From: Oceaniglobus trochenteri
Lineage (GTDB): Bacteria > Pseudomonadota > Alphaproteobacteria > Rhodobacterales > Rhodobacteraceae
NCBI RefSeq assembly: GCF_020529025.1
Contig: NZ_JACNMM010000020.1
Coordinates: forward strand, 1 to 62,302
Direction: 5' to 3'
Length of the DNA stretch: 62,302 nucleotides
Part shown: piece by piece, positions 1-62,302 of the stretch
Numbering within the stretch: the first letter of the stretch is position 1
How the letters are laid out: every line of letters begins with the position of its first letter
The notes under the pieces: model-generated
Told to the model about the DNA's origin: nothing
The model's database searches: none
What the model saw: only the letters and a program-made list of their open reading frames with translations
Made by a program: the position numbers and the translations under genes

Positions 1-40
1 GCTGGTTGGCGTCACGGGGTCTTTTGGGCTTGTTTGTCAT
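1..40 (-). CDS. Partial leftward ORF, 5' end only (unrecognised)
   Basis: An ATG on the minus strand at 38-40 opens a frame reading MTNKPKRPRDANQ up to the window edge. The start is very basic. No convincing Shine-Dalgarno sequence is seen upstream, although the intergenic region up to 127 contains a repeated GTGCCTCGCGCG motif. Only 13 residues are visible, so function cannot be assigned and it may not be a gene. Confidence 0.3.
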   Translation of the reverse strand, partial: MTNKPKRPRDANQ

Positions 41-52
41 GTACCCAAGATA

Positions 53-90
53 GTGCCTCGCGCGGGTCGGTGCAAATGGTGCCTCGCGCG
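53..90. repeat. Direct repeat GTGCCTCGCGCG (two copies)
   Basis: GTGCCTCGCGCG occurs at 53-64 and again at 79-90 (26-bp period), upstream of the partial leftward ORF. It could be a regulator-binding repeat or the repeated terminal region of a mobile element whose body lies off the left edge. Neither can be decided here. Confidence 0.45.
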
Positions 91-127
91 AGGGTTTACT
101 TTCTGATTTCAAACTGACCCACTACCG

Positions 128-643
128 TCATTCGCGCAGTTCGTCGGGGGCCACACCCCAAAGCGCGGTCTTGCGGGCCCAGCCCCGGTAGCCGTCGGCG
201 CGGATGCGGCACCAGTCGGGGATGCATTCGCCCAGCCGTGCGACGACGCCCTTCTCGGCAATCGCCTCGACCGCGGAATTCGGGTCGGGGCGGTCGAAAA
301 GTCTCACCTGGTCGCCCTCGATCAACACGGTGCGCACCCCGGACAGAAGCGAGTAATGCACCCAGCCACCGGCGCCGTCATGGTCGCGCACCTGGCGCCA
401 GTGTCCGTATTCGGCGGTGATCTCAAGCGGCAGGTCCTTGCGCTTGTAGACCCAATCGATGCGGTGGGTGAGGGACGGCCCGCGGCGCACGTTGCCCTCG
501 GTGGCCTTCATCGACACGAAGCGCGGGATCGGCAGGTTGGTCACCGGACCCACCTTGTCGGCGGCCGAAACGGCGCCGCTTCCGGACGAAAGAACGATGA
601 GGGCGGCCAGAACCGCCCCGAAGCCGATATTTTTGCCTGTCAT
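128..643 (-). CDS. Exported SH3-domain protein
   Basis: 171 aa. The chosen ATG (643) is preceded by AGGG and gives a clear signal peptide (basic MTGK, hydrophobic core at about 8-20, probable cleavage after AVSA at about 27). The frame stays open upstream to 757, but that extension is polar and would bury the signal. The mature part looks like two bacterial SH3 repeats (about 43-100 and 105-160) with the typical patterns NVRRGPS, W-rich strands and GWARK; this is the DUF1058/SH3_4 type. Such proteins are usually periplasmic and may bind cell-wall peptides, which is inference here. It is transcribed divergently from the dehydrogenase gene at 792. Confidence 0.75.
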   Translation of the reverse strand: MTGKNIGFGAVLAALIVLSSGSGAVSAADKVGPVTNLPIPRFVSMKATEGNVRRGPSLTHRIDWVYKRKDLPLEITAEYGHWRQVRDHDGAGGWVHYSLLSGVRTVLIEGDQVRLFDRPDPNSAVEAIAEKGVVARLGECIPDWCRIRADGYRGWARKTALWGVAPDELRE

Positions 644-791
644 TTGCCCTGCACCACTTTGTGGTTTCTCGATCGCTGCCCATGATGCCGATGTTTCGGC
701 GCCGGGGTCTGTCGGCCGCTCTTGTGCCGCGCCCCGTTCCTTGTCACTTTGACCCAACCCATCCGGGAATAAAAGTTCAAGGGAGTAGGCA

Positions 792-1778
792 ATGGCAGGT
801 CAGCGTCTGAGTGTTGTCGTTACGCGACGGTTGCCCGAGGTGGTGGAAACCCGGATGAGCGAGCTGTTCAACGTCACCCTGCGCACCGATGACGCGCCGA
901 TGACGCGCGACGAACTGGTCGCGGCGGTGCGCAATGCCGATGTGCTGGTGCCCACGGTGACCGATCAGATCGACGCCCCGCTGCTGGCCCAGGCGGGCGA
1001 GCGGCTGAAACTGATCGCCCATTACGGCGCGGGGGTGGATCGGCTGGACGTGGCGACGGCGCGCCAGCGGGGCATTCTGGTCTCCAACACACCCGGCGTG
1101 GTCACCGACGATACCGCCGACATGACGATGGCGCTGATTCTCGCCGTCACCCGGCGCATCCCCGAGGGGCTGGCCGCCATGCAGTCGGGCAACTGGACCG
1201 GCTGGGCGCCCACCGCGTTCCTGGGCGGGCGGGTCGGCGGGCGGCGGCTGGGGATCCTCGGGATGGGGCGGATCGGGCAGGCGGTGGCACGGCGCGCGGC
1301 GGCCTTCGGGATGCAGGTGCATTACCACAACCGCAAGCGCCTGCGCCCGGAAACCGAACAGGCGCTGGACGCCACCTATTGGGAAAGCCTGGACCAGATG
1401 GTCAGCCGCATGGACATCGTCAGCGTCAACTGCCCGCACACGCCCAGCACCTTCCACCTGATGAACGCCCGGCGGCTGAAGCTGATGAAACCCAGCGCGG
1501 TGATCGTCAACACTTCGCGCGGCGAGGTGATCGACGAGAACGCCCTGACCCGTGGCCTGCGCGCGGGCGAAATCGCGGGCGCCGGTCTGGACGTGTTCGA
1601 GCGCGGTCACGAGATCAACCCCCGCCTGCGCGAGCTTCCCAATGTCGTGCTGCTGCCGCACATGGGCAGTGCCACGCTGGAGGGGCGGATCGAGATGGGC
1701 GAGAAGGTGATCATCAACATCAAGACCTTCGCCGACGGTCATCGCCCACCTGACCAGGTGGTGCCCTCCATGCTGTGA
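792..1778 (+). CDS. D-isomer-specific 2-hydroxyacid dehydrogenase
   Basis: 328 aa, the usual family length. The NAD(P)-binding glycine motif GILGMGRIG is at about 154-162. The catalytic triad of the family can be placed: Arg243 in NTSRGEVID, Glu274 in GHEINP, His290 in LPHMGSAT. It should reduce a 2-keto acid or oxidise a D-2-hydroxyacid in the cytoplasm; glyoxylate/hydroxypyruvate reductase-like activity is plausible but the substrate is not determined. The start ATG follows AGGGAG at good spacing. It is monocistronic by spacing, with a 108-bp gap before the next gene. Confidence 0.87.
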   Translation: MAGQRLSVVVTRRLPEVVETRMSELFNVTLRTDDAPMTRDELVAAVRNADVLVPTVTDQIDAPLLAQAGERLKLIAHYGAGVDRLDVATARQRGILVSNTPGVVTDDTADMTMALILAVTRRIPEGLAAMQSGNWTGWAPTAFLGGRVGGRRLGILGMGRIGQAVARRAAAFGMQVHYHNRKRLRPETEQALDATYWESLDQMVSRMDIVSVNCPHTPSTFHLMNARRLKLMKPSAVIVNTSRGEVIDENALTRGLRAGEIAGAGLDVFERGHEINPRLRELPNVVLLPHMGSATLEGRIEMGEKVIINIKTFADGHRPPDQVVPSML

Positions 1779-1886
1779 CAGCCCTTGGAAGGGCATTGGT
1801 AAACCATCGATTTTTCGCGGGTCATGGAACTTCGGCGCGTTGCGGGCATTGAGTAAGCAATTCGCAACACCGAAAGGACGAAGTAC

Positions 1887-2084
1887 ATGAACTGGGATCA
1901 AATCGAAGGCAACTGGAAGCAATTCAAGGGCAAGGTTCAGGAGAAGTGGGGCGACCTGACCGACGATGACCTGGACAAGGCCGAGGGCAACCGCGAGCAG
2001 CTGGAAGGCCGCATCCAGGAACGCTATGGCAAGACCAAGGAACAGGCCCGCGAGGAAGTGGACAAGTTCCTGAACGAGAACTGA
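1887..2084 (+). CDS. CsbD-family stress protein
   Basis: 65 aa, highly charged, beginning [20 protein letters not shown], the hallmark N-terminus of the CsbD family. Members are small cytoplasmic proteins of unknown mechanism, often induced by general stress. An AAAGGA ribosome site lies about 10 nt before the ATG. The stop is followed after three bases by the ATG of the next gene, so the two are probably co-transcribed as a stress pair. Confidence 0.9.
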
Positions 2085-2087
2085 GCC

Positions 2088-2594
2088 ATGAGCGGCATGT
2101 CCCAAACCGATGCACGCAAGGCGTTGTTCGACACCTTGAATGACGTTCAGGCGGGCATGCTGGGGGTGGAAGGGTCAGGGCAGCACATGCAGCCCATGAC
2201 CCACCACTTCGACAGCGACACGGCAACGCTGTGGTTCATCACCTCGCTGAAGACCGATCTGGTAAGGGCAACGGGAATGGGCGCGACCGCCCATTTCACC
2301 GTCACCGGGTCCGATCAACGCACATGGGCCTGCATGTCGGGCCCGCTGAGCCAGAGCGAAGACGCCTCCAAGCTGGACGAGATATGGTCGGTGGTTGCCG
2401 CCTCCTGGTTCGACAAGGGGCGCGATGATCCGGACATCTGCCTCTTGCAGATGCCCCTGCACGAGGCCGCGCTTTGGACCTCGACAGGCAACCCTCTGGT
2501 CTTCGGGCTTGAAGTGGCCCGGGCCAACATGTCGGAAGACAAGAAACCCGACGTGGGCGAACACGTGGTGATCAATTTCCAGAACGCCGCGTGA
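2088..2594 (+). CDS. Pyridoxamine 5'-phosphate oxidase-like / general stress protein 26 family
   Basis: 168 aa. The pattern matches the PNPOx-like split-barrel family of 'general stress protein 26': an N-terminal helix, then MTHHFDSDTATLWFITS and ATAHFTVTGSDQRTWACMSG strands. These proteins bind FMN or related flavins. This subgroup generally lacks proven PNP oxidase activity. The gene starts three bases after the CsbD gene, suggesting one operon, and is followed by a strong terminator. A second in-frame ATG lies four codons in, so the exact start is slightly uncertain. Confidence 0.82.
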   Translation: MSGMSQTDARKALFDTLNDVQAGMLGVEGSGQHMQPMTHHFDSDTATLWFITSLKTDLVRATGMGATAHFTVTGSDQRTWACMSGPLSQSEDASKLDEIWSVVAASWFDKGRDDPDICLLQMPLHEAALWTSTGNPLVFGLEVARANMSEDKKPDVGEHVVINFQNAA

Positions 2595-2615
2595 TGGTTT
2601 AACGAGTGATTTTTC

Positions 2616-2647
2616 AAGGGCCGCGCCAGCCATGGCGCGGCCCTTTT
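2616..2647 (+). terminator. Rho-independent terminator
   Basis: Perfect 12-bp stem, AAGGGCCGCGCC (2616-2627) with GGCGCGGCCCTT (2634-2645), loop AGCCAT, running into TTTT. It ends the csbD-like operon. Confidence 0.85.
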
Positions 2648-2770
2648 CGCGTCTGGTGGGCGGATTTGACACCGCGCGTCGGTTTCGGCTGAAACTGCGT
2701 CGGCACCCGTGGTCCGTCTGGCCCGACAATGGGCACAGTGGCGGCAATCGCTTCAGCAAGGAATCGGCAG

Positions 2771-5263
2771 ATGAAAACCCACGTCAAAGCTCTGGTCGTC
2801 GGCGGCGGCGCCGTCGGCACCTCGATCGCCTACCACCTGGCCAGGGCAGGCTGGTCCGACGTGATGCTGCTGGAGCGGGACGAACTGACCTCGGGGTCGA
2901 CGTGGCACGCGGCGGGCCTTCTGCCCTATTTCAACATGTCCTATGCCACGACCCACATCCACGACTATTCGATCAGGTTCTACAAGACGCTTGAGGAAGA
3001 AACCGGCCTGAACGCCGGGTTCTCGGTCGTCGGCAACCTGCGCATGGCGCAAAGCAGCGCGCGGATGGACGAATACATGCTTTATGCGGCCACGGCCGAA
3101 ACCTGCGGCGTGCCTTTCGAATGGATGACCCCCGCCCAGATCAAGGACCGCTGGCCGCTGATCCGCACCGATGACCTGGAAGGCGCGATCTATCACCCCA
3201 CCGACGGCTACATAAACCCCGCCGACGTGACCATGGCCATGGCCAAGGGCGCCCGCCAGCGCGGTGTCAGCATCGAACGCAAGTGGCAGGTGGATGGCTA
3301 TCACTGGGCCGGCGATCACTGGGATGTCACCTGCACGAAGATGGTGGAAAAGGGCGGCAATCTGGTGGCCTCGGACGAACAGGTGGTGATCCATGCCGAA
3401 CATGTCGTCACCGCCACCGGCAACCACGCGCAGCGCACGGCGCGCCTACTGGGGCTGAAGATCCCGGCGATTCCCGTGGAACACCAGTTCATCGTGATGG
3501 AGCCGGACCCCGCCCTGGTGGAATTCCGCAAGACCCACCCCGAACACCCGGTGATCCGCGACGCCGACGCGCAAAGCTATGTGCGCGAGGAACGCGGCGG
3601 CTGGATTCTGGGTGTGTATGAGAAAGACGCGCCCGCCCGGTTTGAATACGGCGTGCCCGACAGTTTCCGCGCCGACCTGTTCCAGCTTGATCTCGAACGG
3701 ATCGAGGAACAGTACATGGCGATGATCCACCGCATCCCCAGTTGTGAGAACTGCGGGCTCAAGGACGATTTCAACGGCCCGATCTGTTATACCCCCGACG
3801 GCAACCCGCTGATCGGCCCCGCGCCGGGCCTGCGCAACATGTGGCTGGCCGAGGGGTTCTCCTTTGGTATCACCGCCGCGGGTGGGGCGGGCAAGTACCT
3901 GGCCGACCTGATGGTCGAGGGCGAAGCCGAAATCGACATGGCATCGCTTGATCCGAAACGCTTCGGATCGTGGATGACCACCGAATACGCCATGAAGAAG
4001 AACGAAGAGGCCTATGAGCATGTCTACATCCTGCACCACCCGGATGAGGAACGCCCCGCCGCCCGCCCGCTGAAGACCGCCCCCTGTTACGACCGCATGA
4101 AGGCGCGCGGCGCGCAGTTCGGCCAGGTCAACGGATGGGAGCGGCCCAATTACTTCGCCACCATCGACCACAACGATCACGACAGCCGCAGTTTCCGGCG
4201 CGGCGGCTGGTGGCAATACGCGGTGGACGAGGCACGGGCGATCCGCGAGGGCGTCGGGATGATCGATGCCTCGGCCTTCACCAAGCATTGGGTGTCGGGC
4301 CCGGGTGCGACCGCCTTTCTTGACGGGTTCACCACCAACAAGCTGCCCCGCGTCGGGCGCATCAACCTGACCTATGCGCTGACCGGGGCAGGCACCACGC
4401 GCACCGAATACACCATCGTGCGCCGCCGCGAGGATGGCTATTACCTGATCTCGGCCGGGGCCTGGCAGGCCTATGACGCCGATTTCCTGCAAAAGTCGGC
4501 CCAAGATTTCATGGCCCGCGGCGGCGCCAGCGTTCATGTGCATGACGTGACCGGGCAATGGGGCGTCTTCGCGCTGGCCGGGCCACGGTCGCGCGATGTG
4601 CTGGGGGCGCTGATCCGCGATCCCAACCCCGAGATTGCGCTGTCGAACAAGGCCTTTCCCTGGCTGTCGGCGCGCGACATCGAATTGGGCATGGTGCCCA
4701 CCCTCGCCATCCGCGTCGCCTATACCGGCGAACTGGGGTGGGAGTTGCATCATCCGATGGAGATGCAGAACCATCTCTTCGACCGGCTGATGGAGGCGGG
4801 CGAACCCCACGGGTTGAAACTGGTGGGGGCGCGGGCGCAGAACTGGCTGCGCCAGGAAAAGTCGTACCGCGCCTTCGGAAACGAGTTGGGCCGCGATGCC
4901 ACCCCGCTTGAGGCCGGGTTGGACCGCTTCGTCGATCTGGAAAAGGACTTTCACGGCAAGCAGGCCATGCTTGATACCGGCGTCCGCTCGAAATGCGTGA
5001 CTCTGCTGATTGACGGCTCCGACGACGCCGCCCCATGGGGGCGCGAGGCGCTCTATCACGGCGATGAAAGGGTGGGGCGCCTGACATCGGGGGGATATTC
5101 CGTGGCTTTCGGCAAGAGCATCGGCATGGGCTATGTCCGCCCCGACCTGGCCGAACCGGGCACCGAACTGAAGGTGCGGATGCAGCGCGAATTGTGGAAG
5201 GCCACCGTCACCGAAGACAGCCCGCATGACCCCGAAAACGCCCGCATCCGCGTGAACGGCTGA
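2771..5263 (+). CDS. FAD-dependent oxidoreductase with GcvT domain (dimethylglycine/sarcosine dehydrogenase-like)
   Basis: 830 aa. The N-terminal half is a DAO-type flavoprotein: dinucleotide motif VVGGGAVG at about 9-16, and STWHAAG at about 43-49, whose His46 matches the covalent-flavin histidine of dimethylglycine and sarcosine dehydrogenases. The C-terminal half (from about 430) has the GcvT/folate-binding aminomethyltransferase fold, with VAYTGELGWELH and a family-typical end. It should demethylate an N-methyl glycine derivative and pass the C1 unit to tetrahydrofolate; the exact substrate is unknown. The start at 2771 follows AAGGA; an upstream in-frame codon at 2729 has no ribosome site. 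It converges with the inositol-type operon downstream. Confidence 0.88.
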   Translation: MKTHVKALVVGGGAVGTSIAYHLARAGWSDVMLLERDELTSGSTWHAAGLLPYFNMSYATTHIHDYSIRFYKTLEEETGLNAGFSVVGNLRMAQSSARMDEYMLYAATAETCGVPFEWMTPAQIKDRWPLIRTDDLEGAIYHPTDGYINPADVTMAMAKGARQRGVSIERKWQVDGYHWAGDHWDVTCTKMVEKGGNLVASDEQVVIHAEHVVTATGNHAQRTARLLGLKIPAIPVEHQFIVMEPDPALVEFRKTHPEHPVIRDADAQSYVREERGGWILGVYEKDAPARFEYGVPDSFRADLFQLDLERIEEQYMAMIHRIPSCENCGLKDDFNGPICYTPDGNPLIGPAPGLRNMWLAEGFSFGITAAGGAGKYLADLMVEGEAEIDMASLDPKRFGSWMTTEYAMKKNEEAYEHVYILHHPDEERPAARPLKTAPCYDRMKARGAQFGQVNGWERPNYFATIDHNDHDSRSFRRGGWWQYAVDEARAIREGVGMIDASAFTKHWVSGPGATAFLDGFTTNKLPRVGRINLTYALTGAGTTRTEYTIVRRREDGYYLISAGAWQAYDADFLQKSAQDFMARGGASVHVHDVTGQWGVFALAGPRSRDVLGALIRDPNPEIALSNKAFPWLSARDIELGMVPTLAIRVAYTGELGWELHHPMEMQNHLFDRLMEAGEPHGLKLVGARAQNWLRQEKSYRAFGNELGRDATPLEAGLDRFVDLEKDFHGKQAMLDTGVRSKCVTLLIDGSDDAAPWGREALYHGDERVGRLTSGGYSVAFGKSIGMGYVRPDLAEPGTELKVRMQRELWKATVTEDSPHDPENARIRVNG

Positions 5264-5348
5264 GATCCGCGCCGCCGCCCCCATCTTTGGTCTTCAATTA
5301 TCCCCGCCGGAGGCTCCGACAGAAGCCCCCGGCGCAGGTCTTGCCGGT

Positions 5349-6506
5349 TCAGCGCAGCATCGGGGGGCGCGCGTCCATCCAGACGCCGCCCTCGCGGGCC
5401 GAGGCGACGGCCGTGTGCACTGCCGCCATGCTGCGCAACCCATCCTCGGCGCGGGGGTAAAGATCGGCCGCCGCGTCCATGGGGCGCCCGCCCTTTTCGG
5501 CGCGGATCGCCTCGGCCAGGTCGGCATAGATATTGGCGAAGGCCAGCGGCATCCCCTCGGCATGGCCGATGGTGACACGGCTGGTGCGGTCGGCCTCGGG
5601 CGACAGGCCCGCCTCGCCGCGCTCGATCACCTGCACCCGGCCCCCGGTGGGCGTCCAGTAAAGCTGGTTGGGCTGTTCCTGCGACCAGCGCAACCCGCCC
5701 AATTCGCCGAAAACCTGGATCGTCAACCCATGCATCCGCCCGACGGCGACGGCACTGGTCCAGAGCCGCCCGACAGCACCACCCGACATGCGGAAATTGA
5801 CCATCGCGTCGTCTTCCAACTGGCGCGAGGGGATGGTCGAGGCGAAATCGGCGCTCAGCCGCTCCACCTCTTGCCCCGTCACGAAGCTGGCCATGTGCAG
5901 GGCGTGGATGCCACAATCGGCGAACTGCGCCGATGCGCCCATCTGGGCCGGGTCATAGCGCCAGCGCACGCGCGGATTGTCGGCCTGGGCGGCGTCGGCG
6001 TGGTGGCCGTGGGAAAATTCCGCCACCACCACCCGCACCGCGCCCAGATCGCCGCGCGCCACCATGGCCCGCATGTGCCGGACCAGGGAATAGCCGCTGT
6101 AGCCATAGTTCACCGCGCAGATGCGGCCGGTGGTGCGGGCGATCTTCACGATCTCCTCGCCTTCCTCGACGGTCATCGTCATCGGCTTTTCGCAGAGCAC
6201 ATGGAACCCGCCTTCCAGAAAGGCCTTGGTGATCTCGAAATGCGTGGCGTTGGGGGTCGCCACGGTGACAAGATCGCAGCGATCCGCGCGCCCCTTTTCG
6301 CCCGCCAGCATCTCGCGCCAATCGCCATAGGCGCGGTCGGGCGCGATGCCCAGGTCGCCCGCAAAGGCGCGGCCCGCCTGCGGGTCATGGTCCAGCGCGC
6401 CCGCCACCATGGAGAACGCCCCGTCCAGCCCGGCGCCCAGCCGGTGTGCCGGTCCGATCTGGCTGCCCTTGCCGCCGCCGATCATGCCCCAGTTCAGTTT
6501 TGCCAT
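5349..6506 (-). CDS. Gfo/Idh/MocA family oxidoreductase (sugar/inositol dehydrogenase-like)
   Basis: 385 aa, normal family length. A Rossmann start (MIGGGKGSQIG, about 8-18) is followed by the family signature CEKPM at about 105-109 containing the conserved Lys. It should use NAD(P) to oxidise or reduce a hydroxyl of a sugar or inositol derivative. It is the last gene of a three-gene leftward operon (8517 to 5349) with 7-12 bp gaps, behind an IolE-like gene, so a role in inositol or an isomer is inferred. The ribosome site GAGGG sits 6 nt before the ATG. Confidence 0.86.
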   Translation of the reverse strand: MAKLNWGMIGGGKGSQIGPAHRLGAGLDGAFSMVAGALDHDPQAGRAFAGDLGIAPDRAYGDWREMLAGEKGRADRCDLVTVATPNATHFEITKAFLEGGFHVLCEKPMTMTVEEGEEIVKIARTTGRICAVNYGYSGYSLVRHMRAMVARGDLGAVRVVVAEFSHGHHADAAQADNPRVRWRYDPAQMGASAQFADCGIHALHMASFVTGQEVERLSADFASTIPSRQLEDDAMVNFRMSGGAVGRLWTSAVAVGRMHGLTIQVFGELGGLRWSQEQPNQLYWTPTGGRVQVIERGEAGLSPEADRTSRVTIGHAEGMPLAFANIYADLAEAIRAEKGGRPMDAAADLYPRAEDGLRSMAAVHTAVASAREGGVWMDARPPMLR

Positions 6507-6513
6507 GATGCCC

Positions 6514-7401
6514 TCAGAACCCGATGGATTGCAGGTATTCGCGGTTCGCCTTCGCGTCGTTCAACGGCACGGTCGCGCCCTCGGGGTCGCAATCCTGTTC
6601 GACGGTGCACCAGCCATCGAATCCGGCGTCCAGAAGCACCTGCCGCACGGCGGGAAAATCCACGTCGCCCTGACCGAGGTTGCAGAAGATCCCCTGGCCG
6701 CAGGCATCGTAGAACCCGGTGCGGTTCTCGACCGCCCGGGCCTTTACTGCCGGGTCGATATCCTTGAAATGCATGTAGCTGATCCGGCCCATGTGCCGCT
6801 TCATGAAGGCGACCGGATCATAGCCGGCATAGGAATGGTGCCCGGTGTCGAAGCAGATCTTGAGGTGCGCCTCGTCCACGTCGTCCAGCAGGCGTTCAAG
6901 TTCGGGTTCAAAGTCGATGAAGCCGGCCGCATGGGCGTGGATGCCCACGGTCAACCCGTATTCCTCGGCGCCCAGTTTCGCCACGGTGGCGATCCGGTCG
7001 CGGAAGGCGGTCCATTCGGCCTTGTCCATCTGTTCGGCCTTGTCCGCGCGTCCGGCCGTGGGGGCGCGGCGGGGCGAGATGGAATCGATCAGCACGAGGT
7101 GTTTGGCGCCGTGGGCCGTGAGTGCGCGGCAGGTGCGTTGCGCGCCGTCCATCACATCGTCCCACTGGGCCGGGTCGTGAAAGGCGCGGAACACCACGCC
7201 GCCGATCAGGGTCTGGCCGTGTTCGGCCAGTGCTTCGGCCAGCAGGGCCGGGTCTTCGGGCATGAAGCCGACGGGGCCAAGTTCGATCCCGGTGTATCCG
7301 GCGGTGGCGTTTTCGGCCAGCACGCGGCGCCAGTCGGGGTTGCGCGGATCGTTCGCAAATTCGACCCCCCAGGAACAGGGGGCGTTGCCGATGGTGATCA
7401 T
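6514..7401 (-). CDS. IolE-like inosose dehydratase / sugar-phosphate isomerase-epimerase TIM barrel
   Basis: 295 aa, xylose-isomerase-like TIM barrel. It begins ITIGNAPCSWGVEF, close to the IAP-SW start of inosose dehydratases. Candidate metal/substrate residues are in GIELGP, CFDTGHH, MHFKDID and TVEQD. IolE dehydrates scyllo-inosose to the trihydroxycyclohexane-dione that IolD then hydrolyses; the presence of iolD, iolC and iolB across the divergent promoter supports this assignment. It is the middle gene of the leftward operon, with ribosome site AAAGGAC. An epimerase of an unusual inositol is the main alternative. Confidence 0.78.
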   Translation of the reverse strand: MITIGNAPCSWGVEFANDPRNPDWRRVLAENATAGYTGIELGPVGFMPEDPALLAEALAEHGQTLIGGVVFRAFHDPAQWDDVMDGAQRTCRALTAHGAKHLVLIDSISPRRAPTAGRADKAEQMDKAEWTAFRDRIATVAKLGAEEYGLTVGIHAHAAGFIDFEPELERLLDDVDEAHLKICFDTGHHSYAGYDPVAFMKRHMGRISYMHFKDIDPAVKARAVENRTGFYDACGQGIFCNLGQGDVDFPAVRQVLLDAGFDGWCTVEQDCDPEGATVPLNDAKANREYLQSIGF

Positions 7402-7413
7402 TGGGGTGTCCTT

Positions 7414-8517
7414 TCAGAAATCGGCGACCTTTACCCAGGTGCCTGTGTCATTGCTTGCAAAGGCGGCCTCGACCACCCGGTTCACTTCCATGCCCTCGCG
7501 GAAATCCGGCCATTTCGAATGGCCCGCGTGGATCGCCTCAAGAAAATCCTTCGCCTCGATGATGATCTGGTCGAGGTAGCCGGTGCCATGGCCCGGCCCC
7601 TGGCAGAAGGGCAGGTAATCGGGGTGGTCGGGGCCGGTCAGGATCTTGCGAAAGCCGCGCGTCTCATGCGGCCCGGACATTTCATAGAGCCAGAGGGCGT
7701 TCTGATCCTCACCATCGAAGCGGATCGCGCCCGCCGTGCCGTGGATTTCATAGGCATATCCCATCTTGCGCCCTGTCGCCACGCGGCTGAACATCAGGTG
7801 ACCCGTGACGCCACTGTCGAAGCGCACCATCATCTGCCCCTGATCGTCGTTGTCGACCGCGACGCCGCAGCGTTCGGGATGCACCGTTTCGATCTGGGCC
7901 GACAGCGCGGCAATCGGCCCCATCAGCGCGCGGGCGGCGTTGATCATGTGGGGCGACAGATCACCCATGCAGCCATTGGCCCGCCCACGGCTGCGCCATG
8001 TGGCGGGGGCGGTGGGATCGGCCAGGAAGTCCTCGGTATGTTCGCCGCGAAAGAAGGTGGGCGTGCCGATGGCACCCTCGGCCAGAAGCTGACGGGCGAA
8101 TTGCGAGGCGGGGGTCCGGATGTAGTTGAAACCGCTCATGTTCACGACGCTGGCCTGTTCGGCCGCTGCCACCATGGCGCGGCTGTCCTCCAGCGCGGCG
8201 CCCAGCGGCTTTTCGCAGAACACCGGTTTGCCAAGGGCAAGCGCAGCCTCGGCAATCGCGCGGTGGGTGGACTGCGGCGCGGCGATGACCACGGCGCCGA
8301 CCTCGGGGTCGTCCACCACGGCGCGCCAGTTTTCGGCGCCCTTTTCAAAGCCGAAGGCCCGGGCATGGCGCGCGCCGCTTTCCGGTGTCGACCCTGCGAT
8401 CGACACGAGGCGCGGGCGCAATGCGGTCTGAAAGATCGCGCCGACCGCGCTGTGGGCGATGGCGTGGGCCTTGCCCATATAGCCGCCGCCGATCACCCCG
8501 ATCCCGATCTGTGCCAT
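7414..8517 (-). CDS. Gfo/Idh/MocA oxidoreductase, inositol 2-dehydrogenase-like
   Basis: 367 aa. The start ATG at 8517 lies right after GGGGG and begins the Rossmann motif GIGVIGGGYMGKAH (about 5-18). The frame is open further upstream but would run through the operator and has no family similarity. FCEKP is at about 100-104. It is the first gene of the leftward operon and is paired head-to-head with iolD, so oxidation of inositol or an isomer to inosose is likely. With a second MocA protein in the same operon, one may act on myo-inositol and the other on a stereoisomer or derivative; this is inference. Confidence 0.83.
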   Translation of the reverse strand: MAQIGIGVIGGGYMGKAHAIAHSAVGAIFQTALRPRLVSIAGSTPESGARHARAFGFEKGAENWRAVVDDPEVGAVVIAAPQSTHRAIAEAALALGKPVFCEKPLGAALEDSRAMVAAAEQASVVNMSGFNYIRTPASQFARQLLAEGAIGTPTFFRGEHTEDFLADPTAPATWRSRGRANGCMGDLSPHMINAARALMGPIAALSAQIETVHPERCGVAVDNDDQGQMMVRFDSGVTGHLMFSRVATGRKMGYAYEIHGTAGAIRFDGEDQNALWLYEMSGPHETRGFRKILTGPDHPDYLPFCQGPGHGTGYLDQIIIEAKDFLEAIHAGHSKWPDFREGMEVNRVVEAAFASNDTGTWVKVADF

Positions 8518-8544
8518 GTGGCCCCCTTCGATTCCAGAAACCGA

Positions 8545-8560
8545 TTGCAACCGGTTGCAA
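8545..8560. promoter_or_regulatory. LacI-family-type operator between the divergent iol operons
   Basis: TTGCAACCGGTTGCAA is a perfect 16-bp palindrome with the central CG and TTGCAA half-sites typical of LacI-family operators. It lies 28 bp from the leftward ATG (8517) and 67 bp from the iolD start. One regulator bound here could control both operons. No regulator gene is in the window. Confidence 0.8.
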
Positions 8561-8626
8561 AAGGCGTATCCTTGACTGGACCGCCGGGTCAATGGCCAAT
8601 CTGCAAAGCGACACAGGGAGAATGAA

Positions 8627-10498
8627 GTGAGCGACCAACCCGAAACCGTCACCCTGACCGTGGCGCAGGCCATCGTGCGTTACCTGGCCGCCCAATACAT
8701 CGAGATCGACGGGGAGAAGACCCGGCTTTGCGGCGGCGGCTTTGGCATCTTCGGGCACGGCAATGTCACCTGTCTGGGCGAGGCGCTGTACGATCACCGC
8801 GACGTGCTGCCGCTTTATCGGGGTCAGAATGAACAGGGGATGGGGTTCGCCGCCGCGGCCTATGCCAAGTACCACCTGCGCCAGAGGTTCATGTTCTGCA
8901 CCGCCAGCGCCGGGCCGGGCACCGCCAACCTGATGACCGCGGCGGCGCTGGCTCATGCCAACCGGTTGCCGGTGCTGCTGTTGTGCGGCGATACGTTCCT
9001 CACGCGGCTGCCCGACCCGGTGCTGCAACAGCTTGAACATTTCGGCAATCCGGCGCTGGGCCTGAACGACGGGTTCAAGGCGGTATCGCGGTACTGGGAC
9101 CGGATCACCCATCCGGCGCAGGTGGTGCAGACGTTGCCCGCCGCAGTGGCGACCATGCTGGACCCCGCCGATTGCGGGCCGGCCTTCCTGGCGCTGCCCC
9201 AGGATGTGCAGGGGTGGACATGGGATTATCCCGTCGCCTTCTTCGCCGATAAGGTACATCGCATTCGCCGTCAGGCGCCTGATGCGGAAGAGGTGGCGGA
9301 AGCGGCCGCTCTTCTCTCGGGCGCTGCGCGCCCCGCGATCATCGCTGGTGGCGGCGTGCAGTATTCGCGCGCGGTGGCCGAGCTGACCGCTTTTGCCGAA
9401 TCCCGCGGCATTCCGGTGATCGAAACCATCGCCGGGCGCGCCAACCTGGTGAACGATCATCCGCTGAACCTTGGCCCTGTCGGTGTGACCGGATCGGATT
9501 GCGCCAACTGGCTGGCCGAGCGAGCCGATGTGATCCTGTCGGTGGGCAGCCGGTTGCAGGATTTCACCACCGGTTCGTGGACGGCCTTTGCCCATGATGC
9601 GCGCTTCATCTCGCTGAACGCCGCCCGCCATGACGCGGGCAAACACATGTCGCTGCCCGTGGTGGGGGATGCGAAGCTGGGGTTGACGGCGCTGGACGCC
9701 GCCATTGGCGAATACCGCGCGCCCGAAGGCTGGCGGAAGGCCGCGCAGGCCGAACGCGCCAGGTGGGACGATTACGTTGCCGACAACGTGCGCCCGGGCA
9801 ACCGGCCCAATTCCTATGCCCAGGCGATCGGCGTGGTGAACGGGCTGTGTGATCCGGCCGACCGGATCGTGGCGGCCGCCGGGGGCTTGCCCGCCGAGGT
9901 GACGGCCAACTGGCGCACCCTGAAGACCGGCACCGTGGACGTGGAGTTCGGGTTTTCCTGCATGGGATACGAGATCGCCGGGGGCTGGGGCGCGCGGATC
10001 GCGCAGTCCGAGGGCGAGCCGGAGCAGGATACCATCGTCTTCTGTGGCGACGGCAGCTATCTGTTGATGAATTCCGACATCTATTCTTCGGTTCTGACCG
10101 GCAAGAAGCTGATCGTCCTCGTTCTGGACAACGGTGGGTTCGCCGTCATCAACAAGCTGCAGAACAACACCGGCCAGGACAGTTTCAACAACCTGATCGC
10201 CGACACGCCCACCGCCATCAACCCCTTTGCCGTGGATTTCGAATCCCACGCCCGCGCCATGGGGGCCGATGCGGAAACGGTGGCCAACCCCGCCGAACTG
10301 GCCGAGGCGTTCAAACGGGCCAAGGCGGCCGACAAGACAAGCGTGATCGTCATGCAGGTGGACCCCTACGAGGGGTGGACCACGGGCGGCCATGCCTGGT
10401 GGGAGGTGGGCACGCCCCATGTCTCGGACCACGACAGCGTGACCGAGGCGCACAAGGAATCCGAAAGCGCCCGGGTGCGCCAGCGAAAGGGCATCTGA
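8627..10498 (+). CDS. iolD: 3D-(3,5/4)-trihydroxycyclohexane-1,2-dione hydrolase
   Basis: 623 aa ThDP enzyme. The N-terminal catalytic Glu is in NEQGMGFAAAAYAKY (E69). The ThDP/Mg motif starts at GDG (474-476) and continues to an Asn in VLDNGGF. Length and motifs fit IolD, which opens the cyclohexane ring to 5-deoxy-glucuronate in the inositol pathway. The start is GTG with AGGGAG upstream; an ATG five bases before it hits a stop after one more codon. It is first of five rightward genes with essentially no gaps. Confidence 0.93.
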   Translation: MSDQPETVTLTVAQAIVRYLAAQYIEIDGEKTRLCGGGFGIFGHGNVTCLGEALYDHRDVLPLYRGQNEQGMGFAAAAYAKYHLRQRFMFCTASAGPGTANLMTAAALAHANRLPVLLLCGDTFLTRLPDPVLQQLEHFGNPALGLNDGFKAVSRYWDRITHPAQVVQTLPAAVATMLDPADCGPAFLALPQDVQGWTWDYPVAFFADKVHRIRRQAPDAEEVAEAAALLSGAARPAIIAGGGVQYSRAVAELTAFAESRGIPVIETIAGRANLVNDHPLNLGPVGVTGSDCANWLAERADVILSVGSRLQDFTTGSWTAFAHDARFISLNAARHDAGKHMSLPVVGDAKLGLTALDAAIGEYRAPEGWRKAAQAERARWDDYVADNVRPGNRPNSYAQAIGVVNGLCDPADRIVAAAGGLPAEVTANWRTLKTGTVDVEFGFSCMGYEIAGGWGARIAQSEGEPEQDTIVFCGDGSYLLMNSDIYSSVLTGKKLIVLVLDNGGFAVINKLQNNTGQDSFNNLIADTPTAINPFAVDFESHARAMGADAETVANPAELAEAFKRAKAADKTSVIVMQVDPYEGWTTGGHAWWEVGTPHVSDHDSVTEAHKESESARVRQRKGI

Positions 10499-11338
10499 AT
10501 GAAACGGTTTACCGCTGAAACAGCCGATCCCGCGATCATCGTCGACGAATTGCTGCATGGCGACGGTGCCGTCCTGATTTCCGGGCTGTTCACCCCCGAT
10601 CAGATCGCCGAGGCCCGCGCGATCATCATGGAGCATTCCGAGCGCGAGGCCGAGAAGGTGACCCATTTCCAGGGCGCCGCCCGCGAAGAGGGCAAGCTGA
10701 ACCTGCAACGCCGGGTCTGGAACCTGTTGGCCAAGGGCGATGTCTTTGCCCAGATGGCCACCCAGCCCACGATCATGGCGATCCTGCGCCGGTTCCTCGG
10801 GACCGAGTTCATCATGGGCAGTATCGCGGCCAACCGCATCCTGCCCGGTGGCCCGGGGCAAGAGCCGCACGTCGATTACCCATACTGGGATTTCCACAAG
10901 CCCGACACGCACCCCATCGGCCTGAATGCCAGCTTTCCGATGAACGCGCAGGTGTCGGTGATCCTTGATCCCTTTACCGAGGAAAGCGGCGCGACGGCCT
11001 ATGTGCCGGGTTCGCAAAAGGAACTGCGCTATCCCACCGAGGACGACGATTTTCACGGGCAGGCGCAGCGGATGCTGGGCGAACCTGGTGATGTGGCGCT
11101 GTTCTTTGGCGTGGCCTGGCATTGCGCCATGCCCAACCGGTCGGATCATGACCGCTCGGCCGTTCTCATCAACTATCTGCCGAAGTGGGTGAAACCGCTT
11201 GAGGACATGCGCGGCGCGCTGCCCGATGAATTCCTCGACGCGGCCAGCCCGGAATTGCGACAGCTCATGGGCTTCGATTACCGCTATCCCGAGGTGCTGG
11301 ATTCCGCGCGCCCCGAAAACGCGGCGGGCCGGGTATGA
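10499..11338 (+). CDS. Phytanoyl-CoA dioxygenase (PhyH) family Fe(II)/2-oxoglutarate oxygenase
   Basis: 279 aa. The iron-binding facial triad is visible: His124-x-Asp126 in EPHVDYPYWDF and His208 in AWHCAMPNR, with Arg219 (HDRSAVL) as the probable 2-oxoglutarate anchor. PhyH members hydroxylate or demethylate small molecules in the cytoplasm. The ATG directly abuts the iolD stop and its own stop overlaps the iolC start (ATGA), so it is firmly inside the inositol operon, where no oxygenase is part of the standard pathway. It might act on a substituted inositol such as an O-methyl ether; this is inference. Confidence 0.87.
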   Translation: MKRFTAETADPAIIVDELLHGDGAVLISGLFTPDQIAEARAIIMEHSEREAEKVTHFQGAAREEGKLNLQRRVWNLLAKGDVFAQMATQPTIMAILRRFLGTEFIMGSIAANRILPGGPGQEPHVDYPYWDFHKPDTHPIGLNASFPMNAQVSVILDPFTEESGATAYVPGSQKELRYPTEDDDFHGQAQRMLGEPGDVALFFGVAWHCAMPNRSDHDRSAVLINYLPKWVKPLEDMRGALPDEFLDAASPELRQLMGFDYRYPEVLDSARPENAAGRV

Positions 11339-12312
11339 CGGTGCTTGACGGAATCCGGCAGAACAATTTCCTGGTGATCGGGCGGGCGGGGATGGATTTC
11401 TTCCCCGATCCCCCCGGCACCCGCACCGAGGATGGCGTGACCTTCAAGGCGGGCCTCGGGGGCAGTTCGGCCAATATCGCCGCCGGAATCTGCAAGTTCG
11501 GCGGCAAGGCGGCGCTCGTCACGCGGGTCAGCGACGATTCCATCGGGCGCTATTGCGTGAACCAGTTGCACCACTACGGCGTCGATACCACCCATGTGAA
11601 ACCCGTGGGCGGGGAATACCGTAATTCGCTGGCCGTCTATGAAAGCCGGGTCGAGGATCACCAGACGGTGATCTACCGCAACGGGGCCGCCGATTTCCAG
11701 ATGGACAGGGGCGATGTCGAGGCGGTGGATTACACCGCCTATGGCGCGCTGATCACGGCGGGCACGGTCTTTGCCGCCGAACCCTCGCGCGGCGCGGCCT
11801 TTCATGCCTTCGATCTGGCCCGAAAGGCGGGGCTGCCCATCATCTTCGATGTCGACTACCGCCCCTATTCCTGGCCCTCGCCGCAAGTGGCCGAAGAGGT
11901 GCTGAGCCGCGCCGGCGCGCTGGCCGACGTGATCGTCGGCAATGACGAGGAATTCGGTTTCATGGCCGGGGGCATCGAAAAGGGGCTGAAGAAGGCCCGC
12001 GATCTGGCCGCCAGCACGGCAGGCATCGTGATCTACAAGATGGGCGAGAAGGGCGCGATCACCCTTTCCGGCGGCGAGGAGATCCGCACCGGCATCTATC
12101 CCGTCACCGCCCTGAAACCCACCGGCGCGGGCGACAGCTTCATGGCCGGGCTGATGGCGGCGCTGGCCGCGGGCGAAGACCTGCGCGCCGCTGTGCTGCG
12201 CGGATCGGCCTGCGCGGCCATCACCGTATCGCGCCCCGGCTGCGCCCCCGCCATGCCCGACCCGGCCGAACTGAACGCCTTCCTGGGCCGCCATCCCGGC
12301 CCCAACGCATAA
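11335..12312 (+). CDS. iolC: 5-dehydro-2-deoxygluconokinase
   Basis: 325 aa PfkB-family sugar kinase. The N-terminal glycine motif is GLGGSSANIA (about 40-49), and the ATP/anion-hole motif is PTGAGDSFMAG at about 262-272 with catalytic base Asp267. In the inositol pathway IolC phosphorylates 5-dehydro-2-deoxygluconate made by IolB. The start overlaps the PhyH stop as ATGA, giving translational coupling. Flanking iolD and iolB make the assignment firm over other ribokinase-like sugars. Confidence 0.91.
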   Translation: MTVLDGIRQNNFLVIGRAGMDFFPDPPGTRTEDGVTFKAGLGGSSANIAAGICKFGGKAALVTRVSDDSIGRYCVNQLHHYGVDTTHVKPVGGEYRNSLAVYESRVEDHQTVIYRNGAADFQMDRGDVEAVDYTAYGALITAGTVFAAEPSRGAAFHAFDLARKAGLPIIFDVDYRPYSWPSPQVAEEVLSRAGALADVIVGNDEEFGFMAGGIEKGLKKARDLAASTAGIVIYKMGEKGAITLSGGEEIRTGIYPVTALKPTGAGDSFMAGLMAALAAGEDLRAAVLRGSACAAITVSRPGCAPAMPDPAELNAFLGRHPGPNA

Positions 12313-12324
12313 GGAACAAGACCC

Positions 12325-13179
12325 ATGCACATTGCCCCCTTCGACAACCAGAACAAGCCCATCGTCGATGTGAACGACAGTTGCGTGCCGTTGAACTATT
12401 TCAACATCGTCAAGCTGACGAAGGGGCAGGCCTTCGAATATGCCGTGCCCGGATATGAAACCTGCATCGTGCCCGCCACCGGCACGGTGGATGTCGAAAT
12501 CGAGGGGTTCAAGGTCGGCGGGCTGGGCAATCGCACCACCGATGTCTGGGACGGAGAGCCCGAGGGCGTCTATGTGCCCACCGGGGCGAAGGCCACCATG
12601 GTCTGCACCACCGACGCGGCCGAGGTTTTCGTGGCCGGGGCGAAATACGACAAGGTGCTTTACCCCTTCGCGGTGCGCAGCGACGAACTCGACCTGGTGC
12701 AATACGGCAGCGACGACACCAAGACCCATCGCAAGATCAAGCACATTCTGGGCAACAAGCACCATGACCGTGTGGGCCGCCTGCTGGTGAGCGAGCTGTT
12801 CACCGTCGGGCAGGGCGGCTGGTCGGGTTTTCCAAGCCACAAGCATGACACCGACCGGCGCGATGGCGACGAAGTGATCGAGACGCGCCACGACGAAACC
12901 TACAACTTCCGCTTCCGGCCCAACCACGGCAGCGGCGTGCAGATGCTGCAACGCGAAGACGGCAAGTCGGGCGATGCCTATCACCTGGTGGATGGTTCGA
13001 CCATCTGCCTCGATTCCGGCTATCACCCCTGCGCCGTTCTGCCGGGGTACGAGATGTATTATTTCACCATCCTCGGCGGGCTGTCCCAGCGCAGCCTGGT
13101 GCAGTATTTCCAACCCTCCCATGCCGATCAGCTGGAAACGATCCCCGGCATCAAGGACATGATCGCAAAGTTCAAATGA
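12325..13179 (+). CDS. iolB: 5-deoxy-glucuronate isomerase
   Basis: 284 aa bicupin, the family length. Conserved metal-site stretches are GNKHHDR and SGFPSHKHD, with Glu in VIETRHDETYNFRF. IolB isomerises 5-deoxy-D-glucuronate to 5-dehydro-2-deoxygluconate, the IolC substrate. A GGAAC ribosome site precedes the ATG. The stop overlaps the aldolase start (ATGA), keeping the pathway genes coupled. Confidence 0.93.
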   Translation: MHIAPFDNQNKPIVDVNDSCVPLNYFNIVKLTKGQAFEYAVPGYETCIVPATGTVDVEIEGFKVGGLGNRTTDVWDGEPEGVYVPTGAKATMVCTTDAAEVFVAGAKYDKVLYPFAVRSDELDLVQYGSDDTKTHRKIKHILGNKHHDRVGRLLVSELFTVGQGGWSGFPSHKHDTDRRDGDEVIETRHDETYNFRFRPNHGSGVQMLQREDGKSGDAYHLVDGSTICLDSGYHPCAVLPGYEMYYFTILGGLSQRSLVQYFQPSHADQLETIPGIKDMIAKFK

Positions 13180-14018
13180 CACTGGCCACGCTTTCCGATG
13201 TCCTGCAACCGGCCCTGCGCGGCAACTACGCCGTGGGTGGCCTTGTCACCCTGGGGTGGGAGGACATGCGCGCCTTCACCATGGCCGCCGAATCGCTTGG
13301 GGCGCCGGTGATCCTGCAGGCCGGGCCGTCGTGCCGGGCGCATACGCCGCTGCCGGTGCTGGGGGCGATGTTCCGCCACCTGGCCGAAAGCGTGTCGGTG
13401 CCCGTCGTGGCCCATCTCGATCATGGCTATACCTACGAGGATTGCCAGCAGGCCCTTGATGCGGGCTTTACCTCGCTCATGTTCGACGGATCGCGCAGGC
13501 CGCTGGCGCAGAACATCGACGAAACGGTGCGGATCGCGGAAATGGCTCATGGTGCGGGCATTTCCTGCGAGGGCGAAATCGGTTTTGTCGGCTATTCCGG
13601 CGGCGAAGGGTCCGCCGGCACCGACCCGGACGAAGCCGCGCGCTTTGCCCGCGAAACAGGGGTGGATGCCATGGCCATCTCTGTCGGCAACGTGCATCTG
13701 CAGCAGGAGAGGGAAGGTGGCCTGGATGAGGCGCGCATCCGCGCCATCGAGGCGGTCACCGATGTGCCGCTGGTGATCCACGGCGGCTCGGGCGTGCCGC
13801 TAGCGCAGCGCCGGGCACTGGCCACCGGCAGCAAGGTCTGCAAGTTCAACATCGGGACCGAGCTGCGCATGGCCTTCGGGGCCGCGCTGCGCGCCGCCGT
13901 CAACGCCGATCAGGCGCGTTTCGACCGGGTGCAGATCCTGCAAGACACTCACGAATCCCTTTTCACGGCGGCCTGCCAGGTGATCTCGGCCTTTGGCGCG
14001 CCGGATCTGCGGCGGTGA
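13176..14018 (+). CDS. Class II ketose-bisphosphate aldolase (IolJ-like)
   Basis: 280 aa. Zinc/catalytic residues are recognisable: Asp82-His83 in AHLDHGY, Glu134 in CEGEIG, His174 in VGNVHL, His202 in IHGGSGVP. As the last gene of the iol operon it most likely cleaves 6-phospho-5-dehydro-2-deoxygluconate into dihydroxyacetone phosphate and malonate semialdehyde, the job of IolJ. A fructose- or tagatose-bisphosphate aldolase is the alternative, but position favours IolJ. The malonate-semialdehyde dehydrogenase (iolA) is not in this window. Confidence 0.85.
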   Translation: MTLATLSDVLQPALRGNYAVGGLVTLGWEDMRAFTMAAESLGAPVILQAGPSCRAHTPLPVLGAMFRHLAESVSVPVVAHLDHGYTYEDCQQALDAGFTSLMFDGSRRPLAQNIDETVRIAEMAHGAGISCEGEIGFVGYSGGEGSAGTDPDEAARFARETGVDAMAISVGNVHLQQEREGGLDEARIRAIEAVTDVPLVIHGGSGVPLAQRRALATGSKVCKFNIGTELRMAFGAALRAAVNADQARFDRVQILQDTHESLFTAACQVISAFGAPDLRR

Positions 14019-14140
14019 ACCGCGCCTTTTTGCCGGGTTGCAAACTGTCGCGGCACCCTCCATTGAGATTTGTGGTCCGCGATGCTATGTTCCTGCCATG
14101 CCCTGCGCCGGGGCCCGACGGCGTGCTTTGAAGGAGGACA

Positions 14141-14200
14141 ATGATCTGTCCCTGTCTCAAGATGCAGCCTCGCTTGTGGCTGCCCCGGCCCGACGCATGA
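14141..14200 (+). CDS. Putative 19-aa leader ORF overlapping rsfS
   Basis: A near-consensus AAGGAGG (14131-14137) sits 3 nt before an ATG that opens the frame MICPCLKMQPRLWLPRPDA. It ends in TGA at 14198-14200, overlapping the ATGA start of rsfS at 14197. The strongest ribosome site in the region therefore serves this short ORF rather than rsfS directly, suggesting translational coupling. Alternatively the same site serves an in-frame CTG at 14146 (8-nt spacing) that would extend RsfS by 17 residues. Confidence 0.45.
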   Translation: MICPCLKMQPRLWLPRPDA

Positions 14201-14568
14201 CTGCCGAAGGTTCCACGCTGACCTCCGAGCAGCTTCTTTCCGAGATTCTGAAATCCCTGGACGACGACAAGGCCGAGGATGTGGTCACCGTCGATCTGCG
14301 CGGCAAGTCCGAAATGGGTGACTACATGGTCATCTGTTCGGGTCGTTCGTCGCGTCAGGTCATGTCGATCGCCCAGAACCTGACCGATCACCTCAAGCAG
14401 GACCATGACCGCCTGTGCAAGGTCGAAGGCAAGGATGCCGGCGACTGGGTGCTGATCGACACGGGCGATGTCATCGTCCACGTCTTCCGCCCCGAAGTGC
14501 GCGAATTCTACCAGCTTGAGAAGATGTGGCTGAACCCCGGTCAGCAGCAGGGTCAGGCTCCGGCCTGA
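14197..14568 (+). CDS. rsfS: Ribosome silencing factor RsfS
   Basis: 123 aa from the ATG at 14197. Typical RsfS (Iojap) features are KAEDVVTVDLRGKSEMGDYM, CSGRSSRQVMSIA and GDWVLIDTGDVIVHVF. RsfS binds ribosomal protein L14 and blocks subunit joining during starvation. The frame is open upstream to 13993, overlapping the aldolase gene, but that part is not RsfS-like. Start choice is uncertain because the best ribosome site belongs to the overlapping leader ORF. rlmH follows 12 bp later, the usual order. Confidence 0.9.
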   Translation: MTAEGSTLTSEQLLSEILKSLDDDKAEDVVTVDLRGKSEMGDYMVICSGRSSRQVMSIAQNLTDHLKQDHDRLCKVEGKDAGDWVLIDTGDVIVHVFRPEVREFYQLEKMWLNPGQQQGQAPA

Positions 14569-14580
14569 TCGTCTTTCGCC

Positions 14581-15051
14581 GTGCGTGTGCATATCTGCGC
14601 CGTGGGCCGCCTGCGCAGCGGCCCCGAGCGTGCGCTGGTTGATGACTACCTCACCAGGTTCGACCGGACAGGCCGCGCCCTTGCCCTTGGCCCCGCCACC
14701 ATGGCCGAAGTCGAGGACAAGAAGGGTGGCGGCATGGCAGCCGAGGCCGCCCTTCTGGCCCGTGCAGTTCCCACCGGCGCGCTGATCTGCGTTCTGGATG
14801 AACGGGGGCGGCGGTTTTCCTCACCCGAATTCGCCGATCAACTGGCCACCTGGCGCGACCAGGGGCGCAGCGATCTGGCCTTCGTCATCGGCGGCGCCGA
14901 CGGCCTCGCGCCCGATTTCCGCGCCGGTGCGGATGCGGCGCTGTCCTTTGGCGCCATGGTCTGGCCGCATATGCTGGTAAGGGTGATGCTGGCCGAACAG
15001 CTTTACCGCGCCGCCTCGATCCTGTCGAACGGGCCCTACCACCGGGCGTGA
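14581..15051 (+). CDS. rlmH: 23S rRNA (pseudouridine1915-N3)-methyltransferase
   Basis: 156 aa SPOUT methyltransferase with a GTG start. The SAM-binding knot is seen in FVIGGADGLAPDF and the C-terminal signature in LAEQLYRAASI followed by GPYHRA. RlmH methylates pseudouridine 1915 in helix 69 of 23S rRNA on assembled 70S ribosomes. It follows rsfS by 12 bp, a conserved pairing in bacteria, which also supports the GTG start. Confidence 0.92.
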   Translation: MRVHICAVGRLRSGPERALVDDYLTRFDRTGRALALGPATMAEVEDKKGGGMAAEAALLARAVPTGALICVLDERGRRFSSPEFADQLATWRDQGRSDLAFVIGGADGLAPDFRAGADAALSFGAMVWPHMLVRVMLAEQLYRAASILSNGPYHRA

Positions 15052-15173
15052 TGCACCACGCGCCCCTCTTTCTTGCCAAAAATACTCAAATCCTGCCCTC
15101 ACCACCCCGCGCGGCCGGTTCCGGTCGGGCGCGGATCGCGCTATCACTGCGGCAAACCAGATGAGGCGTTGAA
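15052..15173. other. Intergenic region between rlmH and gpmI
   Basis: 122 bp without a gene. It contains TTTCTTGCCAAAAATACTC (15069-15087). No clear hairpin or sigma70 promoter is obvious; promoter activity for gpmI is presumed. Confidence 0.4.
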
Positions 15174-16691
15174 ATGACCATTCCCAAACCTGTCGTGCTG
15201 TGCATTCTCGATGGCTGGGGCCTCAACCCCGATAGATCGGCCAACGCCCCGGCCCTGGCCGATACCCCCACCTTCGACCGCATCATGGCGCGCTGTCCCA
15301 ATGCAACCCTTGTCACCTTCGGCCCCGATGTGGGGCTGCCGAAGGGGCAGATGGGCAATTCCGAAGTGGGTCATACCAACATCGGCGCGGGCCGCGTGGT
15401 GGCGATGGACCTTGGCCAGATCGACCTGGCCATCGAGGACGGCAGCTATGGCGACAAGGCGCCGTTGCAGGATTTCATCGCCACGCTGAAGGATACTGGT
15501 GGCACCGCGCATCTGCTGGCGGTGGTGTCGGATGGTGGCGTGCATGGGCATATCGCGCATCTGATCCAGACGGCCCGGTTGATAGAACTGCAAGGCGTTC
15601 CCGTCCTGATCCACGCCATCACCGATGGGCGCGACGTAGCGCCCGTATCGGCGGGCAATTTCATCGACATGGTCCAGGAACATTCGCCCGACACCACCAT
15701 CGCGACTGTTACGGGGCGCTACTTCGCCATGGACCGCGACAACAGGTGGGAGCGGGTGGAGCAGGCCTATCGCGCCATCGTGCAGGGGCAGGGCGCCGGT
15801 GCCGACACCGCGCATGACGCGCTGCAACAGGCCTATGACGCGCAGAAAACCGATGAATTCATCCCCGCCACCGTGATCGGTGGCTATGCAGGGATGCAGG
15901 ACGGTGACGGCGTGTTCTGCCTGAACTTCCGCGCCGACCGCGCGCGCGAGATTCTGGCCGCCATCGGGTTCGACACCTTCGACGGGTTCGACCGGGGCCC
16001 GCGCCCCGAACTGGCGGCACGGTTGGGTATGGTCGATTACTCCGAGGCCCACAACGAATTCTGGACCGCCGTTTTCCCCAAGCAGGTGCTGGTCAACACC
16101 CTGGGCGAATGGGTGGCGAAACACGACAAGACCCAGTTCCGCCTGGCCGAAACCGAGAAATACCCCCATGTGACCTTCTTCCTGAATGGCGGGCGCGAAA
16201 CCCCGCAAGAGGGCGAAGACCGCGCGATGCCGAAATCGCCCAAGGTGGCGACCTATGACATGCAGCCGGAAATGTCGTCGGGCGAGGTGACGGACCGTTT
16301 CGTAGAGGCGATCGAAAAGGGATACGACCTGATCGTCTGCAACTATGCCAACCCCGACATGGTGGGCCATACCGGCGATCTCGAGGCTGCGAAGGCGGCC
16401 TGCGCCGCCGTGGACAGCGGCCTTGGCCGGGTGGTGGCGGCGCTGGAAAAAGCCGGGGGCGCGATGATCCTCACCGCCGATCACGGCAATTGCGAAACCA
16501 TGATCGACCCGGAAACCGGCGGCCCGCACACCAGCCACACCACCAACCTTGTTCCCGTCGCGCTGTTCGGCGGGCCCGAAGGCGTGGCGCTGCGCGATGG
16601 GCGGCTGGCCGATCTGGCGCCGACGCTGCTGGACCTGATGGGGCTGGACCTGCCGAAGGAAATGACCGGAAAGACCCTGATTCAGCGATGA
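15174..16691 (+). CDS. gpmI: 2,3-bisphosphoglycerate-independent phosphoglycerate mutase
   Basis: 505 aa, standard iPGM length. Alkaline-phosphatase-fold metal ligands are seen at Asp13 (CILDGWG) and the phospho-serine nucleophile Ser63 in GNSEVGHTNIGAGR, with later ligands in NYANPDMVGHTG and TADHGNCE. It interconverts 3- and 2-phosphoglycerate in glycolysis/gluconeogenesis. Its stop overlaps the ATG of the EnvC-like gene (ATGA), so the two are coupled. Confidence 0.95.
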   Translation: MTIPKPVVLCILDGWGLNPDRSANAPALADTPTFDRIMARCPNATLVTFGPDVGLPKGQMGNSEVGHTNIGAGRVVAMDLGQIDLAIEDGSYGDKAPLQDFIATLKDTGGTAHLLAVVSDGGVHGHIAHLIQTARLIELQGVPVLIHAITDGRDVAPVSAGNFIDMVQEHSPDTTIATVTGRYFAMDRDNRWERVEQAYRAIVQGQGAGADTAHDALQQAYDAQKTDEFIPATVIGGYAGMQDGDGVFCLNFRADRAREILAAIGFDTFDGFDRGPRPELAARLGMVDYSEAHNEFWTAVFPKQVLVNTLGEWVAKHDKTQFRLAETEKYPHVTFFLNGGRETPQEGEDRAMPKSPKVATYDMQPEMSSGEVTDRFVEAIEKGYDLIVCNYANPDMVGHTGDLEAAKAACAAVDSGLGRVVAALEKAGGAMILTADHGNCETMIDPETGGPHTSHTTNLVPVALFGGPEGVALRDGRLADLAPTLLDLMGLDLPKEMTGKTLIQR

Positions 16692-17824
16692 TCCGCGCCG
16701 CTGTCCTGTCCCTTGCGCTGGCCGTGGCCCCCCTTGCGGCCCTGGCCCAGGCCGATCCGGCGGCCATCGCCCGGCGGGCGGCAGCGCAGCTTGACCAGGC
16801 GGCGCGCGATCTGGCCGAGGCCGAGGGGTCGCGCAACCGGATCGCCGCCCTGACCCAGACGGTGCGCGCCTATGAGGCGGGGCTGTCCGCCCTGCGCGAG
16901 GGCCTGCGCCAGGCCAACCGGCGCGAGGCCGACATCCGCGCCCGTTTCGACCGCGAATCAGCGCGCCTTGGCGGGCTTCTGGCGGCGCTTCAGACCATGC
17001 AGGGCAGCCCCGAAGCCCTGCTTCTGCTGCATCCCTCGGGCGCCATCGGCACCGCGCGGTCCGGCATGATCCTGTCGGACGTGACCCCCGCCGTCCTGGC
17101 CGAGGTGACAGAGCTGCGCACCGACCTGGGCGAAATCGCCACCCTGCGCGCGCTTCAGGCCAGCGCGGCGGAAACGCTGCAATCGGGGCTGAGCGGTGTG
17201 CAGAAGGCGCGCACCCGGCTGGCCACCGCCATTTCCGACCGGGTGGACCTGCCCCGGCGCATGACCGAAGACGCCGAGCAGATGCAGCGCCTGATCGAAA
17301 GCACCGAAACCCTGGAAGGTTTCGCCAGCGGCCTGACAGTCTTGCCCGAGGATGACATCGCCCGCGATCTGCCCGATTTCGCGCAGGCGCAGGGCGATCT
17401 GCGCCTGCCGGTGCGTGGCCGGGTCATTGCCGGGTTCGAACAGTCCGACGCGGCGGGGGTGCGTCGGCCCGGATTGCTGATCGCGACGGCGCCCGGCGCA
17501 TTGGTCACGGCGCCCTGGCCCGCGACGATCCGCTATCGCGGTCCGCTGCTGGACTACGGAAATGTGATGATCCTCGAGCCTGCGACGGGCTATCTGATGG
17601 TTCTGGCCGGGATGGAACAGGTTTATGGTGATACCGGTCAGGTCATTCCCGCCGATACGCCGGTGGGCCTGATGGGTGGCAATGGTTCGCCGGACCTTGC
17701 GGGTTTCGACGCTCCGATGCGCGATGAGGATGGAAAAACGCAACAGGAAACGCTTTACATTGAGTTGAGAGACGGGCCAGACCCGATGGATCCCGCCCTG
17801 TGGTTCCGAATGGATGAGGAATAA
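16688..17824 (+). CDS. Murein hydrolase activator EnvC-like (LytM domain)
   Basis: 378 aa starting with a signal peptide (MIRAAVLSLALAVAPLAALAQA). Residues about 25-210 are Ala/Gln/Arg-rich coiled coil; about 240-378 are a degenerate LytM/M23 domain (LPVRGRVIAGFEQ to LYIELRDGPDPMDPALWF). The metal-binding His residues of active M23 peptidases are absent, as in EnvC, which activates amidases at the division septum rather than cutting murein itself. It overlaps gpmI by 4 bp and is followed by ctpA, a frequent gpmI-envC-ctpA arrangement. Confidence 0.87.
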   Translation: MIRAAVLSLALAVAPLAALAQADPAAIARRAAAQLDQAARDLAEAEGSRNRIAALTQTVRAYEAGLSALREGLRQANRREADIRARFDRESARLGGLLAALQTMQGSPEALLLLHPSGAIGTARSGMILSDVTPAVLAEVTELRTDLGEIATLRALQASAAETLQSGLSGVQKARTRLATAISDRVDLPRRMTEDAEQMQRLIESTETLEGFASGLTVLPEDDIARDLPDFAQAQGDLRLPVRGRVIAGFEQSDAAGVRRPGLLIATAPGALVTAPWPATIRYRGPLLDYGNVMILEPATGYLMVLAGMEQVYGDTGQVIPADTPVGLMGGNGSPDLAGFDAPMRDEDGKTQQETLYIELRDGPDPMDPALWFRMDEE

Positions 17825-17831
17825 TCGACAG

Positions 17832-19166
17832 ATGAGAAAATTTGCAATCGCCGCCCTCGGCGGCACCCTGGCCGGCATTCTTCTGACCACGCAGGTGGCG
17901 GGGCCGCTTCTGGCGCAGGAGAACGACAAGGGCGGCAGCGTCTACGAACAGTTGGACCTGTTCGGCGACATATTCGAGCGGATCCGCGCGCAATATGTCT
18001 CGGAGGTGGAACCCAAGCAGCTGATCGAGGCGGCCATCGACGGCATGCTGACCTCGCTTGATCCGCACTCCAGCTACCTGTCGGCCGATGATGCGGCGGC
18101 GATGCGGGTGCAGACGCGGGGCGAATTCGGCGGGCTCGGGATCGAGGTGACGCAGGAAGAGGGCTTTGTGAAAGTCGTCGCGCCCATGGATGGCACGCCG
18201 GCCGATGCCGCGGGTGTCGAGGCGGGCGATTTCATCACCCACGTCGATGGCGAGTCGGTTCTGGGCCTGACCCTGGACGATGCGGTCGACCTGATGCGCG
18301 GCCCGGTGGGCAGCGAGATCATCATCACCGTGGTGCGCGAGGGCAAGACCGAACCCTTCGACATCTCGATCATTCGCGACACCATCAAGCTGACGGCGGT
18401 GCGCACCCGCACCGAGGGCAAATCGGTGGTTCTGCGCATCACCACCTTCAACGATCAGACCTATCCCAACCTGGAAGAGGGCCTGAAGAAGCAGGTGGAA
18501 GAGGCCGGCGGTATCGAGAACGTCAACGGCTTTGTCGTGGACCTGCGCAACAATCCCGGTGGCCTTCTAACCCAGGCGATCCGCGTGTCCGACGCCTTCC
18601 TTGAATCGGGCGAGATTGTCAGCACCCGGGGCCGCGATCCGGCCGACAGCGACCGTTACAATGCCACGTCGGGCGATCTGGCCCAGGGCAAGCCGCTGGT
18701 GGTGCTGATCAACGGCGGTTCGGCTTCGGCCAGTGAAATCGTCGCCGGCGCCCTGCAGGATCACCGCCGCGCCATCGTGATCGGGACCAAGTCGTTCGGC
18801 AAGGGTTCGGTTCAGACGGTGATGCCGTTGCGCGGCGATGGCGCCATGCGCCTGACGACGGCGCGCTATTACACGCCCTCGGGTCGGTCGATCCAGAGCC
18901 TTGGCGTGTCGCCCGACATCGTGGTGGCCCAGCCGCCGCGCCGCGAGGTGGACGAGGAAGAGGATGCCACGAACCGCCCCAGCCGCTCGGAGGCCGATCT
19001 GCGCGGTGCGATCAGCAACGATTCGGTGACCGAGGATGAGCGCAAGATCATCCTGGAAGAGCAGGAGAAGGCCGCCGAGGCCGCGAAGCTGCGCGATGAG
19101 GATTACCAGCTGGCCTATGCCATCGACATCCTCAAGGGCCTGTCCGCCCTTGGCCCGAACGAGTGA
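17832..19166 (+). CDS. ctpA: C-terminal processing peptidase, S41 family
   Basis: 444 aa. An N-terminal signal/anchor (FAIAALGGTLAGILLTTQVAG) is followed by a PDZ domain (about 95-180) and the S41 core. The Ser-Lys site aligns with Tsp: Ser299 in GGSASASEI, Asp310 in LQDHRR, Lys324 in FGKGSVQ. It degrades or trims periplasmic proteins from the C-terminus. The start at 17832 is chosen because it begins the signal segment. It follows the EnvC-like gene by 7 bp and is followed by a strong hairpin. Confidence 0.93.
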   Translation: MRKFAIAALGGTLAGILLTTQVAGPLLAQENDKGGSVYEQLDLFGDIFERIRAQYVSEVEPKQLIEAAIDGMLTSLDPHSSYLSADDAAAMRVQTRGEFGGLGIEVTQEEGFVKVVAPMDGTPADAAGVEAGDFITHVDGESVLGLTLDDAVDLMRGPVGSEIIITVVREGKTEPFDISIIRDTIKLTAVRTRTEGKSVVLRITTFNDQTYPNLEEGLKKQVEEAGGIENVNGFVVDLRNNPGGLLTQAIRVSDAFLESGEIVSTRGRDPADSDRYNATSGDLAQGKPLVVLINGGSASASEIVAGALQDHRRAIVIGTKSFGKGSVQTVMPLRGDGAMRLTTARYYTPSGRSIQSLGVSPDIVVAQPPRREVDEEEDATNRPSRSEADLRGAISNDSVTEDERKIILEEQEKAAEAAKLRDEDYQLAYAIDILKGLSALGPNE

Positions 19167-19172
19167 GGCACC

Positions 19173-19201
19173 CGGGCGCCCCGTCGGTTTCGGGGCGCCC
19201 G
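19173..19201 (+). terminator. GC-rich hairpin after ctpA
   Basis: Perfect 11-bp stem, CGGGCGCCCCG (19173-19183) with CGGGGCGCCCG (19191-19201), loop TCGGTTT, starting 7 bp after the ctpA stop. There is no T-run after it, so it may attenuate or protect the mRNA end rather than act as a classical terminator. Confidence 0.6.
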
Positions 19202-19334
19202 ATACCGTCACGGCCCAAAGCGCCCCGGGGCCTGGGCCGCGACCACTTTCGCAACGTTCGGAACAGCCGTGCCGCCGAATGACGGGCGAAAGCTGCCGGG
19301 CAACCTGTGAAACCGAAGAAAACCGGAGCGAGAG

Positions 19335-19817
19335 ATGACCCCTGACGCGATCGAGAAACTGCCCTATCGGCCCTGTGTCGGCGTGGTGCTGGCCAATGCC
19401 CGGGGCGAGGTCTTTGTTGGTCAGCGGATCGACAGCAGCGCCGCCGCCTGGCAGATGCCCCAGGGCGGCATCGACAAGGGCGAAGACCCCCGCACCGCCG
19501 CCCTGCGCGAGCTGCGCGAGGAAACCGGCGTCACCCCCGATCTGGTGCGGATCGAGGCGGAAACCGAGGGCTGGATTCGCTATGACCTGCCGACCGATCT
19601 GGTGGGCAAGCTGTGGAAGGGGCGGTATCGCGGGCAGGAACAACGCTGGTTCCTCATGCGCTTTCTGGGGCAGGATGACCGGATCGACATCACCCAGCCC
19701 CCGGCCGAATTTTCCGAATGGCGCTGGCTGCCCAAGGACCAGCTGGTCGATCAGATCGTGCCGTTCAAACGTGCGGTCTATGAACAGGTGATGACGGCGT
19801 TCGGGGGGCGGATCTGA
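19335..19817 (+). CDS. rppH: RNA pyrophosphohydrolase (Nudix)
   Basis: 160 aa, RppH length. The Nudix box spans residues 44-66, with Glu50, Arg58-Glu59 and Glu62-Glu63 in the canonical positions. N-terminal [21 protein letters not shown] and the WQMPQGG lead-in are typical of RppH/NudH. It removes pyrophosphate from 5'-triphosphate mRNA, starting decay. Its stop overlaps the next ATG (TGATG). Confidence 0.92.
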
Positions 19818-20275
19818 TGCGCCGGGTCTTTCTTGCCATGGCGCTTTGCGCGGTGGGCCACCAGGCGGCGGCGCTGTCCTGTCAGCGGATCGAACCGCAG
19901 GACGCCTTTGAAAAGGCCGCCGCGGCCGAGGAATCCTATATCGTCGTCCATGGCAGTTTCGCCTTCGATGCCGAAGCCTTGCCGAAAAGCCATGAACCGG
20001 GCGCGGGCGATGTGACGATTCCGGCCACCTTCACCGGTCTCGGGCTGACCGGCGAGGGATTCAGCACGCCGCTGGAATTTCGCGTCGCGCTTGACGCCCG
20101 GTGCCTTGGCCCCTGGTGCGGCACCCTGCAGCCCGACCTGTTGCAACTGGCCTTTCTGGAACGGCGCACCGATGGCTATCACCTTGAGGTCAGCCCGTGC
20201 CCCGGCCGGGCCTTTTCAACCCCGGACGAAGCGACGCTGGACCAGATGACCGCCTGCCTGAACGGCGGTTGCTGA
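19817..20275 (+). CDS. Exported hypothetical protein
   Basis: 152 aa with a short signal peptide ([19 protein letters not shown]). The mature part has several Cys residues (CQRIEPQ, CLGPWCGTLQ, CPGRAF, CLNGGC), which suggests disulfides in the periplasm. No family is recognised with confidence. It overlaps rppH by one base (TGATG) and its stop touches that of the convergent GST gene with no gap. Confidence 0.7.
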   Translation: MRRVFLAMALCAVGHQAAALSCQRIEPQDAFEKAAAAEESYIVVHGSFAFDAEALPKSHEPGAGDVTIPATFTGLGLTGEGFSTPLEFRVALDARCLGPWCGTLQPDLLQLAFLERRTDGYHLEVSPCPGRAFSTPDEATLDQMTACLNGGC

Positions 20276-20878
20276 TCAGGCGGGGCGGGTGGCCTGCATC
20301 GACGGGCGCTGTGCAAAGGTCTCGTACCACCTGGTCAGGGCATCGTGGCCGTTGCGCCAGCCGCGCGCGTCGTGGCGCAGGTCGAGATAGCCAAGCGCAC
20401 AGCCGACTGAAATCTGCCCCATGTCCAGCGGCCCGTTCAGGTGGCTCATCCAGCGGCTGTTGAGCGTGTCGAGGCTGCGGGCGATCTTGCCCCACTGCGC
20501 CTCGATCCAGCCGTCGAACTGTTTTTCTTCGGGGCGCACCCGGCGCTCATAGGTCATCGAAACGGCGGCATCCATGATCGCATCGCCCGTCGCCTCAAGG
20601 GTCAGCGTATCCCAGATGCGGGCGTCGCGGTAAAGCTTGCCCCCCGCGCGGGCATCGAGATAGCGGCAGATCACCCGGCTGTCATAAAGCGCGGGGCCAT
20701 CGGGGCGCGACAGGGTCGGGATCTTGCCGGTGGGGTTGTGGGGCAGGATTTCCGAGGCCGAGTCGACGGGCGTTGTCGTCACCATCACCAGTTCCACGTC
20801 ACCGGTCTGGCTGGTTTCGTGCAGGGTGACGACGACCTTGCGCACAAAGGGCGAGGCGGGCGATTGAAACAGTTGCAT
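20276..20878 (-). CDS. Glutathione S-transferase
   Basis: 200 aa, typical GST length. The N-terminal thioredoxin fold starts MQLFQSPASPFVRKVVV. The cis-Pro/glutathione motif appears as GKIPTLSRPDGPALYDSRVICRYL across about 50-72 (read in two halves). The C-terminal helical domain follows. GSTs conjugate glutathione to electrophiles or act as isomerases/peroxidases; the substrate is unknown. Ribosome site GGAG precedes the ATG. Confidence 0.88.
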   Translation of the reverse strand: MQLFQSPASPFVRKVVVTLHETSQTGDVELVMVTTTPVDSASEILPHNPTGKIPTLSRPDGPALYDSRVICRYLDARAGGKLYRDARIWDTLTLEATGDAIMDAAVSMTYERRVRPEEKQFDGWIEAQWGKIARSLDTLNSRWMSHLNGPLDMGQISVGCALGYLDLRHDARGWRNGHDALTRWYETFAQRPSMQATRPA

Positions 20879-20908
20879 GGCGGACTCCGCTGTTGATTTT
20901 GCCGCACC

Positions 20909-21535
20909 CTAGGCCTTGGGCGGGGGGCTGTCCATCAAGGCCGCCAGAAGGGCCGTGTCCTGCCCGATGCCCTGGGCGGCCATCTGCGCGGCGGCATTCC
21001 TGCGGGCGGCGTCGGGCTTGTTCTGGCCCAGCTTCCATGTGCTGTCGACGGCGGTGATCGTCAGGCGGCAGGGCGCGATCTGGCGCATCATCCGCTCCAT
21101 CAGGCCGTCGCTCATCTTGTCGCTGTGCCAGGGGGTCTTGGGGGTCAGCATCTGTTCGAAATGGGCCGAAAGCCTGTCCAGCACGTCGCGCAGGCGGTCG
21201 CCCGCAAGCGGCGCAAGGGTGCCGCGCAGATGCACGGCGACATAGTTCCAGGTGGGCACCTGATCAGGGGCGCCGTACCAGTCGGGCGAGACATAGCCAT
21301 CGGGCCCCTGCACCGCGATCACCGCCTCCTGCGGGTGGTCCAGCAGGCGCAGGATGGGGTTCGAGCGGACAAGATGCAGATCGGCGCCTTCGCCGGTGTC
21401 GTCCAGCAGGAAGGGGACATGGGCCAGAAGGGGGCCACCTTCGGCGTTCAGCGCCAGCGTACCGAAGCCACGTTCACGGGCAAAGGCCAGCGATTGCGCG
21501 TCGGGCGTGGTGCGGAAGGCGGGGTTGGGGTGCAT
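20909..21535 (-). CDS. FMN-binding negative transcriptional regulator, PaiB-like
   Basis: 208 aa, the length of the PaiB (FMN_bind_2) family. Typical stretches are MHPNPAFRTTD-like start, HVPFLLDD, HLVRSNPI, VSPDWYG and PTWNYVAVHLRG. The family has a split-barrel FMN-binding fold; PaiB affects sporulation and protease expression in Bacillus, but the biochemical role here is unknown. A strong AGGAG site precedes the start. It lies between two GST genes on the same strand. Confidence 0.88.
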   Translation of the reverse strand: MHPNPAFRTTPDAQSLAFARERGFGTLALNAEGGPLLAHVPFLLDDTGEGADLHLVRSNPILRLLDHPQEAVIAVQGPDGYVSPDWYGAPDQVPTWNYVAVHLRGTLAPLAGDRLRDVLDRLSAHFEQMLTPKTPWHSDKMSDGLMERMMRQIAPCRLTITAVDSTWKLGQNKPDAARRNAAAQMAAQGIGQDTALLAALMDSPPPKA

Positions 21536-21558
21536 GGCGTTCTCCTGTCGGGGCAGGG

Positions 21559-22173
21559 TTAGCCGCTTTGGGGTGCCTCATAAAGCGGATGTTTCACCAT
21601 GATCCGGGCAAAGCGGGCGCTTTCCAGGTGGCGGTTCAGCCAGGCCTGAAGGTGGGGCCAGGGCTGTGCGTCGAACCAGGGCCGGTCGATCATCGCGAAC
21701 TGGCGGATGAAGGGAAACAGCGCCGCATCGACAAGGGTATCGCGTGGTCCGCAAAGCGAAGCGTGCTGTCCAAGCCTGTCGTTCAGCCCCGCCAGATGGG
21801 TTGCCGCCGCCTGCCGGGCCTGCACGGGGTCGCTTTCGGGAAAGCGGTTGGGGTATTTCGTACGGTCCAGCGCCTGTTTGAACGGCCCGTCGTTGGCGGC
21901 GATCAGGGCGGCCTCCCCGGGCGCGTGGTCCAGCCAGCCTCCGGGATCGTTCCGGCGCAGCGCCCAGTGCATGACATCAAGGCTCTCGTCGATCACGCCA
22001 CCCTGGGTTTCCAGAACCGGCACCGTTCCCTTGGGCGAGGCCGCAAGCATCGCGGCGGGTTTGTCGCGCAGCAGGATTTCGCGGTGTTCGACGGAAATTT
22101 CCGCCACATCCAGCGCCAGCCGCGCCCGCATGGCAAATGGGCAGCGGCGGAAGGACCAGAGGATCGGCGTCAC
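21559..22173 (-). CDS. Glutathione S-transferase family protein
   Basis: 204 aa from a GTG start at 22173 that overlaps the mtaB stop (GTGA). The thioredoxin fold begins [23 protein letters not shown] resembles the active Cys of omega/beta-type GSTs and glutaredoxin-like proteins. SPKGTVPVLE carries the cis-Pro motif. The frame is open further upstream inside mtaB but has no family similarity there. Probably translated in step with mtaB. Confidence 0.85.
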   Translation of the reverse strand: MTPILWSFRRCPFAMRARLALDVAEISVEHREILLRDKPAAMLAASPKGTVPVLETQGGVIDESLDVMHWALRRNDPGGWLDHAPGEAALIAANDGPFKQALDRTKYPNRFPESDPVQARQAAATHLAGLNDRLGQHASLCGPRDTLVDAALFPFIRQFAMIDRPWFDAQPWPHLQAWLNRHLESARFARIMVKHPLYEAPQSG

Positions 22174-23417
22174 GACTGGCGCACGGCCTGCAACTGGCCG
22201 TCGATGCGGCCCGTGATGCGGGCGGGGACGATCGCGCCCACCTCCTGATCGGTGTCGAACAGGGTTTCGGTGAACTGCGCGGTGCGGCCCATGCGCGGCG
22301 TTTCCATGAGGACGGCGTGATCTGCCCCCTGCTGGGCCGCCAGATGCCGTGCCACCTGCGCATCGCCCGCTGCGCGCAGGGCGGCGGCGCGGGTCTTGAT
22401 CGCGGTGCCGTTCACCGCGGGCATCCGCGCGGCGGGCGTGCCCTGACGGGCCGAATAGGGAAAGACGTGCAGCCAGGTCAGATCGCATTCGCGCACCAGG
22501 TCAAGCGAGCCCTGGAACATCTCGTCCGTTTCGGTGGGGAACCCGGCGATGATGTCGGCCCCGAACACCATGTCGGGGCGCAGACGGCGGGCCTCTTCGC
22601 AGAAGCGGATGGCATCATCGCGCAAATGACGGCGCTTCATCCGTTTCAGGATCATGTCGTGGCCATGTTGCAGCGACAGATGAAGATGCGGCATCAGGCG
22701 CGGTTCGGTGGCGATGGCCTCGAGCAGGTCTTCATCCACCTCGATGCTGTCGATCGAGGAAATCCGCAGGCGGGGCAGGTCGGGCACCAGCTTCAGGATG
22801 CGCATGACCAGGTTGCCAAGGCGCGGCTGGCCCGGCAGATCGGCGCCCCAACTGGTGAGGTCGACGCCGGTCAGCACCACTTCGTTATAGCCGCGCCCGA
22901 CCAGGCGCTTGATCTGGTCCACCACCACACCGGCGGGCACGGACCGCGAATTGCCGCGCCCATAGGGGATGATGCAGAAGGTGCAGCGGTGATCGCATCC
23001 GTTCTGCACCTGCACATAGGCGCGGCTGCGGGTGCCGAACCCGTCGATCAGGTGGCCCGCCGTTTCGGTGACCGACATGATGTCATCGACCTGCACCTTC
23101 TCGGTGCCAAGATCCTGCCAGGTGGCGGGCTGCATCTTTTCGGTGTTGCCGATTACCCGGTCCACCTCGGGCATGGCGGCGAAAGTCTCGGGCTCGGTCT
23201 GGGCGGCGCATCCGGTGACGATCAGCGTCGCACCGGGGTTTTCGCGGCGCAGCTTGCGGATCTCCTGCCGGGCCTTGCGCACCGCCTCGGCGGTGACGGC
23301 GCAGGTGTTTACGACAACGGTGTTTTCCACGCCGGCGGCGGCGGTCAGCTCGCGCATCGCCTCGGTTTCATAGGTGTTCAGGCGGCAGCCAAGGGTGGCG
23401 AAGACGGGCGCGCTCAT
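22170..23417 (-). CDS. mtaB: tRNA (N6-threonylcarbamoyladenosine37-C2)-methylthiotransferase
   Basis: 415 aa. The UPF0004 domain starts [11 protein letters not shown] with Cys11; the radical-SAM triad is in [15 protein letters not shown]; a TRAM-like segment ends the protein. MtaB adds a methylthio group to t6A37 in tRNAs reading ANN codons, using two 4Fe-4S clusters. The start at 23417 overlaps the dapF stop as ATGA, and the long upstream open frame is antisense-like filler over dapF. The order dapF-mtaB-GST is tightly coupled. Confidence 0.93.
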
Positions 23418-24262
23418 GCCAGGGCCGCCAGGAATGCGGGCGTCAGGGCGCCGGTAAAGACATGGGCGGTGGGGCCGGTCATCCAGACACCATCCTCGCG
23501 CCAGTCGATATGCAGCGTTCCGCCATCCAGGTCGATTCGCACCTGCCGCCCGGTCAATCCGCGCCGCGCCGCACCCACCGCCACCGCGCAGGAGGACGAC
23601 CCCGAGGCCAGCGTCAGCCCCGCGCCACGTTCCCACACCCGCATGCGCAGGTGGTCGGGCGCGACAATCTGCGCGACCTGCACGTTGGTGCGTTCGGGGA
23701 AAAGGGGATGGTGTTCGTGTTCGGGGCCGAAACGGGTGATGTCCACGGCTTCGGCATCGTCGACGAAGAAGGTGCAATGGGGGTTGCCTATGCCGGTCGC
23801 CACCGGATCGCCCGCGATGGGCAGGTGCAGGGTGTCCATGGCACGGGCCAGCGGGATCTGGTCCCACTCCAGCAGCGGCGCGCCCATGTTCACCGAGGTC
23901 AGCCCCCCGCCGGCATCCACGGCCTGCAACACGCCGCGTTCGGTGCGCAGGGTCAGGGATGTGACGCCGGTGTCGTCCATCAGATGCCGCGCGATACAGC
24001 GGGTGGCGTTGCCACATGCACCTGCCGTGCTGCCGTCGGTGTTGAAGAAGGTCAGCGCCACATCGCCAGATTCGTCGTTGTCGATCAGGGCCAGCTGATC
24101 GAATCCGACGCCGCGGTGCCGGTCGCCCAGGGCCCGGGCCAGCGCAGCCGTCATCACCGGCCCGCCGGCGCGGCGGTCGATCACGACGAAATCGTTGCCC
24201 AGTCCGTGAAACTTCATGAACTGCACGGTTTTTCCTGCACTGTTGTCCTGCATGGCGGCCAT
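23414..24262 (-). CDS. dapF: Diaminopimelate epimerase
   Basis: About 282 aa from the ATG at 24262. The core starts [14 protein letters not shown] and has both catalytic cysteines, in GACGNATRC and [12 protein letters not shown]. DapF converts LL- to meso-diaminopimelate for lysine and peptidoglycan. Possible starts are 24262 (AGGA upstream), 24253 and 24217 (directly at the conserved core); upstream of 24262 the frame runs into tRNA-Lys on the other strand and is not coding. Confidence 0.92.
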
Positions 24263-24358
24263 ATATCCCGCGTCCTGACCTTTTGGAAGAGAAAGCAAAA
24301 ATTTAGGTCGGATTTCCGCTTGACCCCAAAATCCTCTACGGGTAGCAAGCGCCGCAGT

Positions 24359-24434
24359 GGGCCTGTAGCTCAGTTGGTAGAGCAACTGACTTTTAATCAG
24401 TAGGTCTCGGGTTCGAACCCCGACGGGCTCACCA
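24359..24434 (+). tRNA. tRNA-Lys (TTT)
   Basis: 76 nt with encoded CCA. The acceptor stem is GGGCCTG/CGGGCTC with two G-U pairs; the anticodon stem is ACTGA/TCAGT with loop CTTTTAA (anticodon TTT); the T arm is TCGGG-TTCGAAC-CCCGA. It is the last host gene on the left; phage genes start right after it. Confidence 0.97.
24398..24434. other. Probable attL: 3' half of tRNA-Lys
   Basis: Tyrosine-integrase phages commonly recombine in the 3' half of a tRNA gene and restore it. Here the tRNA remains complete, and everything to its right up to the window edge is phage-like, with the integrase operon reading toward it. The exact core is unknown because attR lies outside the window. Confidence 0.65.
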
Positions 24435-24482
24435 CTTTTCGTAGTAGAAACATCGTCTTGTGGTTGCTCTGGAAAGTTGTCC

Positions 24483-24513
24483 GTCCGAGCGTCCGAAGCT
24501 GTCCGACTCGGAC
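24483..24513. repeat. GTCCGA repeats next to attL
   Basis: GTCCGA at 24483, 24491 and 24501, plus the inverted TCGGAC at 24508. GTCCGAG (24483-24489) and CTCGGAC (24507-24513) can also pair as a hairpin. Candidates are integrase arm-type sites or a terminator for the leftward operon. Confidence 0.5.
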
Positions 24514-24515
24514 GA

Positions 24516-24752
24516 TCACCCCATTGCCCTCATTTCAGCGCGGCAGAAGCGGCAGAACCGGTGGTGATGACCGGTGCTGGTGAAGCTGGTCTTGCACCCG
24601 AGACAGGGGCGGCGCTTGCGCCGGGCGGCCGTTTCCAGTTTGTGGGCCATCGTGATCGCCTGATCGTAGGTGCCCTGCATCGTGCGCAGATCCCGGCCGT
24701 CGATCGACAGGGTGAAGGCGCGGCCCTGGCCCTTGATTTGAACCGCACTCAT
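24516..24752 (-). CDS. Small zinc-ribbon protein
   Basis: 78 aa, basic. C50xxC53 and C67xxC70 form a probable zinc ribbon near the C-terminus; the first 40 residues ([20 protein letters not shown]) look like a small beta unit. It is the last gene of the leftward phage operon and its ATG overlaps the stop of the membrane peptide upstream (ATGA). Function unknown; nucleic-acid binding is plausible. Confidence 0.72.
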
Positions 24753-24838
24753 TGCGCCACCAGAACGTAGAAAATCCCGACCCACATCGCGACGCTTGCG
24801 ATCATGAAGGGAAAGACCCACCAACCATGCGGTTTCAT
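24749..24838 (-). CDS. 29-aa membrane peptide
   Basis: Encodes MKPHGWWVFPFMIASVAMWV and nine more residues: one hydrophobic helix with a basic N-terminus. Both ends overlap neighbours by ATGA (24835-24838 and 24749-24752), which is strong evidence that this very short frame is translated. Function unknown. Confidence 0.65.
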   Translation of the reverse strand: MKPHGWWVFPFMIASVAMWVGIFYVLVAQ

Positions 24839-25038
24839 GCGTGGTCCCTTTCCACCAGTCTCGCGTGACAGGCCGGTTCCATTTCGATCGAACATTCGAG
24901 GACGTGACCGCAGGCCGGGCAGGTATGGGTGCCTTCGCCGATGTTGTACAAGTCGGTGTAACAGGCGCAGCACGTCCAGTAATCGTCGCGGTTCGGGTTC
25001 GATGTGTGGTCCGACAGCGGTTCTTGAAGGGCCCTCAT
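24835..25038 (-). CDS. Small zinc-ribbon protein
   Basis: 67 aa. Cys pairs C23xxC26 and C40xxC43 (TCCACYTDLY, HTCPACGHVL) make a zinc ribbon. It overlaps the 85-aa gene upstream and the membrane peptide downstream by ATGA. Likely a phage early protein of unknown role. Confidence 0.7.
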   Translation of the reverse strand: MRALQEPLSDHTSNPNRDDYWTCCACYTDLYNIGEGTHTCPACGHVLECSIEMEPACHARLVERDHA

Positions 25039-25292
25039 TTGAGCAGCCTTTTGCAGGCGGCGACTGATGATCGAGCAAAACTTGCCAGGTCTTTCTGTGC
25101 CAGTGCCTTTTCCGCGGCGTCCCAGCCATCGTCGTCATCCGACCAGGGGCCTTCGTGGATTTCAACGGTCACAGATGGATCGCACCGTGTGATAAGATGC
25201 GGACCATACTCTCCGTTGCTGCCCTGCTTGGCTTCGATCCGGGATAGGACCTGAAGGCCTTCATGGGTTTCCAGTCGAGCGAAGTCATTCAT
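25035..25292 (-). CDS. Phage hypothetical protein
   Basis: 85 aa from the ATG at 25292, preceded by AAAGGAAC. Mixed alpha/beta, acidic in the middle (GPWSDDDDGWDAAEKAL) with a basic C-terminal helix. No family recognised. It overlaps the Lar-like gene by 8 bp upstream and the zinc-ribbon gene by 4 bp downstream. Confidence 0.68.
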   Translation of the reverse strand: MNDFARLETHEGLQVLSRIEAKQGSNGEYGPHLITRCDPSVTVEIHEGPWSDDDDGWDAAEKALAQKDLASFARSSVAACKRLLK

Positions 25293-25491
25293 GATTGTTC
25301 CTTTCTGGGAAGGTCTTGGGGCGGGATGTCCTGGCGTTCCATTTGATGATCGCCTCGCCCATGGTTTCGGCGACATTGTGCGTGCCGCAATCCTCGCATC
25401 CGACCGAGGGCGTTGCCGTGCAGTCCGCTGATCGGTCGGTGTAGGCCTTGCCGCCGCAGAACGGGCAGGGCAGAAGGAACGGCGCGCTCAT
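25285..25491 (-). CDS. Lar-like restriction alleviation protein
   Basis: 68 aa. LLPCPFCGGKAYTD, then CEDCG and AIIKWNAR match the Lar family pattern (zinc ribbon followed by WN-R). In the Rac prophage Lar reduces type I restriction by promoting modification; in many phages the family is only presumed to do so. Its start overlaps the integrase stop (ATGA). Confidence 0.72.
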   Translation of the reverse strand: MSAPFLLPCPFCGGKAYTDRSADCTATPSVGCEDCGTHNVAETMGEAIIKWNARTSRPKTFPERNNHE

Positions 25492-26660
25492 GCCTTCTTC
25501 CTTTTCCGGTCTTTGGCCGGCCGCCTGATCGCGTTGATGGCGCGGGCGGCGGTTTCGAAGCTGGCGGGCATGTAGACATCGGCCAGTTGATCGTCGGTGG
25601 CGACGGTGTTGCCCAGCAGATCGCCGATGTCCTGGCGTTCGGCGCCGCCGTGACGGGCCCAGACGCCGGCCGTCCGGCGCAGGTCCTTGAACCACAGCGG
25701 ATCCGGTCCGGTCAGGCTGGGGGCCTGTGCCGCGGCGGCGCTGCGCAGGGCGGCGAAGGCCTTCTGGAAACGGTCCATGGTGAAGGCATTGCCGCGATCC
25801 GACAGCAGCGGTGCGTCGGGATCGTCGGTCTGGGCCCGGCGTTCCGTCAGCGCCCGTTCAAGTTCGGGGTGCAGTTCCAGCAGGCCTGCCGTGCGCCGCT
25901 TGCTGCGCAGGATCTTCCAGGCCCAGACGGTGCGCTGGGGGGCGGTGGCGCTGGCCGGCCGGGTGACCTGGCGAAAGTCGCCGAGGCGCGCGTTCAGGAT
26001 GTCGGTCAGGCGCTGGCCGGTGAACAGCCCGAAGAGCAGCGCATGGTGCATGGCCATGGCGCCATCGGCGCGTGCGGCGGTCTCGAGCGCCTCGAATTCG
26101 TCGAGCGTGGCAACGCGGGTGCGCTTTGGCGGGGTGGCCAGTTTCAGGCGGAAACAGGGGTTGGTGTTTTCCGGCCGCCAGCCCAGCAGTTCGGCGTAGG
26201 AAAACAGGATCGAGCACATGGCGGTCAGCCGCTTGGCCTGGGTGGTGCCGCGCGCGGTCTGCAATGCCTTGCCCCACTGGTACAGCACCGACTTGGTCAT
26301 GTCGGTGACCAGTTCGTCCCCCCATTTTTCGTCGATCAGTTTCATCAGGCCGCGATAGCTGTCCTGGGTGGCGGCGGCTTTCTCGGTCAGCTGGTCGCGG
26401 CTGTAGGCATCGATCAGGGCGGTCATGCTGCGCGTGCCCGAGGCGCGCCGCTTGCCGGGGGTGGTGGCGCGGCCGGCATCGTCGTTCAGCCGCCGCGCCT
26501 GGCGCACCGACCAGGTGGGCCGGTCGGCATCGAGGTCGACCGTCAGCACCCCGGCGGCGCGGGCCTTGGCCGAGGGTTCCCACCACACCCGCCAGCTGCC
26601 GTCGGCGCGCCGTCGCTGGCGCAGGCCGGTGACCTTTTCGGTGATCGGTGCGCGGGTCAT
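25488..26660 (-). CDS. Phage tyrosine integrase
   Basis: 390 aa. The N-terminal part (1-75) is basic and includes an AP2/arm-binding-like region; the core-binding domain is about 80-175; the catalytic domain shows Arg217 (FTGQRLTD), Lys325-x-x-Arg328 (KDLRRT, Lys in the H/K position) and Tyr363 (DVYMPASF). The usual His/Trp before Tyr is Asn351 (LLGNT). It should catalyse integration at tRNA-Lys. The start at 26660 overlaps the upstream gene by ATGA. Unusually, it sits in the middle of an eleven-gene operon rather than next to attL. Confidence 0.92.
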   Translation of the reverse strand: MTRAPITEKVTGLRQRRRADGSWRVWWEPSAKARAAGVLTVDLDADRPTWSVRQARRLNDDAGRATTPGKRRASGTRSMTALIDAYSRDQLTEKAAATQDSYRGLMKLIDEKWGDELVTDMTKSVLYQWGKALQTARGTTQAKRLTAMCSILFSYAELLGWRPENTNPCFRLKLATPPKRTRVATLDEFEALETAARADGAMAMHHALLFGLFTGQRLTDILNARLGDFRQVTRPASATAPQRTVWAWKILRSKRRTAGLLELHPELERALTERRAQTDDPDAPLLSDRGNAFTMDRFQKAFAALRSAAAAQAPSLTGPDPLWFKDLRRTAGVWARHGGAERQDIGDLLGNTVATDDQLADVYMPASFETAARAINAIRRPAKDRKRKKA

Positions 26661-26977
26661 TGCAGAGTGTCCTGGTGTCTGGCGTCTTCGATCGCGCCAA
26701 GCACCGTCCAGTGGTCGATGATCGAATTGAGGCATTCGGCGCTGGCGTTCTGCGATCCACCTGCCCGCACAGCAGCGGCCATTTGTTCCAGAATTTCGGC
26801 AGTGGCTACCTTGTCGGCGGAGCCCATGAATACGATCAGATCTTCAATTAGAAGTTGGGTGGCATTCATGCGGCCAATGCCATTCATGGCGGCGTTGACA
26901 AAGCACAAATTGACCATGGTTGTTACAAGCGAACGTGCCGCGTGATCGCGCTGTTGCGCCTTCTTGCCGCCGCTCAT
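26657..26977 (-). CDS. Phage hypothetical protein
   Basis: 106 aa, predicted helical (MNATQLLIEDLIVFM, AEILEQMAAAVRAG) with a basic start MSGGKKAQQRDHAAR. It overlaps the excisionase-like gene (ATGA) and the integrase gene (ATGA). No family recognised; position suggests a role with or near the recombination genes. Confidence 0.68.
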   Translation of the reverse strand: MSGGKKAQQRDHAARSLVTTMVNLCFVNAAMNGIGRMNATQLLIEDLIVFMGSADKVATAEILEQMAAAVRAGGSQNASAECLNSIIDHWTVLGAIEDARHQDTLQ

Positions 26978-27231
26978 GCCGAGGCCGCCATGCGTTCCAG
27001 CCGCACCACGTTGCCCCCCACGCGGGTGACGGGTGCCGTGCGGGGCAGGCCCTGGCGGGCGATCCATGCCTCTACCTCGGAGGCGCGCCAGAGCAGCGGG
27101 CGCGCGCAGTGGGGCATGTGTTCGGGGAACCCTTCGTTTTCCACCAGGTCCTGCCGCTTGAGAAGAAAGCCCGGGCGCGACAGGGCGAGGCGTTCCGCCA
27201 CCTCGGCCGCGTCAATGAATGTCTTTGCCAT
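26974..27231 (-). CDS. Excisionase-like / AlpA-type HTH protein
   Basis: 85 aa. A winged-helix/MerR-like N-terminus (FIDAAEVAERLALSRPGFLLKR) is followed by the LLWRASEVEAWIARQ pattern typical of AlpA/Xis proteins. It likely controls excision directionality and/or integrase expression. Strong purine-rich ribosome site (AAAGGAAAGGG) upstream. It lies one gene upstream of the integrase. Confidence 0.75.
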   Translation of the reverse strand: MAKTFIDAAEVAERLALSRPGFLLKRQDLVENEGFPEHMPHCARPLLWRASEVEAWIARQGLPRTAPVTRVGGNVVRLERMAASA

Positions 27232-27349
27232 GGGATGGCCCTTTCCTTTTCCTGGCCTCGAGGCGGTGCAGTGCGACGCGCAGGAAATGCGCCAGCACGA
27301 TCAACCCGGAGGCGGTTGTGACGATGATCGCGATCGAGGCGAGGATCAT
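27212..27349 (-). CDS. Small membrane protein
   Basis: 45 aa: hydrophobic helix (ILASIAIIVTTASGLIVLAHF) then a basic tail ending KRKGPSHGKDIH. AAGGAC lies 6 nt before the ATG. It overlaps the excisionase-like gene by 20 bp. A C-in single-pass inner-membrane peptide of unknown role. Confidence 0.6.
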   Translation of the reverse strand: MILASIAIIVTTASGLIVLAHFLRVALHRLEARKRKGPSHGKDIH

Positions 27350-27461
27350 GTCCGTCCTTGTCTCTGACCCGGCCGTGCCGCCGGACGGCCGGAAGTTTCG
27401 GGGCGTTGGGGATGGCGGCCCCCCTTTGGTCCCGTGAGCGGGATGCCTGGCGCCGGGGCGC
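27350..27461. other. Gap inside the leftward operon
   Basis: 112 bp, GC-rich, the only sizeable gap in the leftward operon. No gene or clear promoter seen. Confidence 0.4.
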
Positions 27462-27767
27462 CTAGTGCCGGGGGGCGCGCGCCAGGGCGCGGCCGAGGAT
27501 GGCATGCAGGGTCTGCACCATGGCGGCGCGGCCCTGGGATGTTTCGATGTATTCGACGATTTCCTGTTCCAGGTCGGCCAGATTGGCGGCGCGTTCGGCG
27601 GCATTGCCCTGGTCGATCTTCTGGATGGTGCCGACGATCAGGCAGGCGACGGGCAGTTCACCGCGCGCGATCGCCGTGGCGACGGCCGGTTCATCGAGAT
27701 TGGCGCTGAACATGGCACTGCGCAGATCGCTCCAGGCCTGCCGGTTGGCGTGATCGTAGGTGTCCAT
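27462..27767 (-). CDS. Phage hypothetical protein
   Basis: 101 aa, helical (LADLEQEIVEYIETSQGRAAMV, given here without its last part; ends RALARAPRH). Starts MDTYDHANRQAWSDLR. It shares one base with the upstream gene (TGATG), so the two are coupled. No family recognised. Confidence 0.62.
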   Translation of the reverse strand: MDTYDHANRQAWSDLRSAMFSANLDEPAVATAIARGELPVACLIVGTIQKIDQGNAAERAANLADLEQEIVEYIETSQGRAAMVQTLHAILGRALARAPRH

Positions 27768-28027
27768 CACCGGTTCCCCCGGGGCAGATGCACCACGTTG
27801 CCGGTGGCGGGCATGTCGAAGCCGGCGGCGGCGCGGGCGCGGTGGCCCTGCAGTTCGCGCAGCAGCGGCGCCACGCAGATCTGCACCAGGTCGATCGCGT
27901 CGTCGCTGATCGGGGTGCCGTTGCTGGCCTGCTCCATGTGGCGGGCGACCAGGTCGAGCGTGCGGTCGCAGATCGGCCCGCCCGATGCGGGGGGCACGAT
28001 GCAGGTTTCGGGGTGGGAAAGGGACAT
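27767..28027 (-). CDS. Phage hypothetical protein, first gene of leftward operon
   Basis: 86 aa starting MSLSHPETCIVPPASGG, with a helical middle (DRTLDLVARHMEQA, DDAIDLVQICVAPLLREL). AGGAG lies 9 nt upstream of the ATG, and a sigma70-like promoter (28059-28088) lies just before. No family recognised. Confidence 0.65.
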   Translation of the reverse strand: MSLSHPETCIVPPASGGPICDRTLDLVARHMEQASNGTPISDDAIDLVQICVAPLLRELQGHRARAAAGFDMPATGNVVHLPRGNR

Positions 28028-28058
28028 TTGGGGAAACTCCTGTGCGTGTTCTGCACAA

Positions 28059-28088
28059 GAGTTAGGAGTCGCCACCCGCTACTGTCAA
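28059..28088 (-). promoter_or_regulatory. Promoter for the leftward integrase operon
   Basis: On the minus strand: TTGACA (28088-28083), 18-bp spacer, TAACTC (28064-28059). It is directed at the gene starting at 28027. Just upstream lies AATTGGTA (28094-28101), a motif shared with the repressor control region. Confidence 0.65.
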
Positions 28089-28113
28089 TACAAAATTGGT
28101 AAGTTGTACTAAA

Positions 28114-28470
28114 TTAGTGATCCGCGTCCTCACCCATCCAGTGTCGGTACTTCGCCTTAAGGTGGCGCATCGCTGCCTTTTCGGCCAGTAAGGCCAGCGT
28201 AAAAGATGAGGCCACGCCGCTGCTATGAAGGATCACGGCTGTGATCGTTCCTATACGGTTTCCCTCCGGTCCGGCGGCCACGAAGACGGCGCCGTTGATC
28301 AGGAAAAGCCCGGCGAAGAACGCAATGAAGGCAGGTGTCTGCGCGTGAGCCTTGATGGCCCGCCGCAATTCGCCTTCCAGAAGGTAGATCAGATCTTCGT
28401 CCATTTCGCGCATGGGCTTTCGTGTCTCGGCCTGGATGCGGCGTGCAATGGCTGCGGGGCGCTGGGTCAC
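28114..28470 (-). CDS. Two-helix membrane protein co-transcribed with the repressor
   Basis: 118 aa from a GTG that starts 2 bp after the repressor stop; in-frame ATGs at codons 20 and 23 are alternatives. Two hydrophobic segments (about 45-67 and 74-97) separate a charged N-terminus from a basic C-terminus. Being expressed with the repressor in the lysogen, it is a candidate superinfection-exclusion or lysogenic-conversion protein; this is inferred from position only. Confidence 0.65.
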   Translation of the reverse strand: MTQRPAAIARRIQAETRKPMREMDEDLIYLLEGELRRAIKAHAQTPAFIAFFAGLFLINGAVFVAAGPEGNRIGTITAVILHSSGVASSFTLALLAEKAAMRHLKAKYRHWMGEDADH

Positions 28471-28472
28471 GG

Positions 28473-29090
28473 TCAGGCCTGCCGCCAGCTGGCAATGACC
28501 TTGCCGCGAATGGAGACGTTGTTGTTGTCGACAATGAACACACCCGCATCTTCGGGCAGCGAACTGGCCGCGACCAAGACCGGTGGTGAAAAGCGGCGAA
28601 ATACTGTACGCGCGGTGCCCTGGTTCCAATCGTAAACCTGTGCCAGCACGGCGTCGCCGGGCGCGGCACGGTCGGCGGCGTGGGTATCGACAAGAATGAA
28701 ATCATCGAGCTGATAGCCTGCCAGCAGCATCGATTGCGACTGGACACGCCACACATCGACGCCGGGGCGATTGCCGCCGAAGTATTCTGCGACGGTCTGC
28801 GCCTTGCGCATCTCGGGTATTGCGGCGCGGTAGGGCGCGGCGTCGCTTTCGGCAAACCCGGGCGCAAATGTCTGGGCCTTGGGTTCATCGAGGACGCCGG
28901 CGCGCTTCAGCACCTCGTCCAGCGGCACGTTCAGAACTTCGGCAAAGGCTTGGGCCTGTTCCAGGGTCATGGCCTGTCGGCCGACATAGATCCGCGAGAT
29001 CAGCGAACGGTCGCGCCCAAGCCGGGCTGCAATCTCATCGGCTGTCACGCCCGCGATCTTCTGGCGTTGCTTGAACCATTTGTCATCCAT
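28473..29090 (-). CDS. Phage repressor, XRE HTH plus S24-like domain
   Basis: 205 aa. N-terminal HTH (about 5-63: GVTADEIAARLGRDRSLISRI) and a C-terminal S24/LexA-like domain with Ser120 in VQSQSM. The position of the catalytic Lys is occupied by ARTVFRRF (Arg165/Arg166), so self-cleavage may be lost. It should silence lytic genes. The start at 29090 begins the HTH; an earlier in-frame codon at 29120 would overlap the operator. A weak ribosome site (few purines) precedes it. Confidence 0.87.
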   Translation of the reverse strand: MDDKWFKQRQKIAGVTADEIAARLGRDRSLISRIYVGRQAMTLEQAQAFAEVLNVPLDEVLKRAGVLDEPKAQTFAPGFAESDAAPYRAAIPEMRKAQTVAEYFGGNRPGVDVWRVQSQSMLLAGYQLDDFILVDTHAADRAAPGDAVLAQVYDWNQGTARTVFRRFSPPVLVAASSLPEDAGVFIVDNNNVSIRGKVIASWRQA

Positions 29091-29098
29091 TGGTGACA

Positions 29099-29118
29099 GG
29101 TAGTGACTTGGCACTACC
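29099..29118. promoter_or_regulatory. Probable repressor operator
   Basis: Inverted repeat GGTAGTG-ACTTGG-CACTACC (29099-29105 and 29112-29118), 9 bp upstream of the repressor start and between the divergent repressor and Cro-like genes. TACCAATT (29115-29122) overlaps it and recurs inverted upstream of the leftward operon promoter. Confidence 0.7.
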
Positions 29119-29131
29119 AATTCGCGAGCGG

Positions 29132-29161
29132 AATGTACAAAAAAAGTAATTGATTTACCAA
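29132..29161 (-). promoter_or_regulatory. Repressor maintenance promoter
   Basis: On the minus strand: TTGGTA (29161-29156), 18-bp spacer, TACATT (29137-29132), pointing at the repressor gene. The operator-like inverted repeat lies just downstream of the expected start point. Confidence 0.6.
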
Positions 29162-29176
29162 ATCGGTTCAGCCTAG

Positions 29177-29497
29177 ATGTGGCTTATGACTTGCCACCTG
29201 ACACCACTGGAAGTAGCCCAAGCCCTGTTCGGCCATATCGAGGATGTGGCCGAGGCGGCACAGTATGACCGCAAATCGGGCTATCCTTGGCGCCATGCGG
29301 CCAAGGGGCGCGCGGCCGGGGATTTCCCCAGTGCCATCGTCATGCGCCGCCTGCTGGATTACTCCAACGAGCACGGCCTGGGTCTGACGGCGGATCACCT
29401 GATCTACGGCGCAGAGAGTGCCGAGATCGAGGCCATACTGGCCAGCCGTCGCAGCATGGAGATGCCCCGCGTCCTGAACAGGATGGCGGCGCAATGA
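29177..29497 (+). CDS. Cro-like phage regulator
   Basis: 106 aa, first rightward gene, divergent from the repressor. The segment TPLEVAQALFGHIEDVAEAA and the following AIVMRRLLDYSNEHG suggest a small helical DNA-binding protein analogous to Cro or a YdaS/CII-type switch factor. The ATG may be 29177 or 29186. No strong ribosome site; an early leader may be short. Assigned mainly on position and helical character. Confidence 0.62.
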   Translation: MWLMTCHLTPLEVAQALFGHIEDVAEAAQYDRKSGYPWRHAAKGRAAGDFPSAIVMRRLLDYSNEHGLGLTADHLIYGAESAEIEAILASRRSMEMPRVLNRMAAQ

Positions 29498-29547
29498 ACG
29501 CATCGTGCCTCCTCCCCACCGCGCTGCCGGTGTCCCGGGCCGATGCC

Positions 29548-29580
29548 ACGCCGCGCGCGTTTCCTGTTCCCGCGCGGCGT
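29548..29580 (+). repeat. Perfect hairpin 1 of tandem pair
   Basis: ACGCCGCGCG (29548-29557) pairs perfectly with CGCGCGGCGT (29571-29580), with a 13-nt pyrimidine-rich loop. It lies 4 bp before a second perfect hairpin. Confidence 0.8.
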
Positions 29581-29584
29581 ACTT

Positions 29585-29621
29585 CCCCGGGGGGTGTGCG
29601 GTTCACCCCCCGGGGATTTTT
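29585..29621 (+). terminator. Strong hairpin terminator (hairpin 2 of tandem pair)
   Basis: CCCCGGGGGGTG (29585-29596) pairs perfectly with CACCCCCCGGGG (29604-29615), loop TGCGGTT, followed by ATTTTT. It lies in the rightward early transcript between the Cro-like gene and the replication genes, so antitermination or a downstream promoter would be needed for full early expression. Confidence 0.8.
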
Positions 29622-29639
29622 CGTTTCCGGGGGCGCGGC

Positions 29640-29828
29640 ATGTTGAGAGACGGCGTGAGCGCAACGGTGCGGATGCCCGGCGGCCGCGTGGTGCGGGCGA
29701 TGAGGGTTGCGCCGCCCACAGATTTTTCCCCTGCCCATTACAGTTTCCAGGGGCTGCGGCCCTTCGTGGCCGTGCCGCTGACCGTCGATGACCTGATCGC
29801 CATCGAGGCCGAGGCGCGCGATGGCTGA
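29640..29828 (+). CDS. Phage hypothetical protein
   Basis: 62 aa starting MLRDGVSATVRMPGGRVVRAM; the short beta-rich product ends IAIEAEARDG. The start lies 19 bp after the terminator hairpin's T-run. It overlaps the next gene by 8 bp, supporting that it is read. Function unknown. Confidence 0.55.
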   Translation: MLRDGVSATVRMPGGRVVRAMRVAPPTDFSPAHYSFQGLRPFVAVPLTVDDLIAIEAEARDG

Positions 29829-30186
29829 TCCCCTGCGCCCCAAGCTGACGGCCCATGAACAGCTGTTCGTGCAGGCCCTGGCGGCGGCGCTGATCAGCCC
29901 GTTCCCCAATGCCAACCACAGCATGTTCATGATCGTCGCGCTGGATGAAATGTCATCGGTCGACGGGGCGCACCGCTGGATCGGGCCGATCGTGGCGGCG
30001 GCGCGGGCGGTGAAGGCCTACGGCAACCTGCGCGATCCCCTGCGCCACGGCGAGGGGGTGCGCGAGGATCACAACATGGCCCTTCTGGATTTGCGCCAGA
30101 AGCTGGCCGATTTTTTCGCCTGGCGCGCGGCGCTGATGCAAAGCGCCCTCGAGGACGCCGGGCCCAATGTCAGGGGAGTGGCGTGA
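29821..30186 (+). CDS. Phage hypothetical protein
   Basis: 121 aa, mostly helical (LTAHEQLFVQALAAALI, GPIVAAARAVKAYG). Starts inside the end of the previous gene and shares one base with the next (TGATG). No family recognised; an early protein by position. Confidence 0.65.
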   Translation: MADPLRPKLTAHEQLFVQALAAALISPFPNANHSMFMIVALDEMSSVDGAHRWIGPIVAAARAVKAYGNLRDPLRHGEGVREDHNMALLDLRQKLADFFAWRAALMQSALEDAGPNVRGVA

Positions 30187-31121
30187 TGGACGGTGATTTC
30201 AAGGCAAACGAAAGGGCGCTGCGCGAGATCGAGCGCCTTTGGGCCGAGGCGGATGAGCGTGCCTGTGCCGCCGGCCGGCAGCTGGATGTCATGGACCTGG
30301 CGCGCAAGTTCGTCACCAGCGTCTGCGCCTATGAGGGCTGCGACGTGTCGGTGCGCCATGGCAGCCTGGGCCTGACGCTGGATATCTGGTTCGAGGATGG
30401 CGCCACCGCCCCGGCATCGGCGGGCACCACGTCGTTGCGCGAGGCGTTCCAGCGGTCGGGCCATCCCTTCCTGGCGAAACGCCAGGCTGATCCTGTTCCG
30501 ACCCTCGGGCCGGGCCCCGCACCAGAACCGGCCGAAGCGCCGGCGGATACAGCCAGCCCGGACCCCGCGCCGGAACAGGACGAAATACCAGCGGGCCCGC
30601 CCGCCATGGGCGCCGCCGCGGTTGCCGATGGTGCAGGCCCCGATGACGGCGGGCCGGAACCCGTCGCATCCGCGTTGCCGGAGGCGGGCGGCGACGCATC
30701 TCCATCGCCGGATCTGATCCCGGCCGCCGATCCCTACAGCCCGCGGGAAACCGAGACGATCCTGAAGATGCACGCCGCCGGCGCCAGCAACGGCGAGATC
30801 GCCGCGAAGCTGGGGCGTCGGGCGCAGGGGTTCCACCATGCCGTGACGCGGATCGTCGCCGCCCGGGTGGCGCCCGATGGCGTGTCGCAGAAGGTCTGGG
30901 ACCGGCTGGAGACGCTGGGCAGCACGCCCCTTTGGCAGCCCGACATGGACCTGATGCTGGCCGAACACATGAAGGGCGGCAACAAGGCGGGCACCGTGGC
31001 GCAGCTGATGGAGCTGAATGTCCAGGACGTGCTGGACCGCTGGCACGCGATCTGCCCCGACCGCACGGTGATCGGCGCGATCGACGCGCTGATCGTCGCG
31101 CTGAAGGCGCGGGTGGCGTGA
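30186..31121 (+). CDS. Early phage protein with HTH-like C-terminal region
   Basis: 311 aa in three parts: a helical/beta N-terminus (1-85), a Pro/Ala/Asp-rich linker (about 95-185), and a C-terminal region with HTH-like YSPRETETILKMHAAGASNG (about 190-225) and a second helical unit around TVAQLMELNVQDVLDRWHAI. The layout resembles phage replication or transcription accessory proteins; no named family. ATG 30186 is preferred over an adjacent GTG because it forms TGATG with the previous stop. Confidence 0.62.
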   Translation: MDGDFKANERALREIERLWAEADERACAAGRQLDVMDLARKFVTSVCAYEGCDVSVRHGSLGLTLDIWFEDGATAPASAGTTSLREAFQRSGHPFLAKRQADPVPTLGPGPAPEPAEAPADTASPDPAPEQDEIPAGPPAMGAAAVADGAGPDDGGPEPVASALPEAGGDASPSPDLIPAADPYSPRETETILKMHAAGASNGEIAAKLGRRAQGFHHAVTRIVAARVAPDGVSQKVWDRLETLGSTPLWQPDMDLMLAEHMKGGNKAGTVAQLMELNVQDVLDRWHAICPDRTVIGAIDALIVALKARVA

Positions 31122-31309
31122 TGGTGGGGGTTCTGAACGAACTGCCGTCGCCGGAAATGATCGCCAGGCTGGACGCCATGAGGAAGCGCAAGCCTGTCCA
31201 TCCGGACGTGAAGGCGGCTGTTGCCCGCCTGGCTATGGGTGCGGCGGTTGAGCATCTTTGTCCCTTGCGCAGCGCGCTGCTGACGACCACGACGATCGCG
31301 CTGGCCTGA
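31121..31309 (+). CDS. Phage hypothetical protein
   Basis: 62 aa (MVGVLNELPSPEMIARLDAM start). TGATG overlap with the previous gene and 1 bp to the primase gene. Helical and basic; unknown function. Confidence 0.58.
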   Translation: MVGVLNELPSPEMIARLDAMRKRKPVHPDVKAAVARLAMGAAVEHLCPLRSALLTTTTIALA

Positions 31310-31310
31310 C

Positions 31311-32459
31311 ATGACCGCGCGCCCCTATCATACGCTGGACGAGATCAAGTCGCTTCTGCTGGCGCAGATGCCCGGCGTCGCCTATCACTATGCGCCCTGG
31401 GTGAAGGGCGCCTATGAGAACCAGGGCAATTATTTCACCCTGAACCCGGGGCGGGCCGACCGGAACGTCGGCAGCTTCTGGGTGCGCCTGACCGGGGCCA
31501 AGGCCGGCAGCTGGCAGGACAAGGCGACCGGACAGTTCGGTGACATCCTGGACCTGATCAAGCTGCACCTCGGGTGCAGCAATGCCGATGCCCTGCGCGA
31601 GGCGCGCGCCTATCTGGGGCTGGATACCGAAGATCCTGCCACCCGCCGGATCCGGGCCGAGGCGGCCGAGAAGGCCAAGGCGCAGCGCAAGGAAGCCGAG
31701 GCGCGGTTGCGCGCCACCGAGGCCCGGCGTGCGCGCCAGGCGCAGGCCATCTGGCTGTCGGCGCAGCCCGGCATCGCCGGTACGCCGGTCGAGGCCTATC
31801 TGCGCGACCAGCGCGCCATCGACCTGCGCCGCCTGGGCCGCCAGCCCGGCGCGCTGCGCTATGCGCCCGCCTGCTATTTCAAGCAGATCGACGCCGAGAC
31901 GGGCGAATGTTTCGAAGGCGAAGGCCCGGCCATGGTGGCCGCGATCACGCGCGACGGCAAGCATGTCAGCACCCACCGCACCTGGCTGGCGCGCGGGCGC
32001 GATGGCGTCTGGGGCAAGGCGCCCCTGCCCAAGGCCAAGATGGTGCTGGGCAATTATGCGGGCGGCTGCATCAACCTCTGGCGCGGCACCCGGCCGGACG
32101 GAAAGAAGCCGCCCAGCCTGGCGATGTGCCCGCCCGGCACCCGCGTCTACATCACCGAGGGCATCGAGGACGCGCTGACCGCGATGATGATGTTGCCCCA
32201 TGCGCGCCATCTGACCGCCATCGCCATCGGCAACTTTGCCCAGGTGCGCCTGCCCGCCAACGTGGCCGAGGTGATCATCCTGGGGGACAACGACGGCGAT
32301 CTGACCCCGCTGAACCGCGCGCTGGAGGCGCACCGGGCCGAAGGGCGGCGCGCCGGCGTCTATCTGCCCCGCACCCCGGGCTGCAAGGACCTGAACGACG
32401 AATGGCGCGCCCTGCTGGCGCAGGAGACCCGCGACCAGCGGCGCGAGGTGGCGCGATGA
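31311..32459 (+). CDS. Toprim-domain primase-like protein
   Basis: 382 aa. The N-terminal region (1-100) resembles zinc-less phage primase leaders (WVRLTGAKAGSWQDKATG, DILDLIKLHLGC), then a charged linker and a Toprim domain with Glu283 (ITEGIEDALTAMM) and the DxD pair Asp326/Asp328 (VIILGDNDGD). No CHC2 Cys set is seen. With the ATPase gene downstream it probably forms a primase-helicase pair for phage replication. Confidence 0.83.
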   Translation: MTARPYHTLDEIKSLLLAQMPGVAYHYAPWVKGAYENQGNYFTLNPGRADRNVGSFWVRLTGAKAGSWQDKATGQFGDILDLIKLHLGCSNADALREARAYLGLDTEDPATRRIRAEAAEKAKAQRKEAEARLRATEARRARQAQAIWLSAQPGIAGTPVEAYLRDQRAIDLRRLGRQPGALRYAPACYFKQIDAETGECFEGEGPAMVAAITRDGKHVSTHRTWLARGRDGVWGKAPLPKAKMVLGNYAGGCINLWRGTRPDGKKPPSLAMCPPGTRVYITEGIEDALTAMMMLPHARHLTAIAIGNFAQVRLPANVAEVIILGDNDGDLTPLNRALEAHRAEGRRAGVYLPRTPGCKDLNDEWRALLAQETRDQRREVAR

Positions 32460-32686
32460 GCGAGGAATGGGGCCCGTGGATAGAACATGACGGCAAGCCG
32501 CGCCCGGCATTGAAAGGCGCGTGGATGAACGTCGTAACCGAGAACGGCCGCGACGAGGTGGGCGAGATGCAGGCCTGTGATGTGACTGCGCCAGGGGAGT
32601 ACTCGACCTGGAATTGGGACACGCTGCCGGAGTGCTACCTTGACCACCGGATCATCCGTTACCGGCTCCGCGAGGTGGCGGGATGA
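32456..32686 (+). CDS. Phage hypothetical protein
   Basis: 76 aa, starting MSEEWGPWIEHDGKPRPALK; W-rich and ending YRLREVAG. This pattern (short W-rich protein predicting a beta sandwich) recurs in phage early regions but has no known role. ATGA overlaps on both sides. Confidence 0.68.
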   Translation: MSEEWGPWIEHDGKPRPALKGAWMNVVTENGRDEVGEMQACDVTAPGEYSTWNWDTLPECYLDHRIIRYRLREVAG

Positions 32687-33684
32687 GGGTGACCGATGGA
32701 TCATGGTTGACCTGCTATGTCAAGCGGATGACCAAGGCAGAGTTGCAGGCGGTTATCCGCGCGATGCCCTATGCCCGCCGTGCACATCCAGACTGGATCG
32801 CCCGCGCACTGAATGCCGAGCTGCGGCACCACATCATCAGCAACCGGCGCGATCACTATGATGGCCTGTCCCGAAACGGACATGGCGCCGTGATCGGTGT
32901 CGATCTGGCCCGCGGTGCGGACACGTCGGTTACCCGACTGGTGGGGGGGCATAACCGCATCGGAGGCGAATGCCTTTCTGCGGTCACTGCCGGTCGAGGT
33001 GCCGCTATGAGGGAGAAATCCATGATCTTCTCCGTCCCCATGGTGCGCGCTCTGCTGGACGGTAGCAAAACCCAGACGCGGCGGGTGTTCTGGACGCGGA
33101 AAGACCTGCCACCACCTCATAGTGTCGCGCGGAACGGCAGCGGGTTTATCGCCTGCTGGGACGGCGGCGCGCGTCACGACATCGAACATCTGCCGAAGTC
33201 TGGAGACCGTCTGTGGGTTCGAGAGGCATGGCAAGAGTTCTTCCAGGACGAGCTCCCGCCCGAACGGCAGTCGTCGAACGCAGGGCGGATGGGTATTCCG
33301 GCTTGCCCAGGCAGGCGGAGTGTCGTGGGCTTTCGCGCCGACGGAGAGCTGCCCGATCATCCCCAACATGGGAAAGCCATCTGGCGCCCCTCTATCCACA
33401 TGCCCCGCTGGGCCAGCCGACTGACGCTGACCGTCACCGATGTGCGGGTGCAGCGGTTGCAGGAGATAAGCTCCACAGATGCCGGTGCCGAGGGGTGTCC
33501 TGGGTACTACAACGCGCCAGGGGCCGACCCGGACCTTACCGACGATGAGACGGTCCTGGGCCAATTTCGCACCCTCTGGGACACCCTGAACGCCAGGCGC
33601 GGGTTCGGCTGGGACGAGAACCCGTGGGTTGTCGCCTACAGCTTCACGGTCGGGCGCGGCAACATCGATGCGGTGCCATCATGA
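32683..33684 (+). CDS. ASCH-domain phage protein with extra N-terminal region
   Basis: 333 aa. The part from about Met109 (33007) has the start of phage ASCH proteins, MIFSVPMVRALLDGSKTQTRR, followed by LWVREAW, IHMPRWASRLTL and GWDENPWVVAYSF. ASCH domains resemble PUA and may bind RNA or modified bases. The first 108 residues include a Trp/Arg-rich HTH-like piece (TKAELQAVIRAMPYARR) not expected in stand-alone ASCH proteins, so this is either a fusion or two genes sharing one open frame. It overlaps both neighbours by ATGA. Confidence 0.78.
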   Translation: MRVTDGSWLTCYVKRMTKAELQAVIRAMPYARRAHPDWIARALNAELRHHIISNRRDHYDGLSRNGHGAVIGVDLARGADTSVTRLVGGHNRIGGECLSAVTAGRGAAMREKSMIFSVPMVRALLDGSKTQTRRVFWTRKDLPPPHSVARNGSGFIACWDGGARHDIEHLPKSGDRLWVREAWQEFFQDELPPERQSSNAGRMGIPACPGRRSVVGFRADGELPDHPQHGKAIWRPSIHMPRWASRLTLTVTDVRVQRLQEISSTDAGAEGCPGYYNAPGADPDLTDDETVLGQFRTLWDTLNARRGFGWDENPWVVAYSFTVGRGNIDAVPS

Positions 33685-35621
33685 GCCCGCCGAAGTCGCC
33701 CGATCGCCCGGTCCCCGCCCAGCCCGACAACATCACCGACCTGGCCGCCCATATCGAAGGCACCCGGGCCGAGGGGGCCGATGCCGATCTGCACCGCGAT
33801 CATGAGGATCCGGGCCCCGATGCGCCAGAAGACAGCGGCCCGCCCCCGACCGAAAGCGGCAGGGGCGGGAAGCGTGGCAAGCCCAAGCGCCCCCACGGCG
33901 AGATCTTCGAGGGCAGCCCGGTCAAGGCCCTGGGCGTCGAGGGCAAGCGGTGCTGGTATCAGGACGTGCGCGGCCAGGTGATCGGGATCGAACACCACAA
34001 GGCGGCCGAGATCAGCCACCTGTTCGGCGGGCGCCTGCCGCTTCTGCGCAGCCATTTCAAGGCCATGAAAAAGGCACCGGGTGGCGGTTTCGAGCAGAAC
34101 ATGAAGACCTATGACGCCACGGCTGCCAGTCTGGCGATGATGGCGGCCTGTGACGAACAGGGCGTGTGGTCCCCGGCGCGGTCCCTGCGCGGGGCAGGCT
34201 GCTGGGTCGATGACGATGGCAAGCTGATCGTCCATTGCGGCACCAAGATCATGGTGAACGGCGAATGGCAGTCGCCCGGCCGATATGCGGGCAAGACCTA
34301 TGCCGCGCAGGAGGCCACGCCCTTCCCCTCGGACACCCCGGGGCGCGGCGAGGCGGCGCAGGATCTGCTGGGCGATCTGCGGCGGTGGTATTTCCGCCGC
34401 CCCGAGCTTGACCCCTACATGCTGATGGGGTTCATCGCCGCCCAGATGCTGGGCGGTGCGCTGGATTGGCGCCCGGTCGGCTGGTTCACCGGCGACCGGG
34501 CGCGGGGCAAGTCCGAGCTGCAGCGCCTTCTGCTGGCGGTGCATGGCGGCGAAAGCGGGCTGGTGCAGTCGTCTGACAGCACCAAGGCCGGTATCCAGGG
34601 CCAGCTGCGCGCGTCCTGCCTGCCCGTTGCCCTGGACGAGCTGGAGCCCGACGATCGGGGCAGTCTGCGCGAGCGTGACATCATCAAGCTGGCGCGCATC
34701 GCGTCGTCGGGCGGGATGACCCTGCGGGGATCGGCCGATCACAAGGGGCACAGCGCGAACATCTATTCGGTGTTCCTGTTCTCCTCGATCCTGATCCCGC
34801 CGCTTGAGGCACAGGACAAGTCGCGCCTGATCGTCTTCGACCTCGAGCCGATCCCCAAGGGTGCGCCGCGCCTGACGCTGGACCTGCGCCGGCTGCGTCG
34901 CATCGGCGCGCAGCTGCGCCGTGCGCTGATCGATGCCTGGCCCACCTGGCTGGAGCGTCAGGGCGTCTGGCACGCGGCCCTGGCCAAGGCCGACATCCAC
35001 GGCCGTGCCGCCGACAACTATGGCACCGTCATGGCCCTGGCCGACATGCTGCTGTCGCCCCACGACATCCGCGCCGACGTGGCGGCCAACTGGGTCGAAC
35101 GCCTGGGCGAGGCGCTGGAGGACGAGCCGGACGACGATCCGACGAACGCCGACGACATGCTGACGCACCTGTTGAGCCAACCCCTGGACCCCTGGCGCAA
35201 TGGCCGTCAGATGCCCGTGGCCGAATGGCTGGCCTATGCCGCCAATCTGCCCGGTGCCAGGGCACCCAGCGACAACACCATGCCCGACCAGGTGAACGGG
35301 CTGATCGCCACCTATGGTCTGCGCGTCGAGGGACAGCAGGAGAACGCCCGGCTGGCGATCGCCAATTCCAAACGCTGCCAGATGCTGAAGATTTTCGAAG
35401 GCACCCAGTGGGCCGGAGGCGTCTGGAAACAGGCCGCCGAGCGTCTGCCGGGTGTCGAGCGTGGCGTAAGCCGGACCTTCGCCAAGGTATCGTCCCGCGC
35501 CACGCTGGTGCCCTTCACCTCGCTGCCCGGCATCCTGGCCTTTCCCCAGAAAGAACAGTCGGGGGCGCGGTACGCGCCGCCGTCCTCTTCACCCGACATC
35601 TCCGACATAAGCGACTTCTGA
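33681..35621 (+). CDS. Phage replicative ATPase/helicase-like protein (DUF927/D5-like)
   Basis: 646 aa. After a polar Pro-rich N-terminus (1-75) comes a domain at about 80-220, then a P-loop: Walker A GDRARGKS (271-278) and Walker B PVALDELE (315-322), with the ATPase core to about 400 and a helical C-terminus. The arrangement fits helicase partners of Toprim primases in phages. It ends with repeated SDIS residues right before the iteron region, consistent with a replication module of primase-ATPase-origin. The start overlaps the ASCH gene (ATGA). Confidence 0.8.
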   Translation: MSPPKSPDRPVPAQPDNITDLAAHIEGTRAEGADADLHRDHEDPGPDAPEDSGPPPTESGRGGKRGKPKRPHGEIFEGSPVKALGVEGKRCWYQDVRGQVIGIEHHKAAEISHLFGGRLPLLRSHFKAMKKAPGGGFEQNMKTYDATAASLAMMAACDEQGVWSPARSLRGAGCWVDDDGKLIVHCGTKIMVNGEWQSPGRYAGKTYAAQEATPFPSDTPGRGEAAQDLLGDLRRWYFRRPELDPYMLMGFIAAQMLGGALDWRPVGWFTGDRARGKSELQRLLLAVHGGESGLVQSSDSTKAGIQGQLRASCLPVALDELEPDDRGSLRERDIIKLARIASSGGMTLRGSADHKGHSANIYSVFLFSSILIPPLEAQDKSRLIVFDLEPIPKGAPRLTLDLRRLRRIGAQLRRALIDAWPTWLERQGVWHAALAKADIHGRAADNYGTVMALADMLLSPHDIRADVAANWVERLGEALEDEPDDDPTNADDMLTHLLSQPLDPWRNGRQMPVAEWLAYAANLPGARAPSDNTMPDQVNGLIATYGLRVEGQQENARLAIANSKRCQMLKIFEGTQWAGGVWKQAAERLPGVERGVSRTFAKVSSRATLVPFTSLPGILAFPQKEQSGARYAPPSSSPDISDISDF

Positions 35622-36055
35622 CCGATCATGACCACATCCGCTAACACCTTGGCGCGCCACGCCTTTCCAACCCTCCCGCACCCTGTTATGCAGGCCGGAA
35701 TTCGCGTGCTGCGGCGGGGGGAAGGGGTAACACAGTGTGTTAGCCCTTGTGTTAGCCTTGTGTTAGCCCTGTTTCCCTTTGTTTTCCGTGGGTTACATGG
35801 CGTTTGCGCCGGGGGTAACACGCTAACACAAGGTTTCGCGAACCCTACACGCACACGCACGTACGCGCGCGCGCGCGCCTGCGCACTCTCTTTCTCTCTG
35901 TGTTACTGTGTTAGGGGTAGATATATATATGGAAAACAGCGGCTTAGCCTAACACAGGCCCTAACACAGGGTAACACAATCCCGATATTCCGTGTTACCC
36001 CCGCTGCCGCCTGCCTGCCCATTTCCGGCCAAGCCCTTGAAAAGGGTGCATTTTG
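35622..36055. other. Gene-free iteron block: candidate phage replication origin
   Basis: No credible gene. TAACACA (or inverse TGTGTTA) occurs exactly at 35728, 35736, 35748, 35759, 35824, 35899, 35907, 35950, 35962 and 35972, with near copies at 35642, 35816 and 35991. The first two form the palindrome TAACACAGTGTGTTA (35728-35742); the next are spaced 11-12 bp apart, about one helical turn. A 33-bp alternating purine-pyrimidine tract (35846-35878) and AT-rich GATATATATATGG (35919-35932) lie between the clusters. It directly follows the primase/ATPase genes. Confidence 0.75.
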
Positions 36056-36721
36056 ATGCCGGGGCGCCCGACGCAATACGAAGAACTGGCCCGCCAGATG
36101 GCCGAACGGCTCGAGGGGGACCGCGAGGCGGTGCGCCAGCTGTCGCTGCTGCCTGACGAGGTGGACGGCGCGCAGATGGTTGACCAGGGCGAGGGCGACG
36201 GGACCGGCAAGCGCGGCAAGGGCAAGGCGCTGAACCAGCTGCGGGAGTTCCTGGCGGTCAAGGGATACCGGATGCCCGAGGACGTGCTGGCCGAGATCGC
36301 CGGGCTGACCAGCGGGCAGGACGCCATCGCCACCGCCATGGCGCAGGCCGAGCGGATCCTGGCATGGGCCGAGGCCGGTGCCACCAGCGTCAAGGGCGCG
36401 CCCAAGGTCCAGACGCTGCCCCAGCGCCTGGCGACGTTCCAGCAGGTGCTGGTGGCCCAGCTGCGCGCCGCCGATGCCCTGATGCCCTATGGCGCGCCCA
36501 AGGCCACGCCGGACGTGACGGTGCAGCAGGCGGTGCACGTCCATGTCCCGGCCGCCCCCAGCCGCGACCAGGGCCGCGCGATGCGCGATGTTTCGCCCCG
36601 TTCGGACGTTCGGATGCTGCCCGCCGACCTGCGCCATGAAATGCAGCAAAAACAGGACGTTAGCAAAGCGGGCCAGCCCGGTTCGGACGGCGACACTCGG
36701 ACGAAAGGGCCAAGCCGTTGA
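36056..36721 (+). CDS. Putative terminase small subunit
   Basis: 221 aa. Starts MPGRPTQYEELARQ; the middle (KGKALNQLREFLAVKGYRMP, VLAEIAGL) resembles the small-terminase pattern of a G-K-G linker followed by helices; the C-terminus is polar. The assignment rests on position one small gene upstream of TerL and on this pattern. An upstream in-frame TTG at 36053 is less likely than ATG. Confidence 0.6.
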   Translation: MPGRPTQYEELARQMAERLEGDREAVRQLSLLPDEVDGAQMVDQGEGDGTGKRGKGKALNQLREFLAVKGYRMPEDVLAEIAGLTSGQDAIATAMAQAERILAWAEAGATSVKGAPKVQTLPQRLATFQQVLVAQLRAADALMPYGAPKATPDVTVQQAVHVHVPAAPSRDQGRAMRDVSPRSDVRMLPADLRHEMQQKQDVSKAGQPGSDGDTRTKGPSR

Positions 36722-36963
36722 AATCCCGAGGCAAAAACCCGGTTCTGCAACTGATTGAAAATCAGTGCGGCGGATGCTCTGCACGGGGCGACATCGCCCG
36801 CTGCGCCGCTTTCCCGGTGAACGAGTGCCGCACCGTGGCGGCGGTCCTGGCCGGGCCGATCCGCGCGGCGGCGACCCCCCGGGGGGGCCTGCCCGCGTCA
36901 GTCTCTCTCCCCCTCTGTGTGACCCCATACAGCATTTTGGCCTGCTCCGAGGTGAGCCTATGA
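36718..36963 (+). CDS. Possible Cys-rich small protein before TerL
   Basis: 81 aa if translated from TTG at 36718, which overlaps the previous stop (TTGA); its own TGA overlaps the TerL ATG (ATGA). The pattern CGGCSARGDIARC and NEC resembles small Cys proteins often found next to phage terminases. Start codon and reality are uncertain. Confidence 0.4.
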   Translation: MKSRGKNPVLQLIENQCGGCSARGDIARCAAFPVNECRTVAAVLAGPIRAAATPRGGLPASVSLPLCVTPYSILACSEVSL

Positions 36964-38762
36964 GCGCGAACCTTGGTTTGTTCAAATGGGGTGGGGGGTG
37001 TGTTGCCCGTTCGGCGCCCGGGGGCGAGGGGGGCAATGCCGCCGGGCCGATGGCCGGGGGCGAGGGGGGCAATGCCGCCGGGCCGATGGCCGGGGGCGTG
37101 ACGGATGATGCGCTGGAAGGTCTGTCAGCGAAGGAGGCAGTTGCGAGCCTAGACCTGCCGGGTGCGGCTGACAAGCTGGATCTTGATCCGGTGGTGACCT
37201 TCCCGGGGCCGATGGCCGAGGCCTATTACTGGTCCGACGACGATGTGGTCGCGATCCAGGGGCCGGTCGGGTCGGGCAAGACCACGACGAAGAACAAGCG
37301 CAAGCTGCGCCGGGCGATCATGATGCCGCGATCGAAGATCGACGGTGTGCGGCGCTACAAGGTGCTCTACATCCGCGAGACCTATCGCCAGCTGTGGTCG
37401 ACCACGATCCCCAGCTACCTGGAGCAGTTTCCCAAGAGCATGGGCACCTGGTCGGGCGGGCGGGGCGATCCGGTGACCCATGTGATCCGGTTCGACGACG
37501 GGCACGGCGAGATCGAGTTCGTGGCCGAGTTCATGGCCTTCGGCGATGACATCATCGCGTCCATGCGCGGTATCCAGGCAACCGACATCGACCTGAACGA
37601 AGCCGACACCATGCCGGTCGAGATCCTGACCGTGGGGATCGGGCGGATCGACCGCTGGCCCGCCCGCGAACATTTTGCCGGGTTGCCCGAGGATCTGCGC
37701 AGCTACGGGCAGATCGACTGCGACTTCAACGCGCCGGACGAAGACAACTGGACCTTCCGGGTGTTCCACGATGCCGAGGAGCGGATGCGGATCGCGGCGG
37801 AGCTGACGGCGGCCCTTCCCCAGGGCACCCGCCCGATCACGATCGAATTCTTCAACCAGCCAGGCTATGGCCAGCCCGGCGCCGAGAACCTGCAAAACCT
37901 GTCGCCCGCCTACTATCCCCGCCAGATCGCGTCGATGAAGCTGGCCGGGCGCGGCGACATGATCGACCGGCTGGTCTACAACAAGGTGGTTTACCTGCGC
38001 GTGGGCGAGCCCGTCTTCAAGCGCGAGTTCAACCGGCGGGTTCATGTCAGCGACGGGCCGCTGGACATCATCCAGGGTGAACCGCTGCGGATCGGCCTTG
38101 ACCAGGGCCTGAAGGGTGCGGCCGTGGTGTGTCAGTTCGTGCCGCCCTTCCACTGGCGTGTCTACGCCGAGATGCACTTTCCCCAGGAGCGCCTGCTGGC
38201 CAAGGTCTTTGGCAACCGCCTGCGCGACCTGCTGGACGAACGGTTCTTCGGGCTGCGCATCGAGGCGGGCTGGGGCGACATGGCGGGCGAACACGGCGCC
38301 AGCGAGGCGGCCGACGAGAACGACACCTGGAACCGCCTGGTGGCCCAGTCGGCCGGCTTCGCGATCCGTCCCCAGCGGTTGGGCACGAACCGGATCAGCC
38401 CGCGCCTTGAGGCCGTGCGCGCGGCGCTGGAATACCTGGACGGGGGGCAGCCCGGGCTGCTGATCGATCCCAGTTGCAAGATGCTGATCCGGGGGTTCGA
38501 AGCGCGCTATGTCTGGACCGATGCGGTGAACGCCAGCGGCGACAAGCGCAAGATCCCCGACAAGAGCTTCACCGAGGCCAACGTGCATGACGCGCTGCAA
38601 TATGTGGCGCTGTCCGAACACCGGGCCGACGGGATCAGCCCCAACAGTTTTCCCGACAATCGCCGTGGCCGCATGGGCCACAACGGAGGGCCGCCCCTGT
38701 CGGGGATGAAGGGCGGCCTGCAAACCGGGCACGATGTGCTCAACCCATATGGGGGACGATAG
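36960..38762 (+). CDS. Terminase large subunit
   Basis: 600 aa. Walker A GPVGSGKT (101-108), Walker B-like TDIDLNEAD (about 208-215), and a C-terminal RNase-H-like nuclease beginning IGLDQGLKGAAVVCQF. It packages phage DNA into the prohead. The ATG at 36960 follows GAGGTGA and overlaps the previous stop. Residues 21-45 hold a tandem 12-residue Gly/Ala repeat absent from typical TerL, encoded by a 36-bp DNA repeat. Confidence 0.92.
   Translation: MSANLGLFKWGGGCVARSAPGGEGGNAAGPMAGGEGGNAAGPMAGGVTDDALEGLSAKEAVASLDLPGAADKLDLDPVVTFPGPMAEAYYWSDDDVVAIQGPVGSGKTTTKNKRKLRRAIMMPRSKIDGVRRYKVLYIRETYRQLWSTTIPSYLEQFPKSMGTWSGGRGDPVTHVIRFDDGHGEIEFVAEFMAFGDDIIASMRGIQATDIDLNEADTMPVEILTVGIGRIDRWPAREHFAGLPEDLRSYGQIDCDFNAPDEDNWTFRVFHDAEERMRIAAELTAALPQGTRPITIEFFNQPGYGQPGAENLQNLSPAYYPRQIASMKLAGRGDMIDRLVYNKVVYLRVGEPVFKREFNRRVHVSDGPLDIIQGEPLRIGLDQGLKGAAVVCQFVPPFHWRVYAEMHFPQERLLAKVFGNRLRDLLDERFFGLRIEAGWGDMAGEHGASEAADENDTWNRLVAQSAGFAIRPQRLGTNRISPRLEAVRAALEYLDGGQPGLLIDPSCKMLIRGFEARYVWTDAVNASGDKRKIPDKSFTEANVHDALQYVALSEHRADGISPNSFPDNRRGRMGHNGGPPLSGMKGGLQTGHDVLNPYGGR
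37020..37098 (+). repeat. 36-bp tandem repeat in TerL N-terminus
   Basis: Two perfect 36-bp copies (37020-37055, 37056-37091) and 7 bp of a third, encoding GGEGGNAAGPMA twice. In frame, so copy number could vary without breaking TerL. Confidence 0.9.
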
Positions 38763-39026
38763 ATGCACCTGAAAATTCACACGGCGGCCTTGCCGGATGA
38801 AGAGGTAACGATCTCGAGCAGCGCGGCCGAATTGGTTCGGATGGGGTTCAACCCCTCGAAAATGCCAAAGGTCGATCGCCTGAAGGCATTGGCCGCCGCC
38901 TTCGTTTCGGAATGCGAGGTCATTCGTGATGCGCGCGGTGCGGGTGGGCGTGAGGCCGCCATCGCCATCACGGAAATGCAAGGCGCCAGCATGTTCGCTG
39001 TGGCGGCGGCCACCGCCGATCTGTGA
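38763..39026 (+). CDS. Acb2/Tad1-hairpin-like protein (candidate anti-CBASS sponge)
   Basis: 87 aa, starting at the base after the TerL stop with GGGGGA upstream. The C-terminal two helices (VDRLKALAAAFVSECEVIRD and GREAAIAITEMQGASMFAVA) match the helical-hairpin pattern of the Acb2 family: small proteins that oligomerise and sequester cyclic nucleotide signals of CBASS/Thoeris. Acb2 genes often lie in the head-gene region of phages. Family membership is by eye; activity is inferred. Confidence 0.5.
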   Translation: MHLKIHTAALPDEEVTISSSAAELVRMGFNPSKMPKVDRLKALAAAFVSECEVIRDARGAGGREAAIAITEMQGASMFAVAAATADL

Positions 39027-39042
39027 CCTGAATTTTTGCAAG

Positions 39043-39070
39043 TGCGATGTCGGGTTCTCCTGACATCGCA
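39043..39070 (+). repeat. Intercistronic hairpin
   Basis: TGCGATGTC (39043-39051) pairs with GACATCGCA (39062-39070), 10-nt loop, in the 73-bp gap after the Acb2-like gene. No T-run follows; it may stabilise or partition the late mRNA. Confidence 0.5.
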
Positions 39071-39099
39071 TGATCAATCAACCCTGAAAGGAAAATACC

Positions 39100-39510
39100 A
39101 TGTCCGAAGACAGCAAGATTGACGCCAAGGCGGCGAAGGACGCCGAAGAGAAGGCGAAAGCCGAAGCCGATGCCAAGGCGGCGAAGGATGCCGAGGCAAA
39201 GGTGAAAGCTGATGCCGAAGCCATGGCGGCGAAGGAGGCCGAAGCGCAAGCGGTCAAGGACGCCGCCAAGGTGCAGCGGGCCGAGACCTGGCGCCGCCTG
39301 GCCGCGCGGATCGCGGCCGAGGCGCCGCACAACCGGGTCGAGTTGATCGGCGATCTGCAATCGCGGGAGGGTCTGAAGCTGCGCACCACTTCCGAGGGGC
39401 GCACCTATGCCAAGATGGCCGGGATCGAGGCCGGCGCCCGTGGCGGCGAGATGCAGGCCGTCATCAACTGGGGCAACGCAGCGCGTCGCGCGTTGAACGC
39501 CGCGGGATGA
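39100..39510 (+). CDS. Phage protein with Ala/Lys/Glu-rich N-terminus
   Basis: 136 aa. Residues 1-60 are a charged repeat (DAKAAKDAEEKAKAEADAKA and similar), probably a long helix or coiled coil; the C-terminal part (RLAARIAAEAPHNRVEL, EGRTYAKMAGIEAG) is compact. AAAGGAAA ribosome site upstream. It lies between terminase and portal. Unknown function. Confidence 0.68.
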   Translation: MSEDSKIDAKAAKDAEEKAKAEADAKAAKDAEAKVKADAEAMAAKEAEAQAVKDAAKVQRAETWRRLAARIAAEAPHNRVELIGDLQSREGLKLRTTSEGRTYAKMAGIEAGARGGEMQAVINWGNAARRALNAAG

Positions 39511-39872
39511 GCGGCATCCCGACCAGAATGGACCTTCCGCCCGGCAGCGTGATCGTTGTCGGGCCGAACGGCACGTTCCGCTTCGAGCAGGATAGCGAAG
39601 GGTGGTCGCTTCTTCTGCGGCGCTGTCTGTTCTGTGAACCCGGCTATTTCGGTGCCGAACAGGACGCGCTTGTCGACAAGGCCTGGGCCACCCGCACCGA
39701 AACCGGCGATCGGATCGAGGATCAGCCAGCGGATTTGCCTGCGCCGATTGCGGGCATCCTGGCGCAGGCGCGGCCGGAACCGGTGCGCAGTGGCGATATC
39801 AGGGCGGACCTGAAGCGTGTGCGCGCGGTGGTATCCAGTGCCCGGCGCCCCTGGTGGAGGTTCTGGGGATGA
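39507..39872 (+). CDS. Phage hypothetical protein
   Basis: 121 aa, mixed; starts MSGIPTRMDLPPGSVIVVGP and ends RPWWRFWG. ATGA overlaps on both sides with the coiled-coil and GNAT-like genes. Conserved position between terminase and portal suggests a head-region role. Confidence 0.62.
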   Translation: MSGIPTRMDLPPGSVIVVGPNGTFRFEQDSEGWSLLLRRCLFCEPGYFGAEQDALVDKAWATRTETGDRIEDQPADLPAPIAGILAQARPEPVRSGDIRADLKRVRAVVSSARRPWWRFWG

Positions 39873-40372
39873 TCGAGGCGCGCCCCTTCAACGACGGCGA
39901 TGCCTGGGCCGTGTTCCAGAACCTGGACGGTTGGGATTGGCTGGAGGCCGAGGCCACGCGCGGTGCCAGCGTCACCGCGCCGGGGCTGTTTGCCGACTGG
40001 CGGTCGGTTGAAAGCGCGCGGCTGCTGTCCCTGGTGCTGGTCAGTACGCGCGGCGCGCGCTCTGTGCCCTTTGCCGTGCTGGGCCTGTCGCACACCGGCC
40101 AGGGCGGCGTGGCCCAGGCGGCCCTTCTGTCGCGCGACCACAACCGGTTTCGCCGCGAGCTGGTTCACGCGGCCCGGCGCATCCGGGCCGACATGGGCAT
40201 CTATGCGCGCCAGAACGGCATCGCCCGGATCGAGGCGCGCTGCTGGGCGGGGCATCCCCGGGCCGCAACCCTGCTGCAATCCGTCGGCTTTCGCCACGAG
40301 GCCGATTTGCCGGGCTTCCCCCCGAAGGGCGCCGGCACCTTCCGTCAATTCGCGTTCATTTCCAGCCTCTGA
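39869..40372 (+). CDS. GNAT-like acetyltransferase of the phage head region
   Basis: 167 aa. The C-terminal half (RIEARCWAGHPRAATLLQSV, GFRHEADLPG) has the strand-helix-strand layout of GNAT proteins; such genes are common just upstream of podovirus portals. A target is unknown. Start ATG 39869 (MIEARPFNDGD) overlaps the previous stop. Confidence 0.68.
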   Translation: MIEARPFNDGDAWAVFQNLDGWDWLEAEATRGASVTAPGLFADWRSVESARLLSLVLVSTRGARSVPFAVLGLSHTGQGGVAQAALLSRDHNRFRRELVHAARRIRADMGIYARQNGIARIEARCWAGHPRAATLLQSVGFRHEADLPGFPPKGAGTFRQFAFISSL

Positions 40373-40383
40373 AGGAGATCACC

Positions 40384-40575
40384 ATGTGCCTGTCCACCCC
40401 CAAGGTTTCCGCGCCCAAGATCGCGGCCTATGACAACAGCGAAGCAATGCGCCAGTCCGACATCGAGGCGCGCCTGCGCCGGCGCCGGTCGGGAGCCGCG
40501 GCCAATGTTCTGACCGGTGCCATGGGCATCCCCTCGGGGCAGTCCACCAGCCAGCTTGGCGGGCGCGTGGCATGA
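40384..40575 (+). CDS. Small conserved podovirus protein upstream of portal
   Basis: 63 aa: MCLSTPKVSAPK, Ala/Asn linker, Arg-rich RLRRRRSG, and ending TSQLGGRVA. Short proteins beginning MC-PK-PK with an Arg-rich middle and LG ending typically precede the portal in BPP-1/T7-like phages. Ribosome site GGAG; ATGA overlap with portal. Role unknown. Confidence 0.75.
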   Translation: MCLSTPKVSAPKIAAYDNSEAMRQSDIEARLRRRRSGAAANVLTGAMGIPSGQSTSQLGGRVA

Positions 40576-42221
40576 AGCATTCGCTGATCGAGAAGGATCC
40601 ACGCGCGGAAGAGGCGATGCGCCGCTGGACCGAGTTGAAACAGGACCGCACCCAGTTCGAGGGTGACTGGGAAGACATCGCCCGCCTGATCCGCCCCCAG
40701 CGGGGCGGGTTCCGTACCGACAGTTCGGTGCAGCGCACCCTGCAAAAGCCGCTGTCGTCGGCGCCGATCGTTGCGCAGAGCAACTTTGCGTCGGGGCTTT
40801 ATGGTGCCCTGACCAACCCGGCCAACAAGTGGATGGGCCTTCAGACATCCGACCCCGAGTTGAACGATTTCCAGCCGATGAAGGAATGGCTGGACGATGC
40901 CACGCGCCGGGTGCTGGCCAGTTTCCGGCCGGCCGTGTCGCCGTTCTATTCCGCCGCGATCCAGCTCTATTCCGACATCGCGGCCTTCGGCAACGCCGCA
41001 CAGTACGACGAGCTGGTCACGGCCGAGCGCAAGATCATGGATGTCACCCTGAGCCTGTCCGAGGTGGTCTGGGACATCGACGCCTTCGGCCGCGTGACCG
41101 AGGTGGTGCGCCGGTTTCGTCTGAACGCCCGCGCGGCGATGCAGATGTTCGGGCGCGATGCCCTGCCCGGAAAGGTCCAGGACATGGCCCAGAAGGGCAG
41201 CACCGACAAGCTGGTGTTCTACCAGCATGTGCATCGCAACTACGATTACCAGGCAGGCAAGTTCGGCCCGAAGGGCAAGCGGTGGTTGTCCACCTATGTC
41301 AGCGAGGAAGGCTGCGCCGTGATCCGCGAAAGCGGCTATGCCGAGATGCCCTTCAGCGTGCCGCGCTGGGAAGTGGACAGCGGGTTCTCCGTGGGCACCG
41401 GCCCCGGCTTTACCGCGCTGGCCGCCGCGCGCGTGCATCACCAGATGGACGCGGCCACGATCCGGGCGGCCCAGTTTGCCGCCGATCCGACGCTTCTGGC
41501 GCCCGACCGCGAGGCCTGGCCGCTGAACGGCTTCGTGCGGCCCGGACAGGTGATCTATGGCAGCGTGACGATGCGGGGCGATCCCCTGGTGCGCCCGCTG
41601 AACAATACCGGCAACATCGGGCTGACCATGGAGGAGAAAAGCGCCAAGGTCGAAGAGATCAAGGATGCCTTCCACTATTCGCTGATGTCGCTGGCCGGGC
41701 GGACGGGCATGACGGCCACGGAAGTGATGGAGATCACCGAAGAGCGCCAACGGCTCATGGCGCCGCACATGGGGCGCATCCAGGAGGAATACCTGGCACC
41801 GAAGATCGAACGCCGCTTTGCGCTACTGTGGCGGGCGGGCCAGATCCCGCCACCCCCCGAAGGGGCCGAGGGCACCGCGATCGAGGTGACCTATCTGTCG
41901 GCGGCGGCCGCGGCGCAGCGGTCGGCCGAGGGTGCCGCGATCGTGCGCATCATCAGCGACATCGCGCCGCTGGCCCAGATGAACCCGCGCTACATCGAGC
42001 GGCTGGACCCCGACGCCACGATCGAGGCCCTGCACGCCGCGCGCGGCGGCCCGGCCACCATGCTGCGCCCGCGCGAAGAGGCCGACAAGATCGCCGAGGC
42101 CCGCGCCCAGGCCGAGCAACAGGCGCAGATGATGCAGATGGTGCAGGCAGGCGGCGGCGTGGCCAAGGACCTGGGCAGCGCCGTCCAGGCGATGGCGCCG
42201 GGCATGGGGGGGGCACGGTGA
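40572..42221 (+). CDS. Portal (head-tail connector) protein
   Basis: 549 aa, close to the T7 gp8 length. Start KHSLIEKDPRAEEAMRRWTE and the segment DWEDIARLIRPQRGGF are typical of the Head-tail_con portal family, as is FASGLYGALTNPANKWMGL. It forms the dodecameric DNA gate and joins to the tail. C-terminal region is helical and Gln/Ala-rich. It overlaps the small upstream gene by ATGA. Confidence 0.92.
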   Translation: MKHSLIEKDPRAEEAMRRWTELKQDRTQFEGDWEDIARLIRPQRGGFRTDSSVQRTLQKPLSSAPIVAQSNFASGLYGALTNPANKWMGLQTSDPELNDFQPMKEWLDDATRRVLASFRPAVSPFYSAAIQLYSDIAAFGNAAQYDELVTAERKIMDVTLSLSEVVWDIDAFGRVTEVVRRFRLNARAAMQMFGRDALPGKVQDMAQKGSTDKLVFYQHVHRNYDYQAGKFGPKGKRWLSTYVSEEGCAVIRESGYAEMPFSVPRWEVDSGFSVGTGPGFTALAAARVHHQMDAATIRAAQFAADPTLLAPDREAWPLNGFVRPGQVIYGSVTMRGDPLVRPLNNTGNIGLTMEEKSAKVEEIKDAFHYSLMSLAGRTGMTATEVMEITEERQRLMAPHMGRIQEEYLAPKIERRFALLWRAGQIPPPPEGAEGTAIEVTYLSAAAAAQRSAEGAAIVRIISDIAPLAQMNPRYIERLDPDATIEALHAARGGPATMLRPREEADKIAEARAQAEQQAQMMQMVQAGGGVAKDLGSAVQAMAPGMGGAR

Positions 42222-42281
42222 ACGTCGAGGGTTGCAAGATTGCGATTTCGCCCCATCCATCCCAATATAGGGGTCATGCGC

Positions 42282-42656
42282 ATGTGTTTGATGGCTCTTC
42301 TCTTGGTCGTACCAACATCAACTGTCGGCTTCCCGACGTGTTGGGAGCCATTTCCGCCAACATGCATCGATCAAAATCAGACATATCAGTCCGTCGCCTC
42401 AACCAAAGATTGCGAAGCTCGGATGGAAGAATATCTGAGCGAGGTGGATCAACATCGCGATTGCTTGCTTGGCTGGTACAAACAGGAGTTGGATCGTGCA
42501 AACATCTTCAACCTTCGAGCAGTGAAGGCGGAAGCGCAGCAGGAAATCGACGATCATTTGAATTCTGCCCGGTTCAACAGCGAGGACGCTGTGGCCTACT
42601 GGCAGTGTCGGCTGGGCGGAAGCGTCGGCTGTCCCGCCCCGCAGTTCGAGGATTAG
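42282..42656 (+). CDS. Cys-rich exported protein (accessory gene)
   Basis: 124 aa. The ATG at 42282 lies 8 nt after AGGGG and gives a signal peptide (MCLMALLLVVPTSTVGF) followed by TCWEPFPPTCID. Mature part has about six Cys (KDCEARM, HRDCLLGW, WQCRLGGSVGC), suggesting a disulfide-linked periplasmic or secreted protein. An alternative ATG at 42276 exists. Base composition is lower in GC than neighbours; it separates portal from the BRO gene and is probably a lysogenic-conversion gene. No family recognised. Confidence 0.6.
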   Translation: MCLMALLLVVPTSTVGFPTCWEPFPPTCIDQNQTYQSVASTKDCEARMEEYLSEVDQHRDCLLGWYKQELDRANIFNLRAVKAEAQQEIDDHLNSARFNSEDAVAYWQCRLGGSVGCPAPQFED

Positions 42657-42679
42657 CGCCGGAAACTGCTATCGTTGGC

Positions 42680-42874
42680 TCACATTATCCAGTGCAGAAT
42701 TCCCCAGTAGATCGGCCAGATGATCCCCAGGAAGATGTTGATCGGGATGAGGATCAGCCAGTTCCAGGCGTTGAAGTCGGCACTATCCATGGCTGTGAGG
42801 TAGGCAAATGTCGCGAAGCTGCCAATTTTGTAGATCCAGAAGGCGGCGATGGCGCCCGTTTCTTTGCTGTCCAT
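42680..42874 (-). CDS. Two-helix membrane protein, opposite strand
   Basis: 64 aa, two hydrophobic segments (AAFWIYKIGSFATFAYLTAM and WLILIPINIFLGIIWPIYWG). It is on the minus strand among rightward virion genes and is AT-richer, both marks of an independently expressed moron. Candidate superinfection-exclusion or envelope-modifying protein; function unknown. Confidence 0.6.
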   Translation of the reverse strand: MDSKETGAIAAFWIYKIGSFATFAYLTAMDSADFNAWNWLILIPINIFLGIIWPIYWGILHWIM

Positions 42875-43143
42875 AGTTTTTTCCCGTTCACGATCCTGTT
42901 GACAGAAGGATGCTATACCGTCACCTTCAAGGTGCGCGAGGGAAAAGTTCGCGCCGGGTTTGGCGACCTGTCTGTCAATAGGCGCTCGAAAAGCCGCGCC
43001 ACAAGTGCGGCTTTACTCATGTCCGGGCGCAATGGGAGGGTTTCGGCCCTGCCGGTTCCTATTGGCCGGTTCGCCAACCTGTTGTTGCCCGGGCACCTGT
43101 TTGGCGACGGCCCCGGGTTCAATCGAACCAATAGGGGCCAGTT
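42875..43143 (+). promoter_or_regulatory. Structured leader of the BRO gene
   Basis: 269 bp without a convincing gene. Nested inverted repeats: GGTTCCTATTGG (43054-43065) pairs with CCAATAGGGGCC (43128-43139, two G-U in RNA), CGCCAA (43072-43077) with TTGGCG (43101-43106), around the palindrome GCCCGGGC (43087-43094). The right arm of the outer stem covers the AGGGG ribosome site of the BRO gene. A weaker hairpin, AAAGCCGC/GCGGCTTT, is at 42990-43014. Confidence 0.6.
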
Positions 43144-43992
43144 ATGAGCGCCGATGTTATTCCATTTGATTTTGAAGAGCAGGCCGTGCGGGTCGTGATG
43201 CGCGGTGACGATCCGTGGTTCGTCGCCGCCGATGTGTGCCGGGTGTTGGAAATCGGAAATCCGAGCGATGCCGTGTCGCGGCTCGACAACGACGAGCGGC
43301 AGAAGATCAATCTGAATACCCTCGATACTATCGAGGGTATTCGCGGAAACCCGAACGCGACCATCATCAACGAAAGCGGTCTTTACGCTCTTGTCCTGAC
43401 CAGCCGCAAGGAACAGGCGCGCCGGTTCCGCAAGTGGATCACGGCCGAGGTTCTGCCCGCGATCCGGCGTACCGGGCGATACGATCATCCCGGCATCGAT
43501 CAACCTGCCACCGGCGGTGGTCTCGACGACAGCACGTCGCGGGATGCCGAATTGTGGTTGTCGATGATCCGCGAAGCGCGGCTTCTGGGTGGCACCAAGG
43601 CCGGGCGCAGCATGTGGGCACGTTCGCCCCTTCCGCCGCTGTTGCTGGCCACGGCGGGCCAAGCGCTGACCGTATCGCCAGCCGAGGGGCAGGCGTGTCT
43701 GGATCATCTGCTGAACGGGCTTGCCCATCATCTGGACGGCGGTTTTGCGCATACTGACGTTGCGCTTGCCCCGCTGGGTTTGCGCATGGTGCAGTCCGGG
43801 CTGTTCGTCGCCAACGCCCATCCCGGCATTCTGCATCTTTACCGCGACACGCCGTGGTGCGACGGGCGGCATCGCAGTGCGCTTATGGCCCTGCCGGGCG
43901 TCGAAATTCATGCCGGCACCCTGACCATCGCGCGCCAGTCGGTGCGCGGCATCGTTGTGCCGGGGATGTTGCTGCGCGAGGTGGCGGCATGA
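43144..43992 (+). CDS. BRO-N domain antirepressor-like protein
   Basis: 282 aa. Bro-N at about 10-112: PWFVAADVCRVLEIGNPSDA, NESGLYALVLTSRK, FRKWITAEVLPAIRRTG. The C-terminal region (120-282) is not a recognised KilAC/ANT domain. Bro-N proteins bind DNA or repressors and often trigger induction. It lies inside the head-gene cluster, unusual for an antirepressor, with a structured leader over its ribosome site and an intragenic inverted repeat (43315-43341). A non-cleavable repressor would make such an antirepressor useful. Confidence 0.85.
   Translation: MSADVIPFDFEEQAVRVVMRGDDPWFVAADVCRVLEIGNPSDAVSRLDNDERQKINLNTLDTIEGIRGNPNATIINESGLYALVLTSRKEQARRFRKWITAEVLPAIRRTGRYDHPGIDQPATGGGLDDSTSRDAELWLSMIREARLLGGTKAGRSMWARSPLPPLLLATAGQALTVSPAEGQACLDHLLNGLAHHLDGGFAHTDVALAPLGLRMVQSGLFVANAHPGILHLYRDTPWCDGRHRSALMALPGVEIHAGTLTIARQSVRGIVVPGMLLREVAA
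43315..43341. repeat. Perfect 12-bp inverted repeat inside the BRO gene
   Basis: AATACCCTCGAT (43315-43326) and ATCGAGGGTATT (43330-43341) with a 3-bp spacer, within the Bro-N domain coding region. Confidence 0.9.
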
Positions 43993-44222
43993 GCGGCGCA
44001 TCGCAGCGGCGGTTCGATCACGCCGAAGACATCATGGATGCCCTGAACAATGCCGAAGGCATCGAGCGCGCCCTTCTGACCTTGTTGGAGCCGCATCTGG
44101 ACCGGACGCCCGATCGGGGGCGGGCGGTGTTTTCGCTGTTCGAGGCGAACGGTCTTTTCCGGCGTCGGGCGCAAGACGTTGCCCGGGCCATGGCACGCGA
44201 TGAATTTGGAGAAACCCCATGA
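43989..44222 (+). CDS. Phage hypothetical protein
   Basis: 77 aa, helical (AEDIMDALNNAEGIERALLT). ATGA overlaps on both sides with the BRO gene and the Bbp19-like gene. Acidic; unknown role. Confidence 0.6.
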   Translation: MSGASQRRFDHAEDIMDALNNAEGIERALLTLLEPHLDRTPDRGRAVFSLFEANGLFRRRAQDVARAMARDEFGETP

Positions 44223-44614
44223 TCTTCGCCCGCATCCCCATCGTCCGTGCCCTGATCCCCAAGGCAGATCCTGCGCACGATGCAGCCCTGCGCTGGACGC
44301 GCGCCTATCGGGCAGAGCCGGAAATGGCCGGCGATCTGATCCGGGTGGGTGGTGTCCTTGCCTTGCGCGCCGAGCGCTATGTCGATGGTTATCCGGCGCC
44401 CGATCCGATCGACCCCGTGCGTCTGGCCTATGAGCAGGGCCAGCGCGACATGGCCGTCAAGCTGTTGGCGATGATGAGCCTTACCCCCCTCGAGTTGAAC
44501 CAGTTGCAGGAGAAGCTGAACCATGACCGACCAAACCACAGATACGACCGACACGACGGCTGGCGGCACCCCGCCTCCAACTCAGACGACGCCTACGGAT
44601 ACGGCGACGAGTAA
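44219..44614 (+). CDS. Bbp19-like phage protein
   Basis: 131 aa. The segment VRLAYEQGQRDMAVKLLAMM followed by LTPLELNQLQE matches the Bbp19-type domain of BPP-1-like podoviruses. It overlaps the scaffold gene by 92 bp in another frame, so its last 30 residues (polar, His/Arg/Asp-rich) share DNA with the scaffold N-terminus. Role unknown, found beside scaffold genes. Confidence 0.68.
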   Translation: MIFARIPIVRALIPKADPAHDAALRWTRAYRAEPEMAGDLIRVGGVLALRAERYVDGYPAPDPIDPVRLAYEQGQRDMAVKLLAMMSLTPLELNQLQEKLNHDRPNHRYDRHDGWRHPASNSDDAYGYGDE

Positions 44615-45476
44615 CGCCGGCGGGCAGGGCGCCGGGACACCCCCGACACCCAAGTGGTGGGAAAGCTCGAGCCTTTCCGATGGTCAGCGCCAGTACCTGA
44701 CGGCCAAGGGCCTGACGGTGGATGATCCCATGGCGGCGCTGCCCAAGATCATCGACGGGCATATCAGCGCCGAGAAGCGCCTGGGCGTGCCGGCCGACCA
44801 GCTGCTGACCCGGCCCAAGGCCGACCAGCCGGTGGCCGACTGGATGAAGGCCAACGGCGAGCTGTTCGGGATCCCCGAAAGCCCCGACAAGTACGAGATC
44901 ACCCGGCCCGACAACCTGGCCGAGGGCGTGACCTGGGACGAGGGGTTCGAAAAGACCGCCCGCGAAATCGCGCACCAGCACGGCATCCCCCAGGCGGGAC
45001 TGGACGCGATGGTCGGCGCCTATGCCGAACGGGTCAATTCGCTGCTGGGCGATGCCGACACCGAACTGGCCGGCGCCCAGGCGGAGATGATGGGTGCGCT
45101 TCAGAAGGAATGGGGCGATCAGACCCCGGCGCGCATTGCCCAGGCCAAGCAGGGCGCGCAGGCCCTGGCCCAGGCGGCGGGGCTGGATGATGCCGCCATG
45201 CAGTCGGTCTTCATGGCCCTGAAGCCCGACACGGGCGATGCCAATGTCATGCGCCTCTTCCAGGCTGCCGGCGCGATGATGGGCGAGGATAGCGGGCTTG
45301 GCCTGGGCAAGGGCACCAGCGGCTTTGGAATGACGCCCGCCGAGGCGCGCGCCGAAATCTCCAAGCAGACCAGCCCGGGCGGTGCCTACTACGAGGCAAC
45401 CAGCAAGGGCGACAAGCGGGCGGTGAAGGAGCTGCGCACCAAGATGGATGCGCTGACGAAGATCGCGGCGCAGTAG
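44523..45476 (+). CDS. Scaffolding protein
   Basis: 317 aa. A Thr/Gly-rich N-terminus (TTDTTDTTAGGTPPP) precedes a region similar to phage scaffolds (WWESSSLSDGQRQYLTAKGL, IIDGHISAEKRLGVPADQL, KYEITRP) and a helical, Ala/Lys-rich C-terminus ending LRTKMDALTKIAAQ that would bind capsid. AGGAGAAG precedes the ATG. Its position between portal and capsid fits. A strong terminator follows. Confidence 0.85.
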   Translation: MTDQTTDTTDTTAGGTPPPTQTTPTDTATSNAGGQGAGTPPTPKWWESSSLSDGQRQYLTAKGLTVDDPMAALPKIIDGHISAEKRLGVPADQLLTRPKADQPVADWMKANGELFGIPESPDKYEITRPDNLAEGVTWDEGFEKTAREIAHQHGIPQAGLDAMVGAYAERVNSLLGDADTELAGAQAEMMGALQKEWGDQTPARIAQAKQGAQALAQAAGLDDAAMQSVFMALKPDTGDANVMRLFQAAGAMMGEDSGLGLGKGTSGFGMTPAEARAEISKQTSPGGAYYEATSKGDKRAVKELRTKMDALTKIAAQ

Positions 45477-45492
45477 GGGGTGAAGAAAGCAA

Positions 45493-45518
45493 GAAAGCCC
45501 CGCCAAGGCGGGGCTTTC
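45493..45518 (+). terminator. Perfect hairpin after scaffold gene
   Basis: GAAAGCCCCGCC (45493-45504) and GGCGGGGCTTTC (45507-45518), perfect 12-bp stem around AA. Followed by CAAGG, not a long T-run, but A-rich before and CTTTC after suit a bidirectional terminator. It splits scaffold from capsid. Confidence 0.75.
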
Positions 45519-45661
45519 AAGGACATTGACAATATCTAGGCTGACCTGAGCTTGTCATCGCTCGGTGGCCAACCTGCCTAGTGCTCTAGGTCTTAAAGCC
45601 CGATAGACGGGATACGCATCATACCTAGTGCGGCATCGCCACCAGATCAAGTCAGTAGTAG
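45519..45661. other. Gap between scaffold terminator and toxin gene
   Basis: 143 bp, lower GC than neighbours. CCTAGTGC appears at 45577 and 45624. No gene or full promoter seen (TTGACA at 45526 lacks a matching -10). Confidence 0.4.
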
Positions 45662-46105
45662 CTACTTCAAGAGCGATTGCATCCCCAAGCCGTGTATCAC
45701 GCCAAGTTTAACACGACGCAGATCTTCGGCATCGGCAGTCGGTGTGAGATATTTTCGGCGGTCAACCTTAAACCCGTCAAGGCGGCTCCGCGCTACATTC
45801 ATCACCATATCGCATTTTGCCCAACAGGGCAGCGTGTCGCATTCTTTGGGGTGATAGTTCTTGGAAAGCTGGACGACATACGGTTCGCAGTGGGTTGGCG
45901 CTGTCAAGCTGATCGGGACAATCGTGACGATGAATGATCGATAAGGAAGGCGGGGCGAAATCACCATAACAGGTCTAACCTTGACCATTTCAGGTTCGAC
46001 GAACCCCTCAAAGTCACATACCAAAATTTGCCCTGCTCGAGGATGGAAGCCGATCGCCAAATAACTGCCCTCATGGGGCTGCCGAAGATTGACTTGGGTG
46101 TCCAT
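45662..46105 (-). CDS. PemK/MazF-family toxin-like protein
   Basis: 147 aa from ATG 46105 (GTG at 46117 is an alternative; AGAGGTG overlaps it and serves 46105). RAGQILVCDFEGF, then EMVKVRPVMVISPR, resembles the GDIxLVDF and RPVVVxS motifs of MazF-type endoribonucleases; TIVPISLTAPT follows. Opposite strand and lower GC mark it as a moron inside the capsid region. In TA systems MazF cuts mRNA; activity here is inferred. A 39-aa ORF upstream may be the partner. Confidence 0.75.
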   Translation of the reverse strand: MDTQVNLRQPHEGSYLAIGFHPRAGQILVCDFEGFVEPEMVKVRPVMVISPRLPYRSFIVTIVPISLTAPTHCEPYVVQLSKNYHPKECDTLPCWAKCDMVMNVARSRLDGFKVDRRKYLTPTADAEDLRRVKLGVIHGLGMQSLLK

Positions 46106-46162
46106 TCTGTGTGACACCTCTTTTGCACAGTCTCTGCTCGACAGCAGTTTCTTTAGGGGGCG

Positions 46163-46178
46163 CCACTACATGTAGTGG
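46163..46178. promoter_or_regulatory. Perfect palindrome between companion ORF and toxin
   Basis: CCACTACATGTAGTGG, 16 bp perfect, spanning the stop codon of the 39-aa ORF and 58 bp upstream of the toxin ATG. Candidate autoregulator operator or mRNA hairpin. Confidence 0.7.
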
Positions 46179-46285
46179 TTCCCTCTTTTGCATTTAGCAT
46201 ACCAATTGTTGGTGGGCGAGTCTTTCCACCCAAGTACTTGCTCATCAACTTCCCGAACCAGCTTCGCCGCGTTTTTTCTTGACAT
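46166..46285 (-). CDS. 39-aa ORF, possible partner of the toxin
   Basis: Reads MSRKNAAKLVREVDEQVLGW and ends KCKRGNHYM, from ATG 46285. It lies directly upstream of the PemK/MazF-like gene on the same strand. It could be a small antitoxin or a DNA-binding leader; no family recognised and ribosome site weak. A longer open frame to 46444 is Pro/Arg-rich and less likely. Confidence 0.42.
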   Translation of the reverse strand: MSRKNAAKLVREVDEQVLGWKDSPTNNWYAKCKRGNHYM

Positions 46286-46457
46286 TGTTTCTAAACCCAG
46301 AATATGCCTAAACCCAATGGGCAACCCCGCATCGTGGGGTCCGGATGACTGCGGGAAAGACCGCCGGGCAGGCCACGATACGGTCAGGCGCGGGTCCGGA
46401 TTTGCCGGGTAACCCCTCCGAAAACTCACCAACACAGTTTTCATGGAGGGGACCTGG

Positions 46458-47408
46458 ATGTCCTATCAGCAGCTTGTCGAGGCGCATCATCGCCTGACGT
46501 ATCAATCCAACATCATGATGGTCGCCCAGCAGACGCGCAATCCGCTGCGCGAGGCCGTGACCGTCGTGGATGCCGACGGCGAGGCGCAGTCGATTGCCGA
46601 CCTGGTCGGCAAGACCGATTACATCGAGGGCGAGGATTACTCCCGCCGCAACCCGGACAACCCCCCGGAACGCAGCCGCCGGTGGCTGGTGCGCCCGAAG
46701 GTCATCGAGACCGGCCAGTACATCACCAAGGAAGAGAAGTTCGACCAGGCGATGGACCCCACGTCCATGCTGAGCAAGAACACCGTGGTGACGGTCGAGC
46801 GTGGGGTCTATGACCGCATCCTGGGCGTGCGCAAGCAGGGCAAGAACGGCCCCTATGTCGTCGCGGGTGGCGGTATCCTGGGCAGCGTGGCCGAGGGCAA
46901 GACGCCCGGCACTGCCGTGGCCCTGCCCAGCGGCAACATCCTGGCGGCCGATCTGGGCGACAGCGGCACGTCCCATGGGCTGACCGCGCTGAAGCTGCGC
47001 GCCGCGACCGAGGCGATGGAGCTGGAAGAATTCGGCCTTGAGACCGACATGCAGATCTTCGGCCTGATCACGCCCAAGCAGAAGACGGACCTGATCAACC
47101 TTGCGCTGGAAACCAAGACATCGCTGAACCCCTTCGATGTCGAGAACATCCGCGAGGGCAAGCCCGGCCGCCTTCTGGGCATCAACTGGATGTTCACCAA
47201 CCGCCTTCCCACCAACAGTGCCGGCCATCGCATGTGCCCGATCTGGAGCAAGGAGAACATCATCGCCGGCTTCTGGCAGGATGTTCAGGGCGACATGTGG
47301 AACGACACGGCCGCCAAGAACCTGCCCTACATCTACGCCGATGCCTATGTCGACGCCGCCCGCGTCGAAGATGGCGGCGTGCGCGTCGTTCTCTGCGCCG
47401 AGACCTGA
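46458..47408 (+). CDS. Major capsid protein
   Basis: 316 aa. The ATG at 46458 follows GGAGGGG by 8 nt; an in-frame ATG at 46443 precedes that site. Sequence MSYQQLVEAHHRLTYQSNIM, with RNPDNPPERSRRWLVRPKVI and later GLITPKQKTDLINLAL, GINWMFTNRLP, fits the Phage_capsid_2-type coat proteins of BPP-1-like podoviruses. It follows portal and scaffold. Its own promoter may lie in 46286-46457 because of the terminator and inserted toxin gene upstream. Confidence 0.85.
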   Translation: MSYQQLVEAHHRLTYQSNIMMVAQQTRNPLREAVTVVDADGEAQSIADLVGKTDYIEGEDYSRRNPDNPPERSRRWLVRPKVIETGQYITKEEKFDQAMDPTSMLSKNTVVTVERGVYDRILGVRKQGKNGPYVVAGGGILGSVAEGKTPGTAVALPSGNILAADLGDSGTSHGLTALKLRAATEAMELEEFGLETDMQIFGLITPKQKTDLINLALETKTSLNPFDVENIREGKPGRLLGINWMFTNRLPTNSAGHRMCPIWSKENIIAGFWQDVQGDMWNDTAAKNLPYIYADAYVDAARVEDGGVRVVLCAET

Positions 47409-47471
47409 TGCCCCCCGGTTGGCCCGGGCGGGCCAGCCGTTTTCCTGTCTGAAACATGAACGGAGGGCCCC

Positions 47472-47930
47472 ATGGCCATCATCAACGGAACATCCAGCCT
47501 GATCCACGATCCCTATGACCCTGCCAGCCGTCCGCCCGATCCGGCGGTGGCGCGCGGGCGGATCGTGGTGATGACCGGCATCCTTCTCAATGCCGCCACC
47601 GACAGCAACGGGTCGAAGTATCACCTGGCCGATCTGCCGTCCAACTGCCTGATGGACCCGGGCACCCAGTTCGATGTCGAGAACGACGGCTTTGCCCAGA
47701 TCGTGATCGGCACCGAAAGCGATGCCGACGCGCTGATCGATGTCGCCAAGAGCGGCGGCAACACCATCACGCCCTTCGCCTTCGGCGATGCCAACCATGG
47801 CAAGCGGCTGTGGGAAATCCTTGGCCTTGCGGCCGATCCCGGCGGCAACATCGCGCTGTGGAAACACGCCGAGGCCAATGCGACCGGCGCGGGCAATATG
47901 CCCTTCGTGATCAAGTACATCACCGCCTGA
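47472..47930 (+). CDS. Phage structural protein downstream of capsid
   Basis: 152 aa. Starts MAIINGTSSLIHDPYDPASRP; GGAGG lies 6 nt upstream. Beta-rich (IVVMTGILLNAATDSNGSKY, FAQIVIGTESDADALIDV) and ends MPFVIKYITA. Similar-sized genes follow capsid in related phages, often head-decoration or minor head proteins; role here unknown. Confidence 0.7.
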   Translation: MAIINGTSSLIHDPYDPASRPPDPAVARGRIVVMTGILLNAATDSNGSKYHLADLPSNCLMDPGTQFDVENDGFAQIVIGTESDADALIDVAKSGGNTITPFAFGDANHGKRLWEILGLAADPGGNIALWKHAEANATGAGNMPFVIKYITA

Positions 47931-47985
47931 CCTGCCCCGGGCCGCCAGTGCGGCCCGGTTCTTTTCCCGTTGCCGGATCGCACCC

Positions 47986-48591
47986 ATGCCTGAAACGCCC
48001 ATCGCCGCCAGCAGCATCGCCGCGCAAGCGTTCCGTTTCATGGAAATGGGGCCGATATCGTCGTTCCAGGATGACAGCGAGCAGGCGCAGGATGCCCTGC
48101 AGCAGTACCCGGTCGCCTTGCGTAGCTGCCTTGAAGCCTGCGATTGGTCCTTTGCCAGCACCTATCGCCAACTTTCCGAGGCTGCCTTGGAGGCACCACA
48201 GATCGTCGACCCGGCGTTGCCCTTCGCCTTCCTTGTGCCGGCCGATTGCGTGCGACTGCGCGAAGTGCAGCCCGTGACGGTGCGCTGGCGCATTGACGGT
48301 CTGACCCTGCGGGCGGATGTCGCCGGGCCGCTGACGGTGCGCTACACGGCCCGGATCGAGAACGAGGCGCAGCTGCCCGCCACTTTCCAGACGGCGGTTT
48401 CCTATCGCCTGGCGACATTGCTGGCGCCACGCTGGATGGCAACCCGGACGAAGATCGCGGACCTGGCCACCGCAGGCCAGCAAACCCTGCAGGATGCGGA
48501 GCGGATCGACGCCCGTTCGGCATCGTCCGCCCGTTATGACGGGCGCGATGCGCGCTGGTCGGATGACTGGGTCGCGGGGGCAACCTGGTGA
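47986..48591 (+). CDS. Tail tubular protein A-like (T7 gp11)
   Basis: 201 aa, length as in T7 gp11. Typical start SSIAAQAFRFMEMGPISSFQDDSEQ and LRSCLEACDWSFASTYRQLS. Gp11-type proteins form the adaptor ring between portal and nozzle. It overlaps the tail tubular B gene (GTGA). Confidence 0.85.
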   Translation: MPETPIAASSIAAQAFRFMEMGPISSFQDDSEQAQDALQQYPVALRSCLEACDWSFASTYRQLSEAALEAPQIVDPALPFAFLVPADCVRLREVQPVTVRWRIDGLTLRADVAGPLTVRYTARIENEAQLPATFQTAVSYRLATLLAPRWMATRTKIADLATAGQQTLQDAERIDARSASSARYDGRDARWSDDWVAGATW

Positions 48592-50807
48592 CCCGTTTCA
48601 GCCCGCCCCAGAACGCCTTTTCAAGCGGTGAGATTTCGCCGCTTTTGCGTGTCCGGTACGATTATCAGCGCTTCCAGACCGGGCTGGCCGTGTGTCGCGG
48701 GTTCATTCCCCTGCGCCAGGGCGGCTTCACCCGGGCGCCCGGCACCCTGTTCAAAGGCTACACCCGCAACAATGCGCGCGCGCGCCTTATCCCGTTCGAG
48801 TTTGCCCGTGACGACGCCGTGGTGCTGGAGTTCACCGCTGGGCGGATGCGGGTATGGCGTTATGGCGCCCTGATCATGGATGGCGGTTCGCCCTATGAAC
48901 TGGAAACCCCTTACAGCCTTGCGGCCATCGACCGGCTTCAATGGGTGCAGTCGGCGGATGTGATCTATTTCTGTGATGGCCTTCAGCCGGTGCAAAAGCT
49001 GAGCCGCTTCGCGCTGGACAACTGGACGATTGCGCCTCTTGCGCTGGATCGCGGGCCGTTCCGCGTTCAGAACCTGGACGAGGATCTGACGATCCAGTGT
49101 TCGGCGGCGACGGGCACCATCACGCTGACCGCTTCAGAGGACTTCTTCGTCGCGGATCATGTCGGCAGCCTTCTGCGGCTTGAGGGCGAGGACTATTCGG
49201 ACATCGCGCTGTGGTCGGGGAATACCTCCGTCACGGTCGGCGATGTCATGCGGTACGGGGCAAACATCTACGAGCTGACCGCCGGAACGGATACCGGAGT
49301 GAACCCGCCGGTGCATACATCGGGGGTTCAGAAATACGATTTCGAAGACGGGACCTCGTGGAAGTTCCTTTCCGACGGGATCGGGATCGTGCGGATCACC
49401 GCGATCGACAGCCCGACATCGGCCACGGCCGAGGTGATCGAGGCCGTGCCCGCCCCCTGCGTTTCCAGTCCGACCTATCGCTTTTCCGAGGGCGCCTGGT
49501 CCGGCCGCTTTGGCCATCCGGCGGCAATCGAGATCCACGATCAGCGGCTTGTCGCAGCGGCGACGGCCAGCGATCCGCGCACCGTCTGGTTCTCGGCGGC
49601 GGGGGCCTTCGATGATTTCGAGCCCAGCAGCGAAGCCGACGGTTCGTTCGGCTATGCGATCGCCGGGCGCTCCAGCGTCAACCGCATCCTGTGGCTGCGC
49701 AGCGGTGCGCGCGCCCTTCATATCGGCGCCCTGGGCGAGGAGTATTCCACCCGCTCGACCAGCGGCGAACAGGGGATCGGCCCCACGACGGCCACCTTCG
49801 GGCGGGACAGTTCCATCGGATCGGCCGATGCGACCCCCATTGCGCCGGCGGGCAACCCGATTTTCATCGCGCGCGACGGCGCCCGCCTGTTCGAGATCGA
49901 CTATTCCCTGCAGCGCGACGCCAACCGCCCGCGCGAACTGAGCCTGCCGTCCGACCATATCGGCGCTTCGGGGTTTCGCGACATCGTCTGGCAATCGTCG
50001 CCCCAGCAGATGGCATGGCTGCGCCTGGGCAATGCCGATCTGGCGCTGATGATCTATGACCCCGATCAGGACGTTCTGGGCTGGGCAACCGTTCCGGTGG
50101 CCGGCGGCGAGGTCGAAAGCGTGACGGTGTCCGCCGACCCGACAGGCGCCGTCGACGTGGTGGACCTGGTCGTGCGCCGCGTTGTCGATGGCCAGGTCGT
50201 GCGCATGTTCGAACAGCAATCCCTGACCTATGGCATCCTGACGGGCACCCAGGCCCTGAGCGAGGCCAACCACCTGTTCGCGGCCGCCGACATCACCGCG
50301 GATCCCGCGATTGATACCTTCAGCGTGCCGCATCTGGCGGGGCAGACCGTGACGGCCTGGACAGACCAGGGCCAGTTTCCCGACCTGACCGTCGCTGGCG
50401 ATGGGTCGATCGTCCTTCCCGAAAAGGTGGGCCATGCCTTTATCGGGCTGTTTGACGATACGCACCAGGTGGAAACCCTGCCGGTGCAGGCACCGGCGCG
50501 CGATGGCAACAGCCTGGGTCGGCGCAAGCGGCTGCACTCGGGGCTGGGCTTGCAGGTGCATCGCAGCGCCGCCGGCAAGGTGCAGGCGGTGGAACGTGAT
50601 GCAGGCCAACCCGACCGCGTCGGCCAGGCGCAGGGCATCCTGCCGCGCAAGGTCGCGGCAGAGCTGGTCACCACCTACAGCGGCCCCTGCGAGATCCCGG
50701 TGCCCAGTGGCCATGCCGGCGAAGTGTTCTACCGCTTTCGGCCTGACGGCGGTGCACCCCTGACAATCCTGGCCTCGGTGCCAGTCGTGGAAGAGGCGGG
50801 CGGCTGA
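48588..50807 (+). CDS. Tail tubular protein B-like (T7 gp12)
   Basis: 739 aa with a GTG start that overlaps the previous stop. FSPPQNAFSSGEISPLLRVR and CRGFIPLRQGGFTRAPGTLF are the hallmark start of gp12-like nozzle proteins; beta-propeller-like strands fill the body. It forms the tail nozzle of short-tailed phages. Ends KVAAELVTTYSGPCEIPVPSG region. Confidence 0.88.
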   Translation: MTRFSPPQNAFSSGEISPLLRVRYDYQRFQTGLAVCRGFIPLRQGGFTRAPGTLFKGYTRNNARARLIPFEFARDDAVVLEFTAGRMRVWRYGALIMDGGSPYELETPYSLAAIDRLQWVQSADVIYFCDGLQPVQKLSRFALDNWTIAPLALDRGPFRVQNLDEDLTIQCSAATGTITLTASEDFFVADHVGSLLRLEGEDYSDIALWSGNTSVTVGDVMRYGANIYELTAGTDTGVNPPVHTSGVQKYDFEDGTSWKFLSDGIGIVRITAIDSPTSATAEVIEAVPAPCVSSPTYRFSEGAWSGRFGHPAAIEIHDQRLVAAATASDPRTVWFSAAGAFDDFEPSSEADGSFGYAIAGRSSVNRILWLRSGARALHIGALGEEYSTRSTSGEQGIGPTTATFGRDSSIGSADATPIAPAGNPIFIARDGARLFEIDYSLQRDANRPRELSLPSDHIGASGFRDIVWQSSPQQMAWLRLGNADLALMIYDPDQDVLGWATVPVAGGEVESVTVSADPTGAVDVVDLVVRRVVDGQVVRMFEQQSLTYGILTGTQALSEANHLFAAADITADPAIDTFSVPHLAGQTVTAWTDQGQFPDLTVAGDGSIVLPEKVGHAFIGLFDDTHQVETLPVQAPARDGNSLGRRKRLHSGLGLQVHRSAAGKVQAVERDAGQPDRVGQAQGILPRKVAAELVTTYSGPCEIPVPSGHAGEVFYRFRPDGGAPLTILASVPVVEEAGG

Positions 50808-51358
50808 TGTGTGTTCCGGCAATTCTTGGCGCTCTTGGCGCGGCGGGGGCAGGCGGTGCCGCCACGGCGGCCGGCGCTGGCGCGCTAGCCGGTACCACGA
50901 CCGCTGCAACCGGCCTGGCATCGCTGCAGGGCCTTGGCACCCTGGTGTCGATGGGCGGTGCGCTGTTCTCGGGCATTTCGCAATACCGCGCGGCAAAGCA
51001 GAACGTCGCGCTGATCGAAGAGCAGAAGCAGACTGAAGCCCAGATCAATGCGATCGAGGATCATCGGTCGCGCATGAAGTTCATGTCGGCGATCCGCCAG
51101 CAGTCGGCCCAGCTGGTTGCGAGTGGCGTGACACTGGACAGCCCCACGGCGGTGACGCTGGGCCAGAATGCGGCGCGCGAGCTGTCCTATGAAAGCCAGT
51201 CGGTGCGCGCGGGCGGTCAGGCCCGCCAGACCGAGCTGAGCGCCGAGCAGCGCGCCCTGCGCGCGCGGGGCCGCACCGCCCTGTTCAAGGGTGGCCTGTC
51301 GGCGGCGGGCACCCTGCTGGATGATGCCCCGGACATCTGGCCGGAGCTTCTGCGATGA
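50807..51358 (+). CDS. Internal virion protein A-like (T7 gp14)
   Basis: 183 aa. The N-terminus is Ala/Gly-rich and hydrophobic (ILGALGAAGAGGAATAAGAG), then helical segments rich in Gln/Ala/Arg. T7 gp14 is 196 aa with a similar shape and forms an outer-membrane pore at ejection. Shares a base with gp12-like stop (TGATG) and overlaps the next gene (ATGA). Confidence 0.8.
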   Translation: MCVPAILGALGAAGAGGAATAAGAGALAGTTTAATGLASLQGLGTLVSMGGALFSGISQYRAAKQNVALIEEQKQTEAQINAIEDHRSRMKFMSAIRQQSAQLVASGVTLDSPTAVTLGQNAARELSYESQSVRAGGQARQTELSAEQRALRARGRTALFKGGLSAAGTLLDDAPDIWPELLR

Positions 51359-53448
51359 CGCTGACGGTTCCCCAGAGCAATGCACGGCCTGGCCGTGCCC
51401 CCCAGGTCCGCGTCGAGGCCAACGGTGCCGGTGAGGCGATCGAGCAATTCGGCCAGGTGATGAACAAGGTCGGCACGCGGATCGTGGAAGACCGGCTGAG
51501 CCGCGCCACTGCCCGGGCTGAAACCGACTTCACCAGGGACATCGGTCAGCTGCGTCTGGAATTCGACCAGATGACCGACCCCGACGAGATCGATGCCCAG
51601 TGGGGCCCCCGGGTGGCCGAGCTGAAGGCCAGGTACATCGAGGGGCAGGACCCGCGCGTGCGAGACCGCCTGGACATCGGGTTCGATCGCCTGGCCAACA
51701 CGCACGCCAACGCCTTGGGCGCACGCGCGATCGCACTGGGTCAGCAGCAGCGCGAAGCGGACTGGATCACCTATCGTCACGAGACGCTGAACCAGGCGGC
51801 CCGTTCCGACCCCGAAACGCGCGACGAGCTCTTGTCGACCGGCCTGGCCAAGATCGACAGCCTGGTGACGGATGGAACCATCACGGCCGACGAAGGCGCA
51901 CTGCGCAAGGTGAGGCTGATCGGCGATGCCGACAACGCCAGCGCGACTTCCCTGATTGCGGAAGACCCGGCAGCCTTCCTGACTGCCGCCGAGGCGGGCA
52001 TATATGACGGCCTGGGTGCCGAAACACTGGCGACCAAGAAGGTGCAGGCGCAGGCGCGCCTGGATGCCGAGGCGGCCGAGCTTGAGCGCGCCAGCGAAAA
52101 GGCGGATCGTGAACGCAAGGCCGGGATCGGCGACTGGCTGAGCGATGCGACCGCCATTCTGAAATCCGGGCGCCAGCTGAAGGACGTGGCGCGCCTGAAC
52201 GATCCCGAGGTGCAGGCCCACCCGGCCTATGCCGAAGCCTCGGCCGCCTATGATCTCGCGCTGGAGATCCCGAACCTTGCACTGCTGACGCCGCAGGAGC
52301 TGCGCCAGGCCTTGCAGAGAGAGCGCAACGATCCTGTCGAGAAGCCTTTCCAGCTCGAGCGGGAGAAGGTGCTGCGCGATGCCCTGGCCGAGGCCGAGGC
52401 CGGGTGGAAGCGCGACGCCGTCGCCTATGCCGGGACCAAGGACAACGTGCTTTCGTTCCCGGAACTGCCCGACTTCGATCCGGCCGATCCCGAAGCCTAT
52501 GCCCGGGGCATCGCGGCGCGGGTGCGTCATGCCGGATACCTTCAGGAAAACGGCTATATCGATGATCTGGCGGTGCTGGATGCCGAACAGAGGGCCGCGC
52601 TGAAACAGCAGACGGGGCCCGAAGCCGACCCGCACGCGCGCACGGTTCTGGCCGCCGCGCTTCACGGCGGCCTGACCGAAGCGCCCGAGTTGTTCGAGAC
52701 GGTGTCGGATGATCCGGTGTTCCGTCATGTCGGCCGGATGCTGTCCAGCGGATTGAACCCCGTCACGGCCGAAGAGCTGTTCAAGGGACAGCAGGCCCTG
52801 GCCCAGGGCAACGTCAGCCTGCCCCCGGCACGGTCGCGGCAGGATGCGGCCTTTTCCGAGATCGGTGACATCTATGCCGATGTGCGGGGCGGGCAGGCCC
52901 TGCAGGCCGAGACGATCGCAGCGGCCGATGCGCTTTATGCGGCGCGCATGGGGCGCATCGATCCCGGCGCCGACATCGACGAGGATGTCTATCGCCAGGC
53001 GCTGCACGAAGCCAATGGCGGCCTTGGCCCCTATGACAGCCCCCGCAAGGCCAAGGGAGGCGTCCAGACGATCAACGGCCAACCCACCCTGTTGCCGCCG
53101 GACATGACGGCGGCCGAGGTTCAGGATGCCTATGATCGCATCGAAGATCAGCTTGATGGTTGGCGGGACAATCAAGGCTATGGTCTTCGCAAGTTCGCAG
53201 CAAAGGACAATGAGATTATCCTGCGAGGGTTGCGTGCGGCTAGCATAAACGGGAAAGATCCGGTTCTTGGCCCCCCCGAGCGTGCTGCTGGATTGTTCCG
53301 GGATGTGCGGTTCATCAAGCTACCTGGGGCCGATGACCTTTATTACCTGCGCTATGAGCGTTCGGGGGAGCCGTATTTCGTAGAGGATACCGAAGGCGCG
53401 ACTTTCGTCTTCAGTTTGCGTGACCTAATCGAAGGTTCGCGCGAATGA
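51355..53448 (+). CDS. Internal virion protein B-like (T7 gp15)
   Basis: 697 aa (T7 gp15: 747). Long helical, acidic/Ala-rich protein (DRLSRATARAETDFTRDIGQ, ELERASEKADRERKAGIGDW). C-terminal 70 residues (LYYLRYERSGEPYFVEDTE) have more strands. It should form part of the DNA-ejection channel. ATGA overlap on both ends. Confidence 0.8.
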   Translation: MTLTVPQSNARPGRAPQVRVEANGAGEAIEQFGQVMNKVGTRIVEDRLSRATARAETDFTRDIGQLRLEFDQMTDPDEIDAQWGPRVAELKARYIEGQDPRVRDRLDIGFDRLANTHANALGARAIALGQQQREADWITYRHETLNQAARSDPETRDELLSTGLAKIDSLVTDGTITADEGALRKVRLIGDADNASATSLIAEDPAAFLTAAEAGIYDGLGAETLATKKVQAQARLDAEAAELERASEKADRERKAGIGDWLSDATAILKSGRQLKDVARLNDPEVQAHPAYAEASAAYDLALEIPNLALLTPQELRQALQRERNDPVEKPFQLEREKVLRDALAEAEAGWKRDAVAYAGTKDNVLSFPELPDFDPADPEAYARGIAARVRHAGYLQENGYIDDLAVLDAEQRAALKQQTGPEADPHARTVLAAALHGGLTEAPELFETVSDDPVFRHVGRMLSSGLNPVTAEELFKGQQALAQGNVSLPPARSRQDAAFSEIGDIYADVRGGQALQAETIAAADALYAARMGRIDPGADIDEDVYRQALHEANGGLGPYDSPRKAKGGVQTINGQPTLLPPDMTAAEVQDAYDRIEDQLDGWRDNQGYGLRKFAAKDNEIILRGLRAASINGKDPVLGPPERAAGLFRDVRFIKLPGADDLYYLRYERSGEPYFVEDTEGATFVFSLRDLIEGSRE

Positions 53449-56400
53449 GCATGACGGAATTTGGATTGGCGCCGGAAGATCGCGGCGAGCCAGGGCCGAA
53501 GTTGACACCTGCGGTGAGGCCGCAGGTATTGGAACCTGAACCGCGCAAGGTCAGGGACACTCGCCCCGAACCGGAACCTGCTGGCCGGGGTGCGAGGGAC
53601 GATGCAACTGCCAGTCCCCGTTTGCCCAAAGCGGTGCAAGTGCCGGTCAACCGCACTCCACCCCCGAAGAATGACGGATCTGACGATCCCGCGGGGACGT
53701 TTGATGTTCTGGGCGCCTCTTGGCGTTCCGAAACCATCCGCACGGACGCTTTCGGATACGCTGCCCGCCAACGCGCGGCTTTGGCCTTCGACATGCTGGA
53801 GAGGCTTTCGCCTGAGGGATTGGATCGTGTTCGCAAGCGGATGGGGTCGCCGCAGTTTGCGGATGAGAAGTTCACCGATCTAGTGGTAGCGGAGGCTGCG
53901 CTGGAAGCCGCCGAGAACCCGGACGCCTGGGACGACATGCCGCTGGACCCCAAGGCCTTCACGGCCAGGATCAACAGCCAGCGCAAGGCAGACCTGGCCG
54001 AAGCCGAGGCCGTGTTGAACCAGCCTGGCGGCGCCTTTGCCGAATTCGCGGGGTCGATGGCCCGCGCCTTTGTCGATCCGGTCAACCTGGCCCTGGCCCC
54101 CTTCGGGCTGGGCGGATCGCTGGGGCGTGTCATCGTGTCGGAGGCGGCCCTTGGCGCAGCGGGCGAAGCCGCCAGCCTGCCCCGGGAATACCGGGTCGCG
54201 GATGAACTGGACATCGACCCGCCGAACCCGCTGGTGCGCATCGCATCGGGCGCGGTGTTCGGCGGCGGCGTGGCCGGGGTGATCGGGCTGGGCGCGCGCG
54301 CCCTGTCCCATGTGAGCGCCAAGCGCCAGGCCACCCGCGAGGCAACGGCCGACAGTGACGATCCCCTGGGAACGCGGGCCGAGATCGACGCGGCCGAGCG
54401 GCGGCTGGCGGGTCGCGATAGGCCTGCGGGCCGCATGGCGTCGGGGCGCAAGGTGCCCGTCACCTACGAGCTTGACGGCAAGATCCGGTCAATCCCGCCC
54501 GGCGATGCATTCGTGGCGCAGGTCCAGTCTGTTGTTGCCCCGCTGGGCGATGACATCGGCGTGGTCATCACCTCGGGCGGCCAGGTCGCGAAAGGCACCG
54601 AAGGCCCGCGCACGGGCTCGACGCGCCACGATGTCGACGAGCATGGCGAAGCACATACGGCGGACATCGTTCTGACGCGCAAGGGTGTTCGCGTCCGCCC
54701 GGCCGACGATCCCGAACTGTACGAGAAGTTCTTCAACCGTGCGGCCGCCGTCTGGCCTGGTCTGGGCCACTATGAATGGGGGGTCCATGTCGGCGGCGGC
54801 AGCGTGGCAGCCTGGGGCCCCGACAAGACATCGCGCACGCTTGACCCCCGGTTCGGACGTGCCATTGCCGCTGGCCGCCAGGGGCGGACGCTGGATGGCG
54901 CGGGCAGCCTGGGCGAAGTGATCCCGATCGAGATCCGCAATGGCATCTTCGCAGGGGAAAGTGGCGGCGACTACGATGCCCTGTTTGGGTTCCAGAACCG
55001 CACGGGGGGGCGTTACGCCGACGTGCGCCTGACAGACATGACCGTTGATGAAGCCATCGCGTTTGCATCTCCGCGTGGTGAATATGCCGGTTGGGTCAGG
55101 TCGCAGGTGGGGCGTACCGCAACGCCGATGGGGGCTTACCAGATCGTTGGCCAGACCCTGCGCGAATTCAAGGCCAAGCTGCGCCTGACCGGCGAAGAGC
55201 TGATGACGCCCGAGTTGCAGGATCGCATCGCCTATCACATCTGGAAGGATCAGGGCACCGGTGCCTGGCAGGGCTATCGCGGGCCACGCAGCACGGCGCC
55301 CTCGGCCTCGGGCGGCGCGTCGGCGGCCGGCGGCGGGGGGGCGGTTGACTACAGCGGTTATTCCACGTCGCGCGGATACACCGACACCGGCCAGGTGCGC
55401 TATGGCGACGGCAAGCAGATTGACGTGGAATATGTCGTTGCCGACCTGTCGACCCTTCGCCAGGCCAGCGGCGACCTTCAGCCGCGCGATCGCGGGCGTG
55501 CCAGTTCCGACGCCCAGGTGGCGCAGATTGCTGCGGGCCTTGACCCGGCGCTGTTGATGCCAAGTCCGACGGCGGATCGCGGCACCCCGATCGTGGGCCC
55601 GGACGACGTGATCGAAAGCGGCAACGGCCGGATGCTCGCGCTGGGGCGCGCCTATGACCAGGGGCTGGACAGGGCGCAGGCCTATCGCCAGGCGATCGAG
55701 GCGGCGGGATACGAGATCCCCGAGGGCATCGAGCGGCCGGTGCTGATCGCGCGGCGCACCTCGCAGATGAGCGATGCCGAACGGCGCACCTTCGTGGTCG
55801 AGGCCCAGGACAGTGGCGTCATGCGGATGCCGGCCGAGGAACGGGCCCGCGTCGGCGCCGGTGCCCTGGATGGCGGGCTGATGTCGAAGTATCGCCCCGA
55901 TGCGGATCTGCGCAGCCCCGACAACGCCGAATTCACCCGCGGTTTCCTGTCTGCCTACCCGGCATCCGAACGGGCGGATTTCACGCGCGGCGACAAGAGC
56001 CTGTCGTCGGCGGCCATCCGGCAGATCCGCGACGTGTTCTTTGCCCGCGCCTATGAGGCCCCCGACATCGTCGCGCGCTATGTCGAGGAAGACGCCGGGC
56101 CGATGCGCAGCCTGATGGATGCCCTTGCGACCGCGGCCCCCGATCTGGCCGCGCTGCGCATCGACATCGCCAATGGCCTTGTCGCCCCGGAAATGGACAT
56201 CACGCCCTTCCTGCTGGACGCGGTGCGGCTGATCGCCAGCGCGCGCGACCTGGCCGCCGCCCGGCCGGGCAGCACGGCCGCGCAGATGGTCGAAGAGCTG
56301 CTGGCCGATGTCGATCTTCTGGATGGCGCCATAGCGCCCCTGACGCGGGCGCTGGTGGCCCGTCTGATGCCGGGCGGGCGCCAGGCCCCGGCCGACAAGG

Positions 56401-57332
56401 TGGCGGCCTTCCTGCGCCAGTACGCGGGCGAAGCGCGCGCGGCAGGGCGCACCGGTGGATTGCTGGATGCCCCCGGCCCCCTGGACGTGCTGAAACGGAT
56501 CGATCCCGATACCTTTGGCGATCTGACCGAAACCGGGATCAGCCGCGCCGGCGCTTCAGAAATGCAGGCACCCGACGCCCTGCCCAGCGGTGCAGCCGAC
56601 GAGGGCGCATCATCGCCCGATCTGGTCGCGGGCGATCAACGTGCAAGCCAGGCCATGAGGGATGAGGCACAGCAGCCTTTCGGCCCGATCCACACGGATC
56701 TTCGCGATCAGCCGGAAGCTGCCATCCAGCGTTTGCTGGCCGAAAAGACCGGCGAAGTTCCCGACGCGATCGTACATCCGGAACTTGGTGATATCGCCTT
56801 TGTCTATGGAAAGCCTGACCCGAAAGGGTTTGGGCTATCGCATATCATCGAGGATCACCCTGGCGACATCGAGCGGGTGATCGATGTCTTGCGGCGCGGG
56901 ACGGTTGTTCAGCGATCGGAGAACCGGGTGCGCCTGGTGATCGACGATGGCGACATGGCGGTTGCGGCGGTTCGCCTGTCATACGATGGCAAGCAGAAAA
57001 ACTGGCTTCTGACAGGTTATCGTGTCGATCGGCCTGCCGATGTGGCTGAAAATGCCCGGCTTCTGCGGAGGACTGACGTGCAGAACGTTGACGCATCAAC
57101 GGCTCCTGATGCGACCGGACCCTCCAAAGATAAGAGCGAGCCCGCCACCTGGCAAGCCCCCGATCCGTCTGACGATGTCGCGCAACTGCGCGCATCGAGC
57201 GCTTCGGATGAGCTGACCTTCACCCGCGAGGACGGCACCGAACTCTCCCTGACAGAGATGCTGGACGAGCTGGATGAAGACGACGTCCTGACCACGGTGG
57301 TCAGCGGCTGCGCGTTGAAAGGAAGCGCCTGA
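53445..57332 (+). CDS. Large ejection protein with peptidoglycan-degrading and polyvalent domains (T7 gp16-like)
   Basis: 1295 aa (T7 gp16: 1318). Segments: Pro-rich start (1-90); helical with a hydrophobic stretch at about 262-285; an M15-like peptidase region (about 360-475: Arg394-His395, Asp407 in HTADIVL, His448 in WGVHVG); a muramidase-like domain (about 500-605: Glu505 in FAGESGGDYDALFG, PMGAYQIVGQTL); a DdrB/ParB-like region (about 655-805, ending in IESGNGRMLALGRAYDQG and similar); a helical part; and a PBECR-type nuclease-like region (about 1090-1200: GFGLSHIIEDHPG). It probably digests the wall and is injected with DNA; the last two domains would act in the host. Assignments by motif only. 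Confidence 0.75.
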   Translation: MSMTEFGLAPEDRGEPGPKLTPAVRPQVLEPEPRKVRDTRPEPEPAGRGARDDATASPRLPKAVQVPVNRTPPPKNDGSDDPAGTFDVLGASWRSETIRTDAFGYAARQRAALAFDMLERLSPEGLDRVRKRMGSPQFADEKFTDLVVAEAALEAAENPDAWDDMPLDPKAFTARINSQRKADLAEAEAVLNQPGGAFAEFAGSMARAFVDPVNLALAPFGLGGSLGRVIVSEAALGAAGEAASLPREYRVADELDIDPPNPLVRIASGAVFGGGVAGVIGLGARALSHVSAKRQATREATADSDDPLGTRAEIDAAERRLAGRDRPAGRMASGRKVPVTYELDGKIRSIPPGDAFVAQVQSVVAPLGDDIGVVITSGGQVAKGTEGPRTGSTRHDVDEHGEAHTADIVLTRKGVRVRPADDPELYEKFFNRAAAVWPGLGHYEWGVHVGGGSVAAWGPDKTSRTLDPRFGRAIAAGRQGRTLDGAGSLGEVIPIEIRNGIFAGESGGDYDALFGFQNRTGGRYADVRLTDMTVDEAIAFASPRGEYAGWVRSQVGRTATPMGAYQIVGQTLREFKAKLRLTGEELMTPELQDRIAYHIWKDQGTGAWQGYRGPRSTAPSASGGASAAGGGGAVDYSGYSTSRGYTDTGQVRYGDGKQIDVEYVVADLSTLRQASGDLQPRDRGRASSDAQVAQIAAGLDPALLMPSPTADRGTPIVGPDDVIESGNGRMLALGRAYDQGLDRAQAYRQAIEAAGYEIPEGIERPVLIARRTSQMSDAERRTFVVEAQDSGVMRMPAEERARVGAGALDGGLMSKYRPDADLRSPDNAEFTRGFLSAYPASERADFTRGDKSLSSAAIRQIRDVFFARAYEAPDIVARYVEEDAGPMRSLMDALATAAPDLAALRIDIANGLVAPEMDITPFLLDAVRLIASARDLAAARPGSTAAQMVEELLADVDLLDGAIAPLTRALVARLMPGGRQAPADKVAAFLRQYAGEARAAGRTGGLLDAPGPLDVLKRIDPDTFGDLTETGISRAGASEMQAPDALPSGAADEGASSPDLVAGDQRASQAMRDEAQQPFGPIHTDLRDQPEAAIQRLLAEKTGEVPDAIVHPELGDIAFVYGKPDPKGFGLSHIIEDHPGDIERVIDVLRRGTVVQRSENRVRLVIDDGDMAVAAVRLSYDGKQKNWLLTGYRVDRPADVAENARLLRRTDVQNVDASTAPDATGPSKDKSEPATWQAPDPSDDVAQLRASSASDELTFTREDGTELSLTEMLDELDEDDVLTTVVSGCALKGSA

Positions 57333-59818
57333 TGGCCAATATGCACGATTGCCTGCAACGCGCCGTCGATGCAGGAAGACTGGACAAGGTTCGCGCCCGA
57401 GAGGCCGGGAACCGTTTCGATCAGCTGGTGGCCCGGTATGAAACGACCATGCCGCGCCACCAGGCTGAGGCACGGGCGGCGGCAGACCTGAAGGAGGCAA
57501 CCTCGGCTGCCGCCACCCGTCGCCATCATGCCGTCATCAACCAGCTGCAATCCATGCGCCGGATCGATGGCCTGATCCGTGGCGCAAAGGATCCGGCGCT
57601 GGCCCTGCGCCAGCTGATCGAGCACAGCGAGGGTTCGGGGTTCGCGGGCGAAAGCGTTTCGTCGCTGAACAAGGCGATGGTGAAGGACATCAACGCCGGA
57701 ATGCGCCGAGTGCTTGAGCGTCATGGCCAGACGATCGCGGGCAACACCCGCAACCGGGCCCAGTTCGAGAACATCGTGCGCGAGTTGCATGGTGACGATA
57801 CCGGCGATGTCATGGCCCGCGAGATGGCCGAGGCGGTGCGCGAGGTGCAGGACAAGTACCGCCGCATGTTCAACGCCCATGGTGGGGACATCGGCAAGAT
57901 CGGCGACTATGGCCTGCCTCATGCCCACGACGTGAACGCCCTTCGCAAGGCCGGGTTCGATGCCTGGTTTGCCGAAGTGTCGGGGCGGCTGGACTGGTCG
58001 CGGATGATCGACAAGTCGACAGGCAAGCCGTTCGCCGATGGCGGCCCCGTGCCCGTGGCCCGGCAGCGGGAGTTCCTTCAGGACATCTACCAGGGGATCG
58101 TCACCCGCGGATGGGATCAGAACCAGCCGTCGATGGCCATGGGGGGCAAGGCGCTTTACAACCAGCGCGCCGAGCCGCGCATCCTGCATTTCACCAGCGG
58201 CAAGGATTGGCTGGAATACAACAAGGCTTTCGGCAGCTCCGATCCTTTCAGTGCGATGATCGGCGGGCTTCACGGGCTGGCGCGCGACGTGGCGCAGATG
58301 CGTGTCCTGGGGCCGAACCCGCGCATGGGCCTGGAGTTCGCCATCCAGACCGCAACGAAGATCGCCGAGACAAGCGGCGACGCCAAGCTGGCCGACAAGG
58401 TGAAATCATCGGCGGCGCTGGCCAAAACCATGCTGGCCCATGTCGACGGGTCCAACAATGTCGCGGACAAGCAGTTCTGGGGCAGCTTCTTTGGCGGGGT
58501 GCGCCAAACCCTCACATCGATCCAGCTGGGATCGGCGCTTCTTTCGTCGACCACCGACCTGGCAACGATCAAGGCGGCCAGCAGCATCGTCGGGATGAAT
58601 GGCAACAACGTGCTGTCGCGTTCTGTGCAACTGATGGCCAGCAAGGCCACCCGCGAAACGGCGGCGCGCATGGGTTACGTGGCCGAGAGCCTGGCCGACA
58701 TGGGGGCGACGGCCGCCCGGTTCACCGGCGAGCAGTTCGCCCCCGAGGTGACGCGCCGCCTGTCGGGTTTCACCATGCGGGCCAGTGGCCTGTCGTTCTG
58801 GACCGACATGCACAAGGTCAGCTTCCAGATGGAGTTCGCGGGCTTCATGGCCGACAACGCCGCCCGCAGCTTCGACAAGATCGACGCGCCCCTGCGCAAG
58901 CTGTTCCTGGAACGCGGCATCACCGCCGAAGACTGGGACGCGCTGCGTGATCCGGCCGCGCTGTTCCGGGCCCCGAACGGTGCAACCTTCCTGTCGCCGA
59001 TCCACTGGCGCAATGCTCAGACGCGGATGTCGCCGGCCGAGGCGGACGGCCTGTCGCTGCGCGTGCAGATGATGATGGAAGAGCAGCTTGAGCTGGCGAT
59101 GCCCACGGCGTCGATCGAGGGCACGGCCAGAACCCAGCGCGACACCAAGCCGGGAACATTTTCGGGCGAATTCCTGCGGTCGTTCGGCATGTACAAGAGC
59201 TTTGCCCTGTCGCTGACGCTGGGCCAGATCCGCCGCTTCAACAGCCTGCCGACGCCGATGGAGAAGGCCACCTATGCAATCAAGATGGCGGCCGGTCTGA
59301 TGGTGATGGGCGCGCTGGCGGTTCAGTTGAAGGAGGTGGCCAAGGGCCGGGACCCGCGTCCGATGGACGAGGGGAAATTCTGGATGGCAGCGCTGTTCCA
59401 GTCGGGCGGCCTGGGCATCTTCGGGGATTTCTTTTCATCGGAAACCAGCCGTGCCGGTGGCGGCCTTGCCGAAACCCTCGCCGGGCCGGTGGCCGGTGTA
59501 GCCGGCGACGTCATCCGCATCGGGGCCTCGAACGTCACCCGCGCGGTCGAGGGCAAGGATACCCTGTTCGGTCGCGATCTGGCCAATGCCGTGCGCTACA
59601 ACACGCCAGTGGCAAGTTCGCTTTGGCCCACACGTCTCGCCTTTGATCGGCTGGTTGCGGACCAGTTGCAGCTGCTGCTGGACCCTGACGCCGAACGCCT
59701 GATGCGACGCCAGGAGGCGCGGCGCGCAAAGGAATACGGCACCCAGACCTACTGGCCGCGCGGCGCACTTTCACCCGCCCGCCTTCCTGACATCTCCAAC
59801 ATTGCAGGTAACCGATGA
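57332..59818 (+). CDS. Internal virion / DNA-ejection protein
   Basis: 828 aa, helical, Ala/Met-rich. It overlaps the 1295-aa gene by one base (TGATG). Segments such as LGSALLSSTTDLATIKAASS, MHKVSFQMEFAGFMADNAAR and the hydrophobic AAGLMVMGALAVQL resemble the C-terminal part of gp16-like ejection proteins in other podoviruses, here a separate gene. Likely packaged in the head and injected. Confidence 0.75.
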   Translation: MANMHDCLQRAVDAGRLDKVRAREAGNRFDQLVARYETTMPRHQAEARAAADLKEATSAAATRRHHAVINQLQSMRRIDGLIRGAKDPALALRQLIEHSEGSGFAGESVSSLNKAMVKDINAGMRRVLERHGQTIAGNTRNRAQFENIVRELHGDDTGDVMAREMAEAVREVQDKYRRMFNAHGGDIGKIGDYGLPHAHDVNALRKAGFDAWFAEVSGRLDWSRMIDKSTGKPFADGGPVPVARQREFLQDIYQGIVTRGWDQNQPSMAMGGKALYNQRAEPRILHFTSGKDWLEYNKAFGSSDPFSAMIGGLHGLARDVAQMRVLGPNPRMGLEFAIQTATKIAETSGDAKLADKVKSSAALAKTMLAHVDGSNNVADKQFWGSFFGGVRQTLTSIQLGSALLSSTTDLATIKAASSIVGMNGNNVLSRSVQLMASKATRETAARMGYVAESLADMGATAARFTGEQFAPEVTRRLSGFTMRASGLSFWTDMHKVSFQMEFAGFMADNAARSFDKIDAPLRKLFLERGITAEDWDALRDPAALFRAPNGATFLSPIHWRNAQTRMSPAEADGLSLRVQMMMEEQLELAMPTASIEGTARTQRDTKPGTFSGEFLRSFGMYKSFALSLTLGQIRRFNSLPTPMEKATYAIKMAAGLMVMGALAVQLKEVAKGRDPRPMDEGKFWMAALFQSGGLGIFGDFFSSETSRAGGGLAETLAGPVAGVAGDVIRIGASNVTRAVEGKDTLFGRDLANAVRYNTPVASSLWPTRLAFDRLVADQLQLLLDPDAERLMRRQEARRAKEYGTQTYWPRGALSPARLPDISNIAGNR

Positions 59819-62302
59819 CTGTCGAAACCTTTGTCGCCACGCCGCTCTATACCATTTCGTCGTTGGGGCCCTACGCGATCCCCCACGAATATGCGTCGGA
59901 GACGGAATTCCGGGTGTCGGTGTTGCTGGGCACCAGCCGGCAGGAGCTGACCGGCTGGAGCGTGACGCCCTCCGGACCGGCGGCGGCGGGTGATCTCTAC
60001 CTGTCCTTGACCGATGCGGCGGTGCATGCCGGGCGCCAACTGGTGATCGAGCGTGCCACCCGTGTCGAGCAAGGCTGGGAGGGGCTGCTGGGCAATCGCG
60101 AAAAGGGATTGGAACGCCAGGTGGACCGCAACGTCATGGCGATCCAGGATCTCGGGCGCCTGTTCGACAGGGTGCCCCTCTTGCCCAACGGGTTCGACCG
60201 TGCCGATCCGACGTTCCCGGTCCCGGTAGAGGGTCGCGCGCTGATCGGGAATGCGAGCGGAACCGGCTGGATCAACGGCGCGCTGACCGTCGTGCCGGTC
60301 ATCTCGGAGGATACCACGTTCCGGGTGCCGACGGATTATGCCACGGTGCAAGAGGCACTGGGCGCGGTTCAGGGCATGACCGTTGAAAAGGGCGCGCGGA
60401 TCACGATCCTGCTTGAAGCGGGGTTTGCCTGGCCCTCGCAGGTGTCGGTCTTCGGTGGCGACTATTCCCATGTGCAGATCGTCTCGCAGGATGCTGTCGT
60501 GCTGACCGCCGAGAGCTTCCCCGCGAACCACGCGCTGATCTCGTTCCTCTACTGCACCGCGCCCCATTGGGCACTGGTTGTGGACATGCAGTTGCGCGGC
60601 GACAACGGGGTCGAGCTGAACCAGTCGCGTATGAACGTGCGCCATCGCTGCGGTATGCGTAACGCCGGGGCACAGGGCAACCCGCATCGCGAGGCCTGGG
60701 GTAGCAACTTTGTGGTGTTGGGTGACAGCGGATTGTTCTGCGATCCCGTGCGCGAGACGCTGTTGGAGCGCACGGGACACACAGCCGCCGGGGGGACGGT
60801 CACCACATTCCCGCTGGCCGAAGAGGACCGGGAGGCCACCGGTTACTATATCGGCGCCGCGATCACCGTGCTGAACGGGTCGGACACGACCGGGGCCGAC
60901 ATTATCGACTATGACGGCACCACGAATGTGGTCACGCTGCGCTGGTCTGATCGCTGGAGCGTGCCGAACAACGGCGCGGGCCTGAATTATCGCATCGAAC
61001 TGCTGCGCGGCCTGATCGCGAAGGGCGGCGCGCGGCGCGGCGTGACCAGCACCTGGGCCAGCAACATCTCGATCTCGGGCGGCGACCTGCGCAACAACGG
61101 CACCAACAATCGTGACCCCGGCCACGCGGCGCTGTTCTTCCGGCGCGGCTCGACCGGCCAGATCGATAGGGTCACAATGACCGGCTCCGCTGCTGGCGCC
61201 CGTTGCGCGAGGGCTGGCATGCTGTCGGCGAGGCAGTGCTACTTCACGGGGATCGCCGGCAACGCCATCGTGGCGGCCGAGGGCGCCTCGATCGCGGCGG
61301 CCGACAGTTCGTTCCGGCGCTGTGGTGTCAAGGCAGGTGGCGGGTTGCCCGAGCTGCCCGTGCTGTTCCTGTCCTCGGCCGAGGGGCGCGGCGGGAAGGG
61401 CAACATCGATGCGGCGGGCTGCGAATTCGACGAGAGCCCCGGCCCCATCGCGCGGATCGACGCCGAGGCGGGCTCGATCGACCTTGGCGACAGCCGCGCG
61501 TTCAACATCGGCAGCTACCTGGCCACGGGAGACGGCGGGAACATCGATTGCACCCGGGTCAAGGGATCGACCGCAGCGGATGCCGGCGCAACCCATGTCG
61601 TCTTCGCATCGAACCTTGAGGGCGCTACCGTCTGCATCGGCATGGAATGGGATGCCCAAGGCGGTGCGCAATACATCGTGCGAACCGCCAATGACGGGCG
61701 CGCCAATGTGTCGGGCGCCACGCTCAGCGGCTGGACGATCAAACCTTTCGATGTGGACGAGGCATCGCGCCTGTACGTCGAGGACACCACCATCGACGGA
61801 TCGCTGCGCTACACCGTAGGGGTCGAGCTGGGCCCGAACGCGAACCTGCCCGACCGCCAAACGGCGGTGCATGCCATCGAGGACGGCTGGGCGCCGTCGT
61901 CGGGCACGGCCTTTCAGGCGGGTGGCCTGACCTACAAGCAGGAGATGGGCGCCACGGCGATCGCGGACATGCCCAACGTCGTGCCGGTGGATCCCGCCCC
62001 TGCGCATTTCGGGGCGACCGGGCCAAACGACACTGCCGCGCTGACCGCTTTCGAAGCCTTCCGCACCGCCACCAACGAGCGGGTCACCTACGTATCGGCC
62101 GATGGCACCGGATCGGGTGAAACTGTCGGGGCGCCCGCCGACCTGACCAAGGCGATCCGCATGGTCAAGGCGCTGATGCTGGTCTCCGAAAACACCACCT
62201 TCACCCTGCAGCTGGCGGCGGGCACCCATACGCCCGCGACGCGCCAGACGCTGGATGACCTGGAGTGGTCGTTCGGATCGAACCAACTGAAGATCCTCGG
62301 GG
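59815..62302 (+). CDS. Tail fibre / tailspike, partial (runs off window)
   Basis: At least 829 codons, open to the edge. The N-terminus (ETFVATPLYTISSLGPYAIP, LYLSLTDAAVHAGRQLVIER, EQGWEGLLGNREKGLERQVD) resembles T7-tail-fibre/head-binding adaptors. From about residue 170 (FRVPTDYATVQEALGAVQGM) a repetitive pectate-lyase-type beta-helix follows, repeating in the last part (VTYVSADGTGSGETVGAPAD). It should bind or degrade the host surface polysaccharide. Start overlaps the upstream stop (ATGA). Confidence 0.85.
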   Translation, partial: MTVETFVATPLYTISSLGPYAIPHEYASETEFRVSVLLGTSRQELTGWSVTPSGPAAAGDLYLSLTDAAVHAGRQLVIERATRVEQGWEGLLGNREKGLERQVDRNVMAIQDLGRLFDRVPLLPNGFDRADPTFPVPVEGRALIGNASGTGWINGALTVVPVISEDTTFRVPTDYATVQEALGAVQGMTVEKGARITILLEAGFAWPSQVSVFGGDYSHVQIVSQDAVVLTAESFPANHALISFLYCTAPHWALVVDMQLRGDNGVELNQSRMNVRHRCGMRNAGAQGNPHREAWGSNFVVLGDSGLFCDPVRETLLERTGHTAAGGTVTTFPLAEEDREATGYYIGAAITVLNGSDTTGADIIDYDGTTNVVTLRWSDRWSVPNNGAGLNYRIELLRGLIAKGGARRGVTSTWASNISISGGDLRNNGTNNRDPGHAALFFRRGSTGQIDRVTMTGSAAGARCARAGMLSARQCYFTGIAGNAIVAAEGASIAAADSSFRRCGVKAGGGLPELPVLFLSSAEGRGGKGNIDAAGCEFDESPGPIARIDAEAGSIDLGDSRAFNIGSYLATGDGGNIDCTRVKGSTAADAGATHVVFASNLEGATVCIGMEWDAQGGAQYIVRTANDGRANVSGATLSGWTIKPFDVDEASRLYVEDTTIDGSLRYTVGVELGPNANLPDRQTAVHAIEDGWAPSSGTAFQAGGLTYKQEMGATAIADMPNVVPVDPAPAHFGATGPNDTAALTAFEAFRTATNERVTYVSADGTGSGETVGAPADLTKAIRMVKALMLVSENTTFTLQLAAGTHTPATRQTLDDLEWSFGSNQLKILG

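What the first reader, a model, noticed from the sequence alone, without database searches (positions are those of the whole stretch)
35622..36055. Iteron-rich candidate origin of replication
Ten exact TAACACA/TGTGTTA copies plus variants in about 350 bp, in clusters with helical phasing and both orientations, with an AT-rich patch, right after primase and ATPase genes and in a stretch lacking a credible gene. No initiator of a known plasmid-type family is evident, so the protein that reads the iterons is unknown: possibly the 311-aa HTH-like protein or the ATPase.
Basis: partly seen in the sequence, partly recalled or inferred. Interest (0 to 1): 0.75.

Follow-up and report, generated by a model that had tools for sequence, protein, structure and literature searches.

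The report
Two-half phage replication origin
The repeats look like the replication start site of a dormant virus in a bacterium: twelve short binding words in two mirrored sets of six, apparently read by the tail end of the virus's own DNA-unwinding enzyme, with a spelling that differs from virus to virus.

Summary
In detail: ten exact TAACACA/TGTGTTA copies, all within 251 bp of the 62,302-bp window (0.89 expected). The core is a dyad of twelve GTGTTA words, six per half, around an alternating purine-pyrimidine run centred near 35865. Close relatives of the preceding helicase (33624-35621) usually have such an array just downstream, with near-identical spacing but a different word: 18 words in 42 non-redundant loci. 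Word differences track helicase residues 606-634 (0 of 1000 permutations), not the terminases or primase. Four small Arsenophonus plasmids with few genes have the helicase followed by an array, 6+6 in three. Best reading: a replication origin read by the initiator helicase's C-terminal domain, working like SaPI/PICI Rep-ori, probably loading two hexamers. Unexpectedly, 41 of 41 close-family arrays are crossed by an open frame (5 expected) whose protein sequence is not conserved. Against: no bench test; the regional covariation vanishes without the commonest word; word prediction on new contigs (8 of 14) barely beats guessing that word (7 of 14); distant relatives often lack a dense array.

The parts
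35728..35997 (.). Core origin array: 12 copies of GTGTTA/TAACAC in two mirrored halves of six; dyad axis near 35865
35728..35829 (.). Left half: 35728-, 35737+, 35749+, 35760+, 35816-, 35824- (start, strand of GTGTTA)
35900..35997 (.). Right half: 35900+, 35908+, 35950-, 35962-, 35972-, 35992+
35846..35878 (.). 33-nt alternating purine-pyrimidine run at the dyad centre (Z-DNA-prone; function inferred). Runs of 16 nt or more in 40 of 42 related arrays, 0.5% of control windows
35918..35937 (.). AT-rich patch between the right inner pair and the right middle cluster; candidate melting site (inferred)
35642..35647 (-). Thirteenth TAACAC copy, outside the 6+6 core
33624..35621 (+). Initiator helicase/ATPase with P-loop (GDRARGKS) and LDELE motif, recognised by eye; proposed iteron reader
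35301..35558 (+). C-terminal domain of the helicase (residues 560-645), proposed iteron-reading domain; residues 612-626 (35457-35501) are the variable segment
31311..32459 (+). Primase (DUF7146 + Toprim_3); a relative found in 52 of 73 helicase loci
35628..36056 (+). 142-aa open frame running through the whole array, from the helicase end to the next gene; openness conserved in the close family, sequence not
36053..36721 (+).
36765..38762 (+). Large terminase (phrog_2)
43144..43992 (+). Antirepressor-type protein whose C-terminus carries the same domain as the helicase C-terminus

Best explanation
35728-35997 is the lytic replication origin of a podovirus-type prophage. The helicase encoded just upstream is the initiator. 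Its C-terminal domain reads one 6-7 bp iteron (form YGT-N1N2N3N4; here TGTGTTA) per subunit. Six iterons on each side of the dyad assemble one hexamer each, giving two opposed hexamers around the alternating run. The nearby AT-rich DNA then melts, the hexamers load outward, and the Toprim primase encoded upstream primes synthesis. Related elements keep the geometry but change the word together with the reading segment, which would stop co-resident replicons from cross-firing. Shown by sequence: the array, the 6+6 geometry, its conservation with a changing word, association with the helicase, covariation with helicase residues 606-634, occurrence on small plasmids. Inferred: binding, one domain per iteron, double-hexamer loading, melting site, bidirectional replication, incompatibility as the driver.
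For: The stretch after the helicase beats every control window of its locus in 53 of 63 close-family loci; 8 of the 63 are copies of others, leaving 47 of 55 distinct ones (the L069/L108 pair counted as a success, 6 v 4 and 6 v 6). Geometry: 36 of 42 loci gave a dyad centre; exact copies average 5.69 left and 5.58 right, exactly 6+6 in 15 of 36, left = 6 in 27 of 36. Word versus protein over 37 loci: helicase window 606-634 rho 0.515, 0 of 1000 permutations reach it; primase 0.274 (78 of 1000), small terminase 0.126 (537), large terminase 0.173 (571). Helicases 85% identical outside the segment can differ in both segment and word (L085/L109). The array follows the helicase beside phrog_9 (G388) and phrog_15 (G320, G723) terminases too. 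Four Arsenophonus plasmids carry the helicase followed by an array, 6+6 in three; two of them have only 5 and 6 frames of 80 aa or more. Literature passages: SaPI Rep reads, with its C-terminal domain, an iteron origin directly downstream of its gene (PMC7581432).
Against: No binding or replication experiment. Without the 14 TGTG loci the 606-634 correlation falls to 0.23, no better than elsewhere in the helicase (0.22); the 618/N3 and 621/N4 associations persist (Fisher p 4.6e-5, 3e-4) but are not corrected for relatedness, and columns 125 and 326 score higher for N3. On 14 new contigs the segment gave the exact word in 8, the rest of the helicase in 3, but always guessing TGTG would give 7. 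In the unnamed-genome set only 12 of 25 loci have a denser array after the helicase than elsewhere; the others are mostly distant relatives. Of 15 distant new viral loci, 7 hold 10 or more copies of one word. G524 has the helicase at 41% identity and no array found. In six loci with insertions (L067, L086, L088, L092, L096, L099; L067 and L099 are copies) the array stays beside the small terminase, not the helicase. One genome (G730) carries two modules with the same core word GTTACG. In Acjo_20 the array lies upstream of the primase-helicase.
Confidence: 0.82

Rival explanations
1. A packaging site (cos/pac) read by the small terminase, whose gene starts right after the array.
For: In the close family the small-terminase gene follows the array, and in six loci with insertions the array stays beside it.
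Against: Small- and large-terminase distances do not follow the iteron word. Arrays follow the helicase beside phrog_9 (G388) and phrog_15 (G320, G723) terminases, with other genes between array and terminase. C13 has a divergent terminase but the commonest word. pArsFIN16 lists no terminase gene and has a repeat array after the helicase.
Confidence: 0.06
2. An operator array: a regulator, possibly the antirepressor-type protein with the shared C-terminal domain, binds the repeats to control the packaging and late genes.
For: A protein with the same C-terminal domain lies in this prophage (43144-43992) and in a few relatives. A conserved inverted repeat with a -10-like box precedes many arrays.
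Against: Only 5 distinct close-family loci show such an extra protein, and in L073 its segment does not fit the local word. No consensus promoter was found at 35550-36150. A 12-site dyad with a fixed centre, also on small plasmids, is unusual for an operator.
Confidence: 0.07
3. A partition or incompatibility site rather than the place where replication starts.
For: Words differ between co-resident elements (C10 and C13 in this genome; paPv13 and paPv15 in one strain).
Against: The array follows the helicase, not ParA/ParB genes; two phage-plasmids have separate RepA/RepB partition genes elsewhere.
Confidence: 0.03

Closest known systems
SaPI / PICI Rep-ori (staphylococcal and Gram-negative phage-inducible chromosomal islands)
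   Same: Origin immediately 3' of the initiator-helicase gene; two iteron sets; C-terminal domain of the helicase reads them (passages of PMC6092414 and PMC7581432).
   Different: Here it sits in complete phages with portal, capsid and terminase genes, and on small plasmids; the centre of the dyad is an alternating purine-pyrimidine run and the AT patch lies in one half; DUF927 is matched only below its cut-off. [quoted passage not shown]
SCC element helicases Cch / Cch2
   Same: Initiator-type helicase; in Cch2 the C-terminal domain binds short direct repeats downstream of the operon; Cch contains DUF927 (PMC7581432 passages).
   Different: Three 5-nt iterons and a different primase there; no 12-site dyad in the passages seen.
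Phage P4 alpha protein and its origin/crr
   Same: A phage-encoded helicase-primase that reads short iterons (recalled; alpha and its ori are mentioned in PMC6092414).
   Different: Alpha fuses primase and helicase and P4 uses separated ori and crr (recalled); here primase and helicase are separate genes and there is one compact dyad.
Iteron plasmids (Rep_3/RepA-type initiators)
   Same: Repeated initiator-binding sites beside AT-rich DNA (recalled).

Membership tests
SaPI/PICI Rep-ori replicon | Origin directly downstream of the initiator-helicase gene | tested here: met
   Helicase ends 35621, array starts 35728; 47 of 55 distinct close-family loci
SaPI/PICI Rep-ori replicon | Two iteron sets flanking an AT-rich region | tested here: inconclusive
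   Two sets of six, but they flank an alternating purine-pyrimidine run; the AT patch lies within the right half
SaPI/PICI Rep-ori replicon | DUF927 or primase_Cterm/D5-type helicase core | tested here: inconclusive
   DUF927 18.8 bits against cut-off 22.6; 14 of 37 relatives match DUF927 at E up to 0.05; primase_Cterm weakly in 3 of 37
SaPI/PICI Rep-ori replicon | C-terminal domain of the helicase binds the iterons | tested here: inconclusive
   Covariation peaks at residues 606-634, not distinct without the commonest word; binding cannot be tested
SaPI/PICI Rep-ori replicon | Satellite element without its own capsid genes, dependent on a helper phage | tested here: not met
   Portal (PF12236), major head protein (phrog_3437) and large terminase present in the window
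SaPI/PICI Rep-ori replicon | Autonomous replication of rep-ori in a cloned plasmid | not testable with these tools
   Needs the bench; natural Arsenophonus plasmids are indirect evidence
cos/pac packaging site | Repeat sequence and location follow the small terminase | tested here: not met
   Sequence: rho 0.126, 537 of 1000 permutations reach it. Location: other terminase families with the module, though six insertion loci keep the array beside the small terminase
Classical iteron plasmid origin | Rep_3/RepA-type initiator gene beside the iterons | tested here: not met
   No such Pfam match in the 10 ORFs around the array

The most novel reading that the evidence does not exclude
A widespread phage and plasmid replicon whose origin is a fixed 6+6 landing pad, one iteron per helicase subunit for two opposed hexamers, with a readable protein-DNA code (helicase residues near 618-621 against iteron letters N3-N4) that diversifies like an incompatibility type, and which in one phage lineage is threaded by a reading frame kept open without conserving its protein, so that ribosomes can cross the origin into the packaging genes.
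Probability: 0.4. Interest if true: 0.85.

Novelty: new variant of a known kind. Interest (0 to 1): 0.75.

Why it matters
It gives a testable count-and-geometry rule (12 sites, 6+6) for how a self-loading initiator helicase may be placed on DNA, and extends a layout described for satellites (PMC6092414) to complete phages and small plasmids. The paired lists of words and reading segments make a specificity code directly testable. The sequence-neutral open frame through the origin raises a separate question about translation across origins.

Tried and rejected
Reader candidates rejected: the 311-aa HTH-like protein (7 of 73 loci; close relative in C13 despite a different word) and the phrog_874 protein (3 of 73) (only 58 of 73 loci reach 6 kb upstream); small terminase, large terminase, primase. 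Packaging site rejected. A control for large terminases without the helicase failed: all 7 matches, in 6 of 390 genomes, lay in genomes that also carry the helicase. Searches with the single helicase protein found nothing in viral or genome contigs. No Rfam family at 35300-36400. Antirepressor segments against local words: 5 distinct proteins, 1 clear mismatch, not informative. Single-column mutual information alone was not trusted, since one large-terminase column also scored z 9.9. BPP-1 and BcepC6B show only four-copy repeats by eye; PY223 and ZRG1 show none by count. Phage-plasmids pP24_g and the Leisingera plasmid have similar-looking repeats that do not stand out by count and carry an RP-C match. 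Rows dropped: L104 (truncated); from the covariation set, relatives with 85% or more helicase identity, helicases under 500 aa, and G730a, G820, L069 as too distant; six loci without a centre (L059, L063, L088, L093, L100, L102); L063. The iteron frame GT-N1N2N3N4 was set by eye from the arrays before any word-versus-helicase comparison; an automatic rule agrees in 40 of 42. In the new-contig count (30 loci run) I left out L141 (duplicate of G475) and the distant L159 and L216-L231; of the 14 counted, L128-L130, L149/L151 and L162/L163 are close to each other. Loci L227 and L232-L236 were not examined. After the recount I lowered the main confidence from 0.85 to 0.82 and the novel case from 0.45 to 0.40, because of the guessing baseline and the distant loci; two rivals went up by 0.01. 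Papers: passages only of PMC6092414, PMC7145576 and PMC7581432; search listings otherwise; P4 details recalled. I found no description of this system in the listings of searches, in an open-licence library only.

Full report
Observation. The window is a whole contig (C10) of a 4.59-Mb, 33-contig genome. All ten exact TAACACA copies lie at 35728-35978, against 0.89 expected in the whole window. The 6-letter core GTGTTA/TAACAC occurs 13 times at 35642-35997 and once elsewhere. Upstream are a DUF7146/Toprim_3 primase and an ATPase with weak DUF927 similarity; downstream are a small-terminase-like gene, the large terminase and a T7-type portal.

Relatives. Searching 248 same-family (E up to 0.001), 390 same-order and 385 same-class genomes (E up to 1e-20) with the ATPase gave matches in 8, 11 and 8 genomes, the window's own included, and a second prophage in the same genome (C13, 46% identity). 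In this set of 25 loci the best 7-mer after the helicase exceeds the best elsewhere in 12, ties in 5 and falls short in 8; the failures are mostly distant relatives. Profile searches added 14 genome loci and 40 viral loci; the genera named are mostly Rhodobacteraceae or Roseobacteraceae (family recalled from the names). In this close family, 53 of 63 loci have an array in the 600 bp around the helicase end denser than any control window of that locus, or 47 of 55 once copies are merged. Of the ten failures, six have the array displaced by inserted genes, one splits it between two words, two have it in place but tied or beaten by a control, and one, G524, shows none.

The word changes, the geometry does not. 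Arrays of different loci use different words: TAACACA here, CACAACG in C13 and many others, CTACGAC, CCACGAC, CTGCTAC and more. They fit the frame YGT-N1N2N3N4, a few with G for Y; the 42 non-redundant loci use 18 words. Centred on the alternating purine-pyrimidine run, a typical map (L105) is <-132 <-124 >-102 >-90 <-46 <-38 | >38 >46 <90 <102 >120 >132; this window reads <-134 >-125 >-113 >-102 <-46 <-38 | >38 >46 <88 <100 <110 >130. Of 42 loci, 36 gave a centre; 15 of 36 have exactly 6+6 exact copies, with means 5.69 and 5.58. Runs of 16 nt or more of alternating purine-pyrimidine occur in 40 of 42 arrays and in 0.5% of control windows.

Who reads the words. Over 37 loci with all four proteins, iteron distance was compared with protein distance in sliding windows. 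The helicase peaks at residues 606-634 (rho 0.515; 0 of 1000 permutations), against primase 0.274 (78 of 1000), small terminase 0.126 (537) and large terminase 0.173 (571). In all five bands of background identity, same-word pairs are more alike in residues 612-626 than different-word pairs (the pairs are not independent). N3 = T goes with Thr/Ser at 618 in 28 of 29 loci; N3 = C goes with Lys/Arg/His in 9 of 10; N4 = G goes with Gly at 621 in 28 of 28, N4 = A with another residue in 8 of 12. Limits: without the 14 TGTG loci the regional signal drops to 0.23, level with other parts of the helicase, although the 618 and 621 associations remain (Fisher p 4.6e-5 and 3e-4). On 14 new contigs the segment predicted the full word in 8 and the rest of the helicase in 3, but always guessing TGTG would score 7, so that test adds little.

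Not a packaging site. In more distant helicase loci the terminase downstream belongs to phrog_9 (G388, G218, G730b, G473) or phrog_15 (G320, G723) instead of phrog_2, and other genes lie between. By count the array exceeds its control there only in G388, G320 and G723; in the others it is seen only in the position maps and is weak in G473. C13 has a divergent terminase yet the commonest word. Against this, six insertion loci keep the array beside the small terminase.

Natural plasmids. Helicase relatives occur in 14 of 72,556 plasmid records; I read 7 of the 14. Four of the seven Arsenophonus nasoniae records were mapped: the helicase is followed by 13, 14, 13 and 9 copies of a word, and three of these arrays are 6+6 with 8-bp inner and mostly 12-bp outer spacing plus one or two extra copies. 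paPv13 and paPv15, from one strain, differ in word. The plasmids list 5-9 genes; that table is known to be incomplete, but pArsFIN16 and paPv15 have only 5 and 6 frames of 80 aa or more, none but the helicase being an evident replication gene besides the protelomerase. The Atlantibacter plasmid has two words, one mainly per half, and does not clearly exceed its control (7 against 6). The Phaeobacter and Leisingera phage-plasmids carry RepA/RepB and an RP-C match, so there the module is not the only replicon, and their repeats do not stand out by count.

Mechanism. [quoted passage not shown] PICI origins have two iteron sets flanking AT-rich DNA 3' of rep (PMC6092414 passages). Six sites per half suggests one hexamer per half; that step is inference. 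The system works like SaPI/PICI Rep-ori but is not filed as a member: it belongs to a complete phage, and DUF927 is below its cut-off.

An open frame through the origin. All 41 close-family arrays tested are crossed by an open frame on the + strand (5.0 expected from dinucleotide shuffles; 2 of 41 on the - strand), in most with a start codon near the helicase stop and an end near the terminase start. Differences in 20 close pairs spread evenly over codon positions (315, 341, 362; four of the 20 are the same pair of prophages; gaps are mostly not multiples of three), so the protein sequence is not under visible constraint. Of 10 distant arrays only one is open. Translation across the origin, avoiding transcription polarity or coupling to the terminase gene, is my inference.

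Noticed in passing
35628-36056: A reading frame through the origin stays open in 41 of 41 related close-family arrays although its protein sequence is not conserved.
   Followed up: partly
35660-35727 and the same place in relatives: Many relatives have a conserved inverted repeat (CCCnACCC ... GGGTCnGGG) enclosing a -10-like TGCCATTATT box just before the array; in this window it is only loosely recognisable by eye.
   Followed up: partly
43144-43992: Antirepressor-type protein ending in the same domain as the helicase C-terminus; proteins with that domain also in L073, L094, L096, L103.
   Followed up: partly
38763-39026: Protein with an Acb2/Tad1 hairpin domain, a family recalled from phage counter-defence sponges.
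   Followed up: no
53445-57332: 1295-aa protein with ddrB-like ParB and PBECR1 nuclease-type domains, probably a virion protein.
   Followed up: no
37018-37098: Direct repeat with a 36-bp period inside the large-terminase gene.
   Followed up: no
L112 (Acinetobacter phage Acjo_20) 3000-3650: A GTTACA array lies upstream, not downstream, of the primase-helicase gene.
   Followed up: partly
L240 (Atlantibacter plasmid pLH84-a-B) 8595-8895: The two halves of the array use mainly different words, GTTACC and GTAATA.
   Followed up: no
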